Shown one piece after another: positions 1 through 51,999 of a stretch of 51,999 nt of DNA; position 1 is the first letter of the stretch; each line of letters begins with the position of its first letter. This stretch comes from Bacteroidales bacterium. Its GTDB lineage: Bacteria > Bacteroidota > Bacteroidia > Bacteroidales > P3. Below the pieces are notes generated by a model that saw only the letters and a program-made list of their open reading frames with translations, had not been told where the DNA came from and ran no database searches. The translations under genes and the position numbers were made by a program. The stretch is from positions 1-51,999 of the forward strand of contig JAFXXI010000012.1 of the NCBI GenBank assembly GCA_017542345.1. Reading direction: 5' to 3'.

Positions 1-1305
1 ACGGCGGTAGGTGTAGGTTTCACGAGTGTGGCCTTCGCCTCTGTTTTGTAGATGAAAGATACTGCTCGAGACGAAGACGAGCGTGTCGTCGTCGAGGCTT
101 ACAATGTGAAATGCTTCGCGGCCACCTTTGTCGTTGCACATTAGGAGTGTGTCGGCCACCACTTGCCACTCGATGGCGTAGGGTGTGTAGTCGATGATGT
201 CGCCGGGCACAAGGGTCTTTGTGTCGTTGTTTTCTTCGTCGGTGACCCAGTTGCTCACGTCCCAGGCTATCACTGTCGCGGTGCCGTCGGCGCGGAAGTC
301 GAGGTCGCTTATTCTCGGGTATGTGTTGTCGGGTTCTTCTTCCATGATCTGGAAGTCGGTTTCCCCATCGTCATAGATGAATTCTCTCGTGATGCCTACA
401 TATTCCCACTGGCCCACCAGAGGACTGTTTGATTTCGGAGAACAGGCCACAAGCAGCACCACGGCGACGATGGGCAGGGCCGCCAGTGGCTTGAGCCATC
501 CCCCGTGACGGCGCTGCTGCGCCATCATGGCGATGCGCTGGTGTACCATGCGGTAGTCGAAGCAATGGGCCAGCGGGCTGTAGCGGTGACCGCTCACCTG
601 GTGGTAGAATAGCTCGGCATAGTCGGCACTCATCATTTCGCTGTCGGCGATGTACTCGTGCACGCGCTTCAGCTCGCGCGCATATAAATAGATAAATGGG
701 TCGAACCATAGCACCGCCTTGGCCAGTTCGCAGAACATGATGTCCGCGGTGTGGCGCTGGCGTACATGCACCCGCTCGTGTCCCACGAGTTGCTGCACCT
801 CGGCATTTGAAAAACCTTTGGTGCCAACCACGATATGACGGCCAAACGAGAAGGCTGGTGTAGAGTCGCCGAGCAGTGTGAGGCGGACACCATCATTCTC
901 GCTGTAGGGTAGGCAGCGCAGCTTGCGATTCAGTCCCAATAGCCGTACGGCCAATATAGCCAGCATAGCGCTACACCCTGCGAGCCAGAGCCATAGAAGC
1001 ACCTGGAATGCAGAGATGCTGCCAGTGTCTGTGGCCGTACGGGCCTCGACAGCCTGATTGGCGTTGACTGGCTGACTGATTAGGTTGGATTGGCTTGGAT
1101 TCAGCCATAGTGCTGCTTCGCTACGAACTACATAGTGCTGCGGAACTACCAGTCGCAGATGCACTGCCGGCAGGACCAACGACAGCAGCAAGGTACCCAT
1201 CAGATACCAGCGCACCATGGTGTGGCGTTTTTCGCGACGCATCAGCAGCCAGTATGCGGCGAAGAAAAGAGCTGTCGCCGCAGCAGCCAACAAAAGATAC
1301 CTCAT
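1..1305 (-). CDS. BlaR1-like M56 family sensor metallopeptidase with C-terminal lipocalin-like domain (partial)
   Basis: Open frame from the ATG at 1305 to the window edge (435 codons, no stop), so the 3' end is missing. Hydrophobic segments lie at about residues 1-21, 34-52 and 97-118. The zinc motif HERVH is at residues 176-180, followed by VRQRHTADI, as in BlaR1/MecR1 M56 peptidases. A fourth membrane segment at about 267-288 ends in LLVACSP, and a periplasmic domain follows from about 296, starting LVGQWEYVG and resembling a lipocalin-type beta-barrel. In this family a ligand sensed outside triggers the cytoplasmic protease, which inactivates the partner repressor. The start overlaps the upstream BlaI-type gene by 4 bp (ATGA), so the two are translationally coupled. 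The sensor domain is not the penicillin-binding domain of classical BlaR1, so the ligand is unknown. Family call secure; lipocalin assignment is by pattern. Confidence 0.88.
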   Translation of the reverse strand, partial: MRYLLLAAAATALFFAAYWLLMRREKRHTMVRWYLMGTLLLSLVLPAVHLRLVVPQHYVVRSEAALWLNPSQSNLISQPVNANQAVEARTATDTGSISAFQVLLWLWLAGCSAMLAILAVRLLGLNRKLRCLPYSENDGVRLTLLGDSTPAFSFGRHIVVGTKGFSNAEVQQLVGHERVHVRQRHTADIMFCELAKAVLWFDPFIYLYARELKRVHEYIADSEMMSADYAELFYHQVSGHRYSPLAHCFDYRMVHQRIAMMAQQRRHGGWLKPLAALPIVAVVLLVACSPKSNSPLVGQWEYVGITREFIYDDGETDFQIMEEEPDNTYPRISDLDFRADGTATVIAWDVSNWVTDEENNDTKTLVPGDIIDYTPYAIEWQVVADTLLMCNDKGGREAFHIVSLDDDTLVFVSSSIFHLQNRGEGHTRETYTYRR

Positions 1306-1700
1306 GACTGCACCTCCTTCCGCTTTTCTTCGATGATGTGCGCCAGGGCGTCGAGGTCGTCGCAACCGATGCCTTTGTCCTCCATGAAGAAGGAGACCAG
1401 CTGGCGGTAGCTGCCGCCGAAGTAGCTGTCCATCAGCGAACCCAGCATGCGGCCCGAGTAGTCGGCCTTCGACACCAGTGGATAGTACTGGTTGTTGCCG
1501 CCCATACTGCGGTGGCCGACAAAGCCTTTCTGCTCAAGGATTCGAATCTCGGTCAGCACCGTGCGGTAGGCAGGCTTTGGCTCGGCCACGGCTTCGGCAA
1601 TCTCACCTGCGAATCCCTCACCCAGCTGCCATACGGCCTGCATCACCTGCTCCTCGGCCTTGGTCAAGGTGGATGTGTTGTCTTGTTTCTTGCGTGCCAT
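1302..1700 (-). CDS. BlaI/MecI/CopY family transcriptional repressor
   Basis: Winged-helix repressor of 132 residues, close to the usual 120-130. The N-terminal half reads LTKAEEQVMQAVWQL, then AYRTVLTEIRILEQKGFV and NQYYPLVSKADY, the typical BlaI helix-turn-helix and wing pattern; the C-terminal half (GSLMDSYFGGSYRQLVSFF) is the dimerisation and protease-sensitive part. I chose the ATG at 1700 (MARKKQ) rather than the longer frame from 1745 because the extra 15 residues do not look like family sequence. Its stop overlaps the ATG of the M56 sensor, so the pair forms one operon in which the sensor peptidase should relieve repression. The likely regulated promoter is its own, in the AT-rich 1701-1855 gap shared with the divergent aroQ. 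I could not identify an operator with confidence. Confidence 0.92.
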   Translation of the reverse strand: MARKKQDNTSTLTKAEEQVMQAVWQLGEGFAGEIAEAVAEPKPAYRTVLTEIRILEQKGFVGHRSMGGNNQYYPLVSKADYSGRMLGSLMDSYFGGSYRQLVSFFMEDKGIGCDDLDALAHIIEEKRKEVQS

Positions 1701-1855
1701 AGTATTGGATTTATTATCTAAACTTCGGATTAAAACTTTAATCATCCATAATAACGGAGTCTTTTTTTCAATATTGTGTATGGTGGATTATTTTTTTAAT
1801 CAAAATATTTTATCCTACCATGCAATAATGGCGCAACTATGTCGTTATTAGAATT

Positions 1856-2275
1856 ATGAAACATATAGATATTATCAACGGGCCGAACCTGAACCTTACT
1901 GGCATCAGAGAGCCGGAAGTCTACGGCACCACCACCATGGAGGAGTATGTCGAGAGCCTCCGCAAGCAGTTCCCCGAGGTGGAGATCAGCTGCTACCAGA
2001 GCAATGTCGAGGGCGAGCTTATCGACCGCATCCAGCAGGTAGGCTTCCGCTACGACGGCCTTATCGTAAACCTTGGCGGCTACAGCCACACCTCGGTGGC
2101 CCTGCGCGACGCCCTGCTGGCAGTGCCGGCGCCCAAGGTGGAGGTGCACCTGAGCAATATCTTCGCCCGCGAGGAATACCGTCACCACTCACTCATCACT
2201 TCGGCCTGCCGCGGCATGGTCTGCGGCCTTGGCCTCCAGAGCTACGAGCTTGCGCTGCGGGCGCTGCTCGCATAA
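1856..2275 (+). CDS. aroQ: 3-dehydroquinate dehydratase, type II
   Basis: Catalyses dehydration of 3-dehydroquinate to 3-dehydroshikimate, the third step of the shikimate pathway, in the cytoplasm. At 139 residues it has the normal type II length. Family motifs are present: IINGPNLNLTGIREPEVYG at the N-terminus with the catalytic tyrosine at about residue 23, the base-binding segment VNLGGYSHTSVALRD, and EVHLSNIFAREEYRHHS. It is transcribed divergently from the BlaI/M56 operon across a 155-bp AT-rich gap. Other aromatic-pathway genes in the window (24560 aroK; 29921 DAHP synthase) are not linked to it. Confidence 0.97.
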   Translation: MKHIDIINGPNLNLTGIREPEVYGTTTMEEYVESLRKQFPEVEISCYQSNVEGELIDRIQQVGFRYDGLIVNLGGYSHTSVALRDALLAVPAPKVEVHLSNIFAREEYRHHSLITSACRGMVCGLGLQSYELALRALLA

Positions 2276-2282
2276 ACAGCAA

Positions 2283-2759
2283 ATGAAGATGAAAGCGCAT
2301 AGACTCTTGCTGATGGCCGTCGCGGCGATGCTTCTGGTGGCCTGCGACCCGGCTTTCGACGAGGATTACATCCTTGACAACCAGAGCTCGCACAACATCG
2401 TCTTTGTCTGGAACGGCGATTGGCACTCCTATCCCAACGAGGAAGGGCTCAATTACGATGGCACCTATCCTGTGCCGGCGGGTCAGCAGGTGACGCTGCC
2501 TTTCATGTTCGGTCTTGGTGTCACATGCAGGGAGCAGATAGAGGTCAACGCTCGCAACTACCTGCTGGGCGACAGCGTGAGCTTCATCGTTGATGGGACG
2601 GATACCGTCACATTCTATGCCAGCGACAGCCTTAGCGACCTCTCGCCCTACAACTTCAACTCATTGCACTACGCTTATTACGAGAAGCTCAACGGCAGCT
2701 ATGCCTACTACGCCTCGCTCACCTTCCACATTGATGACGCGGTGTTGCAGGTGCACTAG
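2283..2759 (+). CDS. Hypothetical lipoprotein
   Basis: Unrecognised protein of 158 residues. The N-terminus MKMKAHRLLLMAVAAMLLVACDP is a lipoprotein signal with lipobox LVAC, so the mature protein should be anchored through Cys, with Asp at +2. The rest is a compact, Tyr- and Asp-rich domain without membrane segments (ILDNQSSHNIVFVWNGD near the start). I took the ATG at 2283, 7 bp after the aroQ stop, because the longer frame from 2229 puts a non-signal peptide in front. The stop codon TAG is directly abutted by a fragment of panC on the other strand (see 2756-2825). Function unknown; probably co-transcribed with aroQ. Confidence 0.75.
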   Translation: MKMKAHRLLLMAVAAMLLVACDPAFDEDYILDNQSSHNIVFVWNGDWHSYPNEEGLNYDGTYPVPAGQQVTLPFMFGLGVTCREQIEVNARNYLLGDSVSFIVDGTDTVTFYASDSLSDLSPYNFNSLHYAYYEKLNGSYAYYASLTFHIDDAVLQVH

Positions 2760-2825
2760 AACTTCACGATATCGATGAGGCGGACGCCGTCGAGCCAGAC
2801 GGCGATGCAGCCCACGGCGCCGTGC
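2756..2825 (-). pseudogene. Remnant of the 3' end of a panC copy
   Basis: Bases 2757-2825 match 6422-6490, the 3' end of the intact panC in this window, with 66 of 69 identical. On the minus strand it encodes the last 22 residues of PanC (HGAVGCIAVW...IVKF) and a stop codon (TAG here, TAA in the intact gene). The three differences are all at synonymous third positions. Similarity stops abruptly at 2825. The fragment starts exactly at the stop of the lipoprotein gene and has no start or catalytic region, so it cannot function. It looks like a scar of recombination or rearrangement involving panC. Confidence 0.85.
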
Positions 2826-2882
2826 ATCAAGATTATTTTCCCCTAGTGTGTAAGATTTTGTCCCTTTCTGCGACTACTAGGT

Positions 2883-3377
2883 ATGAAACGTGACGAAGCA
2901 AGCCAGTTTAAGCACGACTACCTGCCCCTCCAGCCTGCCATGCAGCGCATGGCCGAGAGCCTGCTGGGCAGCGAGGATGATGCCGCCGACGTAGTGCAGG
3001 ACTGCTTTGTCACCCTCTGGAACGACCGCGAGAAGCTGTGCCGTGTGGTGAACCGCGAGGCGTGGTGCATCATGCTCGTCAAGCGCCGCTGTGTGGATCT
3101 GCTGCGCAAGCGCAAACCCACTGTGGAAATCGACGAGCGTACCCTCGCCGTCGAGGTCGACGACCAAGCCGCCGAGGAGCGGCTGCAGCTGGCCATGGAG
3201 CTCATAGACCGTCTGCCCGAACGGCAGGCCGAGGCAGTGCACCTCAAGCACTTCGATGCCGCCGACACACAGCAGATTGCCGCCCGGATGCACATCAGCG
3301 AGGGCAACGTCTACACGCTTCTCTCTCGCGCCTATTCATCCTTGAAACAAATGATACAGCAATATGAACAACGATAA
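2883..3377 (+). CDS. ECF-type RNA polymerase sigma factor
   Basis: Sigma-70 family protein of 164 residues. Region 2 is seen as FKHDYLPLQPAMQRMAESLLGSEDDAADVVQDCFVTLW (about residues 9-46), the signature acidic segment of ECF sigma factors. Region 4 is seen as LIDRLPERQAEAVHLKHFDAAD followed by the helix-turn-helix IAARMHISEGNVYTLLSRAYSSLKQMI. It directs RNA polymerase to a small regulon and is normally held by a membrane anti-sigma factor. The next gene starts 14 bp before this stop and fits that role. Three outer-membrane protein genes follow on the same strand. The stimulus cannot be read from the sequence. Confidence 0.93.
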   Translation: MKRDEASQFKHDYLPLQPAMQRMAESLLGSEDDAADVVQDCFVTLWNDREKLCRVVNREAWCIMLVKRRCVDLLRKRKPTVEIDERTLAVEVDDQAAEERLQLAMELIDRLPERQAEAVHLKHFDAADTQQIAARMHISEGNVYTLLSRAYSSLKQMIQQYEQR

Positions 3378-3996
3378 GCAAAAACTGGACCTTGAGGGCT
3401 TGCTCACCGAGGTGGAACATGCCGGCCGCGACGCCCGACGCCGCGACGAACTGGCTGCTATGGTCGACAGCATGGCCGGTGCCCGCAAGCATGGCTTCTG
3501 GTGGTGGACGGTGCGTGTGGCCGCCGCGGCATGCGTGATCTTCTTCATCAGCACCGCCATACGCATCTGGTTCATCCCCACCAACAGCGCTGTGGACGAC
3601 AATCTTGTGGCGCAAGCCGAGGTGCCGGAAGTGACACCTGTAGTTGCCGACACAGTGCCTACGGCACCTGTTATGCCTCAACCTGTTCGAGTGCATCGTC
3701 CTATTGTGTCTACGGAGGTTGTGGAAGTAGAAAAATATGTGGCTGAGGAGGTTCCGGTAGAGCAGGATGCAGAGGAAGAGCCTGTTGTGGAGGAAACGGT
3801 GATAAACGTAGAGGATGTTGTCGTACCCGAGCCTGCACCCATAGCACAGACCGAGACAACGCCACAGCCCGCCGAGCCTGCCGTCGCCCCTACCGAGGAA
3901 CGCAAACCCAAGCGCGAGAGCATATTTAAATCAATCTTCCGCCGCCACGAGCCTAGCAAGATGGACGGCACGATGCTGGTGCTCAATATCCTTTGA
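3364..3996 (+). CDS. Probable membrane anti-sigma factor with acidic/proline-rich tail
   Basis: 210-residue single-pass membrane protein whose start overlaps the sigma gene by 14 bp. The cytoplasmic N-terminus (about 1-43) is charged and helical (LDLEGLLTEVEHAGRDARRRDELAAMVDSM), the size of a minimal anti-sigma domain. A transmembrane helix lies at about 46-70 (WWWTVRVAAAACVIFFISTAIRIWF). The periplasmic part is low-complexity, rich in Val, Pro and Glu, and ends in a basic segment (KPKRESIFKSIFRRHEPSK). No zinc-binding HxxxCxxC motif is visible, so this is not a classical ZAS anti-sigma factor. Role inferred from topology and overlap; direct homology not recognised. Confidence 0.65.
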   Translation: MNNDKQKLDLEGLLTEVEHAGRDARRRDELAAMVDSMAGARKHGFWWWTVRVAAAACVIFFISTAIRIWFIPTNSAVDDNLVAQAEVPEVTPVVADTVPTAPVMPQPVRVHRPIVSTEVVEVEKYVAEEVPVEQDAEEEPVVEETVINVEDVVVPEPAPIAQTETTPQPAEPAVAPTEERKPKRESIFKSIFRRHEPSKMDGTMLVLNIL

Positions 3997-4041
3997 ATAT
4001 TAGGAGTTAAGAAGTTAAGACATTACCCAAACACTTGATAT

Positions 4042-4791
4042 ATGAAACGTGTAATAATAATATTTGCCGCTGTGATTTTATCCACTGCTGCCAGTGCGCA
4101 GCAAAGTATCGCGGACGACACCGTGGCGCGGTGGGACGACCAGCACCGCACCACGCTGGTGCTGGGATTCTCGGCGGGCGTCAACCTCTACACCACCGGT
4201 AACCAATTCTCGCCCTACTACTCCAAGTATGGCTTATTGATGCAGGTTCCTCTGTTGTTACAGTACGATATAACGCCCCGTTGGCGTCTTTCCACTGGAG
4301 CGCGACTCGACTTCACCTTCAACCCGCTGCACTACAACGTAGACTGGCATGAGGTCGACGACGGCAACGGCTATATCTATGCTGACGGACTCGAATTCCA
4401 GGAGACCTTCACGGGCAAGCAGCATTACTTCACATACTTCTTCCACTTGGGCATCCCCGTGCAGGCTACCTGGTACCCTTGGCCCAACGAGAAAAGACTG
4501 TTGGCTGTGACAGGCGATCTCTTTGCAGGCTATGCCTTCGGCAACAACTTATTCCTGAACAGGTCGTACGCCGAGCGTAATGGCGGTGGTACTGGCATTA
4601 ACGATGTCCACCAGGTTAGTCACCATACTGAGTCGCTGTTGCCGTGGAAACTGGAAGTGGGCGTCACCCTCTCGACCGATGTGCTGGGCTTGATACATGG
4701 CGTGCGCTTCTTCGCCAACCTGTTGCCGTCGTACCGCGACCCGGTGACTGGCGAAGACCTCTACCTTACTGGAATGACATTATATCTGTAA
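4042..4791 (+). CDS. Outer membrane beta-barrel protein
   Basis: 249 residues with signal peptide MKRVIIIFAAVILSTAASAQQ. The mature part alternates aromatic and polar residues (TTLVLGFSAGVNLYTT, HYFTYFFHLGIPVQATWYPW, GDLFAGYAFGNNLFL) and ends GEDLYLTGMTLYL, a C-terminal strand as in porin-like outer-membrane proteins. It lies 45 bp after the anti-sigma gene and is followed 21 bp later by a second barrel gene, so the cluster may be an ECF-controlled envelope operon. Ligand or function not recognised. The gap 3997-4041 contains a short AGTTAAG-type repeat. Confidence 0.75.
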   Translation: MKRVIIIFAAVILSTAASAQQSIADDTVARWDDQHRTTLVLGFSAGVNLYTTGNQFSPYYSKYGLLMQVPLLLQYDITPRWRLSTGARLDFTFNPLHYNVDWHEVDDGNGYIYADGLEFQETFTGKQHYFTYFFHLGIPVQATWYPWPNEKRLLAVTGDLFAGYAFGNNLFLNRSYAERNGGGTGINDVHQVSHHTESLLPWKLEVGVTLSTDVLGLIHGVRFFANLLPSYRDPVTGEDLYLTGMTLYL

Positions 4792-4812
4792 CAAATAACA
4801 AGAACTGATACT

Positions 4813-5706
4813 ATGAAGACAATCAAGCATACCATTGCCGCTATCGTTTTCTTTGCTACGATAACTATGCTCGGCACCGCCCAAGCACAGATTAATCTCC
4901 TCGAGCCGCCGCAGGTGGCAGACACCAACCCGCTGCTCCGCACCACCGGTCCCAATACCGTTGGCAAGGGACACATGCAATTGAGCGGTGCGGCCACATG
5001 GTATGGTTTTAGCAATGACAGAGAGGAATACGTGGCTGTTCCAATCAACGGCAGTAATACCGTTAAAATACATGACACATATAGTGATATCGGTGGTGGA
5101 CTCACGTTACGCTTCGGCCTCGGCAACCGTTTCGAGCTGATGGCTGGTCTGTCTGGTGCCTACACGAGATATCATTATACGTTCTCTTCAGGTGAATCCT
5201 CTGATACCCTGCCGATGCTCAACCCCAAACTGGGAGTCAAAATGCTGATTTACGGGGGCGGCCTCGGCTGGGTGCCTCAGGTGTCGGCTAATTTGATATA
5301 TAGCCATCAGTTAATCAGATATTCCAATGACGCTTGGGATACTCCCGGAGGTGGCAAATATACGGCGCTGGGATTCCAGTTCCGCAACCATCTGGGCAGC
5401 CGCTGGGTGCTCGACTACGGATTGAGCTACGCTTTTGGGAAAGACCGCCCTTTGGGTATCACCACCGTCTATGTCAGGCAAAGCGACAAACCCTTCCAGT
5501 TCAATATTATGGCCCGTTGGTTGGCCACGGATAAGTTGATGGTGAGCTTCGGCATGGAAAATGTCGGCGGCACCGCCGAGGTGCTGTGGCAGGCCACGCC
5601 CAACCTGCAAATCAAAGCCCAGGGAGGCCTTGCCGCTGGCCTCGGTTTCCGCCAAGGTGTGCTGGAAACCAATGCCCTGTTGGGTATCAACTGGATGCTG
5701 CGGTAG
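4813..5706 (+). CDS. Transporter-like outer membrane protein
   Basis: 297 residues with signal peptide ending TAQAQ. The mature start (INLLEPPQVADTNPLLRTTGPNTVGKGHMQLSGAATWYGF) and the phrase LTLRFGLGNRFELMAGLSG resemble the porin-like 'transporter' proteins of the phenol-degradation meta-pathway type, often annotated only as outer-membrane transporter. The strand pattern continues to the C-terminal TNALLGINWMLR. No binding-site residues can be assigned. It is probably co-transcribed with the barrel genes on each side (gaps 21 and 19 bp). Confidence 0.72.
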   Translation: MKTIKHTIAAIVFFATITMLGTAQAQINLLEPPQVADTNPLLRTTGPNTVGKGHMQLSGAATWYGFSNDREEYVAVPINGSNTVKIHDTYSDIGGGLTLRFGLGNRFELMAGLSGAYTRYHYTFSSGESSDTLPMLNPKLGVKMLIYGGGLGWVPQVSANLIYSHQLIRYSNDAWDTPGGGKYTALGFQFRNHLGSRWVLDYGLSYAFGKDRPLGITTVYVRQSDKPFQFNIMARWLATDKLMVSFGMENVGGTAEVLWQATPNLQIKAQGGLAAGLGFRQGVLETNALLGINWMLR

Positions 5707-5725
5707 AAAAAAAGACATATAAGAT

Positions 5726-6412
5726 ATGAAACGTATACTCACTGTTTTCGCCGCTCTGCTGTCTCTGTCGGCTGCCGTGGCGCAGGGCAACAAATGGCAC
5801 TTCACTTTCGGCGCCGAAATGGGTGTGAGCAGCTACTTCAACTATCCGCGACTGTCGCTGGCAGGTGGTAACGACAGGGCATATACTGCACCCACCACGG
5901 CTTTGTCGCTCGGATTGCGCGACAGCAGCCTGGAGTTGGGGCTGCGCTACAGCCTCACCGACATCCGTACCGGCGTGGCCGACGAAGACATTGCGATGCA
6001 CGACATCTCGATAGTTGTGCGCCGCTCGGCCATGGTGGGGCCGCACCTTGAGCTCTTCGGCGGCGTAACTACGGGCTTCGCCATACAGGCCAACCGCTTC
6101 AGCCACAACGGAAGCGACCTCAAGGCTACGCAGTACGGCATCAGTGCCGCCTTCGAGGCCGGCATGCGCTACTACATGACCGAGAATATGTTCCTTTCGT
6201 TCACCGCCCGTGTCGGTGGTGCCATGATGTTCGACCGCAACCTAGAGCTGCCTGCCGACATTGACCTTGGCAAGCACCACGGCATCACCTACGCTATGGC
6301 CTCCATCTGTGTGGGCTTCGGTATAGGCATCCCGCCCAAGGTAAAGAAAATTAATATGCCCGCGGCCCTCATCGACCATGAGAACCGCTACCTGCTGGCC
6401 AGTTACCGGTAA
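5726..6412 (+). CDS. Outer membrane beta-barrel protein
   Basis: 228 residues; signal peptide MKRILTVFAALLSLSAAVAQ. The mature sequence alternates in barrel fashion (WHFTFGAEMGVSSYFNYPRLSLAGG, LELGLRYSLTDIRTGV, MFLSFTARVGGAMMF) and resembles the outer-membrane beta-barrel (OmpA-like) superfamily with no OmpA periplasmic domain. The C-terminus (MPAALIDHENRYLLASYR) continues past the last strand-like segment. Last gene of the sigma/barrel cluster. It converges on panC with only 8 bp between stops and no visible terminator. Confidence 0.72.
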   Translation: MKRILTVFAALLSLSAAVAQGNKWHFTFGAEMGVSSYFNYPRLSLAGGNDRAYTAPTTALSLGLRDSSLELGLRYSLTDIRTGVADEDIAMHDISIVVRRSAMVGPHLELFGGVTTGFAIQANRFSHNGSDLKATQYGISAAFEAGMRYYMTENMFLSFTARVGGAMMFDRNLELPADIDLGKHHGITYAMASICVGFGIGIPPKVKKINMPAALIDHENRYLLASYR

Positions 6413-6420
6413 TTGTAAGG

Positions 6421-7353
6421 TTAGAATTTTACGATATCGATGAGGCGGACGCCGTCGAGCCAGACGGCGATGCAGCCCACGGCACCGTGCTCTCCGGCCT
6501 CGGCCCAGTCGGCGATGGGCTGAAGGGTGATGGCGTCGACAATCTCGAAGTATTCAGGCTCGAACTGTAACCCGTCGGGGCAGTCATTTACTTCGTGCCA
6601 CGAAGCCAAGGTATCTAGCACCCACTCTTTCACGTCGTCGACCTCCTCGTATTCGGCCATCTCGGCGGCCTGCTCGAGGGTGGCGTTGATGGCGGGAGCC
6701 ATCTGGCGGGCGGCGGGGCAGAGGCGCATGTTGCGGCTGCTCAGGGCCAGGCCGTCGTCGGCACGCACGATGGGGCAGGGGATCAGCTCGATGGGATACT
6801 TGATCTGCTCAAGCAGGCTGCGGATGACGGCGATTTGCTGGTAGTCTTTCTCGCCGAAGTAGGCACGGCGGGGCTGTGCCAGGTCGAACAGGCGACGCAC
6901 CACCACGGCGACGCCGCTGAAATGGCCCGGACGACGCGGTCCTTCCATTACCTCCTCAACGGGTCCGAAATGGTAAACTTCTTGCGGAATGGCAGGTTTG
7001 CTCCCTTCGGTCGCACGCCCGCCATCCGCGGGGTACATCTCCTCGACCGTGGGCGTGAAAGCCAGCAACTCCTTGGCACGGCAGTCGGTGCGTGCTATGA
7101 GGCTCTCGATGAGCTTGAGGTCGGCGTCGATGGTGCGGGGGTACTTCTCGAGGTCCTCCTTGTTGTTGAACTGGATGGGATTGACGAAGAGGCTGACTAC
7201 CACAAGATCGTTCTCCTTCAGTGCCCGCTCGATGAGCGAGAGATGACCCTCGTGGAGGGCTCCCATGGTGGGCACAAGACCTATCTCAAGTCCTTGTTTC
7301 TTTGCTTCTTCAACGGCTGCCGTCAGTTCGGCGGCTTTGGTAATCTGTTTCAT
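6421..7353 (-). CDS. panC: Pantoate--beta-alanine ligase (pantothenate synthetase)
   Basis: Joins pantoate and beta-alanine with ATP to form pantothenate, the last step before coenzyme A synthesis. The ATP-binding signature PTMGALHEGHLSLI is at about residues 28-41 and FVNPIQFNNKEDLEKYPRT follows; GPRRPGHFSGVAVVV, YFGEKDYQQIAVI and ALSSRNMRL are also as in the family. At 310 residues it is longer than the usual 280-285. The extra length lies between TPTVEEMYPAD and YHFGPVEEVMEG, where an insert of about 15 residues (GGRATEGSKPAIPQE; bases about 6982-7032) interrupts conserved sequence. Part of a minus operon with the membrane protein at 7360 (6-bp gap). Its 3' end is duplicated at 2756-2825. 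Confidence 0.96.
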   Translation of the reverse strand: MKQITKAAELTAAVEEAKKQGLEIGLVPTMGALHEGHLSLIERALKENDLVVVSLFVNPIQFNNKEDLEKYPRTIDADLKLIESLIARTDCRAKELLAFTPTVEEMYPADGGRATEGSKPAIPQEVYHFGPVEEVMEGPRRPGHFSGVAVVVRRLFDLAQPRRAYFGEKDYQQIAVIRSLLEQIKYPIELIPCPIVRADDGLALSSRNMRLCPAARQMAPAINATLEQAAEMAEYEEVDDVKEWVLDTLASWHEVNDCPDGLQFEPEYFEIVDAITLQPIADWAEAGEHGAVGCIAVWLDGVRLIDIVKF

Positions 7354-7359
7354 ATTGCG

Positions 7360-7833
7360 TTAGTCTTTTATTTCTTCATAGGGGGTGAATCCCTCGTCGT
7401 CAGTGTCGTCGCCGGTCTCCTGCCGCCGCTGTTTCAGCTCTTTGCGCATGAGGTAGCGGTTGGGCAGTTCGAGCAGGTAGTTGACGGCTGTGAGGATGAG
7501 GCTGAACAATAGCGCCGACCCTAAACCGCTCACCTCGAAGCCATTGACGATGGACGAGGCCATGAGGATGATGATGGCGTTGATGACGAAGAGGAAGAGC
7601 CCCAGCGTCAGTACCGTTACCGGTAGGGTGATAACAATCAGGATGGGACGCACCAGGTTGTCGAGCAGCGAGATGACTATTGCCGTGAGCAGCACGGCCC
7701 AGAAAGAACCTACCGTGACGCCCGGCAGCAGCCAAGCGCCCACCATGACAGCGATGGACAGCAGCATGAGCCGTGTCAGGCACCCGCCGTGTCCGCTGTA
7801 GAAACTGTCGCCGCTGTTGATGGTGATTTGCAT
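7360..7833 (-). CDS. Phage holin family / DUF360-like membrane protein
   Basis: 157 residues with about four hydrophobic helices: LMLLSIAVMVGAWLLPGV, FWAVLLTAIVISLLDNLV, ILIVITLPVTVLTLGLFLFVINAIIILM, and SALLFSLILTAVNYLLEL. The pattern LDNLVRPILIVITLPVTVLTLGLFLFVINA is typical of the chromosomal 'phage holin family, superfamily IV' proteins. Despite the name these are conserved housekeeping membrane proteins in many bacteria and their function is unsettled; no prophage genes are near. The cytoplasmic tail is charged (KELKQRRQETGDDTDDEG). Sits between panC and the TsaC-type gene in one minus operon. Confidence 0.85.
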   Translation of the reverse strand: MQITINSGDSFYSGHGGCLTRLMLLSIAVMVGAWLLPGVTVGSFWAVLLTAIVISLLDNLVRPILIVITLPVTVLTLGLFLFVINAIIILMASSIVNGFEVSGLGSALLFSLILTAVNYLLELPNRYLMRKELKQRRQETGDDTDDEGFTPYEEIKD

Positions 7834-7840
7834 GTTATTA

Positions 7841-7885
7841 GGAGTTTAAGGAGTTCAAGAAGTTTAGGGAGTTCAAGTAGATAAA
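7841..7885. repeat. Tandem nonamer repeat, consensus GGAGTTYAA
   Basis: Five consecutive 9-base units fill the gap exactly: ggagtttaa, ggagttcaa, gaagtttag, ggagttcaa, gtagataaa. They end where the stop codon of the TsaC-type gene begins. Related AGTTAAG-rich tracts occur at 4000-4022, 35752-35775 and, on the other strand, 36181-36213. Confidence 0.85.
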
Positions 7886-8506
7886 TTATAATTCGACGAT
7901 TCCCTTGCCCTGGCGCACCACTTCGATGCCGTCGCTACAGTCGATGACGGTAGAGGGTTCGGCGTCGGCGATGCCGCCGTCGACCACCAGGGCCACCTTC
8001 GAGCCAAAACGGTCGTGGATGAGGTCGGGGTCGGTGTAGTTCTCCACCTCGCCGTCTTCTTCGCCGATGGGACGTACTGACGTGGCTATCAGCGGCATGC
8101 CCAGCTCCTCGATCACCGCGCGCACAATCCCGTTGTCGGGCACGCGGATGCCGATAGTCTTGTTGCTGTTCTGATAGTTGCGCGGCACATTGCCCGATGC
8201 CTCCATGATGAACGTGTAGGGGCCTGGCAGACAGCGCTTCAGTAGCGCGAAGGTCTCGCGGTCGATGGCGCGGTAGTACTCCGACGCCTGGCTCAAGCTG
8301 GCGCAGAGCATCGAATACTTGGCTTGTTTGATTTTGAACCCTTTGAGCCGCGCGATGGTCTCGACGGCGGCCTTGTGCTCCATGCTGCACGCGAAGGCGT
8401 AGAGGGTGTCGGTGGGCAGAATGACCACCTCGCCGTCGCGTAGTGCGTCAGCTATGCGCCTCACATCCCGTGGGTTAGGGTTGTCGTTGTAGAGCTTTGC
8501 TATCAT
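7886..8506 (-). CDS. TsaC/Sua5/YciO family L-threonylcarbamoyladenylate synthase-like protein
   Basis: 206 residues from the ATG at 8506; a TTG at 8515 would add three residues. TsaC/Sua5 makes threonylcarbamoyl-AMP from threonine, bicarbonate and ATP for the t6A modification of ANN-decoding tRNAs. Visible family features: GEVVILPTDTLYAFACS (residues about 25-41), the KGF segment with IKQAKYSMLCASLSQ, LPGPYTFIMEAS, KTIGIRVPDN, and LIATSVRPIGEEDGEV. The protein lacks the C-terminal Sua5 domain, so it is of TsaC or YciO length. In this region MCAS replaces the PL(I/V)VH often seen in TsaC, so a YciO-type paralogue is possible. First gene of a minus operon with the holin-like gene and panC. Confidence 0.9.
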   Translation of the reverse strand: MIAKLYNDNPNPRDVRRIADALRDGEVVILPTDTLYAFACSMEHKAAVETIARLKGFKIKQAKYSMLCASLSQASEYYRAIDRETFALLKRCLPGPYTFIMEASGNVPRNYQNSNKTIGIRVPDNGIVRAVIEELGMPLIATSVRPIGEEDGEVENYTDPDLIHDRFGSKVALVVDGGIADAEPSTVIDCSDGIEVVRQGKGIVEL

Positions 8507-8529
8507 CTTTCGCAATCGGTTTCGGCCTG

Positions 8530-8537
8530 CAAAAGTA
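8530..8537 (-). promoter_or_regulatory. Possible Bacteroidetes -7 element for the tsaC-like/panC operon
   Basis: On the minus strand TACTTTTG fits the TAnnTTTG -7 consensus and lies about 24 bases upstream of the ATG at 8506. No clear TTG -33 element is seen at 19-20 bases further upstream, so support is partial. Confidence 0.4.
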
Positions 8538-8735
8538 CGAAAAAATTCGGATATGCCGTTTTAATTTCTCTGACCCTCTCTATACTCTAAGAAGATGATA
8601 GGGAGAAGGTGCTGTGAATGTGTGTGTTGTGCGGAGCTGTTTTTGGACTTTCGCTGGCAGGCTATGAAAAAAGAGCGAAAGGGACAATAAAGCAGTGCGG
8701 AAAGCGTTATATAAAAATATAATTGATAAAAAAAG
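8538..8735. other. Intergenic region between divergent operons
   Basis: No convincing open frame or RNA gene. A short inverted repeat, CTTTCGCT (8648-8655) with AGCGAAAG (8674-8681), encloses an 18-base loop; no T-tract follows, so it is not an obvious terminator. The 40 bases before the M64 gene are very AT-rich, consistent with a promoter, but no good TAnnTTTG match is present. Confidence 0.5.
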
Positions 8736-9971
8736 ATGAGAACTAAAACGATAATACTACTGGCAATGCTGCTGACGGCGGCCGTGGGTGCCGACGCACA
8801 GCATGTCAGGTTCGGACGCTACTTCACGGGCGGCACATTGCGCATCGACTGTGTGCGTGAGGGCAATGCCGAGGGCGACACGGTGTGGGTGAGCCGCTGG
8901 GTGGACCGCAACGCCGACTGGCATGGGCCGCGCAAGGTGCTGCTGGACCCCTTCGACAACGGCGACTACCGGGTGGTGGTGCGCGATGCACGGAGCGGGC
9001 TCGACCTCTTCAGCCGCTGCTACAGCAACCTTTTCCGTGAATACAAGGACACTCCCCGCGGCAAGAAGACCAAAGCGCGTTTCGAGGAGACGCTGCTAGT
9101 GCCTATGCCCAAGCGCAAGGTGCAGATTGCTTTGCAGAAACGCGATGCCTCGCAGCAGTTCTTCGATGCCACGGTGGTGACGTTCGACCCCGCGCGGCAG
9201 CACCTCGATACAGTGTGGCGCGAGGGCGACCGGCGTGACCTCGAAGTGCATGGTGATCCCTCGAAGCGGGTGGACGTGGTCATCGTGGCGCAGGGCTACG
9301 GTGACGAGAGTCCGCAGAAACTCGCCATCGATTACTATCGCATGAAGGAAATCCTCTTCCGCCAGGAGCCCTTCGCCAGCCACCGGCAGGACTTCAACGT
9401 CTATGGCGTGTGCGGCGACGTGGAGGCCAACTACAACACCTTCGGCATCGATCGCTACCTGATGACCTTCAACGTGCACCGGCTGCACGACCTGCTGGGT
9501 ACCACGCCCTGCGACTTCATTATCATCATGGTCAACGACGAGACCTATGGCGGCGGCGCCACCTACAACTTCTATGCTGTCAGTTCGCTGCACAAGATGG
9601 CCGAGTATGTGCTTCCGCACGAGTTCGGCCACCACTTCGGCGGCTTGGCCGATGAGTATGTGGATGAAGACCTGAGCTATGCCAATCTGCACCGCACGGA
9701 CTACGAGCCACTGGAGCCCAATATTACCAACCTCAAAGACTTTGGACGCAAGTGGAAGGCCATGCTGCCCGAAGGTACACGGGTGCCGACGCCGGACAAT
9801 AACGACGTGCCTAAGTCGGAGTGCGGCCCGCTGGGAGTTTACGAGGGTGCGGGCTACAGTGCCAAGGGCGTCTATCGCCCGACGATGCATTGCATGATGC
9901 GCGACTATGCGCCCTACTGTCCGGTGTGTCTGCAACGGTTGGAAGAAGTGTTCAGTGTGTATACCAAGTAG
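8736..9971 (+). CDS. Secreted M64 family metallopeptidase (IgA peptidase M64)
   Basis: 411 residues with signal peptide MRTKTIILLAMLLTAAVGADAQ. An N-terminal beta domain of about 140 residues precedes the catalytic domain, which opens with VDVVIVAQGYGDES. The zinc site HEFGHHFGGLADEYVDED has H295, E296 and H299, with a downstream acidic ligand as in M64. The C-terminal part is Cys-rich (CMMRDYAPYCPVCLQRLE), as in other M64 proteins. The name derives from an immunoglobulin A-cleaving member, but most members have unknown substrates. The neighbour downstream (29-bp gap) is a secreted lipoprotein, so both act in the envelope. No T9SS sorting domain is seen at its C-terminus. Confidence 0.92.
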   Translation: MRTKTIILLAMLLTAAVGADAQHVRFGRYFTGGTLRIDCVREGNAEGDTVWVSRWVDRNADWHGPRKVLLDPFDNGDYRVVVRDARSGLDLFSRCYSNLFREYKDTPRGKKTKARFEETLLVPMPKRKVQIALQKRDASQQFFDATVVTFDPARQHLDTVWREGDRRDLEVHGDPSKRVDVVIVAQGYGDESPQKLAIDYYRMKEILFRQEPFASHRQDFNVYGVCGDVEANYNTFGIDRYLMTFNVHRLHDLLGTTPCDFIIIMVNDETYGGGATYNFYAVSSLHKMAEYVLPHEFGHHFGGLADEYVDEDLSYANLHRTDYEPLEPNITNLKDFGRKWKAMLPEGTRVPTPDNNDVPKSECGPLGVYEGAGYSAKGVYRPTMHCMMRDYAPYCPVCLQRLEEVFSVYTK

Positions 9972-9999
9972 TTTGCTGGTGAAAGGAATTGAAAGCGTC

Positions 10000-11328
10000 A
10001 TGATGAGAGGACTGCGGGTCATAGTGCTGTTTGCCATGCTGCTGCCGATAGGCATTGTGTCGTGCACGCGCGACAACTATGCCGACGAGCGGTCGGTGCG
10101 GCTGGAGTTCTCTGACGATGTGGTCTGCTTCGACACGGTCTTCGCTACCCTCGGCACCGCCACACGGCAGGTGCGGGTGTACAACCGCACGGCCACCGAC
10201 ATCGAACTCTCGACGGTGACACTCAAGCACGGACGCCAAAGCCGTTTCCGCCTCAATGTGGATGGCGACACATCGCTGGTGGCGCGCCGTGTGGAGTTGC
10301 AGGCCGGCGACAGCCTCTTCATCTTCATCCAGGCCAACATCGATCCCAACAACGAGTCGGAGCCGTTCCTGCGCACCGACTCCATCCTGTTTGGCAACGG
10401 GCAGGTGTTGAAGCTGGAAGCCTATGGGCGTAATGCCGTCTATCACCGCCTGAAGCCCACCGACACCACATGGTTTGTGCCCATCGACTGCGCTGCGTGG
10501 CGCCACGATCGTCCGCATGTGTTTCTCGACCCCGCTGCGGTGCTCGACGGCAACACGCTGACGTTGCTGCCGGGCGACCAACTCTACTTCGCCGACAGGG
10601 AACGCACGCTTCCGGGAGGTGGGAAGATGAACACCATGCTTATCATCGACAGCAACGCCACGCTGGTGGCGCAGGGCAGTGCCGCACAGCCGGTGCTCTT
10701 TACCTCATTGCGGCACGAGCCATGGTATGACTCGCTGCCCGGCCAGTGGCAGACGGTGTGGTTCTACAACTATAGCACAGGCAATGTGATGGACTACTGC
10801 GTGGTGGAGAACGGCGAGGGCGGCATCCGCTGTTACCCGGGCTCACAACTGACGGTGAGCAACACGGTGGTACGAAGCATGAGCGACGCCGGCATCATTG
10901 GTCAGCACGCCACTATTGAGGGTGGCAACCTGCTGGTGTACGACTGCTTCTGCGCCATGACGCTCATCGCGGGTGGCAACTACAGCTTCAACCGCTGCAC
11001 CTTTGCCGACTACTGGAACTATATTGGCCAGACACGTGACACGGCGGCGGTCATTGTGTCCAACTACTACCCCGTCGATGGGGTGGGCTATGTGGCTGGC
11101 GACCTGGAACGGGCTGACTTTACCGACTGCATCGTCTACGGCACCTGGTCGCGCGGTGAGATGGCGAAGAACCCCATGGACGGCTTCACCTTCAATTGTA
11201 ACGTGGTGCACAGTATTGTGCGCGGCGGCGACTGGGATGAGGACCCGCAGTTTGTGGACCCCGCGAGGAACAACTACCGCCTGAAGAGCGGCTCCCCCGC
11301 GGCAGGGATAGGATATCAGTTTAATTAG
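10000..11328 (+). CDS. Lipoprotein with right-handed parallel beta-helix
   Basis: 442 residues. I start at the ATG at 10000 (MMRGLRVIVLFAMLLPIGIVSC), since the frame open from 9907 overlaps the M64 gene and would bury the signal. The lipobox is GIVSC, with mature Cys at about residue 22. Residues 30-150 form an Ig-like/ASPM-type beta domain (CFDTVFATLGTATRQVRVYNRTATDIELSTVTLK). From about 190 the repetitive pattern NTMLIIDSNATLVAQGSAAQP, MDYCVVENGEGGIRCYPGSQLTVSNTVVRSMSDAGIIGQ is that of a right-handed beta-helix. It ends in DPARNNYRLKSGSPAAGIGYQFN, a phrase common in secreted beta-helix proteins of Bacteroidetes. Ligand unknown. Stop is 13 bp before ruvA. Confidence 0.85.
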   Translation: MMRGLRVIVLFAMLLPIGIVSCTRDNYADERSVRLEFSDDVVCFDTVFATLGTATRQVRVYNRTATDIELSTVTLKHGRQSRFRLNVDGDTSLVARRVELQAGDSLFIFIQANIDPNNESEPFLRTDSILFGNGQVLKLEAYGRNAVYHRLKPTDTTWFVPIDCAAWRHDRPHVFLDPAAVLDGNTLTLLPGDQLYFADRERTLPGGGKMNTMLIIDSNATLVAQGSAAQPVLFTSLRHEPWYDSLPGQWQTVWFYNYSTGNVMDYCVVENGEGGIRCYPGSQLTVSNTVVRSMSDAGIIGQHATIEGGNLLVYDCFCAMTLIAGGNYSFNRCTFADYWNYIGQTRDTAAVIVSNYYPVDGVGYVAGDLERADFTDCIVYGTWSRGEMAKNPMDGFTFNCNVVHSIVRGGDWDEDPQFVDPARNNYRLKSGSPAAGIGYQFN

Positions 11329-11341
11329 AAAATTAGGAGTT

Positions 11342-11941
11342 ATGTACGAGTATATCAAAGGCCAGTTGGCGAGTTTGGAACCTACGCAGGCGGTGATTGA
11401 CTGCGGCGGCGTGGGATACCTTCTGGAGATTACGTTGAACACATACGAGGCGCTGCGCAAGGCTGATGCCGCGCAGGTGAAGCTCTATGCCCATCATGTG
11501 GTGCGCGAAGACGCGCAGCAGCTTTTCGGCTTTGCCGACATGGCCGAGCGTGAGATGTTCCGCCTGTTGGTGGGTGTCAACGGCGTGGGCAACCAGACGG
11601 CGCGGGTCATGCTGTCGTCGCTGACAGTGGATGAACTGCGCAACGCCATACATACACAGGACGTCAAGAAGGTACAGCGGGTCAAAGGTATCGGCGCCAA
11701 GACGGCACAGCGCATCGTGCTGGAGTTGGCCGACAAGATGGGCGTGGCGAGTGGCCAACAGTTGGCAATCGGTGGCCAGCAGGTGAATCAGGCGCGTGAC
11801 GAAGCTATGACGGCGCTGACGATGCTCGGCTTTGCCAAACCTGCTGTGGAGAAACTTGTTATGTCGCAAGACTGGCACAACTCTGACGGTACTCCGATGA
11901 CCGTCGAGGAAATCATCAAAGAAGGCCTGAAGAGACTTTGA
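11342..11941 (+). CDS. ruvA: Holliday junction branch migration complex subunit RuvA
   Basis: 199 residues, normal RuvA length. The N-terminal OB-fold is seen in MYEYIKGQLASLEPTQAVIDCGGVGYLLEIT, the double helix-hairpin-helix region in NGVGNQTARVMLSSL and VKGIGAKTAQRIVLELADKMG, and the C-terminal RuvB-contacting three-helix domain in DEAMTALTMLGFAKPAVEKLV. RuvA tetramers bind four-way junctions and load the RuvB motor. The stop TGA overlaps the TTG start of sprA. RuvB is not in this window. The ruvA-sprA adjacency is common in Bacteroidetes. Confidence 0.97.
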   Translation: MYEYIKGQLASLEPTQAVIDCGGVGYLLEITLNTYEALRKADAAQVKLYAHHVVREDAQQLFGFADMAEREMFRLLVGVNGVGNQTARVMLSSLTVDELRNAIHTQDVKKVQRVKGIGAKTAQRIVLELADKMGVASGQQLAIGGQQVNQARDEAMTALTMLGFAKPAVEKLVMSQDWHNSDGTPMTVEEIIKEGLKRL

Positions 11942-14900
11942 AGGCAAGGTACATACTGACGATAGCGATAATGTTGCTGGTCTGTGCTGTGGCGCGGACT
12001 CAGGGCGACAGCGTGCAGTTTACCCCGATGGGGAGTGGCTACACGCCGGCGGGCCTTACCACCACCGTCGAGTATGATGCCGCCACGGGCAGTTATGTGC
12101 GCGTGACTAAGTCGGGCGACATGGTGCTGGGACGTGAATACATGTCGTTCGAGGAGTACCAGAACTGGCAGATGGACCAGCTGATGAACAAGTACTGGAA
12201 CGACAAGAAAGACGGCACTGCAATAGACAACGCGGGTGGCGGATTGCTGGACAAGATTCCGGGTTTCAGCCAAATCACGGAAAAGCTGGACATGCTCAAC
12301 AAGCTGCCTGAAATCAAGATTGAGCCCAGTGGCAGTGCGGAGTTGACATTCCAACTGGTGAACAACTACCGCAACGACCCACAACGCGACGCCAGCCAGC
12401 GCAGCATCACCACGTTCGATTTCGACGAGAACATACAGATTAACCTGCACGCTAAGATTGGTGACCTCATAGAGTTTGACATTAACGAGAACACCAAGGC
12501 GACCTTCGACTTTGAGAACAAGATTAAGCTCAAATACGAAGGCAAGGAGGACGACATAATTCAGTTGTTGGAGGCGGCGGATATCTCGTTCCCTCTCAAC
12601 ACCACCCTGATACAGGGCAGCCAGCAGTTGTTTGGTTTTCATAGCAAGTTGAAGTTCGGCAAGCTGACGGTGGATGCCGTGTTGAGCCAGAAGGAGACCT
12701 CGACGGAGAACCTGCAGGTGAAGGGTGGTGCCAGCAGCCATGAGTTTGAAATCAGGGCCGACGAGTATGAAGAGAACCGGCACTACTTCATTGCACAGTA
12801 CTTCTACGACAACTACAACCGCGCTATGTCGACGTTGCCGGTGGTCAACTCGAACATCAAGATTATCCGCATCGAGGTGTGGCGCACCAATGTAGGTGCT
12901 GCGGTGACGCAGAACCGAAATATACTGGCCTTGACCGACCTGGGCGAACATACTCCCTCGAACAGCCGCATCAGTGGAACGGGACCTGTACTGCCGTCAA
13001 ACGAGAGTAACGACCTGCTGCAGTTGATGAATCCGGCGGCGGTGCGCAGCGTCAACTCGGTGACGAGCTACATGCAGGGGCTTGGGATGACCAGTGGCGA
13101 GGACTATGAGAAAGTGGAGAGCGCAAGGTTGCTCAACACCAACGAGTACACTTTCAATAGCCAGCTGGGTTTCATCACCCTCAACCAACCATTGAGCAAC
13201 GACCAGGTACTGGCGGTGGCATTCCAGTACCAGGTGATTGGCGACACCAACGTGTATCAGGTGGGCGAACTGACCACCGACGGTGTGAATGAACCCAACA
13301 CCCTTGTGGTGAAGTTGCTAAAGAGCACGGCGGTCAACACCCACGGGCCGCTGTGGAAGCTGATGATGAAGAATGTGTACTTCCTTAAGAGCAGCCAGTT
13401 GAGTAAAGAAGGATTCCGGCTGAATATCTTGTATGAGGACCCCGAAGGCGGCGTGGGCATCGGCTTTTTCACCGATGGACCGCAGCAGGGGAAGCCACTG
13501 ATAGAAGTGTTTGGAATGGACCGCATGGACGCCTCGCAAACTTACTATTACTCAGACGGAGTATTCGACTGGTTTGACTCGGCGGCCTTCAAGGGTGGTC
13601 TTATCCAAGCCTCGACAGGACGCATATTCTTTCCGTATGTGGAACCATTCGGACGCGACTTGCGACAGATACTGGGCGACGACGCCTTCGCCAACCAGTA
13701 CTGCTTCGACTCACTCTACACCATGACACAGACCCTCGCGCGGCAGTATGCTGACCGCAACAAGTTCTACTTGGAGGGATATTATACCTCGAGTGTCAGT
13801 GGCGAAATCTCGCTGGGCTACAGCGTCACGCCTGGATCGGTAACGGTTACGGCGGGCGGTATGCCGCTGATAGAGAATGTGGACTATACGGTGGATTACA
13901 CCATGGGTACGGTGCGCATCATCAACGAAAGCATACTCTCGTCAAATACGCCTATCAGCGTCAGCAGTGAGAACAACAGCTTCAGTATGACCACCAAGCG
14001 GATGCTGGGTCTGCACCTGAACTATGAATTTCAGCCGAATTTTAACTTGGGTGCCACGGTGATGAACCTGCGGGAAAAACCAATGACGCAGAAAAACAAC
14101 TTTGGTGACGAACCAACGAGCAACACTATTTGGGGACTGGATTTGTCGTATCAGCATGAGGTGCCGTTCATCACCAAGCTGGTCGATTTGCTGCCGGGCA
14201 TCGACACCAAGGCTCCGTCGAACCTGAGCCTAACGGCTGAATTTGCCCATTTCATTCCTGGAATGAGCAATACAGGCAGCGCTGAAGGTCAAGTGTCGTA
14301 TGTGGACGACTTTGAGGGTGCGGAGAGCAGTATAGACCTCAAGGGAGTGACGTCATGGTTCCTGGCCAGTACGCCGCAGGACTATGCCACGGCGCTTCCG
14401 ATGTTCCCGGAGACAGCGCCTGCTTCGGGCTTGGCTTATGGCTTCAACAGGGCCCGTCTGGCATGGTACCGCATCAGTAACGACTTCTACAATACGGGCA
14501 ACCGGCCTGCTAATATCACGCAGGATGACCTTTCACGGCCCTATGCACGCCGCATCTATGAGCAGGAGGTGTTCCCCAACAAGGACTTGGCGTCGGGACA
14601 GCCGACCAACATCTATGAGTTGAATCTGGCCTACTACCCAGAGGAACGAGGCCCATACAACTATGATGTGGCGCCGTCGGCCTACAGTGCTGGCCTTGAT
14701 GCCGAGGGCCGGTTGCGCAACCCAGCCTCGCGTTGGGGCGGCATCATGCGCAAATTGGACTACACCGACTTTGAGACACAGAATATCGAGACCATCGAGT
14801 TCTGGCTGATGGATCCCTTCATCGAGAATCCTAACCACACGGGCGGCAAGCTGTATATCAATCTGGGCGATATCAGCGAAGATATACTGCGTGACGGAAG

Positions 14901-17900
14901 GAAGGGATTTGAGAACGGCCTGCCCACTTCGGCCACGGTGGTCAATGTGGATACTACTATCTGGGGCCGTGTGCCGACGACGCAGCCCATTGTCAACGCC
15001 TTCGACAACGACGAGGGAGCGCGCATGTATCAGGACGTGGGTTATGACGGCATCGGGTCGACCCATGGATTGGAGGATGAGCAGAGTTTCTTCGCCAGCT
15101 ACCTGGAGGATATCGCCACGCGTTTCGGGACGGGCTCGACGGCCTACCAGCAGGCCTTGGAGGACCCGTCGGGCGACGACTTCCGCTATTACCGTTCGAC
15201 CTACTATGACGAAAACGACGTGAAGATCAACGACCGCTACAAGCGGTTCAACAATCCGGAGGGTAACTCGCCGGTGGACAGCGACAGCGACGAAGACTAT
15301 ATGACCAGCGCGTCAGCCTATCCTAATGTAGAGGACATCAATAAGGATAACACTCTCAGCGAAGCAGAGAACTATTACCAGTATGTGGTAGACCTGACTC
15401 CTTCACGGATGGTAATTGGAGAGAACCATATTGTGGATATCCAAGAGGCGCAGAACGTACAGCTTGCCAACGGTGAGACCACAACCTGCAAGTGGTATCA
15501 GTTCCGCATCCCCATTCGTCAGCCTGACCAGAAAGTGGGCAATATCAACGGCTACCAGTCCATACGTTTCATGCGTATGTTCCTCAACCAGTTTGAAGAG
15601 CCTATCATCCTGCGATTTGCGACTCTCGATTTGGTCTATTCCACCTGGCGCAAATACAGTGAGGAGTTGCTGCAGCCTGGCGACTATCCTACTGGCGCTG
15701 GTGCGGAGACTTCGTTCGGCATATCGACTGTCAATATTGAGGAGAACGGCTCGCGCCAGCCGGTGCCGTATGTGCTGCCTCCGGGTATCAAGCGTGAGGA
15801 ATGGTATTCGACCAGCAGCAGCTACACCCAGCTCAACGAGCAGTCTATAGCGCTTGATGTCGACGGCCTCTCCAGCGGCGATGCGCGCGCCATCTACCGT
15901 TCCACCAGTTATGACCTTCGCTACTACGGGCATCTCAAGATGTTTGTCCATGCCGAGCAGAAGTACGTCACTGACAACCTGGGTGACGGCGACCTCTCGC
16001 TCTTTGTCCGTCTGGGCTCTGACTACACAGGAAATTACTACGAGTACGAGATGCCGTTGCAGTTTACCCCATGGTATGTCTCCGCTGACGACCCCTACGC
16101 CATCTGGCCCATTGCCAACAATGTCGACGTAGACATTCAGAAGATGACCGAGGTGAAGACCAACCGCAATATCAAGATACGCTCCGGTGATGGTGCCTAT
16201 TCCCCGTCGTTGCTCTACTCCGAAGTCGTCGGGGGCATGAAGTACACGGTGCTGGGCAATCCCAATCTGGGAAAGATAAAAGTCATTATGATAGGCATAC
16301 GCAATCCCAAGAAGGAGACGCTCACCGACGGTAACAACATGCTTCCCAAGTCGGCCATTGTCTGGATTAACGAGTTGCGCCTGTCGGACTATATCAACAA
16401 AGGCGGCTGGGCGGCTATGGCGCTGGCGCGAACCAATTTGGCTGACCTTGGCAACCTTTCGCTCTACGGCTCCTATACCACTGCCAACTTCGGCAATCTG
16501 GAAGACCCGCTCATCAAGGAGGAACTGGTCAACACCTTCACCTTCCAGACAACCCTCGACATGGAACTGGGCAAATTCCTGCCCGAGACGTGGGGAATGC
16601 ACATTCCACTCTACCTCGACCACAGTCGCGTCATTGGCAGTCCCGAGTATAATCCGCTTAATCCCGACGTGCTACTTTACGACGACCTCGCCACCTATGC
16701 CACCGCCGCAGAGCGTGATAGTGTGCGCGAGATGACCCAACTTCACAAGTCGGCGACCAATCTGACCCTCACCAATGTTCGCAAAGACCGCGTGGGCAAA
16801 GGGGCGCTCAAGCAACACTTCTTTGATGTTGAGAACTTCTCACTGTCCTATGCCTACAGTCGTGAGCGTACTTCTGACGACGAGATAGAACACTACAACA
16901 AAGACCAGCACCGCGGCGGACTCACATACAGTTACGCCCTCCAGCCCAAAGAGGTGAAGCCTTTTGACAAGGTCAAGCTGTTCAAGGGCAAGAGCTGGAA
17001 GATTATCAAAGACTTCAACTTCTACTATCTTCCCAAGAACCTGTCTTTCTCCACCGAAATCTACCGCGACTTCGAGGAGACGCTGTTGCGCAATAAGAGC
17101 GCCGCCCGCGTCATCATCAAGCCGACAGTCTTCAAGCAGTTCACCTGGCAGCGCACCTACGGCCTCAACTACGATCTCTCCAAGGCCTTCCGCATCCAGT
17201 ATTCCGCCAATGCCAACGCCCGTGTCGACGAGCCGATAGGACGCATCGAGACCGCCTCGGCCACCGACTCCATCTGGCGCTCCATCGCCAACGGCGGTAC
17301 TATGCAGAACTTCCAGCAGACGCTATCAGTCAACTATGAGTTGCCTATCAACAAACTGCCTTATCTTGACTTCCTGCGTGTGCCGCTAAGTTACCGCACA
17401 TCCTACAACTTCCAGGGAACCACCGAAGCCCTTGCCTCGCAGGGCTCCGTGTTGCAGAACACCACCACCTTCCAGGCTTCGGCTGCCGCCAATTTCAACA
17501 CGCTGTACAACAAGATACCACTCCTGAAGAAAGCCAACCAGGCCAAACAGCCGCAGCGGAACAACCGCAACCCGCGCAAACCGGCAAAGACGCAGAAAGC
17601 GCTCTCCGCACAGGACTCCATCGCCGCTGCCGACAGCCTGCGACATGCCAAGTTCATGGAGGCCCTGAAGGAGGTAGGTTATTTTGCGCTGCGGTTCGTC
17701 AGCGGGGTCAAGAACGTCAACATCCAGTACAACATCAACGACGGCTCCCGTCTGCCAGGCTATATGGGCAGTCCCGTCGTGGTCGGCCTTGATCCCAACA
17801 ATTTCTGGACTCCAGGACCTGCCTATGTGCTGGGCTACAAGCAGGATGTAGTCAACGACCTGTTGCGCTACGACCTCCTCAGTCGCGACAGCCTCTTCAA

Positions 17901-19056
17901 CACGCCCCACGAGCTAACCTCCAACCGAACGCTTTCCTTGCAGGCTACGGTGGAACCCATGCGCGACCTTAAGATTGACTTCAACGCCACGCAGAACGAG
18001 AACTCGCGTGATGAGTACTACTACAAGTACCTCTCGCGTACCGATGCGGTCGAGGGTCCCCTTTCTGAGGTTATGACGGGTTCCTACACATCCACTACAT
18101 GGTCGTTCCTTACCGCCTTCACCGATGCCGACCAGCTCTTCGAGCAGTTTCTCGACGTACGCTCAAGTGTTGCCGCCCGTCTGGCAGCCGCCAACCCCGA
18201 CCCCTACACCGACGACATGGTGCTAGACTCGATGAACGGCAACAATTACCCTGCGGGCTACAGCGCCAATTCGCAGACCGTCTTGCTCACCTCCTTCCTG
18301 GCCACCTACTTGCACCAGGATGCTTCGAACAGTTCTTTCTCGCCCTTCATGCGCTTCCCGCTCCCCAACTGGAACGTCAACTACTCCGGTCTTAATAAGG
18401 TGCAGTTCCTCAAGAAGTGGTTCACCAACATCACGCTCTCTCACCGCTATGCCTCCACCTACACCGTGGGCAATTTCTACACCGACGCAGCGCTCTCGGG
18501 ACTCGACGGTTATGACTATGGTTTAGAAACCGTCCTCAACGCCACCGGTGACTATATCGCGCCGGTCTCCGTCGGGGGAGTGCAGATTAGCGAGCAGTTC
18601 AACCCCCTCATCCGGGTTGCGGTCAGCATGGTCAACAGCTTCCAGTTCAACTTCTCCCTCCAGAAAAACCGTACCCTCGCACTCTCCTTCTCCAACAACC
18701 AGCTCACCGAGACCACCCGCGACGGTGTCACCTTCGGCGCAGGCTATCGAATCCGCGACATAGCCTTCACCCTCAAGGTTGGCAGCAAGCCCATTGATGT
18801 CAAGAGCGATATCGTGCTCCAACTCAATCTCAGCTACAACAGCAACAAGACCAACATTCGTAGAATCAACCAGAACCTCAGCCAAATCTCCTCCGGTGCG
18901 TCGGTATGGATGGCTGAACTCTCGGCTGAATATGCACTCACCACATTCCTCACACTCAGGGCCTTCTTCCAGACCAACATCAACACGCCCTACATCTCCA
19001 ACGCCTATCCCAACTCCACCACCAAAGGTGGCCTCACCGTACGTTTCACTTTCTAA
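11938..19056 (+). CDS. sprA: SprA, outer-membrane translocon of the type IX secretion system
   Basis: 2372-residue protein, the size of SprA of Flavobacterium and Sov of Porphyromonas. SprA is a very large outer-membrane beta-barrel that forms the channel through which T9SS cargo leaves the periplasm. Conserved phrases include YFLKSSQLSKEGFRLNILYE, FGRDLRQILGDD, GQVSYVDDFEGAESSIDLKG, GKLYINLGDISEDILRDGRK, SIRFMRMFLNQFEEPIIL and LADLGNLSLYGSYTTANFG. The C-terminus ends GGLTVRFTF, a beta-barrel terminal strand. The start is TTG at 11938, overlapping ruvA by 4 bases, which gives the signal peptide MKARYILTIAIMLLVCAVARTQ; no upstream ATG is available in frame. A Lys/Arg/Gln-rich stretch at about residues 1862-1890 (bases 17521-17610) is probably a periplasmic loop. 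No other T9SS core gene is in the window. Confidence 0.96.
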   Translation: MKARYILTIAIMLLVCAVARTQGDSVQFTPMGSGYTPAGLTTTVEYDAATGSYVRVTKSGDMVLGREYMSFEEYQNWQMDQLMNKYWNDKKDGTAIDNAGGGLLDKIPGFSQITEKLDMLNKLPEIKIEPSGSAELTFQLVNNYRNDPQRDASQRSITTFDFDENIQINLHAKIGDLIEFDINENTKATFDFENKIKLKYEGKEDDIIQLLEAADISFPLNTTLIQGSQQLFGFHSKLKFGKLTVDAVLSQKETSTENLQVKGGASSHEFEIRADEYEENRHYFIAQYFYDNYNRAMSTLPVVNSNIKIIRIEVWRTNVGAAVTQNRNILALTDLGEHTPSNSRISGTGPVLPSNESNDLLQLMNPAAVRSVNSVTSYMQGLGMTSGEDYEKVESARLLNTNEYTFNSQLGFITLNQPLSNDQVLAVAFQYQVIGDTNVYQVGELTTDGVNEPNTLVVKLLKSTAVNTHGPLWKLMMKNVYFLKSSQLSKEGFRLNILYEDPEGGVGIGFFTDGPQQGKPLIEVFGMDRMDASQTYYYSDGVFDWFDSAAFKGGLIQASTGRIFFPYVEPFGRDLRQILGDDAFANQYCFDSLYTMTQTLARQYADRNKFYLEGYYTSSVSGEISLGYSVTPGSVTVTAGGMPLIENVDYTVDYTMGTVRIINESILSSNTPISVSSENNSFSMTTKRMLGLHLNYEFQPNFNLGATVMNLREKPMTQKNNFGDEPTSNTIWGLDLSYQHEVPFITKLVDLLPGIDTKAPSNLSLTAEFAHFIPGMSNTGSAEGQVSYVDDFEGAESSIDLKGVTSWFLASTPQDYATALPMFPETAPASGLAYGFNRARLAWYRISNDFYNTGNRPANITQDDLSRPYARRIYEQEVFPNKDLASGQPTNIYELNLAYYPEERGPYNYDVAPSAYSAGLDAEGRLRNPASRWGGIMRKLDYTDFETQNIETIEFWLMDPFIENPNHTGGKLYINLGDISEDILRDGRKGFENGLPTSATVVNVDTTIWGRVPTTQPIVNAFDNDEGARMYQDVGYDGIGSTHGLEDEQSFFASYLEDIATRFGTGSTAYQQALEDPSGDDFRYYRSTYYDENDVKINDRYKRFNNPEGNSPVDSDSDEDYMTSASAYPNVEDINKDNTLSEAENYYQYVVDLTPSRMVIGENHIVDIQEAQNVQLANGETTTCKWYQFRIPIRQPDQKVGNINGYQSIRFMRMFLNQFEEPIILRFATLDLVYSTWRKYSEELLQPGDYPTGAGAETSFGISTVNIEENGSRQPVPYVLPPGIKREEWYSTSSSYTQLNEQSIALDVDGLSSGDARAIYRSTSYDLRYYGHLKMFVHAEQKYVTDNLGDGDLSLFVRLGSDYTGNYYEYEMPLQFTPWYVSADDPYAIWPIANNVDVDIQKMTEVKTNRNIKIRSGDGAYSPSLLYSEVVGGMKYTVLGNPNLGKIKVIMIGIRNPKKETLTDGNNMLPKSAIVWINELRLSDYINKGGWAAMALARTNLADLGNLSLYGSYTTANFGNLEDPLIKEELVNTFTFQTTLDMELGKFLPETWGMHIPLYLDHSRVIGSPEYNPLNPDVLLYDDLATYATAAERDSVREMTQLHKSATNLTLTNVRKDRVGKGALKQHFFDVENFSLSYAYSRERTSDDEIEHYNKDQHRGGLTYSYALQPKEVKPFDKVKLFKGKSWKIIKDFNFYYLPKNLSFSTEIYRDFEETLLRNKSAARVIIKPTVFKQFTWQRTYGLNYDLSKAFRIQYSANANARVDEPIGRIETASATDSIWRSIANGGTMQNFQQTLSVNYELPINKLPYLDFLRVPLSYRTSYNFQGTTEALASQGSVLQNTTTFQASAAANFNTLYNKIPLLKKANQAKQPQRNNRNPRKPAKTQKALSAQDSIAAADSLRHAKFMEALKEVGYFALRFVSGVKNVNIQYNINDGSRLPGYMGSPVVVGLDPNNFWTPGPAYVLGYKQDVVNDLLRYDLLSRDSLFNTPHELTSNRTLSLQATVEPMRDLKIDFNATQNENSRDEYYYKYLSRTDAVEGPLSEVMTGSYTSTTWSFLTAFTDADQLFEQFLDVRSSVAARLAAANPDPYTDDMVLDSMNGNNYPAGYSANSQTVLLTSFLATYLHQDASNSSFSPFMRFPLPNWNVNYSGLNKVQFLKKWFTNITLSHRYASTYTVGNFYTDAALSGLDGYDYGLETVLNATGDYIAPVSVGGVQISEQFNPLIRVAVSMVNSFQFNFSLQKNRTLALSFSNNQLTETTRDGVTFGAGYRIRDIAFTLKVGSKPIDVKSDIVLQLNLSYNSNKTNIRRINQNLSQISSGASVWMAELSAEYALTTFLTLRAFFQTNINTPYISNAYPNSTTKGGLTVRFTF

Positions 19057-19070
19057 ACAAACTACTCTCA

Positions 19071-20450
19071 ATGACCAACGACCGCTTCACAGACCACGAC
19101 GACGAGACTCGGGAACTCGTGCTTGACTTCGAGCGCACCGTCCTCCGGGGCGACAGCCAGTTCTTCGATGTCGACGAGCTGGAAATCATTATTGACTACT
19201 ACCTTGAGGTCGAGGACCTCAAGCCCCTCTCCGCCGCCATCGACTATGCCGAACAACTCTATCCCGACAGCCCCGAGGTGAAGATCCGCCGCGCTCACTG
19301 GTATGTAGCTAACCACCAGCCCGAGACGGCTCTGAACATACTCCTCGCTTTGCGCCGCCAGCAGCCAAACGACACCGACATTGCTTATTCGCTCGGTGTC
19401 GTCTACGGTGAACTCGGACAGAGTGAGAAGGCCATCGAAGAGTTCCTCGTGGCCGCCACCGATGGCTGGCAGCTCGGCCGCATCTATTCCAACATCGCCG
19501 AGGAGTACTATAAGCTGCAGGATTACAATAACTCGCTCTCCTACTACCTCAAGGCCTTGCAGATAGAGCCCGAAGACACCGTCACCCTTTACAACTACAC
19601 CGACACCGCTGTCCGCGCCGGTTTGGCCGATGAGGCGGTGCAGTATCTCAACCTTATGCTTGAGGATCACCCCTATTATAAGGAGGCCTGGCAGTGCCTT
19701 GCCTCTGCTTACCGTGCTGTAGGCCTCAACGACCGCGCCGTGGATGCCTTGGAATATGCCGTGGCCATCGACCCTATGTTCCAGCCTGCCTATTTCGACC
19801 TATCGCTGACATTCGAGGTCGAGGGCGATATCCCGCAGGCTGCCACGGCGCTCACCCGCCTGCTGGCGAAGACCGACGACAAGGCCCCTGTCCTCAGCGC
19901 CCTCGGACAACTCTTCCTCCGTGCGGGTAATCCCGAGCCGGCACTGCAGTATCTGCGCAAAGCCCTCGAACTGCATCCCGACGACGCCCAAATCCATGCC
20001 TCGCTGGCGCTTACCTGCCTCCACATGTCCGACCTCTCGCTTGCCTCCACCCATGCTCGCAAGGCTTTGGCCCTTGACCCGCAGAACCCCGACGCCCTCC
20101 TCGCATCGGCCTTCGTACATCAGGAACGCAACGACTTTGATGCTGCCGATGAGGACTTTGAGAAACTTATACTCTCGCCGCAGTGCAACGAGAGCCACTG
20201 CCGACAGTATGCTCACTACCTCTATGACCGTGGTATGTACGACATCCTCATCGACTTCGCTGAGGAGTCGCTGCAACTCTACCCCGACGACCCCTTCTAC
20301 TCCACCTACCTCTCTGCAGCCCTCTTCCTCACCAACCGTTACAACCGACTCCGCCACGCCCTGCCCCATGCCGACACCGGCTTTCTTCGGAAGCTCTGTC
20401 CGCAACTCTGGGAGAATCCCCGCGTGGCCTCACTCCTCCCTGAAGAATGA
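19071..20450 (+). CDS. Tetratricopeptide repeat protein
   Basis: 459 residues without a signal peptide or membrane segment, so cytoplasmic. After an acidic N-terminus (DDETRELVLDFERTVLRG) come at least nine TPR-like helical pairs, for example AIDYAEQLYPDSPEVKIRRA, NDTDIAYSLGVVYGELGQSE, YYKEAWQCLASAYRAVGLND and NPEPALQYLRKALELHPDD. TPR arrays are protein-binding scaffolds; the partner is unknown. It starts 14 bp after the sprA stop, so co-transcription is likely and a T9SS-linked role is possible but not shown. Confidence 0.88.
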   Translation: MTNDRFTDHDDETRELVLDFERTVLRGDSQFFDVDELEIIIDYYLEVEDLKPLSAAIDYAEQLYPDSPEVKIRRAHWYVANHQPETALNILLALRRQQPNDTDIAYSLGVVYGELGQSEKAIEEFLVAATDGWQLGRIYSNIAEEYYKLQDYNNSLSYYLKALQIEPEDTVTLYNYTDTAVRAGLADEAVQYLNLMLEDHPYYKEAWQCLASAYRAVGLNDRAVDALEYAVAIDPMFQPAYFDLSLTFEVEGDIPQAATALTRLLAKTDDKAPVLSALGQLFLRAGNPEPALQYLRKALELHPDDAQIHASLALTCLHMSDLSLASTHARKALALDPQNPDALLASAFVHQERNDFDAADEDFEKLILSPQCNESHCRQYAHYLYDRGMYDILIDFAEESLQLYPDDPFYSTYLSAALFLTNRYNRLRHALPHADTGFLRKLCPQLWENPRVASLLPEE

Positions 20451-20501
20451 CTGATTGAAAAACAAGCATATAGACAGCATGAACGCCCTTTCATCTTCTT
20501 G

Positions 20502-20570
20502 CCAACACCGTATCATCTCTTACTATCGTGGTAGGGGTACGAAGATGGTTTGGCGATGATACGGTGTTGG
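20502..20570. repeat. 16-bp perfect inverted repeat in intergenic region
   Basis: Arms CCAACACCGTATCATC (20502-20517) and GATGATACGGTGTTGG (20555-20570) are exact complements around a 37-base centre. A second, outer/inner pair CATCTTC (20492-20498) and GAAGATG (20541-20547) and a direct repeat of GGCGATGAT (20552-20560, 20574-20582) make the region unusually structured. No T-tract follows on either strand, so it is not a classic intrinsic terminator. It lies in the 186-bp gap after the TPR gene. Confidence 0.75.
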
Positions 20571-20636
20571 TATGGCGATGATGGCTTGAAGAGTTGAAAA
20601 TGAATATGTTAGAAATGTTAAAAATTTATTAAAAAA

Positions 20637-21614
20637 GTGGCTAAAAAAACTAATCGGAACCTCTTGAAAGGAATGCTTTTTGTCGCGCTGGCGACGGTGC
20701 TACTGATGGTGGCGCCCCTGCGTGCGCAGGAGACGTCGGGCGTGGCCGAAGCCGTCAGGGGCGACACCGTTTCGTCGGGCTGGGTGGCCAGCTTGTTGCA
20801 TTGGTATGACGCCAATATGAACTACCTGGCCGTGGGCGCTTTAATGACGCTCGAGAGTTCGTTCATTCCCTTCCCGTCGGAGGTGGTGATACCGCCAGCG
20901 GTCTATGTGGCGGCCAACCCCGAGAGCGCAGGAGGCATGAAGATATGGCTGGTGGTGGTGGCTGGCACGTTGGGTGCGCTACTGGGCGCACTAATCAACT
21001 ACTTCCTTTCCATGTGGCTGGGACGGCCAATAGTCTATGCCTTCGCCGAGAGTAAGTTAGGCCGGTTGTTGCGGCTGTCGAAGGAGAAGGTGGAACGTGC
21101 CGAGCATTACTTCAACGACCACGGTGTCATGTCTACGCTGGTGGGCCGTTTCATACCGGTCATCCGTCAGCTTATCAGCATTCCTGCGGGTCTCTCGAAG
21201 ATGAATCTTGGAGCTTTCACGCTTTTCACTACGTTGGGTGCCATGGCGTGGAACTGCATCCTTGCGTTGCTCGGCTGGCTGGCCTACCAGGCTGCCGACC
21301 CAACGGTCATAGAGCAGTATAGCCGCCAGTTGAGCATCATTATTGTGGCGGTTTTCGTTGCGGTGATATTATTCTTTGTAATCCGCCACATCATCAAGAA
21401 GCACGGAGAACAAGGAAGCCGTGTGGTGGGTATATTGTTTGCTATCTTTCTTGGTGATTTTGGTTTACATCATTTCTATACAGGAGATAAACGGCTTGGA
21501 GTAATCTATTTGGTTTTTTGTTGGACGGGTATTCCCGCCATTGTGGGAATTGGCGAAGGAATATGGTGGATGATTGACAAGGATTCTTATGGGAAGCCGT
21601 TGATCAATATTTAG
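20637..21614 (+). CDS. DedA family membrane protein fused to a C-terminal TM2 domain
   Basis: 325 residues from a GTG start at 20637. A hydrophobic N-terminus (LLKGMLFVALATVLLMVAPLRAQ) resembles a signal sequence or helix. The DedA/VTT domain spans about 55-240, with ESSFIPFPSEVVIPPAVYVA, GALLGALINYFLSMWLGRP, and the motif GRFIPVIRQLISIPAGLSKMNLGAFTLFTTLGAMAWN. DedA proteins act as lipid-carrier transporters or scramblases (for example undecaprenyl phosphate). From about 264 a TM2 domain follows: GILFAIFLGDFGLHHFYTGDKRLGVIYLVFCWTGIPAIVGIGEGI. TM2 is normally a separate small protein. The TM2-coding end is clearly more AT-rich than the DedA part, suggesting a later addition. An internal ATG start at MLFVAL is also possible. 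Confidence 0.9.
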   Translation: MAKKTNRNLLKGMLFVALATVLLMVAPLRAQETSGVAEAVRGDTVSSGWVASLLHWYDANMNYLAVGALMTLESSFIPFPSEVVIPPAVYVAANPESAGGMKIWLVVVAGTLGALLGALINYFLSMWLGRPIVYAFAESKLGRLLRLSKEKVERAEHYFNDHGVMSTLVGRFIPVIRQLISIPAGLSKMNLGAFTLFTTLGAMAWNCILALLGWLAYQAADPTVIEQYSRQLSIIIVAVFVAVILFFVIRHIIKKHGEQGSRVVGILFAIFLGDFGLHHFYTGDKRLGVIYLVFCWTGIPAIVGIGEGIWWMIDKDSYGKPLINI

Positions 21615-21684
21615 TATATGCAGGAAAACCAGTTTTTCCCGTTACCCCTGCAGGGTTAAATCAATGCAGATGATACAACAATAG

Positions 21685-22893
21685 ATGACAATGAACATCA
21701 ACAATATTAGAAATCAGTTCCCCATATTGGACACGGAGGTACACGGGCACAGGCTGGTGTACCTCGACAATGCGGCCACGACGCAGAAACCGCTGGCGGT
21801 GATTGAGGCGCTGTCGGACTACTATAGTCACCTCAATGCCAACATCCACCGTGGTGCCCACCATTTGGCTGCCGAGGCTACGGGTCGCTATGAGGAGGTG
21901 CGCCGCCAGGTGCAGCAGTTCATCGGTGCTCGCCATCACCACGAGGTAGTCTTCACCCGCGGTACCACGGAGAGCATCAACTTGGTGGCGTCGTCGTTCG
22001 CCAAGCGCTATTTCACTGGCGACGACGAGGTGATTGTGTCGGGTATGGAACACCATTCCAACATCGTTCCGTGGCAGTTGGCAGGGGCTGTGTTGAGACC
22101 CATCCTGTTCAGCGACGAGGGTGTGCTCGACATGGATGCTTATGAGCGTCTGTTCTCGGACCGCACGCGCATCGTGGCCGTCAACCATGTCTCGAACACG
22201 CTCGGCACGGTCAATCCGGTGGAGCGGATAGTGGAGATTGCCCACGCACACGGTGTTCCAGTTCTGGTGGACGGTGCGCAGGCGGTGTCGCACATGATGG
22301 TGGACGTACAGGCGATGGGATGTGACTTCTACTGTTTCTCGGGCCACAAGATGTATGCCCCGATGGGGGTGGGCGTGATGTATGGCCGCGAGGAAATGCT
22401 GTCGGAACTGCCTCCATACCAGGGTGGGGGAGAAATGATTAGCGAGGTGACCTTCGAGAGGACGACATACAATGAGTTGCCGTTCAAGTTCGAGGCGGGG
22501 ACGCCGTCGGTGGGCGATGTCATCGGTCTCGGCAGGGCAATAGCATTCATGCAGGAGGTTGGCGTCGACGTTATAGCTGCGCATGAAGCCGACCTGCTGA
22601 CCTATGCCACGGAACGACTGTCGACGTTGCCGGGGTTGAGGATTTACGGCACGGCACCCATGAAAACGTCGGTGCTGTCGTTCCTTATCGGGCAGGCCCA
22701 CCCCTACGATGTGGGGACGTTGCTCGACCAGCTGGGTGTCGCTGTGCGCACAGGACACCACTGCACGCAGCCTGTCATGGACCGCTACGGCATCCCGGGA
22801 ACGGTGAGGGCGAGTTTTGCCGTCTACAATAACCGCGAAGAGGTGGATGCCTTGGTGGCGGCGATGGAACGAATAATGCCTATGTTGCAATAG
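21685..22893 (+). CDS. sufS: Cysteine desulfurase, SufS type
   Basis: PLP enzyme that takes sulfur from cysteine for iron-sulfur cluster assembly. 402 residues, matching SufS. It begins with YLDNAATTQKP; the PLP-binding lysine is K222 in FSGHKMYAPMGVGVMYG; the catalytic cysteine is C360 in VRTGHHCTQPVMDRYG, the group II (SufS/CsdA) form. GAHHLAAEATGRYEEVR and VNHVSNTLGTVNPVE are also typical. The ATG at 21691 would shorten it by two residues. No sufBCD genes lie beside it here, unlike the usual suf operon, so it is separated from the scaffold genes or is a second copy. recN follows 2 bp after the stop. Confidence 0.93.
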   Translation: MTMNINNIRNQFPILDTEVHGHRLVYLDNAATTQKPLAVIEALSDYYSHLNANIHRGAHHLAAEATGRYEEVRRQVQQFIGARHHHEVVFTRGTTESINLVASSFAKRYFTGDDEVIVSGMEHHSNIVPWQLAGAVLRPILFSDEGVLDMDAYERLFSDRTRIVAVNHVSNTLGTVNPVERIVEIAHAHGVPVLVDGAQAVSHMMVDVQAMGCDFYCFSGHKMYAPMGVGVMYGREEMLSELPPYQGGGEMISEVTFERTTYNELPFKFEAGTPSVGDVIGLGRAIAFMQEVGVDVIAAHEADLLTYATERLSTLPGLRIYGTAPMKTSVLSFLIGQAHPYDVGTLLDQLGVAVRTGHHCTQPVMDRYGIPGTVRASFAVYNNREEVDALVAAMERIMPMLQ

Positions 22894-22895
22894 TT

Positions 22896-24563
22896 ATGCT
22901 TGTAAGTTTACATATAGAGAACTATGCGCTGATACGGCGGACCGATATACGGTTTGACGGTGGCTTTGTGGCCATCACAGGCGAGACGGGCGCGGGCAAG
23001 ACCATCATGTTGGGTGCGCTGGGGCTGCTGCTTGGGCAGCGGTCCGATGCTACGGTGCTGGCCGACAAAGAACGAAAATGCGTGGTGGAAGCCCTGTTTG
23101 ACATCGGCGGACTCAATCTGAAGCCGTTGTTTGACGAAGAGGATGTGGACTACGACGACCGTCTGATTGTGCGGCGCGAGATATTGCCGTCGGCCAAGAG
23201 CCGGGCATTTGTCAACGATACCCCGGTGCAGTTGGCGTTCTTGAAGCGGCTGGGCGGGAGAATCATAGACATCCACTCGCAACATCAGACGCTGACGCTA
23301 TCGGAGAGTTCGTTCCGCATCAGGCTACTCGATACCATTGCCTCGGGAGAGGCGACTTCCAACGATGTGTTACAGCGCTACCGTGAAGCATACGGGAACT
23401 ATTCCGCCTTGAAGCGCCAGCTGGAGGAACTCACGGCCACGGAGGCTCAGAATCGCAAGGATGCCGACTACATGCAGTTTCAGTTTGACGAGTTGAACGA
23501 TGCACGACTGGTGGATGGCGAGCAGGAAGAGTTGGAGCAGGAGTCACAGCTGTTGGCTCATGCCGAGACGGTGAGCGAGGGAGTGGGTGAGGCAGTGTCA
23601 GTGATGGACAACGACGGTGGTCAGTCGGTGCTGTCCGGATTGCGGCAGGCCAAGTCGGCGCTGGCGCATGTTGCCTCTTACCATCCAGAGGTCGAGGCGT
23701 TGCTGTCGCGCGTGGAGTCGTCACTGATAGAGCTTGACGACGTGTGCGGAAGCCTCCGGTCGACAGCCGACGGTATAGTGTATAGTCCGCAACGTCAGCA
23801 GGAGGTAGACGACAGATTGGCGCTGATATACCGCTTGGAGAAAAAGCACTCGGTGTCCAGCGTGGCGGAATTGATTGAGATAAAGCAGAAGTTGGATGAA
23901 CGGTTGCAATCGATAGCCACCCACGACGACCGCATACAGGAGCTGATGGAGCAGGTTGACAAGGCGTATGCAGAGGTGCAGGAGACGGGTGGTCGGTTGA
24001 GTGAGTCGCGGAGAGAAGCGGGTAAGGTACTGAAGAAAGGGATTCTGCCTGTCTTGCAGTCGCTCGGAATGAAGGAGGCGCGATTTGAGGTCAGCATGGA
24101 ACCTACGCCGGAATACGGCCCCCAGGGACGGGATGCTGTAACATTCATGTTCAATGCCAATAGGGGAGGGGAGATGCGTGACATGTCGAAAGTGGCATCG
24201 GGCGGCGAGATGTCGCGATTGATGCTGGCAATCAAGAGCATTGTTACCTCGCGGACGCTACTGCCGACCATCATTTTCGACGAGATTGACACTGGAGTGT
24301 CGGGCGACATTTCGGTGGCAGTGGGACGTATCATGTGCCGGATGGCGGAGCGGATGCAGGTGGTGGCCATCACACATCTGCCGCAGATAGCAGCCAAGGC
24401 AGGACAGCATCTGAAGGTGTACAAGCAAACGGATGGAGGGAGTACGGTATCGTGCATCAAGGAACTCACTCCGGATGAAAGAATCAACGAGGTGGCTACA
24501 ATGCTGAGTTCGGACCCGCCGACAGCTGCCGCCCTACAGACCGCACGCGAATTGATGCAATGA
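22896..24563 (+). CDS. recN: DNA repair protein RecN
   Basis: 555-residue SMC-like ATPase of double-strand break repair. Walker A GETGAGKTIMLGAL lies near residues 30-43 in the context MLVSLHIENYALIRRTDIRFDGGFVAITG; coiled-coil arms span about 150-360; the C-terminal head has the signature KVASGGEMSRLMLAIKSIV and Walker B PTIIFDEIDTGVSGDIS, then VVAITHLPQIAAKAGQHLKVYK. All catalytic elements are intact. It follows sufS by 2 bp and overlaps aroK by 4 bp (ATGA), so sufS, recN and aroK are one transcription unit. No SOS-like operator was recognised. Confidence 0.97.
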   Translation: MLVSLHIENYALIRRTDIRFDGGFVAITGETGAGKTIMLGALGLLLGQRSDATVLADKERKCVVEALFDIGGLNLKPLFDEEDVDYDDRLIVRREILPSAKSRAFVNDTPVQLAFLKRLGGRIIDIHSQHQTLTLSESSFRIRLLDTIASGEATSNDVLQRYREAYGNYSALKRQLEELTATEAQNRKDADYMQFQFDELNDARLVDGEQEELEQESQLLAHAETVSEGVGEAVSVMDNDGGQSVLSGLRQAKSALAHVASYHPEVEALLSRVESSLIELDDVCGSLRSTADGIVYSPQRQQEVDDRLALIYRLEKKHSVSSVAELIEIKQKLDERLQSIATHDDRIQELMEQVDKAYAEVQETGGRLSESRREAGKVLKKGILPVLQSLGMKEARFEVSMEPTPEYGPQGRDAVTFMFNANRGGEMRDMSKVASGGEMSRLMLAIKSIVTSRTLLPTIIFDEIDTGVSGDISVAVGRIMCRMAERMQVVAITHLPQIAAKAGQHLKVYKQTDGGSTVSCIKELTPDERINEVATMLSSDPPTAAALQTARELMQ

Positions 24564-25036
24564 AGTACTACTTGGTGGGATATATGTACAGCGGGAAGTC
24601 CACCTTTGGGCGGCGGCTGGCAGCAGAGAAGGGAATAGACTTCGTGGATTTGGACCGCTTGTTTGAGGAGCGATACCACTATACGGTGCCTCGATTCTTC
24701 CAGCAATTCGGCGAGCAGGCGTTCCGGCAGTTGGAGACTCAGCTGCTGCATACCACGGCTGACATGGATGGAGTGGTTATTGCCACTGGCGGCGGCACGC
24801 CTTGCCATTCTGGCAATATGGACTTTATCCTGCAGCATGGAGTGGCGATATATCTCAAGATGAGCGTGGATGAACTCTATCAACGCGCGCTGAACTCGCG
24901 CAATCCCCGACCGACTATGCGCGGTCTTACTCCTGAACAGATACGGGAGAAAATAGAAGAACAAATAAAAAAGCGCGAAGGTGATTACCTTCGCGCTCAA
25001 ATAGTGCTGGACGGGAACAATCCCGTAATGACGTAA
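24560..25036 (+). CDS. aroK: Shikimate kinase
   Basis: Phosphorylates shikimate with ATP in the chorismate pathway. 158 residues. The P-loop GYMYSGKST is at residues 7-15 and is preceded by the usual first strand (KYYLV); shikimate-binding residues are in DLDRLFEERYHYTVPRFFQQFGEQAFRQLET; the GGGTP loop appears as VIATGGGTPCHSGN; the lid region is RNPRPTM. Translationally coupled to recN. The last 20 codons contain a perfect hairpin that on the opposite strand is a terminator for the convergent gene (see 24967-24996), which constrains this C-terminus (KKREGDYLRAQI). Confidence 0.96.
   Translation: MKYYLVGYMYSGKSTFGRRLAAEKGIDFVDLDRLFEERYHYTVPRFFQQFGEQAFRQLETQLLHTTADMDGVVIATGGGTPCHSGNMDFILQHGVAIYLKMSVDELYQRALNSRNPRPTMRGLTPEQIREKIEEQIKKREGDYLRAQIVLDGNNPVMT
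24967..24996 (-). terminator. Intrinsic terminator of the minus-strand kinase operon, embedded in aroK
   Basis: Arms GCGCGAAGGT (24973-24982) and ACCTTCGCGC (24987-24996) form a perfect 10-bp GC-rich stem with a 4-base loop. Reading the minus strand, the stem is followed at once by TTTTTTATTTG, an intrinsic terminator, starting 42 bases after the stop of the gene ending at 25039. On the plus strand no T-tract follows, so it acts in one direction only. It lies wholly inside the aroK coding sequence. Confidence 0.88.
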
Positions 25037-25038
25037 TA

Positions 25039-26730
25039 TCAATATTCAAAGGTGCTACCGCCGAGGAATTCCCGCATGATGCTGTTGTGGGGGATGAACT
25101 TGTCATCGATTGGTAGCAGGAGCTCCGAGAAGTTTAGCAACTGCTTTGCGATTGAGTACTCCTCGCAGTCCTCTGGGACCTGTTTCAACAACGGCTCAGC
25201 ATAGCGTTTCAGTACGCCTAGCTCATAGAGCAGTGCACTGTTGAACATTACGTTGGCGTTTTCTTGGTAGGGGAAGATATGTTTCCGCTCGCCACGCACC
25301 ACTTCGGGCCAACGCTTGAGGGTCTGGTAGGCGTTCCATCCGCGGTAGTTGTTGTCCCTCACGATACGGCGTACCAGTCGGTTGTCGGTACCGTGTAGGA
25401 TGTTCAAGTCGTCAATGGCCAACTGTGTCAAAGCGCTAACATAAACCTTGAATTTCAGGCTTTCGTCAATCTCGGCAGTGAGTTTGGGGTTTAGCGCATG
25501 GATACCTTCCACCACCAGTATGCTACGCGGACCGAGCTTCAGGGTCTTTCCGCTATAGAACGGCTCTCCCTTGATGAAGTCATAGGTGGGTATCTTTACC
25601 TCTTCGCCATTGAACAGAGCGTTAAGGTGCTTGTTGAGCAGTGGGATATCAAGAGCATCAACACTCTCGAAGTCGTATTCTCCGTTGGGGAGTTTTGGAG
25701 TGTATTCACGTCCGAGGAAGTAATCGTCGAGGGAAAGCTGGTTGACGTCATAGCCCAATACACTGAGCTGTACACTCAATCGACGGCATGAAGTGGTTTT
25801 CCCACTGCTTGAAGGACCAGCTAATAGCACCATCTTGGCACCGCTTTGTTTCACTTGCTCGGCAATCTCGGCATACTTCTTTTCATGCAGTGCTTCTGCA
25901 AGCAGTATCATTTGCTGACCACCTCCGTTATACACGATGCGGTTGTAATCAGAGACGGTTGGCGTGTGCAGCAAATCCACCCAGCGATGGTGTTCACGGA
26001 AAATAGCAAAGAGTTTCGGAGTGTCGGAGAACATTGACAGTTTGTCTGGGTGTTCCGGATCGGCACAGAGTAACAGGTATCCGTCCTCATAAGTGCGGAA
26101 GTCCCATGTGGTGATGCAGCCCGTACTTGGTGCCAGTTTACCGTTAACCTTGTGTACTGTGTCGCCCAGGAAGTTCATCTCGATATAGAGCTGTCGCAGA
26201 TGCTCCAGAATGTAGGTGGTCTTCTCCATGTGGCGCGGACGAATGAGTTCGGTCGCGTCGTTGAGCAGCATGGTTTCGGTTGTGAAGGGGATATCCTGCT
26301 CCTGCATAGATATCATGCGCTCACGCACCGTGCTACACACCTCCATCTGGTTGGGAAGTTCGAAGTCCTCCACTGCCGATGTAATACGGCAATAGAAGCC
26401 GTTTTGCAGAGAGTGGTCTATAGAAAGTTGTGCTTTGGGATAGCAGTCGTGAACAGCGGTGTAAAGCATGAAGCATAGTGCGTTGCGATACATCCGGAAA
26501 CCTTGCCGGTCGCGTATGTCGAGCAACTTCACCACCTTGGGAGTATAGATACGGTATTGCAGCGGCTCCACCTCGTTATTCACCAACGCACCGAGGATAG
26601 GCCACGGGGCCTTGCCGTCTTCGGCAGTCTTTTGCTTTACATAGTCTTCAGCCAACTGGGCTACAGGGGTCCCTGGCTCTACTTTCATTCGTTTGCCCGT
26701 ATTCACGAGCACAATCTCTATTTGACTCAT
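25039..26730 (-). CDS. TGS-domain nucleoside (uridine kinase-like) kinase
   Basis: 563 residues. The N-terminus (IEIVLVNTGKRMKVEPGTPVAQLAEDY) is a TGS domain and the following part (about 70-210) resembles the second domain of threonyl-tRNA synthetase (threonyl/alanyl second additional domain). The C-terminal half is a phosphoribulokinase/uridine kinase-type P-loop kinase: AGPSSSGKTTSCRRL at about 304-318, then LSLDDYFLGREYTPKLPNG and LVVEGIHALNP. The acceptor substrate is not established for this architecture, although uridine/cytidine kinase activity is the usual prediction. It overlaps the upstream aminopeptidase gene by 4 bp and ends at a strong terminator inside aroK. Confidence 0.9.
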   Translation of the reverse strand: MSQIEIVLVNTGKRMKVEPGTPVAQLAEDYVKQKTAEDGKAPWPILGALVNNEVEPLQYRIYTPKVVKLLDIRDRQGFRMYRNALCFMLYTAVHDCYPKAQLSIDHSLQNGFYCRITSAVEDFELPNQMEVCSTVRERMISMQEQDIPFTTETMLLNDATELIRPRHMEKTTYILEHLRQLYIEMNFLGDTVHKVNGKLAPSTGCITTWDFRTYEDGYLLLCADPEHPDKLSMFSDTPKLFAIFREHHRWVDLLHTPTVSDYNRIVYNGGGQQMILLAEALHEKKYAEIAEQVKQSGAKMVLLAGPSSSGKTTSCRRLSVQLSVLGYDVNQLSLDDYFLGREYTPKLPNGEYDFESVDALDIPLLNKHLNALFNGEEVKIPTYDFIKGEPFYSGKTLKLGPRSILVVEGIHALNPKLTAEIDESLKFKVYVSALTQLAIDDLNILHGTDNRLVRRIVRDNNYRGWNAYQTLKRWPEVVRGERKHIFPYQENANVMFNSALLYELGVLKRYAEPLLKQVPEDCEEYSIAKQLLNFSELLLPIDDKFIPHNSIMREFLGGSTFEY

Positions 26731-28121
26731 CCCATTACCTCCTCAATTTCTTTCACAGTCTTGGGAATGGGCTTGCCGAGGATACGACTGCCGGTGTCGG
26801 TGACCAGCACATCGTCTTCAATACGAATACCGCCAAAGTCTTTCCATTTTTCCAGTTCGTCGAAGTTGACGAAATCTTTGCAGGTGCCTTCTGCATGCCA
26901 TTTGTCGATGAGCGCGGGAATGAAATAGCATCCAGGCTCGTCGGTAATGACGAAACCAGGTTGTAGTTTACGCCCACAACGTAGGCTGCCCAAACCGAAT
27001 TGCTCGCTCGGACGGGTTTCTTCATCATAGCCAACGTTGATTTGGCCGTAGTTCTCCATGTCGTGTACGTCGAGACCCATCATGTGTCCTAGGCCATGGG
27101 GCATCAGCAGGGCATGAGCGCCATTTGCCACAATATCGTCCAGATTGCCTTTGAGAATGCCAAGTCCCTTGTAGCCTTCGGCCAACTTGTAGCTGGCTGC
27201 GGTATGCACTTCTTTGTAAGTGATACCGGGACGTGTCACTGCCGCTGCTTCCAACTGGGCGGCCAAAACGATCTCGTAGATTGCCTTTTGTCGTTCATTG
27301 AATTTGCCACCCACGGGTACCGAGCGTGTGATGTCACTGCAATAGTTCATGGGTGTCTCAGCACCAGCATCCATCACCAGCATGCGGCCCACTTCCAACC
27401 GGTTGTTGTGACCATGGTTGTGCAATGTCTCGCCGTGTGTGGTCATGATGACGGGGAAACTCACAGGGCCGTTGCCCTTCCACGCTTCGCCCTCCATAAA
27501 TCCCGCCAGTTCATATTCATAACGTCCGGGCATGGCCATCTTCATGGCTCCTACATGCATATTATAGGCCGTCTCAATAGCCTTCTCTATTTCGGCAATT
27601 TCTTCGGCGCTCTTAATCATGCGTTGTTTTACACAGGCCAGTACAAGTTCCAAGGAAGCATGGCGGTCTACCGTCGGATATTTCAAGCCAATCAGGTCGG
27701 CAAGATCTGCACGGATGTCGGCGCGATAGGGTGGCAGGTAGAGTGGCATGGGGGTGTCGCAAGTAGGTGACCGCAAGGCGTAAATCATGTCGTGCAAGTT
27801 CTTCAGAGTGCCTGTGTTTTCTACGCCCACGCTTGCGGCCAGCTCCTTGACGCTCGGCAGGGGACCTGTCCAGATGATGTCGTCAATATCGTAGTCATTG
27901 GCAAAAATATAGTCCTTGCCACTCTCACAGTCCAAAACGCCGACCATGTCTTCGCGCTGCAGGCCGAAGAAATAAAGGAATGTGCTGTCTTGACGGAACC
28001 AATAGGTGTTGTCTTTGTAGTTGCAGGGGGCCTCGTGGTTGCCTGGCATGATAATCAGTCCCTTGCCAATATCTTTGCGCAGCTGTTCGCGCCGTGCGAT
28101 GTAGGTTTCTTTCTTGAACAT
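26727..28121 (-). CDS. pepP: Aminopeptidase P family protein (Xaa-Pro aminopeptidase)
   Basis: 464-residue M24 'pita-bread' metallopeptidase that removes N-terminal residues ahead of proline. The N-terminal creatinase-like domain has IMPGNHEAPCNYKDNTYWFRQDSTFLYFFGL. Metal ligands fit the family: D and D in MLVMDAGAETPMNYCSDITRSVPVGG, H in MPHGLGHMMGLDVHD, E in FVITDEPGCYF and E in GGIRIEDDVLVT. No signal peptide, so cytoplasmic. First gene of a two-gene minus operon with the TGS kinase. The 112-bp gap to the radical SAM gene (28122-28233) shows no gene and no clear promoter element. Confidence 0.94.
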   Translation of the reverse strand: MFKKETYIARREQLRKDIGKGLIIMPGNHEAPCNYKDNTYWFRQDSTFLYFFGLQREDMVGVLDCESGKDYIFANDYDIDDIIWTGPLPSVKELAASVGVENTGTLKNLHDMIYALRSPTCDTPMPLYLPPYRADIRADLADLIGLKYPTVDRHASLELVLACVKQRMIKSAEEIAEIEKAIETAYNMHVGAMKMAMPGRYEYELAGFMEGEAWKGNGPVSFPVIMTTHGETLHNHGHNNRLEVGRMLVMDAGAETPMNYCSDITRSVPVGGKFNERQKAIYEIVLAAQLEAAAVTRPGITYKEVHTAASYKLAEGYKGLGILKGNLDDIVANGAHALLMPHGLGHMMGLDVHDMENYGQINVGYDEETRPSEQFGLGSLRCGRKLQPGFVITDEPGCYFIPALIDKWHAEGTCKDFVNFDELEKWKDFGGIRIEDDVLVTDTGSRILGKPIPKTVKEIEEVMG

Positions 28122-28233
28122 GATGTTGTCGTGTTTTAATTAATCGGTAAATGTCGGTTCCCGTGCAGAAACCAATATAAATAACTGATGAAGGCCAGTT
28201 TTATTGTATTATGTTGTTATAAAAGTACCCTCT

Positions 28234-29304
28234 TTAGTTGTGCAGACGATTAAAGTGGCAAGTGAGCAGTTCGCCATTATCGTCGTATAGGTGCAGGCCA
28301 GATCCTTCGCAGTAGCGCCACATTTTGCAGGTGGCACATTGAGCTTTGTGGGCCCATGTACGGTCGCGCATCATTTGGAAACGGTTCTGCCACACATCCC
28401 AGAAGTCATCAGTGTAGATGTTTCCTTGGCTCATCTCGCTCCTGACCGATGTACAACCGCTAATTGCGCCGTCACATCTGATGGAGGCAACCTCTATGCC
28501 CGACCGGCAATAGAAAAAGTGGTCCCGCACCTTGCGCTCATAGTCCCCCAGAAAACCTTCACAGGCATAACTTACATCAATCCGAGAATCATGCTTCCTG
28601 CAATCTTCAATGAAGTCCATGAGCCCTTTCAGTTGTTGATTGCTTAGTTGCAATTCCGATTCTCCCGCAGCTCGCCCCATGGCGAATACACTGAATATGC
28701 GCCAGTGTCTTACTCCAGCAGCAATCAGCATCTCTTTCAAGTCATGTAGTTGTGTATAGTTCTTTTGGTTCACACATGTTACGACATCCCACAATATCTC
28801 CCGTTCGGCTGATAACAGCCTCACGGCTTCCATGGCTTTTTCAAATGCCTGCGGCGTCCGCCTCATCCAGTTGTGCGACTCCTCCAACCCGTCAATACTG
28901 ATGGTGATGGAATGCATTCCGCTGGCTATAAGGCTTTCCAAACGCGTTTTGTCCAGTAGGTAACCGTTGCTCACTATGCCCCAAGGAAATCCCTTTCGGT
29001 ACAATTCCAGTCCTACCGATTCCAAATCAGTACGCAACAGGGCCTCGCCACCCGTGATAATGATAAAAGTCTCGTTGGGATTGACGTGAGGTATCAAACT
29101 GTCAATAACCTTCAGAAAATCCTCTGCAGGCATATCTTTCACTCCGGGAACCATCGTACAGTCGCTCCCGCAGTGCCGACAATTCATATTGCACCTTAAC
29201 GTGCATTCCCAAAACAAACTCCGCAACGGATGCAGTTTTGCGTTCGTGTGACGCATGCTCCGCTGTAGTTCAAGCCCTGTCCGTTGCCGTAGTGTGAGCG
29301 CCAT
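28234..29304 (-). CDS. Radical SAM/SPASM enzyme of the rSAM/lipoprotein system (TIGR04133-like)
   Basis: 356 residues. The radical SAM cluster motif CX3CX2C is C38, C42 and C45 in FWECTLRCNMNCRHCGSDC; the SAM-binding GGE motif is in FIIITGGEALLRTDL; ISIDGLEESHNWMR matches the sixth strand region. The C-terminal SPASM domain supplies further cysteines (YCRSGIEVASIRCDGAISGC and QCATCKMWRYCEGSG, then LLTCHF) for auxiliary clusters. SPASM enzymes usually modify peptides or proteins or act as dehydrogenases. Here the only close partner is the lipoprotein gene ending 3 bases upstream (29308), the arrangement known from Bacteroidetes as the rSAM/lipoprotein pair. Substrate and reaction are unknown. 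Start at the ATG at 29304. Confidence 0.9.
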   Translation of the reverse strand: MALTLRQRTGLELQRSMRHTNAKLHPLRSLFWECTLRCNMNCRHCGSDCTMVPGVKDMPAEDFLKVIDSLIPHVNPNETFIIITGGEALLRTDLESVGLELYRKGFPWGIVSNGYLLDKTRLESLIASGMHSITISIDGLEESHNWMRRTPQAFEKAMEAVRLLSAEREILWDVVTCVNQKNYTQLHDLKEMLIAAGVRHWRIFSVFAMGRAAGESELQLSNQQLKGLMDFIEDCRKHDSRIDVSYACEGFLGDYERKVRDHFFYCRSGIEVASIRCDGAISGCTSVRSEMSQGNIYTDDFWDVWQNRFQMMRDRTWAHKAQCATCKMWRYCEGSGLHLYDDNGELLTCHFNRLHN

Positions 29305-29307
29305 CGG

Positions 29308-29850
29308 CTATTTGCGCTCCAGTTTGATATCTATCTCTTTGTTGAAATCGCCTCGGTTCCAGCCCCCCGCGTTGCTTTTGTCTATTGAGGCTTCGTCCAC
29401 TTCCATGTGGATGAGTTGGTTCTTGTATGCACCGTTACTTGCGCCGTCGACGTCCCTAACAAGTATGCGGACTTCCTCCCGTGGAGTGGTGCTTTGTTCA
29501 ATCACAAAACGTCCTTTTTTGTCGGTTTTCACGGAAGTACTCTCCAGATAGTTCTTTACATTCTCGGGATCTCCGTACACCGTGTCGGCAGTGGCTTCAA
29601 TGCCATGCTCCAGCATGTTCACTCGCACGTCCTTCACCGGCTTGCCCTGGGCGTCATGCACTTTTCCGCTGATGCGGTAGTTCATCGTCGGAACGCCATA
29701 CATCAATCTGATTTCCTGGCGCTCTTTGACTCTTGGCTGCACCTCTTCGGGCTCGGCCAATTGCTTGTGGCTGTGACACCCCGAGAGGCCCAGTGCCCCC
29801 ATCACGGTCATCAGTAACCAACTCTTCAGTTTGAGAAATCTTACTTTCAT
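29308..29850 (-). CDS. Radical SAM-associated putative lipoprotein (TIGR04134-like)
   Basis: 180 residues from the ATG at 29850 (MKVRFLKLKSWLLMTVMGALGLSGC). The frame open from 29934 crosses the divergent promoter region, so I reject that start. Lipobox GLSGC gives a lipidated mature N-terminus. The core RLMYGVPTMNYRISGKVHDAQGKPVKDVRVNML is a carboxypeptidase-regulatory-like beta-sandwich, followed by TDKKGRFVIEQST and a charged C-terminus with GGWNRGDFNKEIDIKL. It has no cysteines apart from the lipobox. Placement 3 bases before the radical SAM gene suggests it is the substrate or partner of that enzyme; modified residues cannot be predicted. Confidence 0.88.
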   Translation of the reverse strand: MKVRFLKLKSWLLMTVMGALGLSGCHSHKQLAEPEEVQPRVKERQEIRLMYGVPTMNYRISGKVHDAQGKPVKDVRVNMLEHGIEATADTVYGDPENVKNYLESTSVKTDKKGRFVIEQSTTPREEVRILVRDVDGASNGAYKNQLIHMEVDEASIDKSNAGGWNRGDFNKEIDIKLERK

Positions 29851-29884
29851 ATCTCTAAAACGCTGCTGTTTAAAAAATATTGTG

Positions 29885-29892
29885 TACCTTTG
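29885..29892 (+). promoter_or_regulatory. Bacteroidetes -7 element for the DAHP synthase gene
   Basis: TACCTTTG matches TAnnTTTG and lies 28 bases before the ATG at 29921. The expected -33 TTG is weak (only TGTTT around 29866-29870). The divergent rSAM lipoprotein promoter must share the same 70 bases. Confidence 0.6.
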
Positions 29893-29920
29893 CAATTTCT
29901 TAACAAAAAGAGAAGAATAT

Positions 29921-30967
29921 ATGTCGAAGACCATTATAGCAGGCCCTTGCAGCGTAGAGAGCCGTCAGCAGTTGCAGTCGGTTGTGGAGATTCTCTGCCG
30001 CGTACCTCATGTCAAACTTATAAGGGGCGGCGTCTGGAAGCCTCGTACACGGCCGGGTGGTTTTGAAGGACTTGGCGAGCCTGCTCTCCGCTGGATGAAG
30101 GAACTGTCTGAGAGCGGTCTCCGGATGGCTGACGGATCCCCTGTCCGATTCTGTTGTGAGGTCGCGCGCCCCGAACATGTGGAGCTTTGCAGTCAGTATT
30201 CTATCCGTGATATTTGGCTCGGCGCCCGCACTACGGCCAATCCATTCATGGTTGAGGAGCTATGTGCGGCTCTTCGTGGCAGTGGCATGAATGTTATGGT
30301 GAAAAACCCGCTCAATCCAGATGTGCGTCTCTGGCTGGGAGCCATCGAGCGCCTGCAGCAGTGCGGTGTCACTATCACTGCCGCCATCCATCGCGGCTTC
30401 TCCATGTATGACAACCACGGCTACCGCAATGATCCTCTGTGGGAGGTGCCTATGGAGATGCGTCGTCTGCTGCCCGATATGCCAATCCTTTGTGATCCAA
30501 GTCATATTGCTGGTAGTTCCACCCTGGTCCTGTCTGTTGCACGTGCAGCCATGCAGCTTGCATTCGACGGGCTTATGTTAGAGGTTCATCCGGCGCCGGG
30601 AACGGCGCTGACCGATGCAGGCCAGCAGCTTACTCCTGCAGCGATGTTTGATGTCGTCAACTCCCTTACTGATGCTGCCGGAGGGATCGTGTCAGACCAG
30701 ATGTCTGCCGAATTAACGATGCTTCGGGATAATATCGATGACGTTGACCGTCAGTTGTTGCAACTTCTCGAAAAACGCATGCAGTGTTCCCGTCAGATTG
30801 CCGTCATCAAACGGCAGGCTGGATTGGCTGTCTATCAGTCCGAACGCTGGGCTGAGGTGTTGACCGACCGTCTGCGGCAGGCCGAAGCCCTCGGTCTCGA
30901 CGTCGCCTTCATCAAAGAGTTGCTTGAGAAGATTCACGGCGAGAGTGTCCGCATCCAGATGGACTAA
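29921..30967 (+). CDS. Bifunctional 3-deoxy-7-phosphoheptulonate synthase / chorismate mutase type II
   Basis: 348 residues. The N-terminal domain (about 1-250) is a KDSA-like class I DAHP synthase: IIAGPCSVESRQQLQ, LIRGGVWKPRTRPGGFEGLG, WLGARTTANPFMVEEL, MVKNPLNPDVRLWLGAIERL, CDPSHIAG and MLEVHP. The C-terminal domain (about 262-348) is an AroQ-type chorismate mutase: LRDNIDDVDRQLLQLLEKRMQCSRQIAVIKRQ. It thus covers the first step of the shikimate pathway and the chorismate-to-prephenate step, and the mutase domain may serve as the allosteric sensor for prephenate, as known for such fusions. The start at 29921 was chosen because the open frame from 29831 crosses the promoter. No tyrA or pheA neighbours. 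Confidence 0.93.
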   Translation: MSKTIIAGPCSVESRQQLQSVVEILCRVPHVKLIRGGVWKPRTRPGGFEGLGEPALRWMKELSESGLRMADGSPVRFCCEVARPEHVELCSQYSIRDIWLGARTTANPFMVEELCAALRGSGMNVMVKNPLNPDVRLWLGAIERLQQCGVTITAAIHRGFSMYDNHGYRNDPLWEVPMEMRRLLPDMPILCDPSHIAGSSTLVLSVARAAMQLAFDGLMLEVHPAPGTALTDAGQQLTPAAMFDVVNSLTDAAGGIVSDQMSAELTMLRDNIDDVDRQLLQLLEKRMQCSRQIAVIKRQAGLAVYQSERWAEVLTDRLRQAEALGLDVAFIKELLEKIHGESVRIQMD

Positions 30968-30985
30968 CCGTATACACACAGCAAA

Positions 30986-31011
30986 AGCCCTCCACCCATA
31001 GGCGGAAGGCT
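30986..31011. terminator. Bidirectional terminator between the DAHP synthase gene and rpmA
   Basis: Arms AGCCCTCCACC (30986-30996) and GGCGGAAGGCT (31001-31011) pair with two mismatched or wobble positions around CATA. The minus strand has TTTT directly after the stem, fitting the end of the rplU-rpmA operon. The plus strand has CTTCTTTT about 10 bases later, a weaker match for the DAHP synthase gene. Confidence 0.7.
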
Positions 31012-31035
31012 TGCCATACTTCTTTTAGATAGTCC

Positions 31036-31293
31036 TTATTCGGCAGGAACCACCGACACAAAACTGCGGTCTTCGCGGCCTTTGTGGAATTTCACCACGC
31101 CGTCGATGAGGGCATACAGCGTGTGGTCCTTGCCCATTCCCACGTTCTGACCGGGGTTGTGGGCGGTACCGCGCTGACGCACGATGATGTTACCGGCGAC
31201 ACATTTCTGACCGCCGAAAATCTTCACGCCTAAACGTTTGCTTTCGCTCTCGCGACCGTTGCTGGAACTACCGACACCTTTTTTATGAGCCAT
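31036..31293 (-). CDS. rpmA: 50S ribosomal protein L27
   Basis: 85 residues starting [42 protein letters not shown], the canonical L27 sequence; the N-terminal tail reaches the peptidyl transferase centre. No long N-terminal cleaved extension of the Firmicutes type. Downstream partner of rplU with a 27-bp gap. Confidence 0.98.
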
Positions 31294-31320
31294 TTCTATA
31301 CTGTTTTAAAAGGTTAGACT

Positions 31321-31629
31321 TTAGTTGATGCTGTCAATCTTGATTTGGGTCAGATAGTCGCGGTGGCCGTTCATCTTCTGGAAGCCTTTGCGACGGATCT
31401 TCTTAAACACCAAAACCTTATCGCCCTTCAGGTGGCGCAGCACGGTGGCTTTTACATTGGCTCCTGCAATGTAAGGTTTGCCAACCTCAACCTTGCCATC
31501 ATTGTCCTTAAGCATCACGGTGTCAAAAGACACTTCGTTACCCTCGTCTTCGTGCAGACGGTTCACGAAAATCTTCTGATCTTGGGCGACCTTGAATTGC
31601 TTGCCTGCGATTTCTACGATTGCGTACAT
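31321..31629 (-). CDS. rplU: 50S ribosomal protein L21
   Basis: 102 residues starting MYAIVEIAGKQFKVAQDQKIFVNRL, with the conserved VLVFKKIRRKGFQKMNGHRDYLTQIKI near the C-terminus. First gene of the rplU-rpmA operon, behind a clear Bacteroidetes promoter at 31699-31730. Confidence 0.98.
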   Translation of the reverse strand: MYAIVEIAGKQFKVAQDQKIFVNRLHEDEGNEVSFDTVMLKDNDGKVEVGKPYIAGANVKATVLRHLKGDKVLVFKKIRRKGFQKMNGHRDYLTQIKIDSIN

Positions 31630-31698
31630 TTCTTAATTGTTTATTTTACTGTTTGTTATACTAATTCCGTGCGGTTTTTACCCGCCCAAACGGAATTG

Positions 31699-31730
31699 CA
31701 AAGATACAACTATTTCTATAACTGGCAAAA
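31699..31730 (-). promoter_or_regulatory. Promoter of the rplU-rpmA operon
   Basis: On the minus strand a -33 element TTTTG (31730-31726) is followed after 19 bases by the -7 element TATCTTTG (31706-31699), a full match to the Bacteroidetes primary sigma consensus. The leader to the rplU ATG is about 65-70 bases. Confidence 0.88.
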
Positions 31731-31767
31731 TCTTTTTGCTTTTTAACATTTTTTTGCCACCCGTAGA

Positions 31768-32778
31768 TTACGGTCTTGGTGCATTCTTCAGCACCGCTTC
31801 CGAGGGCATGGCCATCGGTATGGGTATCGGTATCTCCATTACAGTGTCGGTGTCAAAAATCTTTTGCCACCGCGCCGCACCGGCAAAGATGCCCAGCGCC
31901 CCTTCCACATTGGAGTAGGGTTGCTCCTGTTCGGCGAAGAATGATGTCATGCTGTTGTTCCTCGCCACGCTAATCAGGTAGAGCATCCGGTCCCAGGTAA
32001 TCGATTCTACATTCACCGTGTACCAGTGCTTGAAGGCGTGCTCGCTGTCCACCACTTCGGTGGTGTCCTTGAATATCGGGATGCACAGCTCTACCAAGTA
32101 GTTCTGCTGCCCCTCGATGCGCCGGTCGGTGAACATCAGGCTGCTGTAGAGCATGTCGGCCAGCGCTACATTCGGCGACACCTCGTTCGAAGTGATGTCG
32201 ATATTGTCACCTATAAAGGCGAAGTAGCAGTTGTATACCGTGTCCACAGTGTCATATTTGTGCGTCCAGGCGTCATAGTGCATTCCGCTGTCGCGTTGCA
32301 TCACGTTGATGCTGTAGTATTCCTTATACCCCGCGTGGTCGCTGAGTTTGAACGGCATATAGTAGAAGTTGAAGGTGGGGCTGGCCCATCGGCTTGGTGG
32401 AGTGAGGGCACTGATGCCTGGGAATTTCGGCACATAGGTCTCGGCATGCACGTTGCCCGACGGTGAAGTAATGTCTATCGCCAACTGGTCGTCCTCGCGC
32501 AGCGTGTCGGCAAAGAAGTAGTTGCACCGAGAAATTTCATTTGGCGTATGCGGTACCCCGTTGATGTATAGTGTCAGCGCCGCCCCATCCACTGGGTGCG
32601 ACCCGTTGTCGTCCAGGAAGAAGTGGGTATTGGTGAAGTTGACAAAGGCGCGCTTGCCGGCCGAAGGAACCGCGTTGAGCACCATGATGCTGTTGCCCTC
32701 GCTGTCGTCAATACGAAGCTCCTTTTGGCAGCCGCAGAAGAGCAGCGCGGCAATGAACGGTATGATAATCTTTCTCAT
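31768..32778 (-). CDS. DUF4249 family lipoprotein
   Basis: 336 residues. Signal and lipobox MRKIIIPFIAALLFCGCQKE, lipidated at the second Cys of CGC. The body starts NSIMVLNAVPSAGKRAFVNFTNTHFF, with an N-terminal beta-sandwich (ALTLYINGVPHTPNE, DDQLAIDITSPSGNVHAETYVP), the pattern of DUF4249 proteins. These are found beside TonB-dependent receptors in Bacteroidetes, much as SusD accompanies SusC, but without SusD homology. It lies 6 bp after the TonB receptor, so it is likely the receptor's surface partner. Ligand unknown. Confidence 0.88.
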   Translation of the reverse strand: MRKIIIPFIAALLFCGCQKELRIDDSEGNSIMVLNAVPSAGKRAFVNFTNTHFFLDDNGSHPVDGAALTLYINGVPHTPNEISRCNYFFADTLREDDQLAIDITSPSGNVHAETYVPKFPGISALTPPSRWASPTFNFYYMPFKLSDHAGYKEYYSINVMQRDSGMHYDAWTHKYDTVDTVYNCYFAFIGDNIDITSNEVSPNVALADMLYSSLMFTDRRIEGQQNYLVELCIPIFKDTTEVVDSEHAFKHWYTVNVESITWDRMLYLISVARNNSMTSFFAEQEQPYSNVEGALGIFAGAARWQKIFDTDTVMEIPIPIPMAMPSEAVLKNAPRP

Positions 32779-32784
32779 GGCTTT

Positions 32785-35244
32785 CTAGAAATAAAGTGTA
32801 TAGGCCGCCGACGGCAGAATGGGGAAGAGTGAGAGCTGTACGAATGAGGATGAGTAGTCATAGTATTGCGAGGGAGTGTTGCTGCGGTAGACCATATAGG
32901 GGTTCTGCCGGTTGTAGACATTGTACACGCTCACACTGATGGTCCTGTGCGGTGCTGTGGCAAATCGCCGCCCCCACGCCTTGAAGGTGCGGTGGAAGTT
33001 GGCTCCCACGTCAAGCCTGTGGTAGTTGGGCAACCGGTAGTTGTTGCGACCCTCGATATACGACAGCTGCGGCCATTCCGTCGTGGGCCGGTCGTAGTCG
33101 TCGGGGTCGTCCGAGGCCACGGCATAGCGCTTGGTGGCCAATGTGGCGGTGTTGCCCGTGGAAAATACCCAGGTGGCACTCACGTCGCAGCGGTTGCTGA
33201 ACTTGTAGCTCAGCACTATTGACAGGTCGTGCCGCCGGTCATACTTGGCGGGGAACGGCTCGCCTCCGTTCAGCTCCTGCCCTTCGCGTTTGAACAGGCG
33301 CATCGTGCGGCTCCAGGTATATCCCACCCAGCCGGTCAATTTGCCGACCTCTCGCTGCACCAGCAGCTCCACGCCATAGCTCCATCCGTCTCCAGCCACC
33401 ACCAGGTTCTCCCAGTTCTCCGACGAGCCGAAGAAGGTGGCACCGTCCTTATATTCTATCAGGTTGGACATCCGCTTGTAGTATCCCTCTATCGTGAAGT
33501 CGGCGATGCCGCTCCGGCTATAGAACACGCCGCCGGCCCACTGGTGGCTCTCCATCGGCTCCACCCGGTCGGTCACCGGCACCCACAGATCGGTCGGCAT
33601 ACTGATGCCCGTGGTCGACAGCAGGTGCACATACTGCTTCATCCACGCATAGCCTGCCTTCACCGACAACTCGTCTGTCACCATCACGCGCCCTGACACC
33701 CTCGGCTGCAGCGACGGATAGAAGACTCCCTTCACCCTGAACCCGCTGGCGTGCAGACCCATATTCAGCTTCACCGTCTCGCTCAGCGCCCAGTCGTCCT
33801 CCACAAAGACCACCATCTCGTTGGCCATCACCGTTTCGCTCGTCAGGGTGCTGTCCACCTGATAGGCACCGTTCATCTGTATTGAGTCGCGGTAGTTGAT
33901 GCTGGCATTCACCACCTCGGGACTGAACCAGTGCCGGGTGAAGAATCCGCCGTACTTGATGTTGTGCGACGGATTGGGCGTATAATCAAAGTCCACACGC
34001 ATCGTCAGGTCCTGTATCGCCGTGCGGTAGTCGGCCCTGACGGTCGACGGATTGGCGTCATTCTCCGTCAGCTTCTTCTCGATATCGCCTATAAGTACAT
34101 TATTGTACTGTGTGTAAGCCACCGACACATTGGCAAAGGTCTTCGGTGTCAGTGCGTAGTTCCATCGCAGTGCCCCCACCATATTGCCCCAGGCGTTCTC
34201 GAAGCCCAATGACATGTCTTCGTCCAGCGAAGTCACCGTGTTGATGGTGCCGTGCGCCTTGTCCTCGCCCATGTAGAAACTGCCGTACAGGCGGCTCCGG
34301 TCGCTGAACTTGTGCGTCAGCTTGGCGTTGAAGTCATAGAAGTAGTAGCCCGCGTCATATTTGGCGTTCTCTTCCAGGTCCGACGTGGGGGCGTCGGCAG
34401 TCATCGCGTTTATCTTTGCTATGGTGGGTATCACAAGCAACTCGGCGTAGGTCCTGCGGCCCGACAGGCTGAAGGTGGTCTTCTCCTTGACAATGGGGCC
34501 TTCCAGGTTCAGCTTGGCCGAGATAAGGCCTATCGATGCGTTGCCGTGCAGCTCTTGGTCGTTGCCGTTGTTCTGGGTGATGTCCAGCACCGAGCTCAAC
34601 CGCCCTCCGAAGCGCGCAGGGAAGCTCCCCTTGTACAGGGTCACGTTCTTCACCGCGTCGGTGTTGAAGGTCGAGAAAAATCCGCCCAGATGGCTCACGT
34701 TGTACAGCGGCACGCCGTCCAGCAGAAACAGGTTCTCGTCGGGGCCGCCGCCGCGCACATACATGCCGCTGTTGCCCTCGCTGCCGCTCTGCACACCGGG
34801 CATCAACTGCAGCGCCTTGATGATGTCGGCCTCGCCGAACATCACAGGCACCGACTTGATTTTCTCCACCGTCATCACCGTGGCGCTCATCTGCGACGAC
34901 TTGGTGTCGCCCACCCGCTCGCCGACGATGGTCACCTCGTCCAGCTGCACGCTCGGCACCAGGCGCACGTTCAGTTCGCGGTTGCGGTCAAGGCTGATGA
35001 GGAAACTCTGCGTCTCGTAGCCCACATATTGCACCTTGATGTCTACGTCGCCCTTCTGCAGCGTCAGCGAATAGCGGCCATACGGGTTGGTGACGGTGCC
35101 TTTGCCGCTCTTGTTGTCAATAATGGTGGCACCGATGAGTGTCTCGCCGCTCTTCGCGTCGGTCACCGTACCGCTGATGGTGTACCGCTGCGCCACCGCC
35201 GCCAGCGGCAGCAGCAAGGTCAGGAGTATCAGTATTCGCTTCAT
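32785..35244 (-). CDS. TonB-dependent receptor with CarboxypepD-reg-like N-terminal domain
   Basis: 819 residues. Signal peptide MKRILILLTLLLPLAAVAQ; then a carboxypeptidase-regulatory-like domain (YTISGTVTDAKSGETLIGATIIDN; about 20-105); then the plug (about 115-230), with QLMPGVQSGSEGNSGMYVRGGGPDENLFLLDGVPLYNVSHLGGFFS; then a 22-strand-type barrel ending SYIEGRNNYRLPNYHRLDVGANF and AAYTLYF. It imports a ligand with TonB energy. There is no SusC-type signature or SusD partner; the partner is DUF4249. It overlaps folK by 4 bp at its 5' end, so a nutrient receptor is translationally coupled to a folate-pathway gene. Confidence 0.95.
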   Translation of the reverse strand: MKRILILLTLLLPLAAVAQRYTISGTVTDAKSGETLIGATIIDNKSGKGTVTNPYGRYSLTLQKGDVDIKVQYVGYETQSFLISLDRNRELNVRLVPSVQLDEVTIVGERVGDTKSSQMSATVMTVEKIKSVPVMFGEADIIKALQLMPGVQSGSEGNSGMYVRGGGPDENLFLLDGVPLYNVSHLGGFFSTFNTDAVKNVTLYKGSFPARFGGRLSSVLDITQNNGNDQELHGNASIGLISAKLNLEGPIVKEKTTFSLSGRRTYAELLVIPTIAKINAMTADAPTSDLEENAKYDAGYYFYDFNAKLTHKFSDRSRLYGSFYMGEDKAHGTINTVTSLDEDMSLGFENAWGNMVGALRWNYALTPKTFANVSVAYTQYNNVLIGDIEKKLTENDANPSTVRADYRTAIQDLTMRVDFDYTPNPSHNIKYGGFFTRHWFSPEVVNASINYRDSIQMNGAYQVDSTLTSETVMANEMVVFVEDDWALSETVKLNMGLHASGFRVKGVFYPSLQPRVSGRVMVTDELSVKAGYAWMKQYVHLLSTTGISMPTDLWVPVTDRVEPMESHQWAGGVFYSRSGIADFTIEGYYKRMSNLIEYKDGATFFGSSENWENLVVAGDGWSYGVELLVQREVGKLTGWVGYTWSRTMRLFKREGQELNGGEPFPAKYDRRHDLSIVLSYKFSNRCDVSATWVFSTGNTATLATKRYAVASDDPDDYDRPTTEWPQLSYIEGRNNYRLPNYHRLDVGANFHRTFKAWGRRFATAPHRTISVSVYNVYNRQNPYMVYRSNTPSQYYDYSSSFVQLSLFPILPSAAYTLYF

Positions 35245-35735
35245 TTCTCTTTCTCAATCTGTGTTAGTAGCTCTTTCACGCTCTTGCCCAGCAGCGGATG
35301 CCGGTAGTCCGGCATCACCTCCGTCAGCGGCGCCAGCACAAACTTCCGCAGGTGCATCCGCGGGTGGGGGATAGTCAACTCGGGCGTCTCTATCACCTCG
35401 TCGTTATAGAATATCAGGTCTATGTCCATCGGACGGCTGCTGTACACCCTGCTTCCCTCTTTGCGCACCCGCCCCAGGTCGGCCTCTATGGAAAGGGCCT
35501 CCTTCAGCACCTCATGGGCCGTCAGTGCGGTCTCCACCACTAGCGCCTGATTCAGAAACATCTCCACTCTCCTCTCTCCGCTTTCAGCTCCAAAATCTCC
35601 CCATGGCTCAGTCTCGTGCACCCTCGAAACGGCAACAACCGAACCGATACGTTGCCGTATCAGTTCGGTCGCCTGTTCTATCAGTGCCCGGCGGTCGCCT
35701 TGGTTTCCGCCGATGAGAAGAGCCACTTGATTCAT
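35241..35735 (-). CDS. folK: 2-amino-4-hydroxy-6-hydroxymethyldihydropteridine diphosphokinase
   Basis: 164 residues, HPPK of folate synthesis: transfers pyrophosphate from ATP to the pterin. Motifs: VALLIGGNQGDRRALIEQA at the N-terminus, RVHETEPWGDFG, FLNQALVVETALTAHEVL, and the signature SRPMDIDLIFYNDEVIETPELTIPHPRMHLRKFVLAPL. All metal- and substrate-binding parts are intact. Stop overlaps the receptor start (ATGA). Confidence 0.96.
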   Translation of the reverse strand: MNQVALLIGGNQGDRRALIEQATELIRQRIGSVVAVSRVHETEPWGDFGAESGERRVEMFLNQALVVETALTAHEVLKEALSIEADLGRVRKEGSRVYSSRPMDIDLIFYNDEVIETPELTIPHPRMHLRKFVLAPLTEVMPDYRHPLLGKSVKELLTQIEKEK

Positions 35736-35751
35736 CTTTTTTAGTAGTTAA

Positions 35752-35775
35752 GGAGACAGTAGTTAAGGAGATAAG
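35752..35775. repeat. AGTTAAGGAGA-type direct repeat, left flank of the four-helix-bundle gene
   Basis: AGTTAAGGAGA occurs twice (from about 35746 and 35761), and AAGGAGATAAG at 35765-35775 is the inverse of CTTATCTCCTT at 36181-36191 on the other side of the gene at 35796-36170. It belongs to the same low-complexity family as 7841-7885. Confidence 0.7.
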
Positions 35776-35795
35776 ACAAATGTTCTTGTTTATGC

Positions 35796-36170
35796 CTAAT
35801 CATCCCAGTTTTTCCTATTCACTATGGAATTGATATACCCATTCAATGTCTTGCTTGTCTCTTCTAGTTTATCAAGCATTATGTCTGCGGCATCACTCGT
35901 AATATAGCCGAAATCACAAGCAAGGTATATATAGCATCGACATTCCTCAAGACTACCCTGTGAGTAATTGAGAAATCGCAGTTTATCGTCCTTACCCATA
36001 CGCTTGTATCCTTCGGCAATATTGGCTGCAATAGATACGGCTGCACGCTGGAACTGAGAAATCAGCCCATACTTTTCTTCTGGGGGAAACTCCTTGGTGA
36101 CACGATATACATGGTTGATAAACACCCGTGCCTTTTGCCAAGCGATAATATCCTCAAAACGTGTAGTCAT
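35796..36170 (-). CDS. Four-helix bundle protein (S23/IVS family)
   Basis: 124 residues: FEDIIAWQKARVFINHVYRVTKEFPPEEKYGLISQFQRAAVSIAANIAEGYKRMGKDDKLRFLNYSQGSLEECRCYI, the classic four-helix bundle family, first seen encoded in 23S rRNA intervening sequences and also found as isolated genes in Bacteroidetes. Biochemical role unknown; related proteins form pentamers. The gene is more AT-rich than folK and glnA on each side and is flanked by inverse copies of the short repeat AAGGAGATAAG, which hints at acquisition as a small cassette. Confidence 0.92.
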   Translation of the reverse strand: MTTRFEDIIAWQKARVFINHVYRVTKEFPPEEKYGLISQFQRAAVSIAANIAEGYKRMGKDDKLRFLNYSQGSLEECRCYIYLACDFGYITSDAADIMLDKLEETSKTLNGYINSIVNRKNWDD

Positions 36171-36180
36171 AAACTATTGA

Positions 36181-36213
36181 CTTATCTCCTTATCTCCTTA
36201 TCTTCTTATCTCC
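36181..36213. repeat. Tandem octamer TTATCTCC repeat
   Basis: Four units ttatctcc, ttatctcc, ttatcttc, ttatctcc lie between the four-helix-bundle gene and glutamine synthetase. They are the inverse of the repeat at 35752-35775. Confidence 0.8.
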
Positions 36214-36221
36214 TCAAAAAA

Positions 36222-37727
36222 TCACCCACAATGTATAAACCGTTCCACCAGCGCCAAGGTCTTCTCTGGGTCTTTGCCTATCTCGGTGCGCAGTGTGCGG
36301 TCGTTGAATGAGCGCAGCTCTTTGAGGATGCCGTCGATGAGGGCGGGCGCAAAGATGCCGTCCTGTTCATACACCGTGCGGTCGCGCTCCAGCAGGTCGG
36401 CGCTCGCGGCGCAGCTGTCGGGCAGCACATCCAGTTTCGCCAGTATCTCCTCGTGCTCGAAGATGTTCACGCTCACATAGCGGTCTTTGGCATACTGCAC
36501 CGCGTTCTCCATCTCGAAGCCGTGGCGTGCCGCCACCGTCATGCCGGCCAGCAGCAGATACACGTTGGCGCTCCCGTCGGGGGTGCGCAGCTCGATGGTC
36601 TGCTTGTAGCTGAAGTCCACCGCCTCCTTCTTCTCCAGCGGGTTGGCGTGGGCCATCATGTTGCCGCTGCCCTTGCTCCAGCCCAGCGGCACGCGCACCA
36701 TGGCGCTGCGGTTGCGGTCGCCCCAGCAGATATTGGTGGGGGCTTCCTGATGCGGCACCAGACGGAAATAACTCGTCGGGTTGGTATTGCCGAAGGCAGT
36801 CAGCGAACCCGCCAGGCTCAATATGCCTGCCATCGTCTTCAGCGCCACCTCGCTCAGACCGTTCTCGCCCACATACATGTTCTTCCCATCGAGGCTCACG
36901 CGTGTGTGTACATGCATGCCGCTACCGGCCTTGCCCACGGTAATCTTCGGCGCGAAGGTCACGGTGATGCCGTACTTGTAGCCCAGTTCACGCATCATCC
37001 ATTTGGCTATCACCAGCTGGTCGGCGGCATCCTCCAGATGGGTTGGCAGGAACTCAATCTCGTTCTGCTCGTACATCAGGTCGCCGTTGGTGAAGTTGCC
37101 CACCTCCGAGTGGCCGTATTTAATCTCTCCGCCGGCGGCGGCAATCATACGCATGGCCTCCGTGCGGTACTCCTCAAATTTGCAGTAGGGCATCGAGACG
37201 TGGTAGCCGTGTTGGTCCTCGGCCATATAGTCCTCCTCCTTGGGGGCAATGACGTAGTACTCCAGCTCGCCCATCACTTCGAACTCCATGCCGCCCGTGG
37301 CCTCGCGGAACGCCCGTGCAGCCTTCTGCAGCGTGTGCTCCGGCGCCATCTCAAACGGCTCGCCGTCCTTCGTGTAGAACGAGCACAGCAGATCCAGTGT
37401 CGGCACCTCCGTGAAGGGGTCGAGAAACGCCGTCCGGAAGCGTGGTATGACATACAGGTCCGAATTGCCGGCCTCGATGTAGGGAAACAGCGAGCTGCCG
37501 TCCACTCGTTCGCCGCTCGTCAGCACCTCGTCGGCATGCGCCAGGCTCTGGATGACGAAGTTGAGCGTGTGCAGCTTCCCGTCGTCCGCCATATAGCGGA
37601 AGTTGATCATCTCTATGTTGAATTCCTCGATGATCTTGAGGATATCCTGTTTGGTGAACTCGCTTTTCGACTTTCCGAGGAACGCCACCAGCGGGTTGGG
37701 GTTGAACTTAAGTTGTTCTTGTGTCAT
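36222..37727 (-). CDS. glnA: Glutamine synthetase
   Basis: 501 residues. Makes glutamine from glutamate, ammonia and ATP. The N-terminal beta-grasp domain has FNIEMINFRYMADDGKLHTLNFV and the active-site part DGSSLFPYIEAGNSDLYVIP. Catalytic domain: GELEYYVI (metal-binding Glu), EVGNFTNGDLMYEQNEIEFLPTHLEDAADQL, GSGMHVHTRVSLDGKN, and NRSAMVRVPLGW with the arginine loop. Length and sequence fit the approximately 500-residue GS common in Bacteroidetes rather than the 730-residue GSIII. The terminator upstream (37833-37873) separates it from the giant surface-protein gene. Confidence 0.95.
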   Translation of the reverse strand: MTQEQLKFNPNPLVAFLGKSKSEFTKQDILKIIEEFNIEMINFRYMADDGKLHTLNFVIQSLAHADEVLTSGERVDGSSLFPYIEAGNSDLYVIPRFRTAFLDPFTEVPTLDLLCSFYTKDGEPFEMAPEHTLQKAARAFREATGGMEFEVMGELEYYVIAPKEEDYMAEDQHGYHVSMPYCKFEEYRTEAMRMIAAAGGEIKYGHSEVGNFTNGDLMYEQNEIEFLPTHLEDAADQLVIAKWMMRELGYKYGITVTFAPKITVGKAGSGMHVHTRVSLDGKNMYVGENGLSEVALKTMAGILSLAGSLTAFGNTNPTSYFRLVPHQEAPTNICWGDRNRSAMVRVPLGWSKGSGNMMAHANPLEKKEAVDFSYKQTIELRTPDGSANVYLLLAGMTVAARHGFEMENAVQYAKDRYVSVNIFEHEEILAKLDVLPDSCAASADLLERDRTVYEQDGIFAPALIDGILKELRSFNDRTLRTEIGKDPEKTLALVERFIHCG

Positions 37728-37832
37728 ATTGTATATATATTAAGGTGTGATTGTCAATTATTGGCTTTCCCCCCACTCTCGGGTTTATAGGGTTATTCTT
37801 TAACGCACCTCCTTCCTTTTTATTGTGCTCTC

Positions 37833-37873
37833 CACAAAAATAGTGCGGGGCGCCCATCCGGGCGCCCCGCACT
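37833..37873 (-). terminator. Strong intrinsic terminator of the giant surface-protein gene
   Basis: Arms AGTGCGGGGCGCCC (37842-37855) and GGGCGCCCCGCACT (37860-37873) form a perfect 14-bp GC-rich stem with a 4-base loop. On the minus strand ATTTTTGTG follows. It starts 25 bases after the stop of the gene at 37898 and is placed to stop read-through into glnA. Confidence 0.93.
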
Positions 37874-37897
37874 GGAATGTTAGCGTATCTTCGTCGC

Positions 37898-40800
37898 TTA
37901 GCGCATCAGGACGACGCGTTTGGCGGCGGCGGTGCCCACCTTCACGAGGTAGACGCCCGTGGTCTGCATACGGAACTCGACGCTCTCGGCGGCGTTGTTC
38001 TCGCGAGCCATCACTCGGCCGTTCAGGTCGAACACATAGATGCTCTGGCCTTCAGCACCACGCACCACAATCTTGTTGTCGGTGCTGTAGATGCTCACGT
38101 TGGCCATGTTGGCATCCTCGATACCGGTGTTGTCCACCTCGAAGAAGGCGGTCAACTCAACATTCTCGGTAGCGGTGAAGGTGATGGTAGCGGTAGTCTC
38201 GCCGTTGCTCCAGCGCACGAAGCGGTAGCCGTTGTTGGCAACAGCCGTCAGGACCACTTCGCTGCCGGCGGCATAGCGGTTGCTGCCGAGCACATAACCC
38301 ATAGCGGGATCGTTGGCCACACCGGTGACGGTGTAGTACGTCGTGCCGGGATCCTCGTCCTCGAAGATAGCGGTGATGACGATGGAGGCACCGGCGTCAA
38401 TAAAATTCTGAGGCAGACGGCCGACGTACCACGGGTTGGTGAACTCGGGATCGTCGCTGTAGAGAGTGTCGCTGCTGTAGACTGCACTGTCAACAATGAT
38501 GTCCATGACCCATGCGGCAAGCACGCTGCCCGTGTAGGCAGTGGCGCTGGCATTGATCGAGTCGCCCACATAGATAGTGTAGGTGCCGGGAGCCGGGTTC
38601 GTGGTACCCAGCGTAGGATCGTTCACAGCGTAGGTGATGGTGGTGCTGTCGGGCGTGCCGGGCTCGAAGTTGGCGGTCACGGTGACAGTGTTGCCATAAC
38701 GAAGCATAGTGTTGACATCGAAGTAGACAGAGATGCTCGGCGAAGTGAAGCTCTGAGTGCCGACGGTCAAATTCCAGCCGGTGAAGACATGGCCGGTGGT
38801 GGCGATAGCCTCGAAGCGCACGGTGTCACCGCTCAGGTACTGGTAGGTGCCAGGAGCCGGGTTGGTGGTACCCATCGTCGCGTCGTTCACAGCGAAGGTC
38901 ACGGTCATCGTGTCGGGATCGGGCACCGGGGCGGCGCCGAGGGCCAGGCTGATCTCATCGATGAGCAGGTAGTTGTTGTCGTAGTCCACATGGTGGAAGG
39001 CAATGTAGACGCTCTGGCCGGCATAGGCGGTCAGGTCAATGCTCTGCATCGTCCAGGTGCTGTCGGCTGTGCCGTAGGGCCTGATGACGGTGGTGAAAGC
39101 ATTGGTGTCGTTGGTGGTGGTGGACAGCACAACGCTGTAGCTGTCAGGATAGCCGCCGTTGGTGATATGCCACCAGTTGAAGTTCAGGGTGTCGCCAGCA
39201 GCCACGGTGGGCAGGACGAACTTCGGCGAAATCAGCCATGCATCGGCATGCATCGCCGAGCCACTCCAGCTCCACGACGAGGCAACATAGAGGCCGCTAT
39301 GCGGGGTGATGCTGCTGAGGCCGGCGCAGTCGTTGGCGGTCCAGGGCTGACCGTCGGCACTGCCGTTCACGGTGCTCCAGCAGCCGAGGCCGTTCTCGAA
39401 GCCTTCCATGTAAGGCAGCGTGGTGACGTCGGCGCAGGCGGTCGTGGCATTGATGGTGGCCATGGAGGCGCTGTCGGTGGCCGAGCAGATAGCCTGCACG
39501 CCGAAGGTGTAGCTGGTGCTGGCCGTCAGGCCGGTGAAGGTGTAGTTGTTGGTGGTCACAGTGGCCACGAAGGTGGTGCCGTTGTACACATCGTAGCTGG
39601 CAGCATTGCCGCTCCAGCTGATGCTCACGCTGGTCGGGTCTGCGCTGTCAACCGTCAGGTTCTGAGCGGGCATGCAGCTCGGGCAGGCGCTGGCGATGGT
39701 GGTGAACACAGCACCGTCGGTCAGCGTGCTGGCGTCGGCGCAGGTGTAGACCACGGTGTTGCCGCCGTCGCTCACGGTGAAGCTGACATAGTTGTCATAG
39801 CTATAGGGGCTCGCGTTGTAGACGAGGGTCACGGGAACGCCGCTGCACACATTCACACTCTGGGTGTAAGGTGCCTGGGTGAAGCCATCGGTGACAGTGG
39901 CCAGGGTGTCGCCGTTCTGGATCACGTCGATACTGGCGAGCAGGAATCCATAGTTGCCAGAGGCAATGGTGATGTTGCAGCTGCCGCCCACGCAGTCGGT
40001 GCGGCCAGCAACGGTCTCCAAGCTCGAGCTGTCGGTGGCCGAGCAGAGAGCACGCACGCCGAAGGTGTAGTCCGTCGTGGCGGTCAGACCGGTGAAGGTG
40101 TAGAAGGTATCAGTGGTGGTGCCCACATAGGCAGTGCCATTGTATACGCTGAAGTTGCCTACATTCGCAGTGTCGGCCCAGCTGATGGTCACGCTGGTGG
40201 CTGTGGCGGATTCAACAGTCACGTTGGTCACAGGATAGCAGTAGTTGGCGCTCAGCGGAGTGAAGACAACGCTGTCGACGGCTACGCCGTAGCCATAGCC
40301 ATCGGTCATCTCGAAGGCTACCTGATAGGTGGTGGCGGGAAGCATAACCTGGTCGACGGTCCAAGTGGCAACCTCGTTGGTATACGCAGCAACCACAGTC
40401 CATGTGTCGGTGGCCGAGGTGCGGTAGTAAACGCGCAGTTCGTCAATGTCGCCAGCCCAAGCACGCTGGATGTGGGCGTAGGTGAGTTGCACGCCGGTAG
40501 CACCGTTGAGGTCGAGCACGGGCGAAATAAGTTTGGTGACATTGCCATTGCTACTGTGGTTAATCTTGGCGTTGACGGAGCCCTCGAAGGCGCCGGTGCT
40601 GGTGCTGTAGTCGCCAGCGGCGAAGCTCCAGGAACCGGGTCCGTCGGTAGTCCAGCAGTTGCGCGTGCCACTGTTGGCTTCGAAGCCCTCAGTGTAGGGC
40701 AGAGTCACAATACCGCAAGCGGTGGCGAAGCTCACCGGGATGGTGTCGCTGTCATCCGAGCTGCAGTTGGCTGCCACACCATAGGTGTAGCTGGTCATGG

Positions 40801-43800
40801 CAGTAAGGCCAGTCAGCACATAGAAGGTGTCGGTGACAGAAGCCACATACGAGCTGTCAGACATGTCGATGACGGTGTAGCTGCCGGCGGCGGTGCTGTT
40901 CCAGGTCAGCGTGGCGCTGTCGGCAGTGACGTTGACGGCGGTCAGGCCGGTCACAGGCAGACAGGCGGGAGCGGTACCAGGAATGTAGGCGAAGGTGGTC
41001 TTCGGGATGAAGTCGCGCTGGGTAGGAGTGACACCATCCAGAGAAGAATAGTTGTAGCCCTGCACACTGCTACCGTTGGAATTAATACCCAGCCAAGTGC
41101 AAGAGACATAGTCACCTTCAGCGGTATTATCAACTGCAACGAGCAGGTTGCCGCCCATGTAAGTGTAAGGAGTGGTGAAGGTAACAACCATCTGGTTTCC
41201 AGAAATGCTCAGTGCGCCTTCATAGACGTTGGTCATGCTGGTGGCAGCGGTGAAGCTGCTGATGGTAGCATCCGTGGTCTCGGTCAGATAGACCTTGAAG
41301 TTGGCGGAACCCCAGTTCACATTGGCATTAGTGCTATAGAAGGTGAGGCTGTTGATGGCGCCGTAGGTCATTGCGGCCAGGTCGGCAGCGGGATAGACAA
41401 TCTGGCTACGCAGGTAAGAATCGGCATACAAACCATAGACAGGCACATAGCCATTGGTGGCGGTGCTGTCAGCCACGGTGATGCTGTAGGCATTGGTCGG
41501 GGTGAAGTTCACCTCGGCGGTCCAGGCACTCGTGTCGTCAATGCCGCAGATGGCGCGCACCTTGACGGTGTATGCCTGCTCGGCGGTGAGACTGGTGAAG
41601 TTGTAGAAGGTGTCATAAGTAACGATGGTGTTAGCCATGTCGTTGTTCAGGCAAATCTCCCACTCGGTGGCTTCGCCGGCCTCAACCCAGTTGATGTCGG
41701 CCACAGTGCCGTCACCAGGCGTCAGGGTAACTGCCAGACCCGTCGGGACCGGGCAGGACACCAGCGTGCGGAAGGTGACAGTCATCGTGTCGCTCTCTTC
41801 CGAACCGCAGACAGAGGCCACACCAATGGTGTGCGAGGCATCGGCAGTGAGGTTGGTGAGGTTGACCACGGTGTCATAGACGGTCGTGATGAGAGTGGTG
41901 TCGCTCATGTCGTACACATTGTAGCTCGAAGCCTCGCCAATCCAAGTCAGCAGAGCTTCGTGGGCGGTGATGCTGTCGGCAGTCAGAGCAACGACGGGCA
42001 CGCAGGCGGGAGCTTCACTCACAATCACGTTGTCGATAGCGGCATAGTAGTTGTTGCTGCTGCCGCCGAGGTAGCAAAATGCTATGCGGGCACCGTTGAC
42101 GAGGACGCTGGCGGGGATGATTTTTTCAACGGAAGTAATGGTGGTGGTCTGTGCCATGGTGTCGAGGGCTACGAAAGTGGTGGCATCGGCAGCATTGCTC
42201 ATGACGCCGACAATGATCGTGCCGTTGTAGGCACTGACGCCTTCGTTGCGGTAGCTGAACTGGAGCTGCAGGGCACCGGTGGCGTCGAACTCAGGCAATA
42301 TGGCGTAGAGCGGTGTGGTGTTGCTGCTCTTGAAGAAGAGGCAGTTGGCGCTGTCGGCATAGCTCGAGTAGTTGGTCATGAAAGCCTGCGGATAGGTGGA
42401 GCTGGTCGCACTCATGTTCAGGAAGCTCCAGCAGCCGGGCTGCTCGTGGTTGGGATAGCTGGAGGGAGCCGTGGATGAGGTGACAGTCACAGTGTAGCTG
42501 TCGAAGTTCTCGATGTAGGGGGTCACGTCGTCGACGGTGATGGTTGTGCAGGCAGTGCGGCCGCTGACAACGGTCATGACGGAAGCGTCGGTGGCAGAGC
42601 AGTTTGCAACCACGCCGAACACATAGGCCGTGTTGGCGGTCAGACCGGTCACCGTGTAGGTGGTGGTGCTGATTCCGGCCTCCACCAGCGTGGTGTCACT
42701 CGGGGTTATGGTGTACACACTGTAGGTGGCACCGGTGTTCAGGGTGTCGTTCCAGGTCAGGCTGATGCTGTTGCTGCTGGTCTCGGAGACCGCCAGGTCG
42801 CTGATGCGGAGGCAGCTCGGCAGAGCCTCGACGAGGATGTTGTCGATACCGCAGTAGTAGGTACTGTAGCTGGTGGTGCTGGTGCCATTGTGCGTGCCAT
42901 GGAACTTGAAGGCCAGGCGGGCGCCGGCAGGAGCGGCGGCGGCCAAAGTCGAGAGGTTCAGCTCGGTGACATGCTGGGTCGTGGTGGTGGAATTGTGATT
43001 CCAGATGCTCACGAAGGTGGAGGTGTCGCCAGTGACATAACCAAGCTCAAGCACGGTGGCGGCGCCGGTGGCGCTGTAGGTGGAGCTCATCCTGTAGTCG
43101 AACGAAATCTGAAGGGTGTTCAAGGCAGCGTCGAGGGCCGGCAGGACAGCCACCTTGGTGGTGCCGCGGGCGGTCTGATAGCCAAGATTGGTGCTGCTGG
43201 TGACAGCCGAGCCGCAGAGATAGATAGGCATGCAGAGGTACGGGTTGTTGGCAGTCATGCAGGCGTATGTGGAGGAGACAGAACTGTATTGGAAGACGCC
43301 GCCATAGTAGCTGCTGCCAGTGGTGGCGGCGGTGTTGGTGCCGTTGCTATAGTAGTCCCAGCAGCTGACGCTGATGGCGGGACCGGTGTAAGGAAAGCTC
43401 GGGAAACCGGTATAGCCGTTGAACTCCTCGGCATAGGGCAGCGCTTGTGTGGCATCGCACTCGGTGCGGCCGGTGACAGTCATTGCGCTGGAGGCGTCGG
43501 TGGCCGAGCAGTTGGCAACCACGCCGAACACATAGACCGTGTTGGCGGTCAGACCGGTCACCGTGTAGGTGGTGGTGCTGATTCCGGCCTCCACCAGCGT
43601 GGTGTCACTCGGGGTTATGGTGTACACACTGTAGGTGGCACCGGTGTTCAGGGCGTCGGTCCAGGTCAGCGTCAGGCTGTTGTTGGTGGCAGCGCTGACG
43701 GCTAGACCCGTCACGGCCAGGCAGCTGGGAGCTTCGCGGACAATGAAGTTGTCCATATAGGTGGCGGCGCCGTATGAGCTCTCACCGCGCAGGATGATGT

Positions 43801-45109
43801 AGCCGGTGCCGTTGGTGATGGGGATATTAAACTCGTAGGTGTACCAGCCGGAAGCACTTTCAGCGGTCACCACACCACCGTCGGTCTGCGTGTAGTTGCG
43901 ATACAGGAAGCCGAGCTCGGTGGCACCGGCAATCTCGCCGTCGGTGCTGGCGAACACTCTCACACCTTCCGAGGTGTAGCTTGTGCCGGAGGCATTGCGG
44001 TAGACGTCAACAACAAACTGATAGTTGCCCTGGAAATCCATGGCCGGCAGTCTCAGTTTGGTCTGGGTGCCGTTGGACATGTCGTGCAGGCGGAGCATCT
44101 TGGTGGAGTTGCCACCCATGCCGCTGGTCGAGGAATAGACCTCGAAGAAGTAGGTGCCCGAGCCCGAGATGTGCTCGTTCAGCCAGCACGGCTCTGCAAG
44201 GGTCACGCCGCTGCTGCTGCCAGTCATATCCTCGAAGTCCTCGCTCCAGGGGAAGGTGGTGATGGCCTCGCAGGCGGTGGTGCCGGTGACGACGGTATAG
44301 CCGTCGGCGTTATCGCTGCCGCAGTTGGTCTGCACACCCAGCGTGTAGGTCGTGGCAGGGCTGAGGCTGTTGACAACGCAAGTCGTGCCGGTGACATTGG
44401 CCATCAGGAGGGTGGTGTCACTCATGTCGTAGATGCTGTATGTGGCGTTGGTGTTGAGTGCGTCGGTCCAGGTCAGCGTCAGGCTGCTGGTGGTGGCGTT
44501 GGAGGCGGTGAGGTTCGACACCTTGAAGCACGAGGGGGCGGCGCCATAGGTGAAGGTGCACTTCGGCAGGAAGGTGTAGGACTCCTCATCGTAGCCGTTG
44601 TACGATGCATCGGCGGTGGTTGTCACACCGAGGAAGTACCAGCGGTTCCAGCTGGCAGCGGCGTGGTTGAGGTCAACCAGAAGGTTGCCGCCATTGTACA
44701 AGTAGGCCTGGTCGAACTCGAGGGTCAGTGTGCCGGTCGAGCAGTCGAAGTAGCCTTGATAGACCTGCGTGAGCGTGGTCGTGTTGTCCAGGCTGCTCAG
44801 CGTGGTCGCTGTCGTCTCGCCGAGCGAGACAGTCCATGTGCCCAGGCGGCTGGCGGCGGTATTGCTACCGTTGCTTGCGCTCTGGTCGATGTAGAACACC
44901 ATCTGCATGATGGCTTGGCCGTTCATGGCGGTCAAATCAGTGGCAGGGTAGAGCATCTGGTTGTGCTGGGCAGCGTCAGCGTTATACCCGTCGAAGGGTA
45001 CATACTCGCTGTTGACTGTGCCGTCGCACACCGTCAAGGTCTGCGCCTGCGATGCGAAGGGCACTAACATGAGTGCCGCAAGCATCAAAGTTCGTAGAAA
45101 CTTTTGCAT
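37898..45109 (-). CDS. Giant fibronectin type III surface protein with T9SS type A sorting domain
   Basis: 2403 residues from the ATG at 45109 (MQKFLRTLMLAALMLVPFASQAQ, signal peptide). I reject the upstream ATG at 45151 because it precedes the signal. An N-terminal beta module (VCDGTVNSEYVPFDGYNAD...GNLLVDLNH) is followed by about eight FN3 domains, each ending near CSATDSS/AMTVTGRTEC and alternating with jellyroll/MAM-like modules (PYAEEFNGYTG, PYMEGFENGLGCW). A second copy of the N-terminal module occurs midway (SITVADSTATNGYVPVYGLYAD...GNLLVAVDN). Near the C-terminus are three InlB/Listeria-Bacteroides-type repeats (MGTTNPAPGTYQYLSGDTVRFEAIA). The last 80 residues (VSIYSTDNKIVVRG...GVYLVKVGTAAAKRVVLMR) are a T9SS type A domain. 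It should be exported by SprA's system and attached or released at the surface, as an adhesin or matrix protein. Strong Thr/Ser/Ala bias leaves very long antisense frames. Confidence 0.94.
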   Translation of the reverse strand: MQKFLRTLMLAALMLVPFASQAQTLTVCDGTVNSEYVPFDGYNADAAQHNQMLYPATDLTAMNGQAIMQMVFYIDQSASNGSNTAASRLGTWTVSLGETTATTLSSLDNTTTLTQVYQGYFDCSTGTLTLEFDQAYLYNGGNLLVDLNHAAASWNRWYFLGVTTTADASYNGYDEESYTFLPKCTFTYGAAPSCFKVSNLTASNATTSSLTLTWTDALNTNATYSIYDMSDTTLLMANVTGTTCVVNSLSPATTYTLGVQTNCGSDNADGYTVVTGTTACEAITTFPWSEDFEDMTGSSSGVTLAEPCWLNEHISGSGTYFFEVYSSTSGMGGNSTKMLRLHDMSNGTQTKLRLPAMDFQGNYQFVVDVYRNASGTSYTSEGVRVFASTDGEIAGATELGFLYRNYTQTDGGVVTAESASGWYTYEFNIPITNGTGYIILRGESSYGAATYMDNFIVREAPSCLAVTGLAVSAATNNSLTLTWTDALNTGATYSVYTITPSDTTLVEAGISTTTYTVTGLTANTVYVFGVVANCSATDASSAMTVTGRTECDATQALPYAEEFNGYTGFPSFPYTGPAISVSCWDYYSNGTNTAATTGSSYYGGVFQYSSVSSTYACMTANNPYLCMPIYLCGSAVTSSTNLGYQTARGTTKVAVLPALDAALNTLQISFDYRMSSTYSATGAATVLELGYVTGDTSTFVSIWNHNSTTTTQHVTELNLSTLAAAAPAGARLAFKFHGTHNGTSTTSYSTYYCGIDNILVEALPSCLRISDLAVSETSSNSISLTWNDTLNTGATYSVYTITPSDTTLVEAGISTTTYTVTGLTANTAYVFGVVANCSATDASVMTVVSGRTACTTITVDDVTPYIENFDSYTVTVTSSTAPSSYPNHEQPGCWSFLNMSATSSTYPQAFMTNYSSYADSANCLFFKSSNTTPLYAILPEFDATGALQLQFSYRNEGVSAYNGTIIVGVMSNAADATTFVALDTMAQTTTITSVEKIIPASVLVNGARIAFCYLGGSSNNYYAAIDNVIVSEAPACVPVVALTADSITAHEALLTWIGEASSYNVYDMSDTTLITTVYDTVVNLTNLTADASHTIGVASVCGSEESDTMTVTFRTLVSCPVPTGLAVTLTPGDGTVADINWVEAGEATEWEICLNNDMANTIVTYDTFYNFTSLTAEQAYTVKVRAICGIDDTSAWTAEVNFTPTNAYSITVADSTATNGYVPVYGLYADSYLRSQIVYPAADLAAMTYGAINSLTFYSTNANVNWGSANFKVYLTETTDATISSFTAATSMTNVYEGALSISGNQMVVTFTTPYTYMGGNLLVAVDNTAEGDYVSCTWLGINSNGSSVQGYNYSSLDGVTPTQRDFIPKTTFAYIPGTAPACLPVTGLTAVNVTADSATLTWNSTAAGSYTVIDMSDSSYVASVTDTFYVLTGLTAMTSYTYGVAANCSSDDSDTIPVSFATACGIVTLPYTEGFEANSGTRNCWTTDGPGSWSFAAGDYSTSTGAFEGSVNAKINHSSNGNVTKLISPVLDLNGATGVQLTYAHIQRAWAGDIDELRVYYRTSATDTWTVVAAYTNEVATWTVDQVMLPATTYQVAFEMTDGYGYGVAVDSVVFTPLSANYCYPVTNVTVESATATSVTISWADTANVGNFSVYNGTAYVGTTTDTFYTFTGLTATTDYTFGVRALCSATDSSSLETVAGRTDCVGGSCNITIASGNYGFLLASIDVIQNGDTLATVTDGFTQAPYTQSVNVCSGVPVTLVYNASPYSYDNYVSFTVSDGGNTVVYTCADASTLTDGAVFTTIASACPSCMPAQNLTVDSADPTSVSISWSGNAASYDVYNGTTFVATVTTNNYTFTGLTASTSYTFGVQAICSATDSASMATINATTACADVTTLPYMEGFENGLGCWSTVNGSADGQPWTANDCAGLSSITPHSGLYVASSWSWSGSAMHADAWLISPKFVLPTVAAGDTLNFNWWHITNGGYPDSYSVVLSTTTNDTNAFTTVIRPYGTADSTWTMQSIDLTAYAGQSVYIAFHHVDYDNNYLLIDEISLALGAAPVPDPDTMTVTFAVNDATMGTTNPAPGTYQYLSGDTVRFEAIATTGHVFTGWNLTVGTQSFTSPSISVYFDVNTMLRYGNTVTVTANFEPGTPDSTTITYAVNDPTLGTTNPAPGTYTIYVGDSINASATAYTGSVLAAWVMDIIVDSAVYSSDTLYSDDPEFTNPWYVGRLPQNFIDAGASIVITAIFEDEDPGTTYYTVTGVANDPAMGYVLGSNRYAAGSEVVLTAVANNGYRFVRWSNGETTATITFTATENVELTAFFEVDNTGIEDANMANVSIYSTDNKIVVRGAEGQSIYVFDLNGRVMARENNAAESVEFRMQTTGVYLVKVGTAAAKRVVLMR
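42606..42744 (-). repeat. Near-identical direct repeat within FN3 modules (copy 1)
   Basis: 139 bases matching 43515-43653 (offset 909 bp, 303 codons) with one mismatch, at 42627. Encodes the stretch NTGATYSVYTITPSDTTLVEAGISTTTYTVTGLTANT. such identity at synonymous sites points to recent duplication or gene conversion, because the neighbouring FN3 sequence has diverged. Confidence 0.9.
43515..43653 (-). repeat. Near-identical direct repeat within FN3 modules (copy 2)
   Basis: Second copy of the 139-base segment at 42606-42744. It lies in the preceding FN3 module of the same protein; the flanks diverge on both sides. Confidence 0.9.
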
Positions 45110-45179
45110 GATGTTTTGTTTTTGGGTTAAAAAATTAAGTTTGTTAAACATTTGTTTTCTTTTTTTGTTGTCTCTTCTG

Positions 45180-45187
45180 CAAATTTA
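45180..45187 (-). promoter_or_regulatory. Likely -7 element of the giant surface-protein gene
   Basis: On the minus strand TAAATTTG fits TAnnTTTG and sits about 71 bases before the ATG at 45109, in a strongly AT-rich stretch. No clear TTG -33 element is seen. Confidence 0.55.
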
Positions 45188-45727
45188 TATTGTATATATT
45201 TATTCTATACTCTTTCCCTCTTTTTTTGTACAAATTGCCCTTTCTTCCGCCTCATTTTTCTACGGTCTATTTCTTTCCTAACTTTCATATCTTCTGTTTT
45301 TTACATTTCACCCTCACACTCCCTCCCAGGGGGGAATACAAACACAAAAGTAAGACTTTTTTTCCGTTCCACCAAATTCTCCACCTTTTTTTAACTACTC
45401 CCCACCGCCAACTCGCTGGGAAACAGCATCGGTGCCCCCCTTTTTTAACATTTGCCCCTCCAGCCCCCAATTTTAGCCCCCATATTCCATCCTCCAACCT
45501 CCGAATTTCGACCCCCAAAATCCGCCCTCCAACCTCCGAATTTCAACCTCAAAAAATACCCCCTTCCCCTCCGCTTCCCCTCCGGTCCCCCTCCGGTCCC
45601 GCTCCGCTCCCCCTCCTATCGACTTCGGTCGGGTTGCGAAGGGGGTGCGAGGGGGATGTGGAGGGGGTGCTGAGAGGGGTGGAACAGAAAATTTTTCTTA
45701 TGTCGCGTCTATGTCGGAATATTTGTG
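45188..45727. other. Intergenic region with low-complexity and hairpin-forming DNA
   Basis: 540 bases without a convincing gene. Base composition changes from T-rich (45190-45300) to C-rich (45430-45620) to G-rich (45631-45680). A direct repeat CCTCCAACCTCCGAATTTC occurs twice (about 45491-45509 and 45527-45545). Open frames here are proline-rich or reverse translations of the low-complexity tract and lack family resemblance. Confidence 0.6.
45559..45680. repeat. Polypyrimidine/polypurine imperfect inverted repeat with UUCG hairpin at its centre
   Basis: A C/T-rich arm (about 45559-45616, rich in CCCCTCC) is followed by a short stem CGAC-TTCG-GTCG (45620-45631), which is a stable cUUCGg tetraloop, and then a G/A-rich arm (about 45639-45680, rich in GGGGGTG/GAGGGG). 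The arms can pair imperfectly over 40 or more bases. It lies between the divergent promoters of the giant surface protein and metK. Confidence 0.65.
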
Positions 45728-45735
45728 TAAATTTG
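45728..45735 (+). promoter_or_regulatory. Likely -7 element of metK
   Basis: TAAATTTG, followed by GCAGCCG, the same seven bases that follow the -7 element of the rRNA promoter at 51818-51825. No good -33 TTG is seen. If used, the metK leader is about 125-130 bases. Confidence 0.55.
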
Positions 45736-45761
45736 CAGCCGGAAATGTGGATAGATTTGTA

Positions 45762-45848
45762 ATGATTGCAACCACGAGAAAAAATGCTAAAGCGTTGTTC
45801 AACTGCGACTTCATTCCAAAATCTGTTACATTTAAAGATAATGTTTAA
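45762..45848 (+). other. Possible short leader ORF (28 codons) before metK
   Basis: Frame ATG...TAA encoding a basic peptide beginning MIATTRKNAKALFNCDFIPK, ending 19 bases before the metK ATG. Codon use is AT-rich, unlike neighbouring genes. No ribosome-binding site is obvious. It could be a translated leader or chance. Confidence 0.25.
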
Positions 45849-45866
45849 CAAACTAAAAATGTAACA
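45824..45866 (+). promoter_or_regulatory. Hairpin just upstream of the metK start codon
   Basis: TGTTACATTT (45824-45833) and AAATGTAACA (45857-45866) are perfect complements with a 23-base loop. The right arm ends one base before the metK ATG (45868), so folding would hide the initiation region. No match to a riboswitch I can name. Confidence 0.55.
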
Positions 45867-45867
45867 A

Positions 45868-47151
45868 ATGAGCTATTTTTTCACTTCTGAGAGTGTCAGT
45901 GAGGGCCATCCCGACAAGGTGGCCGACCAAATCAGCGATGCGCTGCTGGATGAATTCCTACGTCACGACCCCGAGAGCCATGTGGCCTGCGAGACGCTGG
46001 TTACCACCGGCTTGGCTGTGGTGAGCGGTGAGGTGACCACCCACGGCTGGGTCGACGTGCAGGGCACCGTGCGCGATGTCATACGCCAGATTGGCTATAC
46101 CAAGGGCGAGTACAAGTTCGAGGCCGAGAGCTGCGGCGTGCTCAGCGCCATCCATGAGCAGAGCGCCGATATCAATATGGGCGTCAGCCGCAAGGAGAAG
46201 AAAAACCAGGGCGCCGGCGACCAGGGCATGATGTTCGGCTATGCCTGCCGCGAGACGGCGGAGTTCATGCCGCTGCCCATCACGCTGGCGCATATCATCC
46301 TTATCGAGCTGGGCAAGATACGCCGCGAGGGCAAGCAGATGAAGTATTTGCGCCCCGACGCCAAGAGCCAGGTGACGGTGCAGTACAGCGACCAAGGCCG
46401 TCCCGAGCGCATCGACACCATCGTGGTCAGCACGCAGCACGACCCCGACGTCAGCCAGGATCAGATACGCGCCGACGTCGAGAAGATACTGATTCCCCGC
46501 GTCATCAAGCGCCTCCCCAAGGAGACGCAGAAGCTCTTCGCCAAGAAGGACTTCAAGTTGCATGTCAACCCGACGGGCAAGTTCGTCATCGGCGGCCCCC
46601 ACGGCGACACGGGCCTCACGGGCCGCAAGATTATTGTAGATACCTATGGCGGCCGCGGTGCCCATGGCGGCGGCGCCTTCAGCGGCAAGGATGCCAGCAA
46701 GGTGGACCGCTCGGCGGCCTACGCCACACGCCATATCGCCAAGAACCTCGTGGCCGCGGGCCTGTGCGACGAAGCCCTCGTCCAGGTGGCCTACGCCATC
46801 GGCGTGGCCGAGCCGGTGGGCCTCTACATCAACACCTACGGCACCGCTAAGGTGAAGGCGACCAACGGGAGCCAACACCTTGCTTCAGAAAAGGTGATGA
46901 CCGACGGCGAGATTGCCGCGCGTGTGAAGCGTCTCTTCGACCTGCGCCCCTACGCCATTGTCGAGCGTTTCGGCCTGAAGAACCCCATCTTCCGTCCCAC
47001 GGCCGCCTACGGCCACATGGGGCGCGACCCCTTCGAGGCCGCGGTGACCGTCTACGACGCCGCTGGCCGTAAACGCCAGAAAAAGGTGCAGTTCTTCGGC
47101 TGGGAGAAACTCGATATGGTCGACGCCATCAAGAAAGAATTCAAACTATGA
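45868..47151 (+). CDS. metK: S-adenosylmethionine synthase
   Basis: 427 residues. Makes SAM from methionine and ATP. Motifs: [25 protein letters not shown] (methionine/ATP loop), [71 protein letters not shown] and [11 protein letters not shown]. Length fits the longer Bacteroidetes form. It is preceded by a 130-base leader with a hairpin against the start codon. Its stop overlaps the DUF4491 gene (ATGA). SAM from this enzyme is the cofactor of the radical SAM enzyme at 28234, but the two loci are not linked. Confidence 0.98.
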
Positions 47152-47432
47152 ACTTCACAGGTCTGATTGTCGGCATTGCCACCTTCCTGTGCATCGGACT
47201 CTTCCATCCGTTGGTGATTAAAGCCGAATATTATTTCGGAGTGAGATGCTGGTGGGCGTTCCTGATATTGGGAATGGTGGGCATAGCAGGTTCGCTGCTG
47301 GTAGAGAACGTCATCTTGTCCACCTTGCTCGGTGTTGCGGCCTTTTCCAGCCTATGGTCTATCCTGGAGCTTTTCAAACAGCGCAGGCGGGTGGAGAAAG
47401 GCTGGTTCCCGAAGAATCCCAAAAGGAAATAA
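47148..47432 (+). CDS. DUF4491 family membrane protein
   Basis: 94 residues with three hydrophobic helices: [39 protein letters not shown] and [21 protein letters not shown] basic C-terminal tail follows, with [12 protein letters not shown]. The pattern [29 protein letters not shown] is typical of DUF4491. Function unknown. Translationally coupled to metK and 12 bp before pdxJ. Confidence 0.9.
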
Positions 47433-47444
47433 TATTAAAACATT

Positions 47445-48218
47445 ATGACAAAACTGAGTGTCAATATCAACAAGGTGGCCACCATCCGCAATGCGCGTGG
47501 CGGCAACACCCCTGATGTGAAGCAATTCGCCATCGACTGTGAGCGCTTCGGCGCCCAGGGCATCACCGTGCATCCACGTCCCGACGAGCGCCACATCCGC
47601 TACAGCGACGTCTATGCCATCAAACCCATCGTCACCACGGAGTTCAATATCGAGGGCAATCCCAAGGGAATCCGTAAAGTGGAGGATGGCGAACGGAAAG
47701 ACAACCTGCCTAACGGCTTCATCGAATTGGTGAAGCAGATACGGCCCACGCAGGTGACGTTGGTGCCCGACGCCGACGGGGTGCTGACCAGCAATGCCGG
47801 TTGGGACACCGTCAAGCACCAGGGCTATCTGTGCGACGTGGTCAAGGAGTTCCAGCAGTGTGGCATCCGTGTGAGCATCTTCATCGACGCCAATCCGTGG
47901 ATGATCGAGATGGCCGCCAAGACGGGCACCGACCGCGTGGAGCTCTACACGGAGGCTTACGCCCGGGAGTACCACGCCTGTAGAGACGTGACAGGGCGCG
48001 TCTCATGTATTGCCCCCTTCGTGGAGGCCGCCAAGGTGGCCCGCGAATGCGGCCTAGGCCTCAACGCCGGCCACGACCTGTCGTTGGAAAACCTTGCCTT
48101 CTTCCACGAGCAGATACCCTGGTGTGACGAGGTCAGCATTGGCCACGCCCTCATCAGCGACGCCCTCTACCTCGGCATCGAGGAGACCATCCACCGCTAT
48201 TTAGATTGCCTGAAGTAG
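47445..48218 (+). CDS. pdxJ: Pyridoxine 5'-phosphate synthase
   Basis: 257 residues. Condenses deoxyxylulose phosphate with 3-amino-2-oxopropyl phosphate to make pyridoxine phosphate (vitamin B6). Motifs: [111 protein letters not shown] and [16 protein letters not shown]. The usual length is about 235-243. The extra residues lie in a loop after GNP ([14 protein letters not shown]) and after EAYAREYH, where CRDVTGRVS is encoded by a degenerate REP palindrome (47980-48006). The stop codon TAG is part of the next REP copy (48215-48240). Confidence 0.95.
47980..48006 (+). repeat. Degenerate REP palindrome inside pdxJ
   Basis: GTAGAGACGTG followed by ACAGGG and CGCGTCTC: same layout as the REP copies downstream but with two or more changes in the right arm. 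Read in frame as CRDVTGRVS. It falls in a variable surface loop of PdxJ. Confidence 0.7.
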
Positions 48219-48240
48219 AGACGTGACATGGCACGTCTCC
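48215..48240 (+). repeat. REP palindrome spanning the pdxJ stop codon
   Basis: GTAGAGACGTGACATGG and CACGTCTCC. The TAG within GTAGAG is the pdxJ stop (48216-48218). It lies 8 bases ahead of the RAYT start at 48248. Confidence 0.9.
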
Positions 48241-48247
48241 GGATACT

Positions 48248-48922
48248 ATGACGGAATTGTTCAAAGGGGAATATCGTGTGTCGACAGCGCGGGCTGACTG
48301 GCATCGATACGACCACGGCGTCTATTTCGTGACGATATGCACGAAGGATATGCGCCATTGGTTTGGTGAGATTCGAGGTGGTGTGATGCATTATTCTCCT
48401 ATAGGCCGAGTGGCGCACGATAATCTTGCCGCAATGCCAAGCCATTTCCCGTATGTAAATATTGGTGCTTTTGTGGTTATGCCCAATCATTTGCATATGA
48501 TAGTGTTTATTGACAGCAATAAATTGCCCGCCGGTAGAGACGTGACACGGCACGTCTCCAATAATACCATCGTCGCCGGTAGAGACGTGACACGGCACGT
48601 CTCCAATAATACCATCGTCGCCGGTAGAGACGTGACACGGCACGTCTCCAATAATACCATCGTCGCCAAAGAGACGTGCCATGTCACGTCTCTACAGCAG
48701 AGGCCGATAGATGTTGCAACACAGAATAAGTCATGGTTGTCGGTGATTGTAGGTCAATACAAACAATCCGTTACGCGCTATGCCAAATCACATGGGCTGC
48801 CATTTGCGTGGCAGACACGCTTCTACGATCATATTGTAAGAGATCAGCAGTCATACGAAACAATCACCCGATATATCGAAAACAATGTCGAGACATGGGA
48901 AATAGACAAGATGTACACATGA
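48248..48922 (+). CDS. REP-associated tyrosine transposase (IS200-like Y1, RAYT)
   Basis: 224 residues. Y1 transposase/HUH domain: FVTICTKDMRHWFGEI, NIGAFVVMPNHLHMIVFI with the HUH-type His-Leu-His, then LSVIVGQYKQSVTRYAK and LPFAWQTRFYDHIVRDQQSYETITRYIENNVETWE. RAYTs are domesticated relatives of IS200/IS605 transposases that cut and join REP hairpins. Between the HLH motif and VGQYKQ a linker of about 55 residues contains GRDVTRHVSNNTIVA three times, then [10 protein letters not shown], all encoded by REP repeats (48533-48695). Without them the length would match the family's approximately 170-180. Base composition is lower in GC than pdxJ. The last codon and stop overlap the GH20 start (ATGA). 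The catalytic tyrosine is probably in VGQYKQ or RFYDH; I cannot decide. Confidence 0.92.
   Translation: MTELFKGEYRVSTARADWHRYDHGVYFVTICTKDMRHWFGEIRGGVMHYSPIGRVAHDNLAAMPSHFPYVNIGAFVVMPNHLHMIVFIDSNKLPAGRDVTRHVSNNTIVAGRDVTRHVSNNTIVAGRDVTRHVSNNTIVAKETCHVTSLQQRPIDVATQNKSWLSVIVGQYKQSVTRYAKSHGLPFAWQTRFYDHIVRDQQSYETITRYIENNVETWEIDKMYT
48533..48667 (+). repeat. Three 45-bp tandem repeats, each with a REP palindrome, inside the RAYT gene
   Basis: Units 48533-48577, 48578-48622 and 48623-48667 are identical as read here. Each has GGTAGAGACGTGACACGG, CACGTCTCC and then AATAATACCATCGTCGCC. Forty-five is a multiple of three, so each copy adds 15 residues (GRDVTRHVSNNTIVA). Confidence 0.95.
48671..48695 (-). 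repeat. Inverted REP copy closing the tandem array in the RAYT gene
   Basis: GAGACGTGCCATGTCACG and TCTCTAC: the same element in the opposite orientation, following the third 45-bp unit. Read in frame as ETCHVTSL. Confidence 0.9.
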
Positions 48923-51567
48923 AATGGAGCGTTTTTATTGCTGTGCTTATTATGGCCTTTTCTGCCGCCGCACAGGATGTCAACCTCGGCCTGATACCCA
49001 CGCCGCAGCGGGTGGAGGTTAAAAGTGAATGGTTGAAGGTTAAAGGTGAGAGGTTGAAGGTGAAGGAGGTGAGAGTGGATAAGTTGCCGGTGGAGGCTAA
49101 CGAGGAACAGGCGTACCAGCTGGTGATAGCGCCGAAGCGTGTGACGATACGATATGTGGGCGAGGAAGGGTTGCGCAACGCGCATCTGACACTTAGCCAG
49201 TTGGTGAAGCTTTATGGTAACGTGATTCCGTGCTGCACCATCACCGACTGGCCCGCCTATCGCTATCGTGGCTGGATGGACGACCAGAGCCGCGGCCCCG
49301 TGCCGCACGCCGCCTATCGAAAGATGCAGTGGGAGCGGCTCCATGCGCTGAAGTACAACTTCTGCAACTACTATACCGAGCATACACTCTACCAGCCGGA
49401 GTTCCCCGACCTCGCGCCGGCCTACCTCGCCGACTGCAAGCCGCACCCCGACGAGGTCATCAACCTACAGCTCTTCGCCCACGCCGAGAAGACGCTGCGT
49501 GTGCCGTTCTATCAATATATGATGGACAGCAAGGCCAACTTCGACCCCAGCAACGAGGCCACCTACGACTTCCTGAGCAAGCGTATCAAGGCCGCCTACG
49601 ACCGCATCCCTACCTCGCCGTTCTTCATTATCAATTGCGACGAGACCGAGCAGCTGGGCACCGGCCGTGCCAAGAAACTTGTTGACGAGAAAGGTGCCGA
49701 CCAGGTGTATGTGGACTTTATCAACCGCTGTTACGATATCGTCCGTAGAGACGTGACACGGCACGTCTCGAATGAAGAAGACGTCTCAAACCCCGACAAG
49801 GAGACGTGCCATGGCACGTCTCTACGGGCCGACAATGATTTGCGGCCGCGTGTTGTCATGTGGGGCGACATTGTGGCCAAAAACCCGGCGATGATGAAGC
49901 AGTTGCCGAAAGATATGACCTACATCATGTGGGCCTACGAACCGCTGGACAGCTACGACCACCTGATACGGCCGTTTAAAGACAACGGCACGCCCTTCTG
50001 GGTGGCGCCGTCGCTTTCGCACAGCAGCAACATGATTCCCAACCCCTACCGCTACATGAAGAATATCGCCAACCTCGCTCGCGACGGCTGGCGCAACGGT
50101 GCCGAAGGATTGATGAACACCTGCTGGGACGACAACGGCGAGGCGCTGTTCGACAACTGCTGGCACGGTCTCTTCTGGAGCGCCGAGATGGCGTGGAACC
50201 CCATCAAGACCGACGACCCCGAGGAGTTCGCCCGCCGCGAGGAGCAGTTCAACCGCAACTTCGCCCGCCTTTTCTATGGCGACAACAATAACCCATCTTC
50301 GCCCATTAGCCCCATTCAACCCACTAAGACAGCCCAGCTCTACGCTGTCGGCGCTCTTGAGAGTGACCCCCTCATCGGCGACATGTACACCTCCGCCGCC
50401 CTCATGGAGCCTCTGCTCAACTTCAACCCCGACAACACCAGTCAGGCTATGCATGAGCGCATCGAGCAGGTGAGTCACCTGATTGATGCAATCCATGTTG
50501 ATTCTGCCGCCAACCCACACGCTCACTATGCCCTGAAGCGTATCTCGGCCACTATCGACAAATGCCGCCTGCGCCTCTATATCAGCGATACTTTTCTTCA
50601 TCCAGAAATACCGTATGCCGTATCGGAATACTTGCAGACACTCTTCGACCTCAAGCGTGAATACCTCCGCCTGTGGGATCAGGAGAACGGCGAATACGAG
50701 CGTTATATCGTCTGCAACCGCTACGACGACCTGGCCCGCGAGGTGCTGGAGCTCGACAGACATGTCTTCGTTAATGTTGAATGTGGAATGAGGAATGGGG
50801 AATTAAATGGCACGTCAGCCAATTCATCACTCATCACTCATCATTCATCATTCCCATACGTCACTCTCCGTACCCTCTATAACGACCGTCCCATCTACTA
50901 CACCCTCGACGGCTCCGAGCCCACTGCCTCTTCTACCCTTTATGAAGGCCCCTTCCCGCTCGAGCGTTCCGCCACCATACGCGCCATTACCTATAATGAA
51001 TACGGCGAAGGCGTTATCTCCGAGCAGTACCTGCTGAGTCACCTTGGCATGGGGGCGAAGATAAAGCTCAATACGCCATACTCCACCTACAAGTCCATAT
51101 ACTCGGGTGGGGGAGAGGATGCCCTCATTGACGGGCAGCTGGGCAGCAATACCACCTACGCCGACGGCCACTGGCAGGGCTACTGGGGAGACAGCATTGA
51201 CGTGGTGATTGAATTCGCCGGCGAGACGCCGACGCTCCACGAAGTCTCCATGCGCTTCATGCAGAACACCTTCGACTGGATCCTGGTACCGACGGAAATC
51301 CGCGTCTACATCTCCAACGACGGCTCATCCTGGCGCCTCTTCAAGAACCAGACGTTCCCCATGGACCCCCGCGAAACAGGCATGCGTCTGCGTAACTACC
51401 ATATCGATCTGACGGACATCAGCAGCGGGAAGCCACCGATCACGTTGGGCTACCCTGTTGCCCGCTACCTCCGCATCGTCGTCCCCAACCCCGGCCCGCT
51501 CCCCTCCTGGCACCCCGCCCCCGGCCAGCCGAGCTACCTGTTCACCGACGAGATAGTAATACATTGA
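48919..51567 (+). CDS. Secreted GH20 family glycoside hydrolase (beta-N-acetylhexosaminidase-like)
   Basis: 882 residues. Signal peptide MKWSVFIAVLIMAFSAAAQ from the ATG at 48919, which overlaps the RAYT stop; the upstream open frame lacks a signal. N-terminal chitobiase-like domain (LGLIPTPQRVEV...), catalytic TIM barrel from about 105 (YRYRGWMDDQSRG), with the Asp-Glu pair in FFIINCDETEQLG. Later MWGDIVAKNP and YIMWAYEPLDSYDH fit GH20. Beyond the barrel is a helical region, then a chitobiase C-terminal-type beta domain (YVTLRTLYNDRPIYYTLDGSEPT) and an F5/8 type C-like domain (IRVYISNDGSSWRLF...YLRIVVPN). Three stretches look inserted in frame: about 49018-49075 (EWLKVKGERLKVKE), 49742-49835 (two REP copies) and 50780-50856 (imperfect palindrome encoding NSSLITHHSS). 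The motif around the substrate Trp/Asp differs from classical hexosaminidases, so exact substrate is open. Confidence 0.9.
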   Translation: MKWSVFIAVLIMAFSAAAQDVNLGLIPTPQRVEVKSEWLKVKGERLKVKEVRVDKLPVEANEEQAYQLVIAPKRVTIRYVGEEGLRNAHLTLSQLVKLYGNVIPCCTITDWPAYRYRGWMDDQSRGPVPHAAYRKMQWERLHALKYNFCNYYTEHTLYQPEFPDLAPAYLADCKPHPDEVINLQLFAHAEKTLRVPFYQYMMDSKANFDPSNEATYDFLSKRIKAAYDRIPTSPFFIINCDETEQLGTGRAKKLVDEKGADQVYVDFINRCYDIVRRDVTRHVSNEEDVSNPDKETCHGTSLRADNDLRPRVVMWGDIVAKNPAMMKQLPKDMTYIMWAYEPLDSYDHLIRPFKDNGTPFWVAPSLSHSSNMIPNPYRYMKNIANLARDGWRNGAEGLMNTCWDDNGEALFDNCWHGLFWSAEMAWNPIKTDDPEEFARREEQFNRNFARLFYGDNNNPSSPISPIQPTKTAQLYAVGALESDPLIGDMYTSAALMEPLLNFNPDNTSQAMHERIEQVSHLIDAIHVDSAANPHAHYALKRISATIDKCRLRLYISDTFLHPEIPYAVSEYLQTLFDLKREYLRLWDQENGEYERYIVCNRYDDLAREVLELDRHVFVNVECGMRNGELNGTSANSSLITHHSSFPYVTLRTLYNDRPIYYTLDGSEPTASSTLYEGPFPLERSATIRAITYNEYGEGVISEQYLLSHLGMGAKIKLNTPYSTYKSIYSGGGEDALIDGQLGSNTTYADGHWQGYWGDSIDVVIEFAGETPTLHEVSMRFMQNTFDWILVPTEIRVYISNDGSSWRLFKNQTFPMDPRETGMRLRNYHIDLTDISSGKPPITLGYPVARYLRIVVPNPGPLPSWHPAPGQPSYLFTDEIVIH
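49018..49075 (+). repeat. GGTTGAAGGTTAAAGG-type repeat in the GH20 N-terminus
   Basis: GGTTAAAAGTGAAT, GGTTGAAGGTTAAAGGTGAGA and GGTTGAAGGTGAAGG follow one another. The type of purine-rich tract is otherwise expected in intergenic DNA, but here it is read in frame as a basic KVK-rich segment. Confidence 0.7.
49745..49769 (+). repeat. REP palindrome inside the GH20 gene (forward copy)
   Basis: GTAGAGACGTGACACGG then CACGTCTC, the same form as in the RAYT array; read as RRDVTRHVS. A half-site GACGTCTC follows at about 49780. Confidence 0.92.
49801..49825 (-). repeat. REP palindrome inside the GH20 gene (inverted copy)
   Basis: GAGACGTGCCA, TGGCACGTCTCTAC: bases 49801-49822 are a perfect 22-base palindrome. 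Read in frame as ETCHGTSL. With the copy at 49745 it makes an inverted pair. Confidence 0.92.
50780..50856. repeat. Imperfect palindrome within the GH20 gene
   Basis: GAATGTGGAATGAGGAATGG and GGGAATT on the left; AATTCATCACTCATCACTC and ATCATTCATCATTCCC on the right (50821-50856). The two halves are roughly complementary around GGCACGTCAGCC. It separates the helical region from the chitobiase C-terminal-like domain. Confidence 0.65.
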
Positions 51568-51625
51568 TTTTGGGGCGGTATTTGATATGTAAGTAGCAGG
51601 TTTATTGTAATATACAGCGATTTTT

Positions 51626-51668
51626 CCCTCTTTTTGGCTGTTTTTGCCAGGAAGAGGGTTATTTTTAA
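51626..51668 (+). terminator. Intrinsic terminator after the GH20 gene
   Basis: CCCTCTTTTTGGC (51626-51638) pairs fully with GCCAGGAAGAGGG (51646-51658), counting two G-T pairs, around a 7-base loop; TTATTTTTAA follows. It lies 59 bases after the GH20 stop and shields the rRNA promoter. Confidence 0.85.
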
Positions 51669-51793
51669 CTGTTTTCGGTGAGTGAAAATGTGGATTAAAG
51701 GGCAAAAATGAGTGGGCGAGAAAAATATTTTTGGCTGTTTAGTATAGATTTACAGATAGTTGTGAATTTTTGGAGATTTTTTTTGAAAAAATA
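51669..51793. other. AT-rich intergenic DNA upstream of the rRNA promoter
   Basis: No gene seen. Long T- and A-tracts (for example 51777-51794) are consistent with an UP-like or curved region feeding the strong promoter downstream. Confidence 0.4.
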
Positions 51794-51825
51794 TTTGGTC
51801 AGTAATGAAAAAGGTTGTATCTTTG
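51794..51825 (+). promoter_or_regulatory. Ribosomal RNA operon promoter
   Basis: -33 element TTTG (51794-51797), 20-base spacer, -7 element TATCTTTG (51818-51825). It is a full Bacteroidetes consensus and lies about 140 bases before the 16S sequence. Confidence 0.88.
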
Positions 51826-51966
51826 CAGCCGTTTTCCGCCTAACGAGACGGTTTAAACGAAAGAACATTGAAACGGATGAGAAGATAGAGATAGCGTGTG
51901 TCTGACCTTATATTAAGGTATAGGGTGGACACGAGACGAGTCAAAAGGTAAAAACAAGCAATTCTT

Positions 51967-51999
51967 ACAATGAAGAGTTTGATCCTGGCTCAGGATGAA
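51967..51999 (+). rRNA. 16S ribosomal RNA, 5' end (partial)
   Basis: ACAATGAAGAGTTTGATCC and TGGCTCAGGATGAA, the universal 5' end of bacterial 16S rRNA including the 27F priming region; the gene runs off the right edge. The exact mature 5' end is placed by similarity to Bacteroides 16S. Confidence 0.95.

What the first reader, a model, noticed from the sequence alone, without database searches (positions are those of the whole stretch)
48248..48922. RAYT transposase gene carries a tandem array of its own REP elements in frame
Three identical 45-bp units, each with a REP palindrome, plus one inverted copy sit between the HUH motif (NHLHM) and the VGQYKQ helix. They add about 55 residues (GRDVTRHVSNNTIVA three times) without breaking the frame. 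RAYTs are thought to move REP hairpins, so this looks like the enzyme's substrate inserted in the enzyme gene and amplified. The identity of the units implies recent copying. It could be self-targeting, a length-variable regulatory linker, or slipped-strand expansion. Related Y1 transposases may have REP-coded linkers too; I cannot check how widespread this is.
Basis: partly seen in the sequence, partly recalled or inferred. Interest (0 to 1): 0.82.

Follow-up and report, generated by a model that had tools for sequence, protein, structure and literature searches.

The report
Transposase gene carrying its own DNA target
A bacterial REP-handling enzyme gene contains, in frame, several copies of the small DNA palindrome it is thought to act on; this is a known habit of its subfamily, but comparison of many relatives suggests that the built-in palindrome changes together with a few neighbouring amino acids, as if target and target-reader were inherited as one unit.

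The parts
48248..48922 (+). RAYT (TnpA_REP) gene, 224 aa, subclass 2.4-like
48485..48496 (+). HUH motif NHLH (aa 80-83)
48529..48667 (+). tandem array: three identical 45-bp REP + spacer units (repeats start at 48529, 48574, 48619)
48534..48558 (+). REP copy 1, GTAG foot + palindrome
48579..48603 (+). REP copy 2
48624..48648 (+). REP copy 3
48671..48695 (-). inverted REP that closes the array (REPIN-like end)
48710..48727 (+). last six linker residues (DVATQN): positions that covary with the internal REP across relatives
48728..48781 (+). start of helix alphaC region (KSWLSVIVGQYKQSVTRY); aa 169, 170, 173 and 174 are the covarying positions
48809..48814 (+). W188 Q189, aligned to the GTAG-contact region residues W94 Q95 of E. 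coli TnpA_REP
48872..48874 (+). presumed catalytic Tyr209 (YIENN), invariant in the 50-row alignment
   Evidence: its role follows from the family
47980..48004 (+). REP in frame inside pdxJ (47445-48218); no REP at this site in the G104 and G006 copies
48215..48239 (+). REP whose GTAG supplies the pdxJ stop codon, 5' flank of the RAYT gene; same place in G104
49745..49769 (+). REP in frame in the GH20-like gene (48919-51567), first half of an inverted pair
49801..49825 (-). second half of the inverted pair in the GH20-like gene; no REP here in G006

Best explanation
The gene is a RAYT of subclass 2.4 (group 4). Its catalytic core is interrupted, between strand beta3 and helix alphaC, by a disordered linker that houses the cognate REP as a DNA-level element. 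The residues at the end of the linker and one face of alphaC read the REP body, while the conserved WQ...DH..R region reads the GTAG foot. REP and reading residues lie within a few dozen codons of each other and are replaced together, so gene-internal substrate and reader are inherited as one cassette; the enzyme gene carries a matched copy of its substrate. In this lineage the resident REP (an inverted pair) grew by tandem duplication of a 45-bp REP + spacer unit. Growth is tolerated because the linker is disordered and 45 is divisible by three. Shown: position, frame, recurrence, covariation, swaps. Inferred: that covariation means recognition, that the enzyme cuts this REP, that the internal copy serves as a stock copy, and how the array grew.
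For: Palindrome (10 or more pairs, at most 1 mismatch, loop up to 5) in 112 of 148 linkers against a codon-shuffled expectation of about 1.1; N-core of the same genes 11, C-core 3. REP phase 0 in 78, phase 1 in 34; seven of the eight types with three or more members occur in both phases. Mutual information with the REP half-site: last six linker residues 2.7-4.8, alphaC positions 8, 9, 12, 13 2.5-2.7, best N-core column 1.95, median of 148 columns 0.33. At N-core identity 0.20-0.35, same-REP pairs share 0.78 of these ten positions (n=35), pairs differing at 3 or more of 6 nt 0.15 (n=746), C-tail control 0.43 and 0.41. Leave-one-out recall of the half-site 0.55, N-core 0.26, C-tail 0.25, chance 0.07. 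In the six large types the motif is kept as protein (aa identity 0.78-0.91) with third-position identity 0.49-0.63, and the REP-to-alphaC gap is 3-70 aa, which speaks against mere hitch-hiking. Swaps in near-identical backgrounds. RAYTs without a linker palindrome: predicted core in the flanks of 8 of 17, other types 3 of 119, p 1.4e-6. Linker pLDDT 41-55, most of the core 91-98. E. coli TnpA_REP K82, on the equivalent alpha3 helix, contacts the REP stem (PMC8266576 section 26).
Against: 30 of the 142 linker-bearing RAYTs have no palindrome by my criterion. In the syntenic G104 gene the REP breaks the frame and its TAG stops the ORF. The ten positions were chosen on the same 111 RAYTs on which the pair and leave-one-out tests were run. 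Other columns near the linker end are also high: K-10 3.21, K-7 to K-11 1.7-3.2, alphaC positions 0-2 2.1-2.2. In three RAYTs the palindrome reaches into the last six linker residues; two of them were left out, none. The two small REP types show motif identity of only 0.42 and 0.50. AACGCA and AAGGCA share RFQNQG, so the code is coarse. In 48 of 76 loci with a common type no further copy lies within 1.5 kb, so dissemination from the internal copy is not seen there. On starred branches independent pairs are few (3, 5, 3, 2). No biochemistry.
Confidence: 0.62

Rival explanations
1. Neutral residence: group-4 REPs insert into permissive, disordered coding loops of many genes; the RAYT linker is simply such a loop close to the enzyme's place of synthesis, and the array is slipped-strand noise.
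For: In G000 13 of 15 REP places lie in frame inside ORFs (products) and 8 of 15 lie in a 1.85-kb stretch that includes the RAYT gene; pdxJ, GH20-like and metK copies show presence/absence among the syntenic loci; tandem arrays without a REP also grow in these linkers.
Against: Presence in most relatives at one place of the protein, intact palindromes where no other copy was found in the genome (8 of 25), and a half-site matched to reading residues tens of codons away. Neutrality explains the loop, not the match.
Confidence: 0.22
2. Autoregulation: the internal REP is an operator in DNA or mRNA. The RAYT binds its own gene or transcript and the hairpin array tunes expression or translation.
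For: Array RNA folds far better than shuffles (z -9.9); the internal palindrome is kept where no other copy was found.
Against: No expression data; a hairpin inside the coding region could simply be translated through; palindromes fold well by construction.
Confidence: 0.1
3. Self-limiting trap: the REP in the linker is an inactivation target, and in-frame carriers are the survivors of repeated self-attack.
For: G104: REP-supplied TAG and frame shift split the RAYT.
Against: One such case among the four syntenic loci; 151 ORFs with both core halves came from 150 of 168 loci, though these loci were chosen as RAYT matches and the 18 failures were not examined one by one.
Confidence: 0.05

Closest known systems
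TnpA_REP subclass 2.4 / RAYT group 4 (PMC6006769; sections 14 and 23 and passages seen)
   Same: Variable insertion between beta3 and alphaC, REP sequences inserted in tnpA_REP generally between HuH and Y, reading frame kept, GT[AG]G foot, 'double foot' REPs, abundant in Bacteroidetes
   Different: The parts seen describe the insertion, its variability and short repeats; they do not describe covariation of the internal REP with linker-end/alphaC residues, cassette swaps or internal-only copies. The window has three identical units plus an inverted one.
E. coli TnpA_REP (group 2, PDB 4er8)
   Different: Bulged REPs, mostly intergenic (PMC8266576); no REP-bearing linker is described for it in the parts read
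Intragenic GTAG REPs and Rickettsia palindromic elements (PMC3733652; abstract, sections 15 and 16 seen)
   Same: Palindromes translated in frame inside unrelated genes; GTAG supplying stop codons
   Different: That survey stresses DNA-repair genes and describes RAYT genes as flanked by REPs; here copies sit in the RAYT itself and its neighbours
Specificity-subunit domain swapping of type I restriction systems (recalled, no call)
   Same: Works like: exchange of a reading module changes target
   Different: There the target is not carried in the gene; analogy only

Membership tests
RAYT / TnpA_REP | HuH motif and catalytic Tyr on an IS200/IS605-like fold | tested here: met
RAYT / TnpA_REP | Passes the curated NCBIfam model NF047646 | tested here: inconclusive
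   Best hit, E 1e-12, but 48.2 bits against a cut-off of 80; four relatives also fall below, 52-66 bits. Pfam Y1_Tnp 20.5 against 23 bits
RAYT / TnpA_REP | GTAG-contact residues (W94, Q95, E100/D, H101, R104 in E. coli) | tested here: met
   Window W188 Q189 D194 H195 R198 by the phmmer alignment to 4er8; residue list from PMC6006769 section 14, which calls the role of W94 unclear
RAYT / TnpA_REP | GTAG-tagged REPs flanking the gene and repeated in the genome | tested here: met
   REPs at 48215 and 49745/49801; 15 places in G000
Subclass 2.4 (group 4) | REP inserted in the gene between HuH and Y, reading frame kept | tested here: met
Subclass 2.4 (group 4) | Motifs NH[IFV]H, WQ, YIxNNP | tested here: inconclusive
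   Window NHLH, WQ, YIENNV: two of three differ by one residue from the published consensus
Subclass 2.4 (group 4) | Place in the published phylogeny | not tested
   The published alignment was not at hand
Active REP mobiliser | Cleaves single-stranded cognate REP | not testable with these tools
   Needs purified protein

The most novel reading that the evidence does not exclude
Group-4 RAYT genes are self-contained lock-and-key cassettes: the linker stores the cognate REP as DNA, the residues that follow read it, and the pair is exchanged as one module, so that a natural recognition code, coarse at some positions, can be read from sequence (majority pairings: RFQNIG with AGGGCA, RFQ[NH]QG with AA[GC]GCA, ISPK/Q with GTTGCA, NPML with GCGATT, FGPQ with GCAAAA).
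Probability: 0.6. Interest if true: 0.82.

Novelty: new member of a known kind. Interest (0 to 1): 0.6.

Why it matters
In the paper read here, how RAYTs recognise their own REP was studied biochemically for groups 2 and 3 only (PMC8266576). If each group-4 gene prints its own substrate next to its reading residues, the specificity of a large, little-studied family can be predicted from sequence and tested with natural swap pairs. It also offers a reason why these palindromes sit inside the enzyme gene, and a way by which enzyme and substrate stay matched when the gene is transferred.

Tried and rejected
Rejected: chance (codon-shuffle control). Rejected: the linker peptide is what is conserved (two reading phases). 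Rejected as sole cause: spill-over from an abundant genomic repeat (internal-only copies). Rejected: the reading motif is just part of one inserted DNA block (third-position diversity and variable gap). Weak or empty: phage records gave one weak hit; viral contigs gave no exact match to a 20-nt piece of the REP and one distant RAYT; phmmer against PDB sequences alone was weak (4er8 E 0.021). The independent-pairs test is underpowered on starred branches: 3 of 3, 5 of 5, 3 of 3, and on average 1.2 of 2 in the same direction. REP and motif families were grouped after seeing the table. The rule of the prediction test was changed once: a nearest-neighbour rule found the predicted core in 10 of 30 loci, with other types in 5 of 30; the rule reported (frequent types, at least 4 of 6 identical residues, near-duplicates removed) is that. 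One alignment (GH20-like, G104) used a wrong frame and was dropped; the G104 reading comes. One search failed on a pattern and was redone; one search stopped with an error after printing what is used.

Full report
OBSERVATION. The feature is as described. ORF 48248-48922 reads NHLHM, then GRDVTRHVSNNTIVA three times, an inverted REP ([10 protein letters not shown]), then KSWLSVIVGQYKQ. The 45-bp units are identical. Eight REPs lie in the window, all within 47980-49825, where shuffles give a mean of 0.01. Four are outside the gene: in frame in pdxJ; over the pdxJ stop codon; an inverted pair in frame in the GH20-like gene.

ALREADY PUBLISHED. PMC6006769 (sections 14 and 23 and passages seen) states that REP insertions within tnpA_REP, generally between HuH and Y and without disrupting the frame, are a unique feature of subclass 2.4 (RAYT group 4, abundant in Cyanobacteria and Bacteroidetes), with a variable domain holding short repeats. 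PMC3733652 (abstract, sections 15 and 16) describes GTAG REPs inside genes and as stop-codon donors. The core of the finding is therefore a new member of a known kind.

THE SAME LOCUS IN FOUR GENOMES. All four RAYTs have REPs in the linker: window GTGACA/GTGCCA cores, 3 x 45 bp plus one inverted; G090 GTTTCA, 2 x 90 bp plus one inverted; G006 GTTTTA, 2 x 36 bp plus one variant; G104 an out-of-frame pair whose TAG ends the ORF. The window and G104 share the REP type and a linker end ATQN/ATRN with alphaC GQYK; G090 and G006 share LQER/LQEG with RQYK. G090's linker REP is of a family found at 33 places in its genome, 11 of them in 3.3 kb around its RAYT gene; the five matching places in G006 all lie in or beside its RAYT gene. 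Neighbours carry each genome's own type too: metK in G104 and G090 at one site (none there in the window; G006's metK was not in the fetched stretch), pdxJ in the window but not in G104 or G006, the GH20-like gene in the window and G090. In G104 the ORF after the RAYT starts and ends like the GH20-like gene but is only some 90 codons long, with two REPs behind the signal-like start. In G000, 13 of 15 REP places are in frame inside ORFs; Pfam names RibD, glycosyltransferase, MFS and ThiF genes among the distant ones, one ORF has no match, and the remaining two places lie at gene ends.

WIDER SAMPLE. From 168 loci (30 genus, 80 named, 58 unnamed) 151 ORFs with both core halves came from 150 loci; three weak ones were dropped. 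The 80 named loci are the best 80 of 448 found (a capped list) and the unnamed ones the best rows of two searches, so the sample leans towards this subclass and holds a few near-duplicates. Of 148, 112 have a palindrome in the linker: genus 6 of 13 (six of the seven others have no linker), named 58 of 77, unnamed 48 of 58; in 106 a GT[AG]G or C[TC]AC lies at or beside it, and 64 of 112 read exactly GTAGAGAC at the foot. Controls: N-core 11, C-core 3, codon-shuffled linkers about 1.1 in sum (cores and linkers differ in length). The foot position is in phase 0 in 78 and phase 1 in 34 (the third phase would read TAG); both phases occur in GTTGCA (12/5), AAGGCA (10/2), GCGATT (3/8), GCAAAA (9/2), AACGCA (8/2), GGTGCA (2/2) and GCCCAA (2/1), AGGGCA is phase 0 only (9/0). 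TRF finds arrays with period 12 or more in 52 linkers; 77 of 78 rows have a period divisible by three, though some rows describe the same array and an open frame favours this. By the unit sequences, arrays of whole REPs are seen in L169, L122, L124 (also 45 bp), L207, L221, L208, L085, L019, L017 and the window. So a REP array in the linker recurs.

NOT SPILL-OVER. With up to 2 mismatches over 22 nt, AA[GC]GCA-type palindromes number 1-5 per genome in 14 genomes, and in six the internal one is the only copy; in two of the 14 (L206, L210) the internal palindrome has an extra central base and was not itself matched. For GCGATT-type, counts in 11 genomes are 1, 10, 38, 2, 3, 33, 27, 2, 16, 1, 2. 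So the internal copy is the only one found in 8 of 25. Some assemblies are incomplete, and copies with more mismatches would be missed.

A RECOGNITION CASSETTE. Among 111 distinct RAYTs with an internal palindrome, information shared with the half-site (six nt before the centre) is highest in the last residues of the linker (K-6 to K-1 2.7-4.8; K-10 also 3.2) and at alphaC positions 8, 9, 12 and 13 (2.5-2.7; window 169, 170, 173, 174); the best N-core column has 1.95, the median is 0.33. The ten positions K-6 to K-1 and alphaC 8, 9, 12, 13 were picked from this result and used below on the same set. At every level of N-core identity, same-REP pairs share 0.65-0.89 of them and pairs differing at 3 or more nt 0.15-0.22, while C-tail identity differs by 0.03 at most. 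Partial rank correlation given N-core is 0.62 for these residues (largest of 300 permutations 0.105) and 0.11 for the C-tail (pairs are not independent). Leave-one-out recall (109 RAYTs): 0.55 exact and 0.81 within one nt, against 0.26/0.43 for the N-core and 0.25/0.34 for the C-tail; with only distant neighbours allowed 0.185/0.506, against 0/0.045 and 0.05/0.10. A test outside that set: RAYTs without a linker palindrome (17 with a prediction from K-6 to K-1, 12 without) have the predicted core in gene or flanks in 9 of 17 against 3 of 119 for other types; in flanks alone 8 of 17 against 3 of 119. Where the palindrome is present, its type recurs in the flanks of 28 of 76, other types in 15 of 532 tests. 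The motif is conserved as amino acids with much freer third positions in the six large types, less so in two small ones, and the REP lies 3 to 70 codons away, so the two are not one DNA block. In post hoc families, 83 of the 86 RAYTs in a named family agree and 25 are in none; on a core tree REP family changes 36 times, motif family 37 times.

NATURAL SWAPS. Of 176 pairs with N-core identity 0.68 or more, 54 (38 loci) differ in REP by 3 or more of 6; their reading region is 0.45 identical against 0.82 in the others, C-tails 0.57 and 0.58. L083 and L080 align in two adjoining stretches, together about 4.4 kb at 87-89%, separated by 106 and 193 unaligned bp that hold the linker with REP and motif; linker-end DNA identity is 0.11, the 300 bp on either side of the gene 0.90 and 0.82.

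MECHANISM. In E. coli K82 on the equivalent helix contacts the REP stem, and PMC8266576 suggests the same helix for group 3; group 4 is not among its models. The simplest account is that the linker end and alphaC read the half-site, and that substrate and reader move as one module. Tandem growth in the window probably started from an inverted pair: only the forward REP + spacer is repeated, and CGCCG precedes the first REP and ends the repeated spacer, which suits slippage; this is inference.

LITERATURE LIMITS. The listings of searches of the held open-access library, and passages of PMC3686654, showed no report of this covariation; most subscription papers are not held, and the 4er8 structure paper could not be read.

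ORGANISM. The named relatives found are mostly Bacteroidota by title; a Prevotella-like host is an inference.

Noticed in passing
L018 (G104), RAYT gene: The REP in the linker is out of frame and its GTAG supplies a TAG stop, splitting this RAYT: apparently a natural loss caused by its own substrate.
   Followed up: partly
L018 (G104), ORF after the RAYT gene: It starts and ends like the GH20-like gene of the window but is only some 90 codons long, as if the middle were deleted; two REPs lie near its start.
   Followed up: no
L017 and L018, metK: S-adenosylmethionine synthetase genes of two genomes carry in-frame REPs at the same site but of different REP types; the window's metK (45868-47151) has none there.
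   Followed up: partly
L083 and L080: Two near-adjoining aligned stretches (about 4.4 kb, 87-89% identity) are separated only by the RAYT linker cassette: a natural exchange of REP and reading residues.
   Followed up: yes
G000:C21:31338-31404 (L157, L161): Two palindromes of G090's REP type (TTTCATGAAA-like core) lie together in the window's own genome, on another contig than the RAYT gene.
   Followed up: no
L023 (G068) and L024 (G107): Other RAYTs of the genus have different palindromes inside or just after the gene (GGGGCGAATGATGATTCGCCCC, GGGCGTACCCCCGTGTACGCCC), hinting at further REP systems.
   Followed up: no
window 45456-45681: Tandem repeats of period 35 and 11 upstream of metK, not resembling the REPs.
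   Followed up: no
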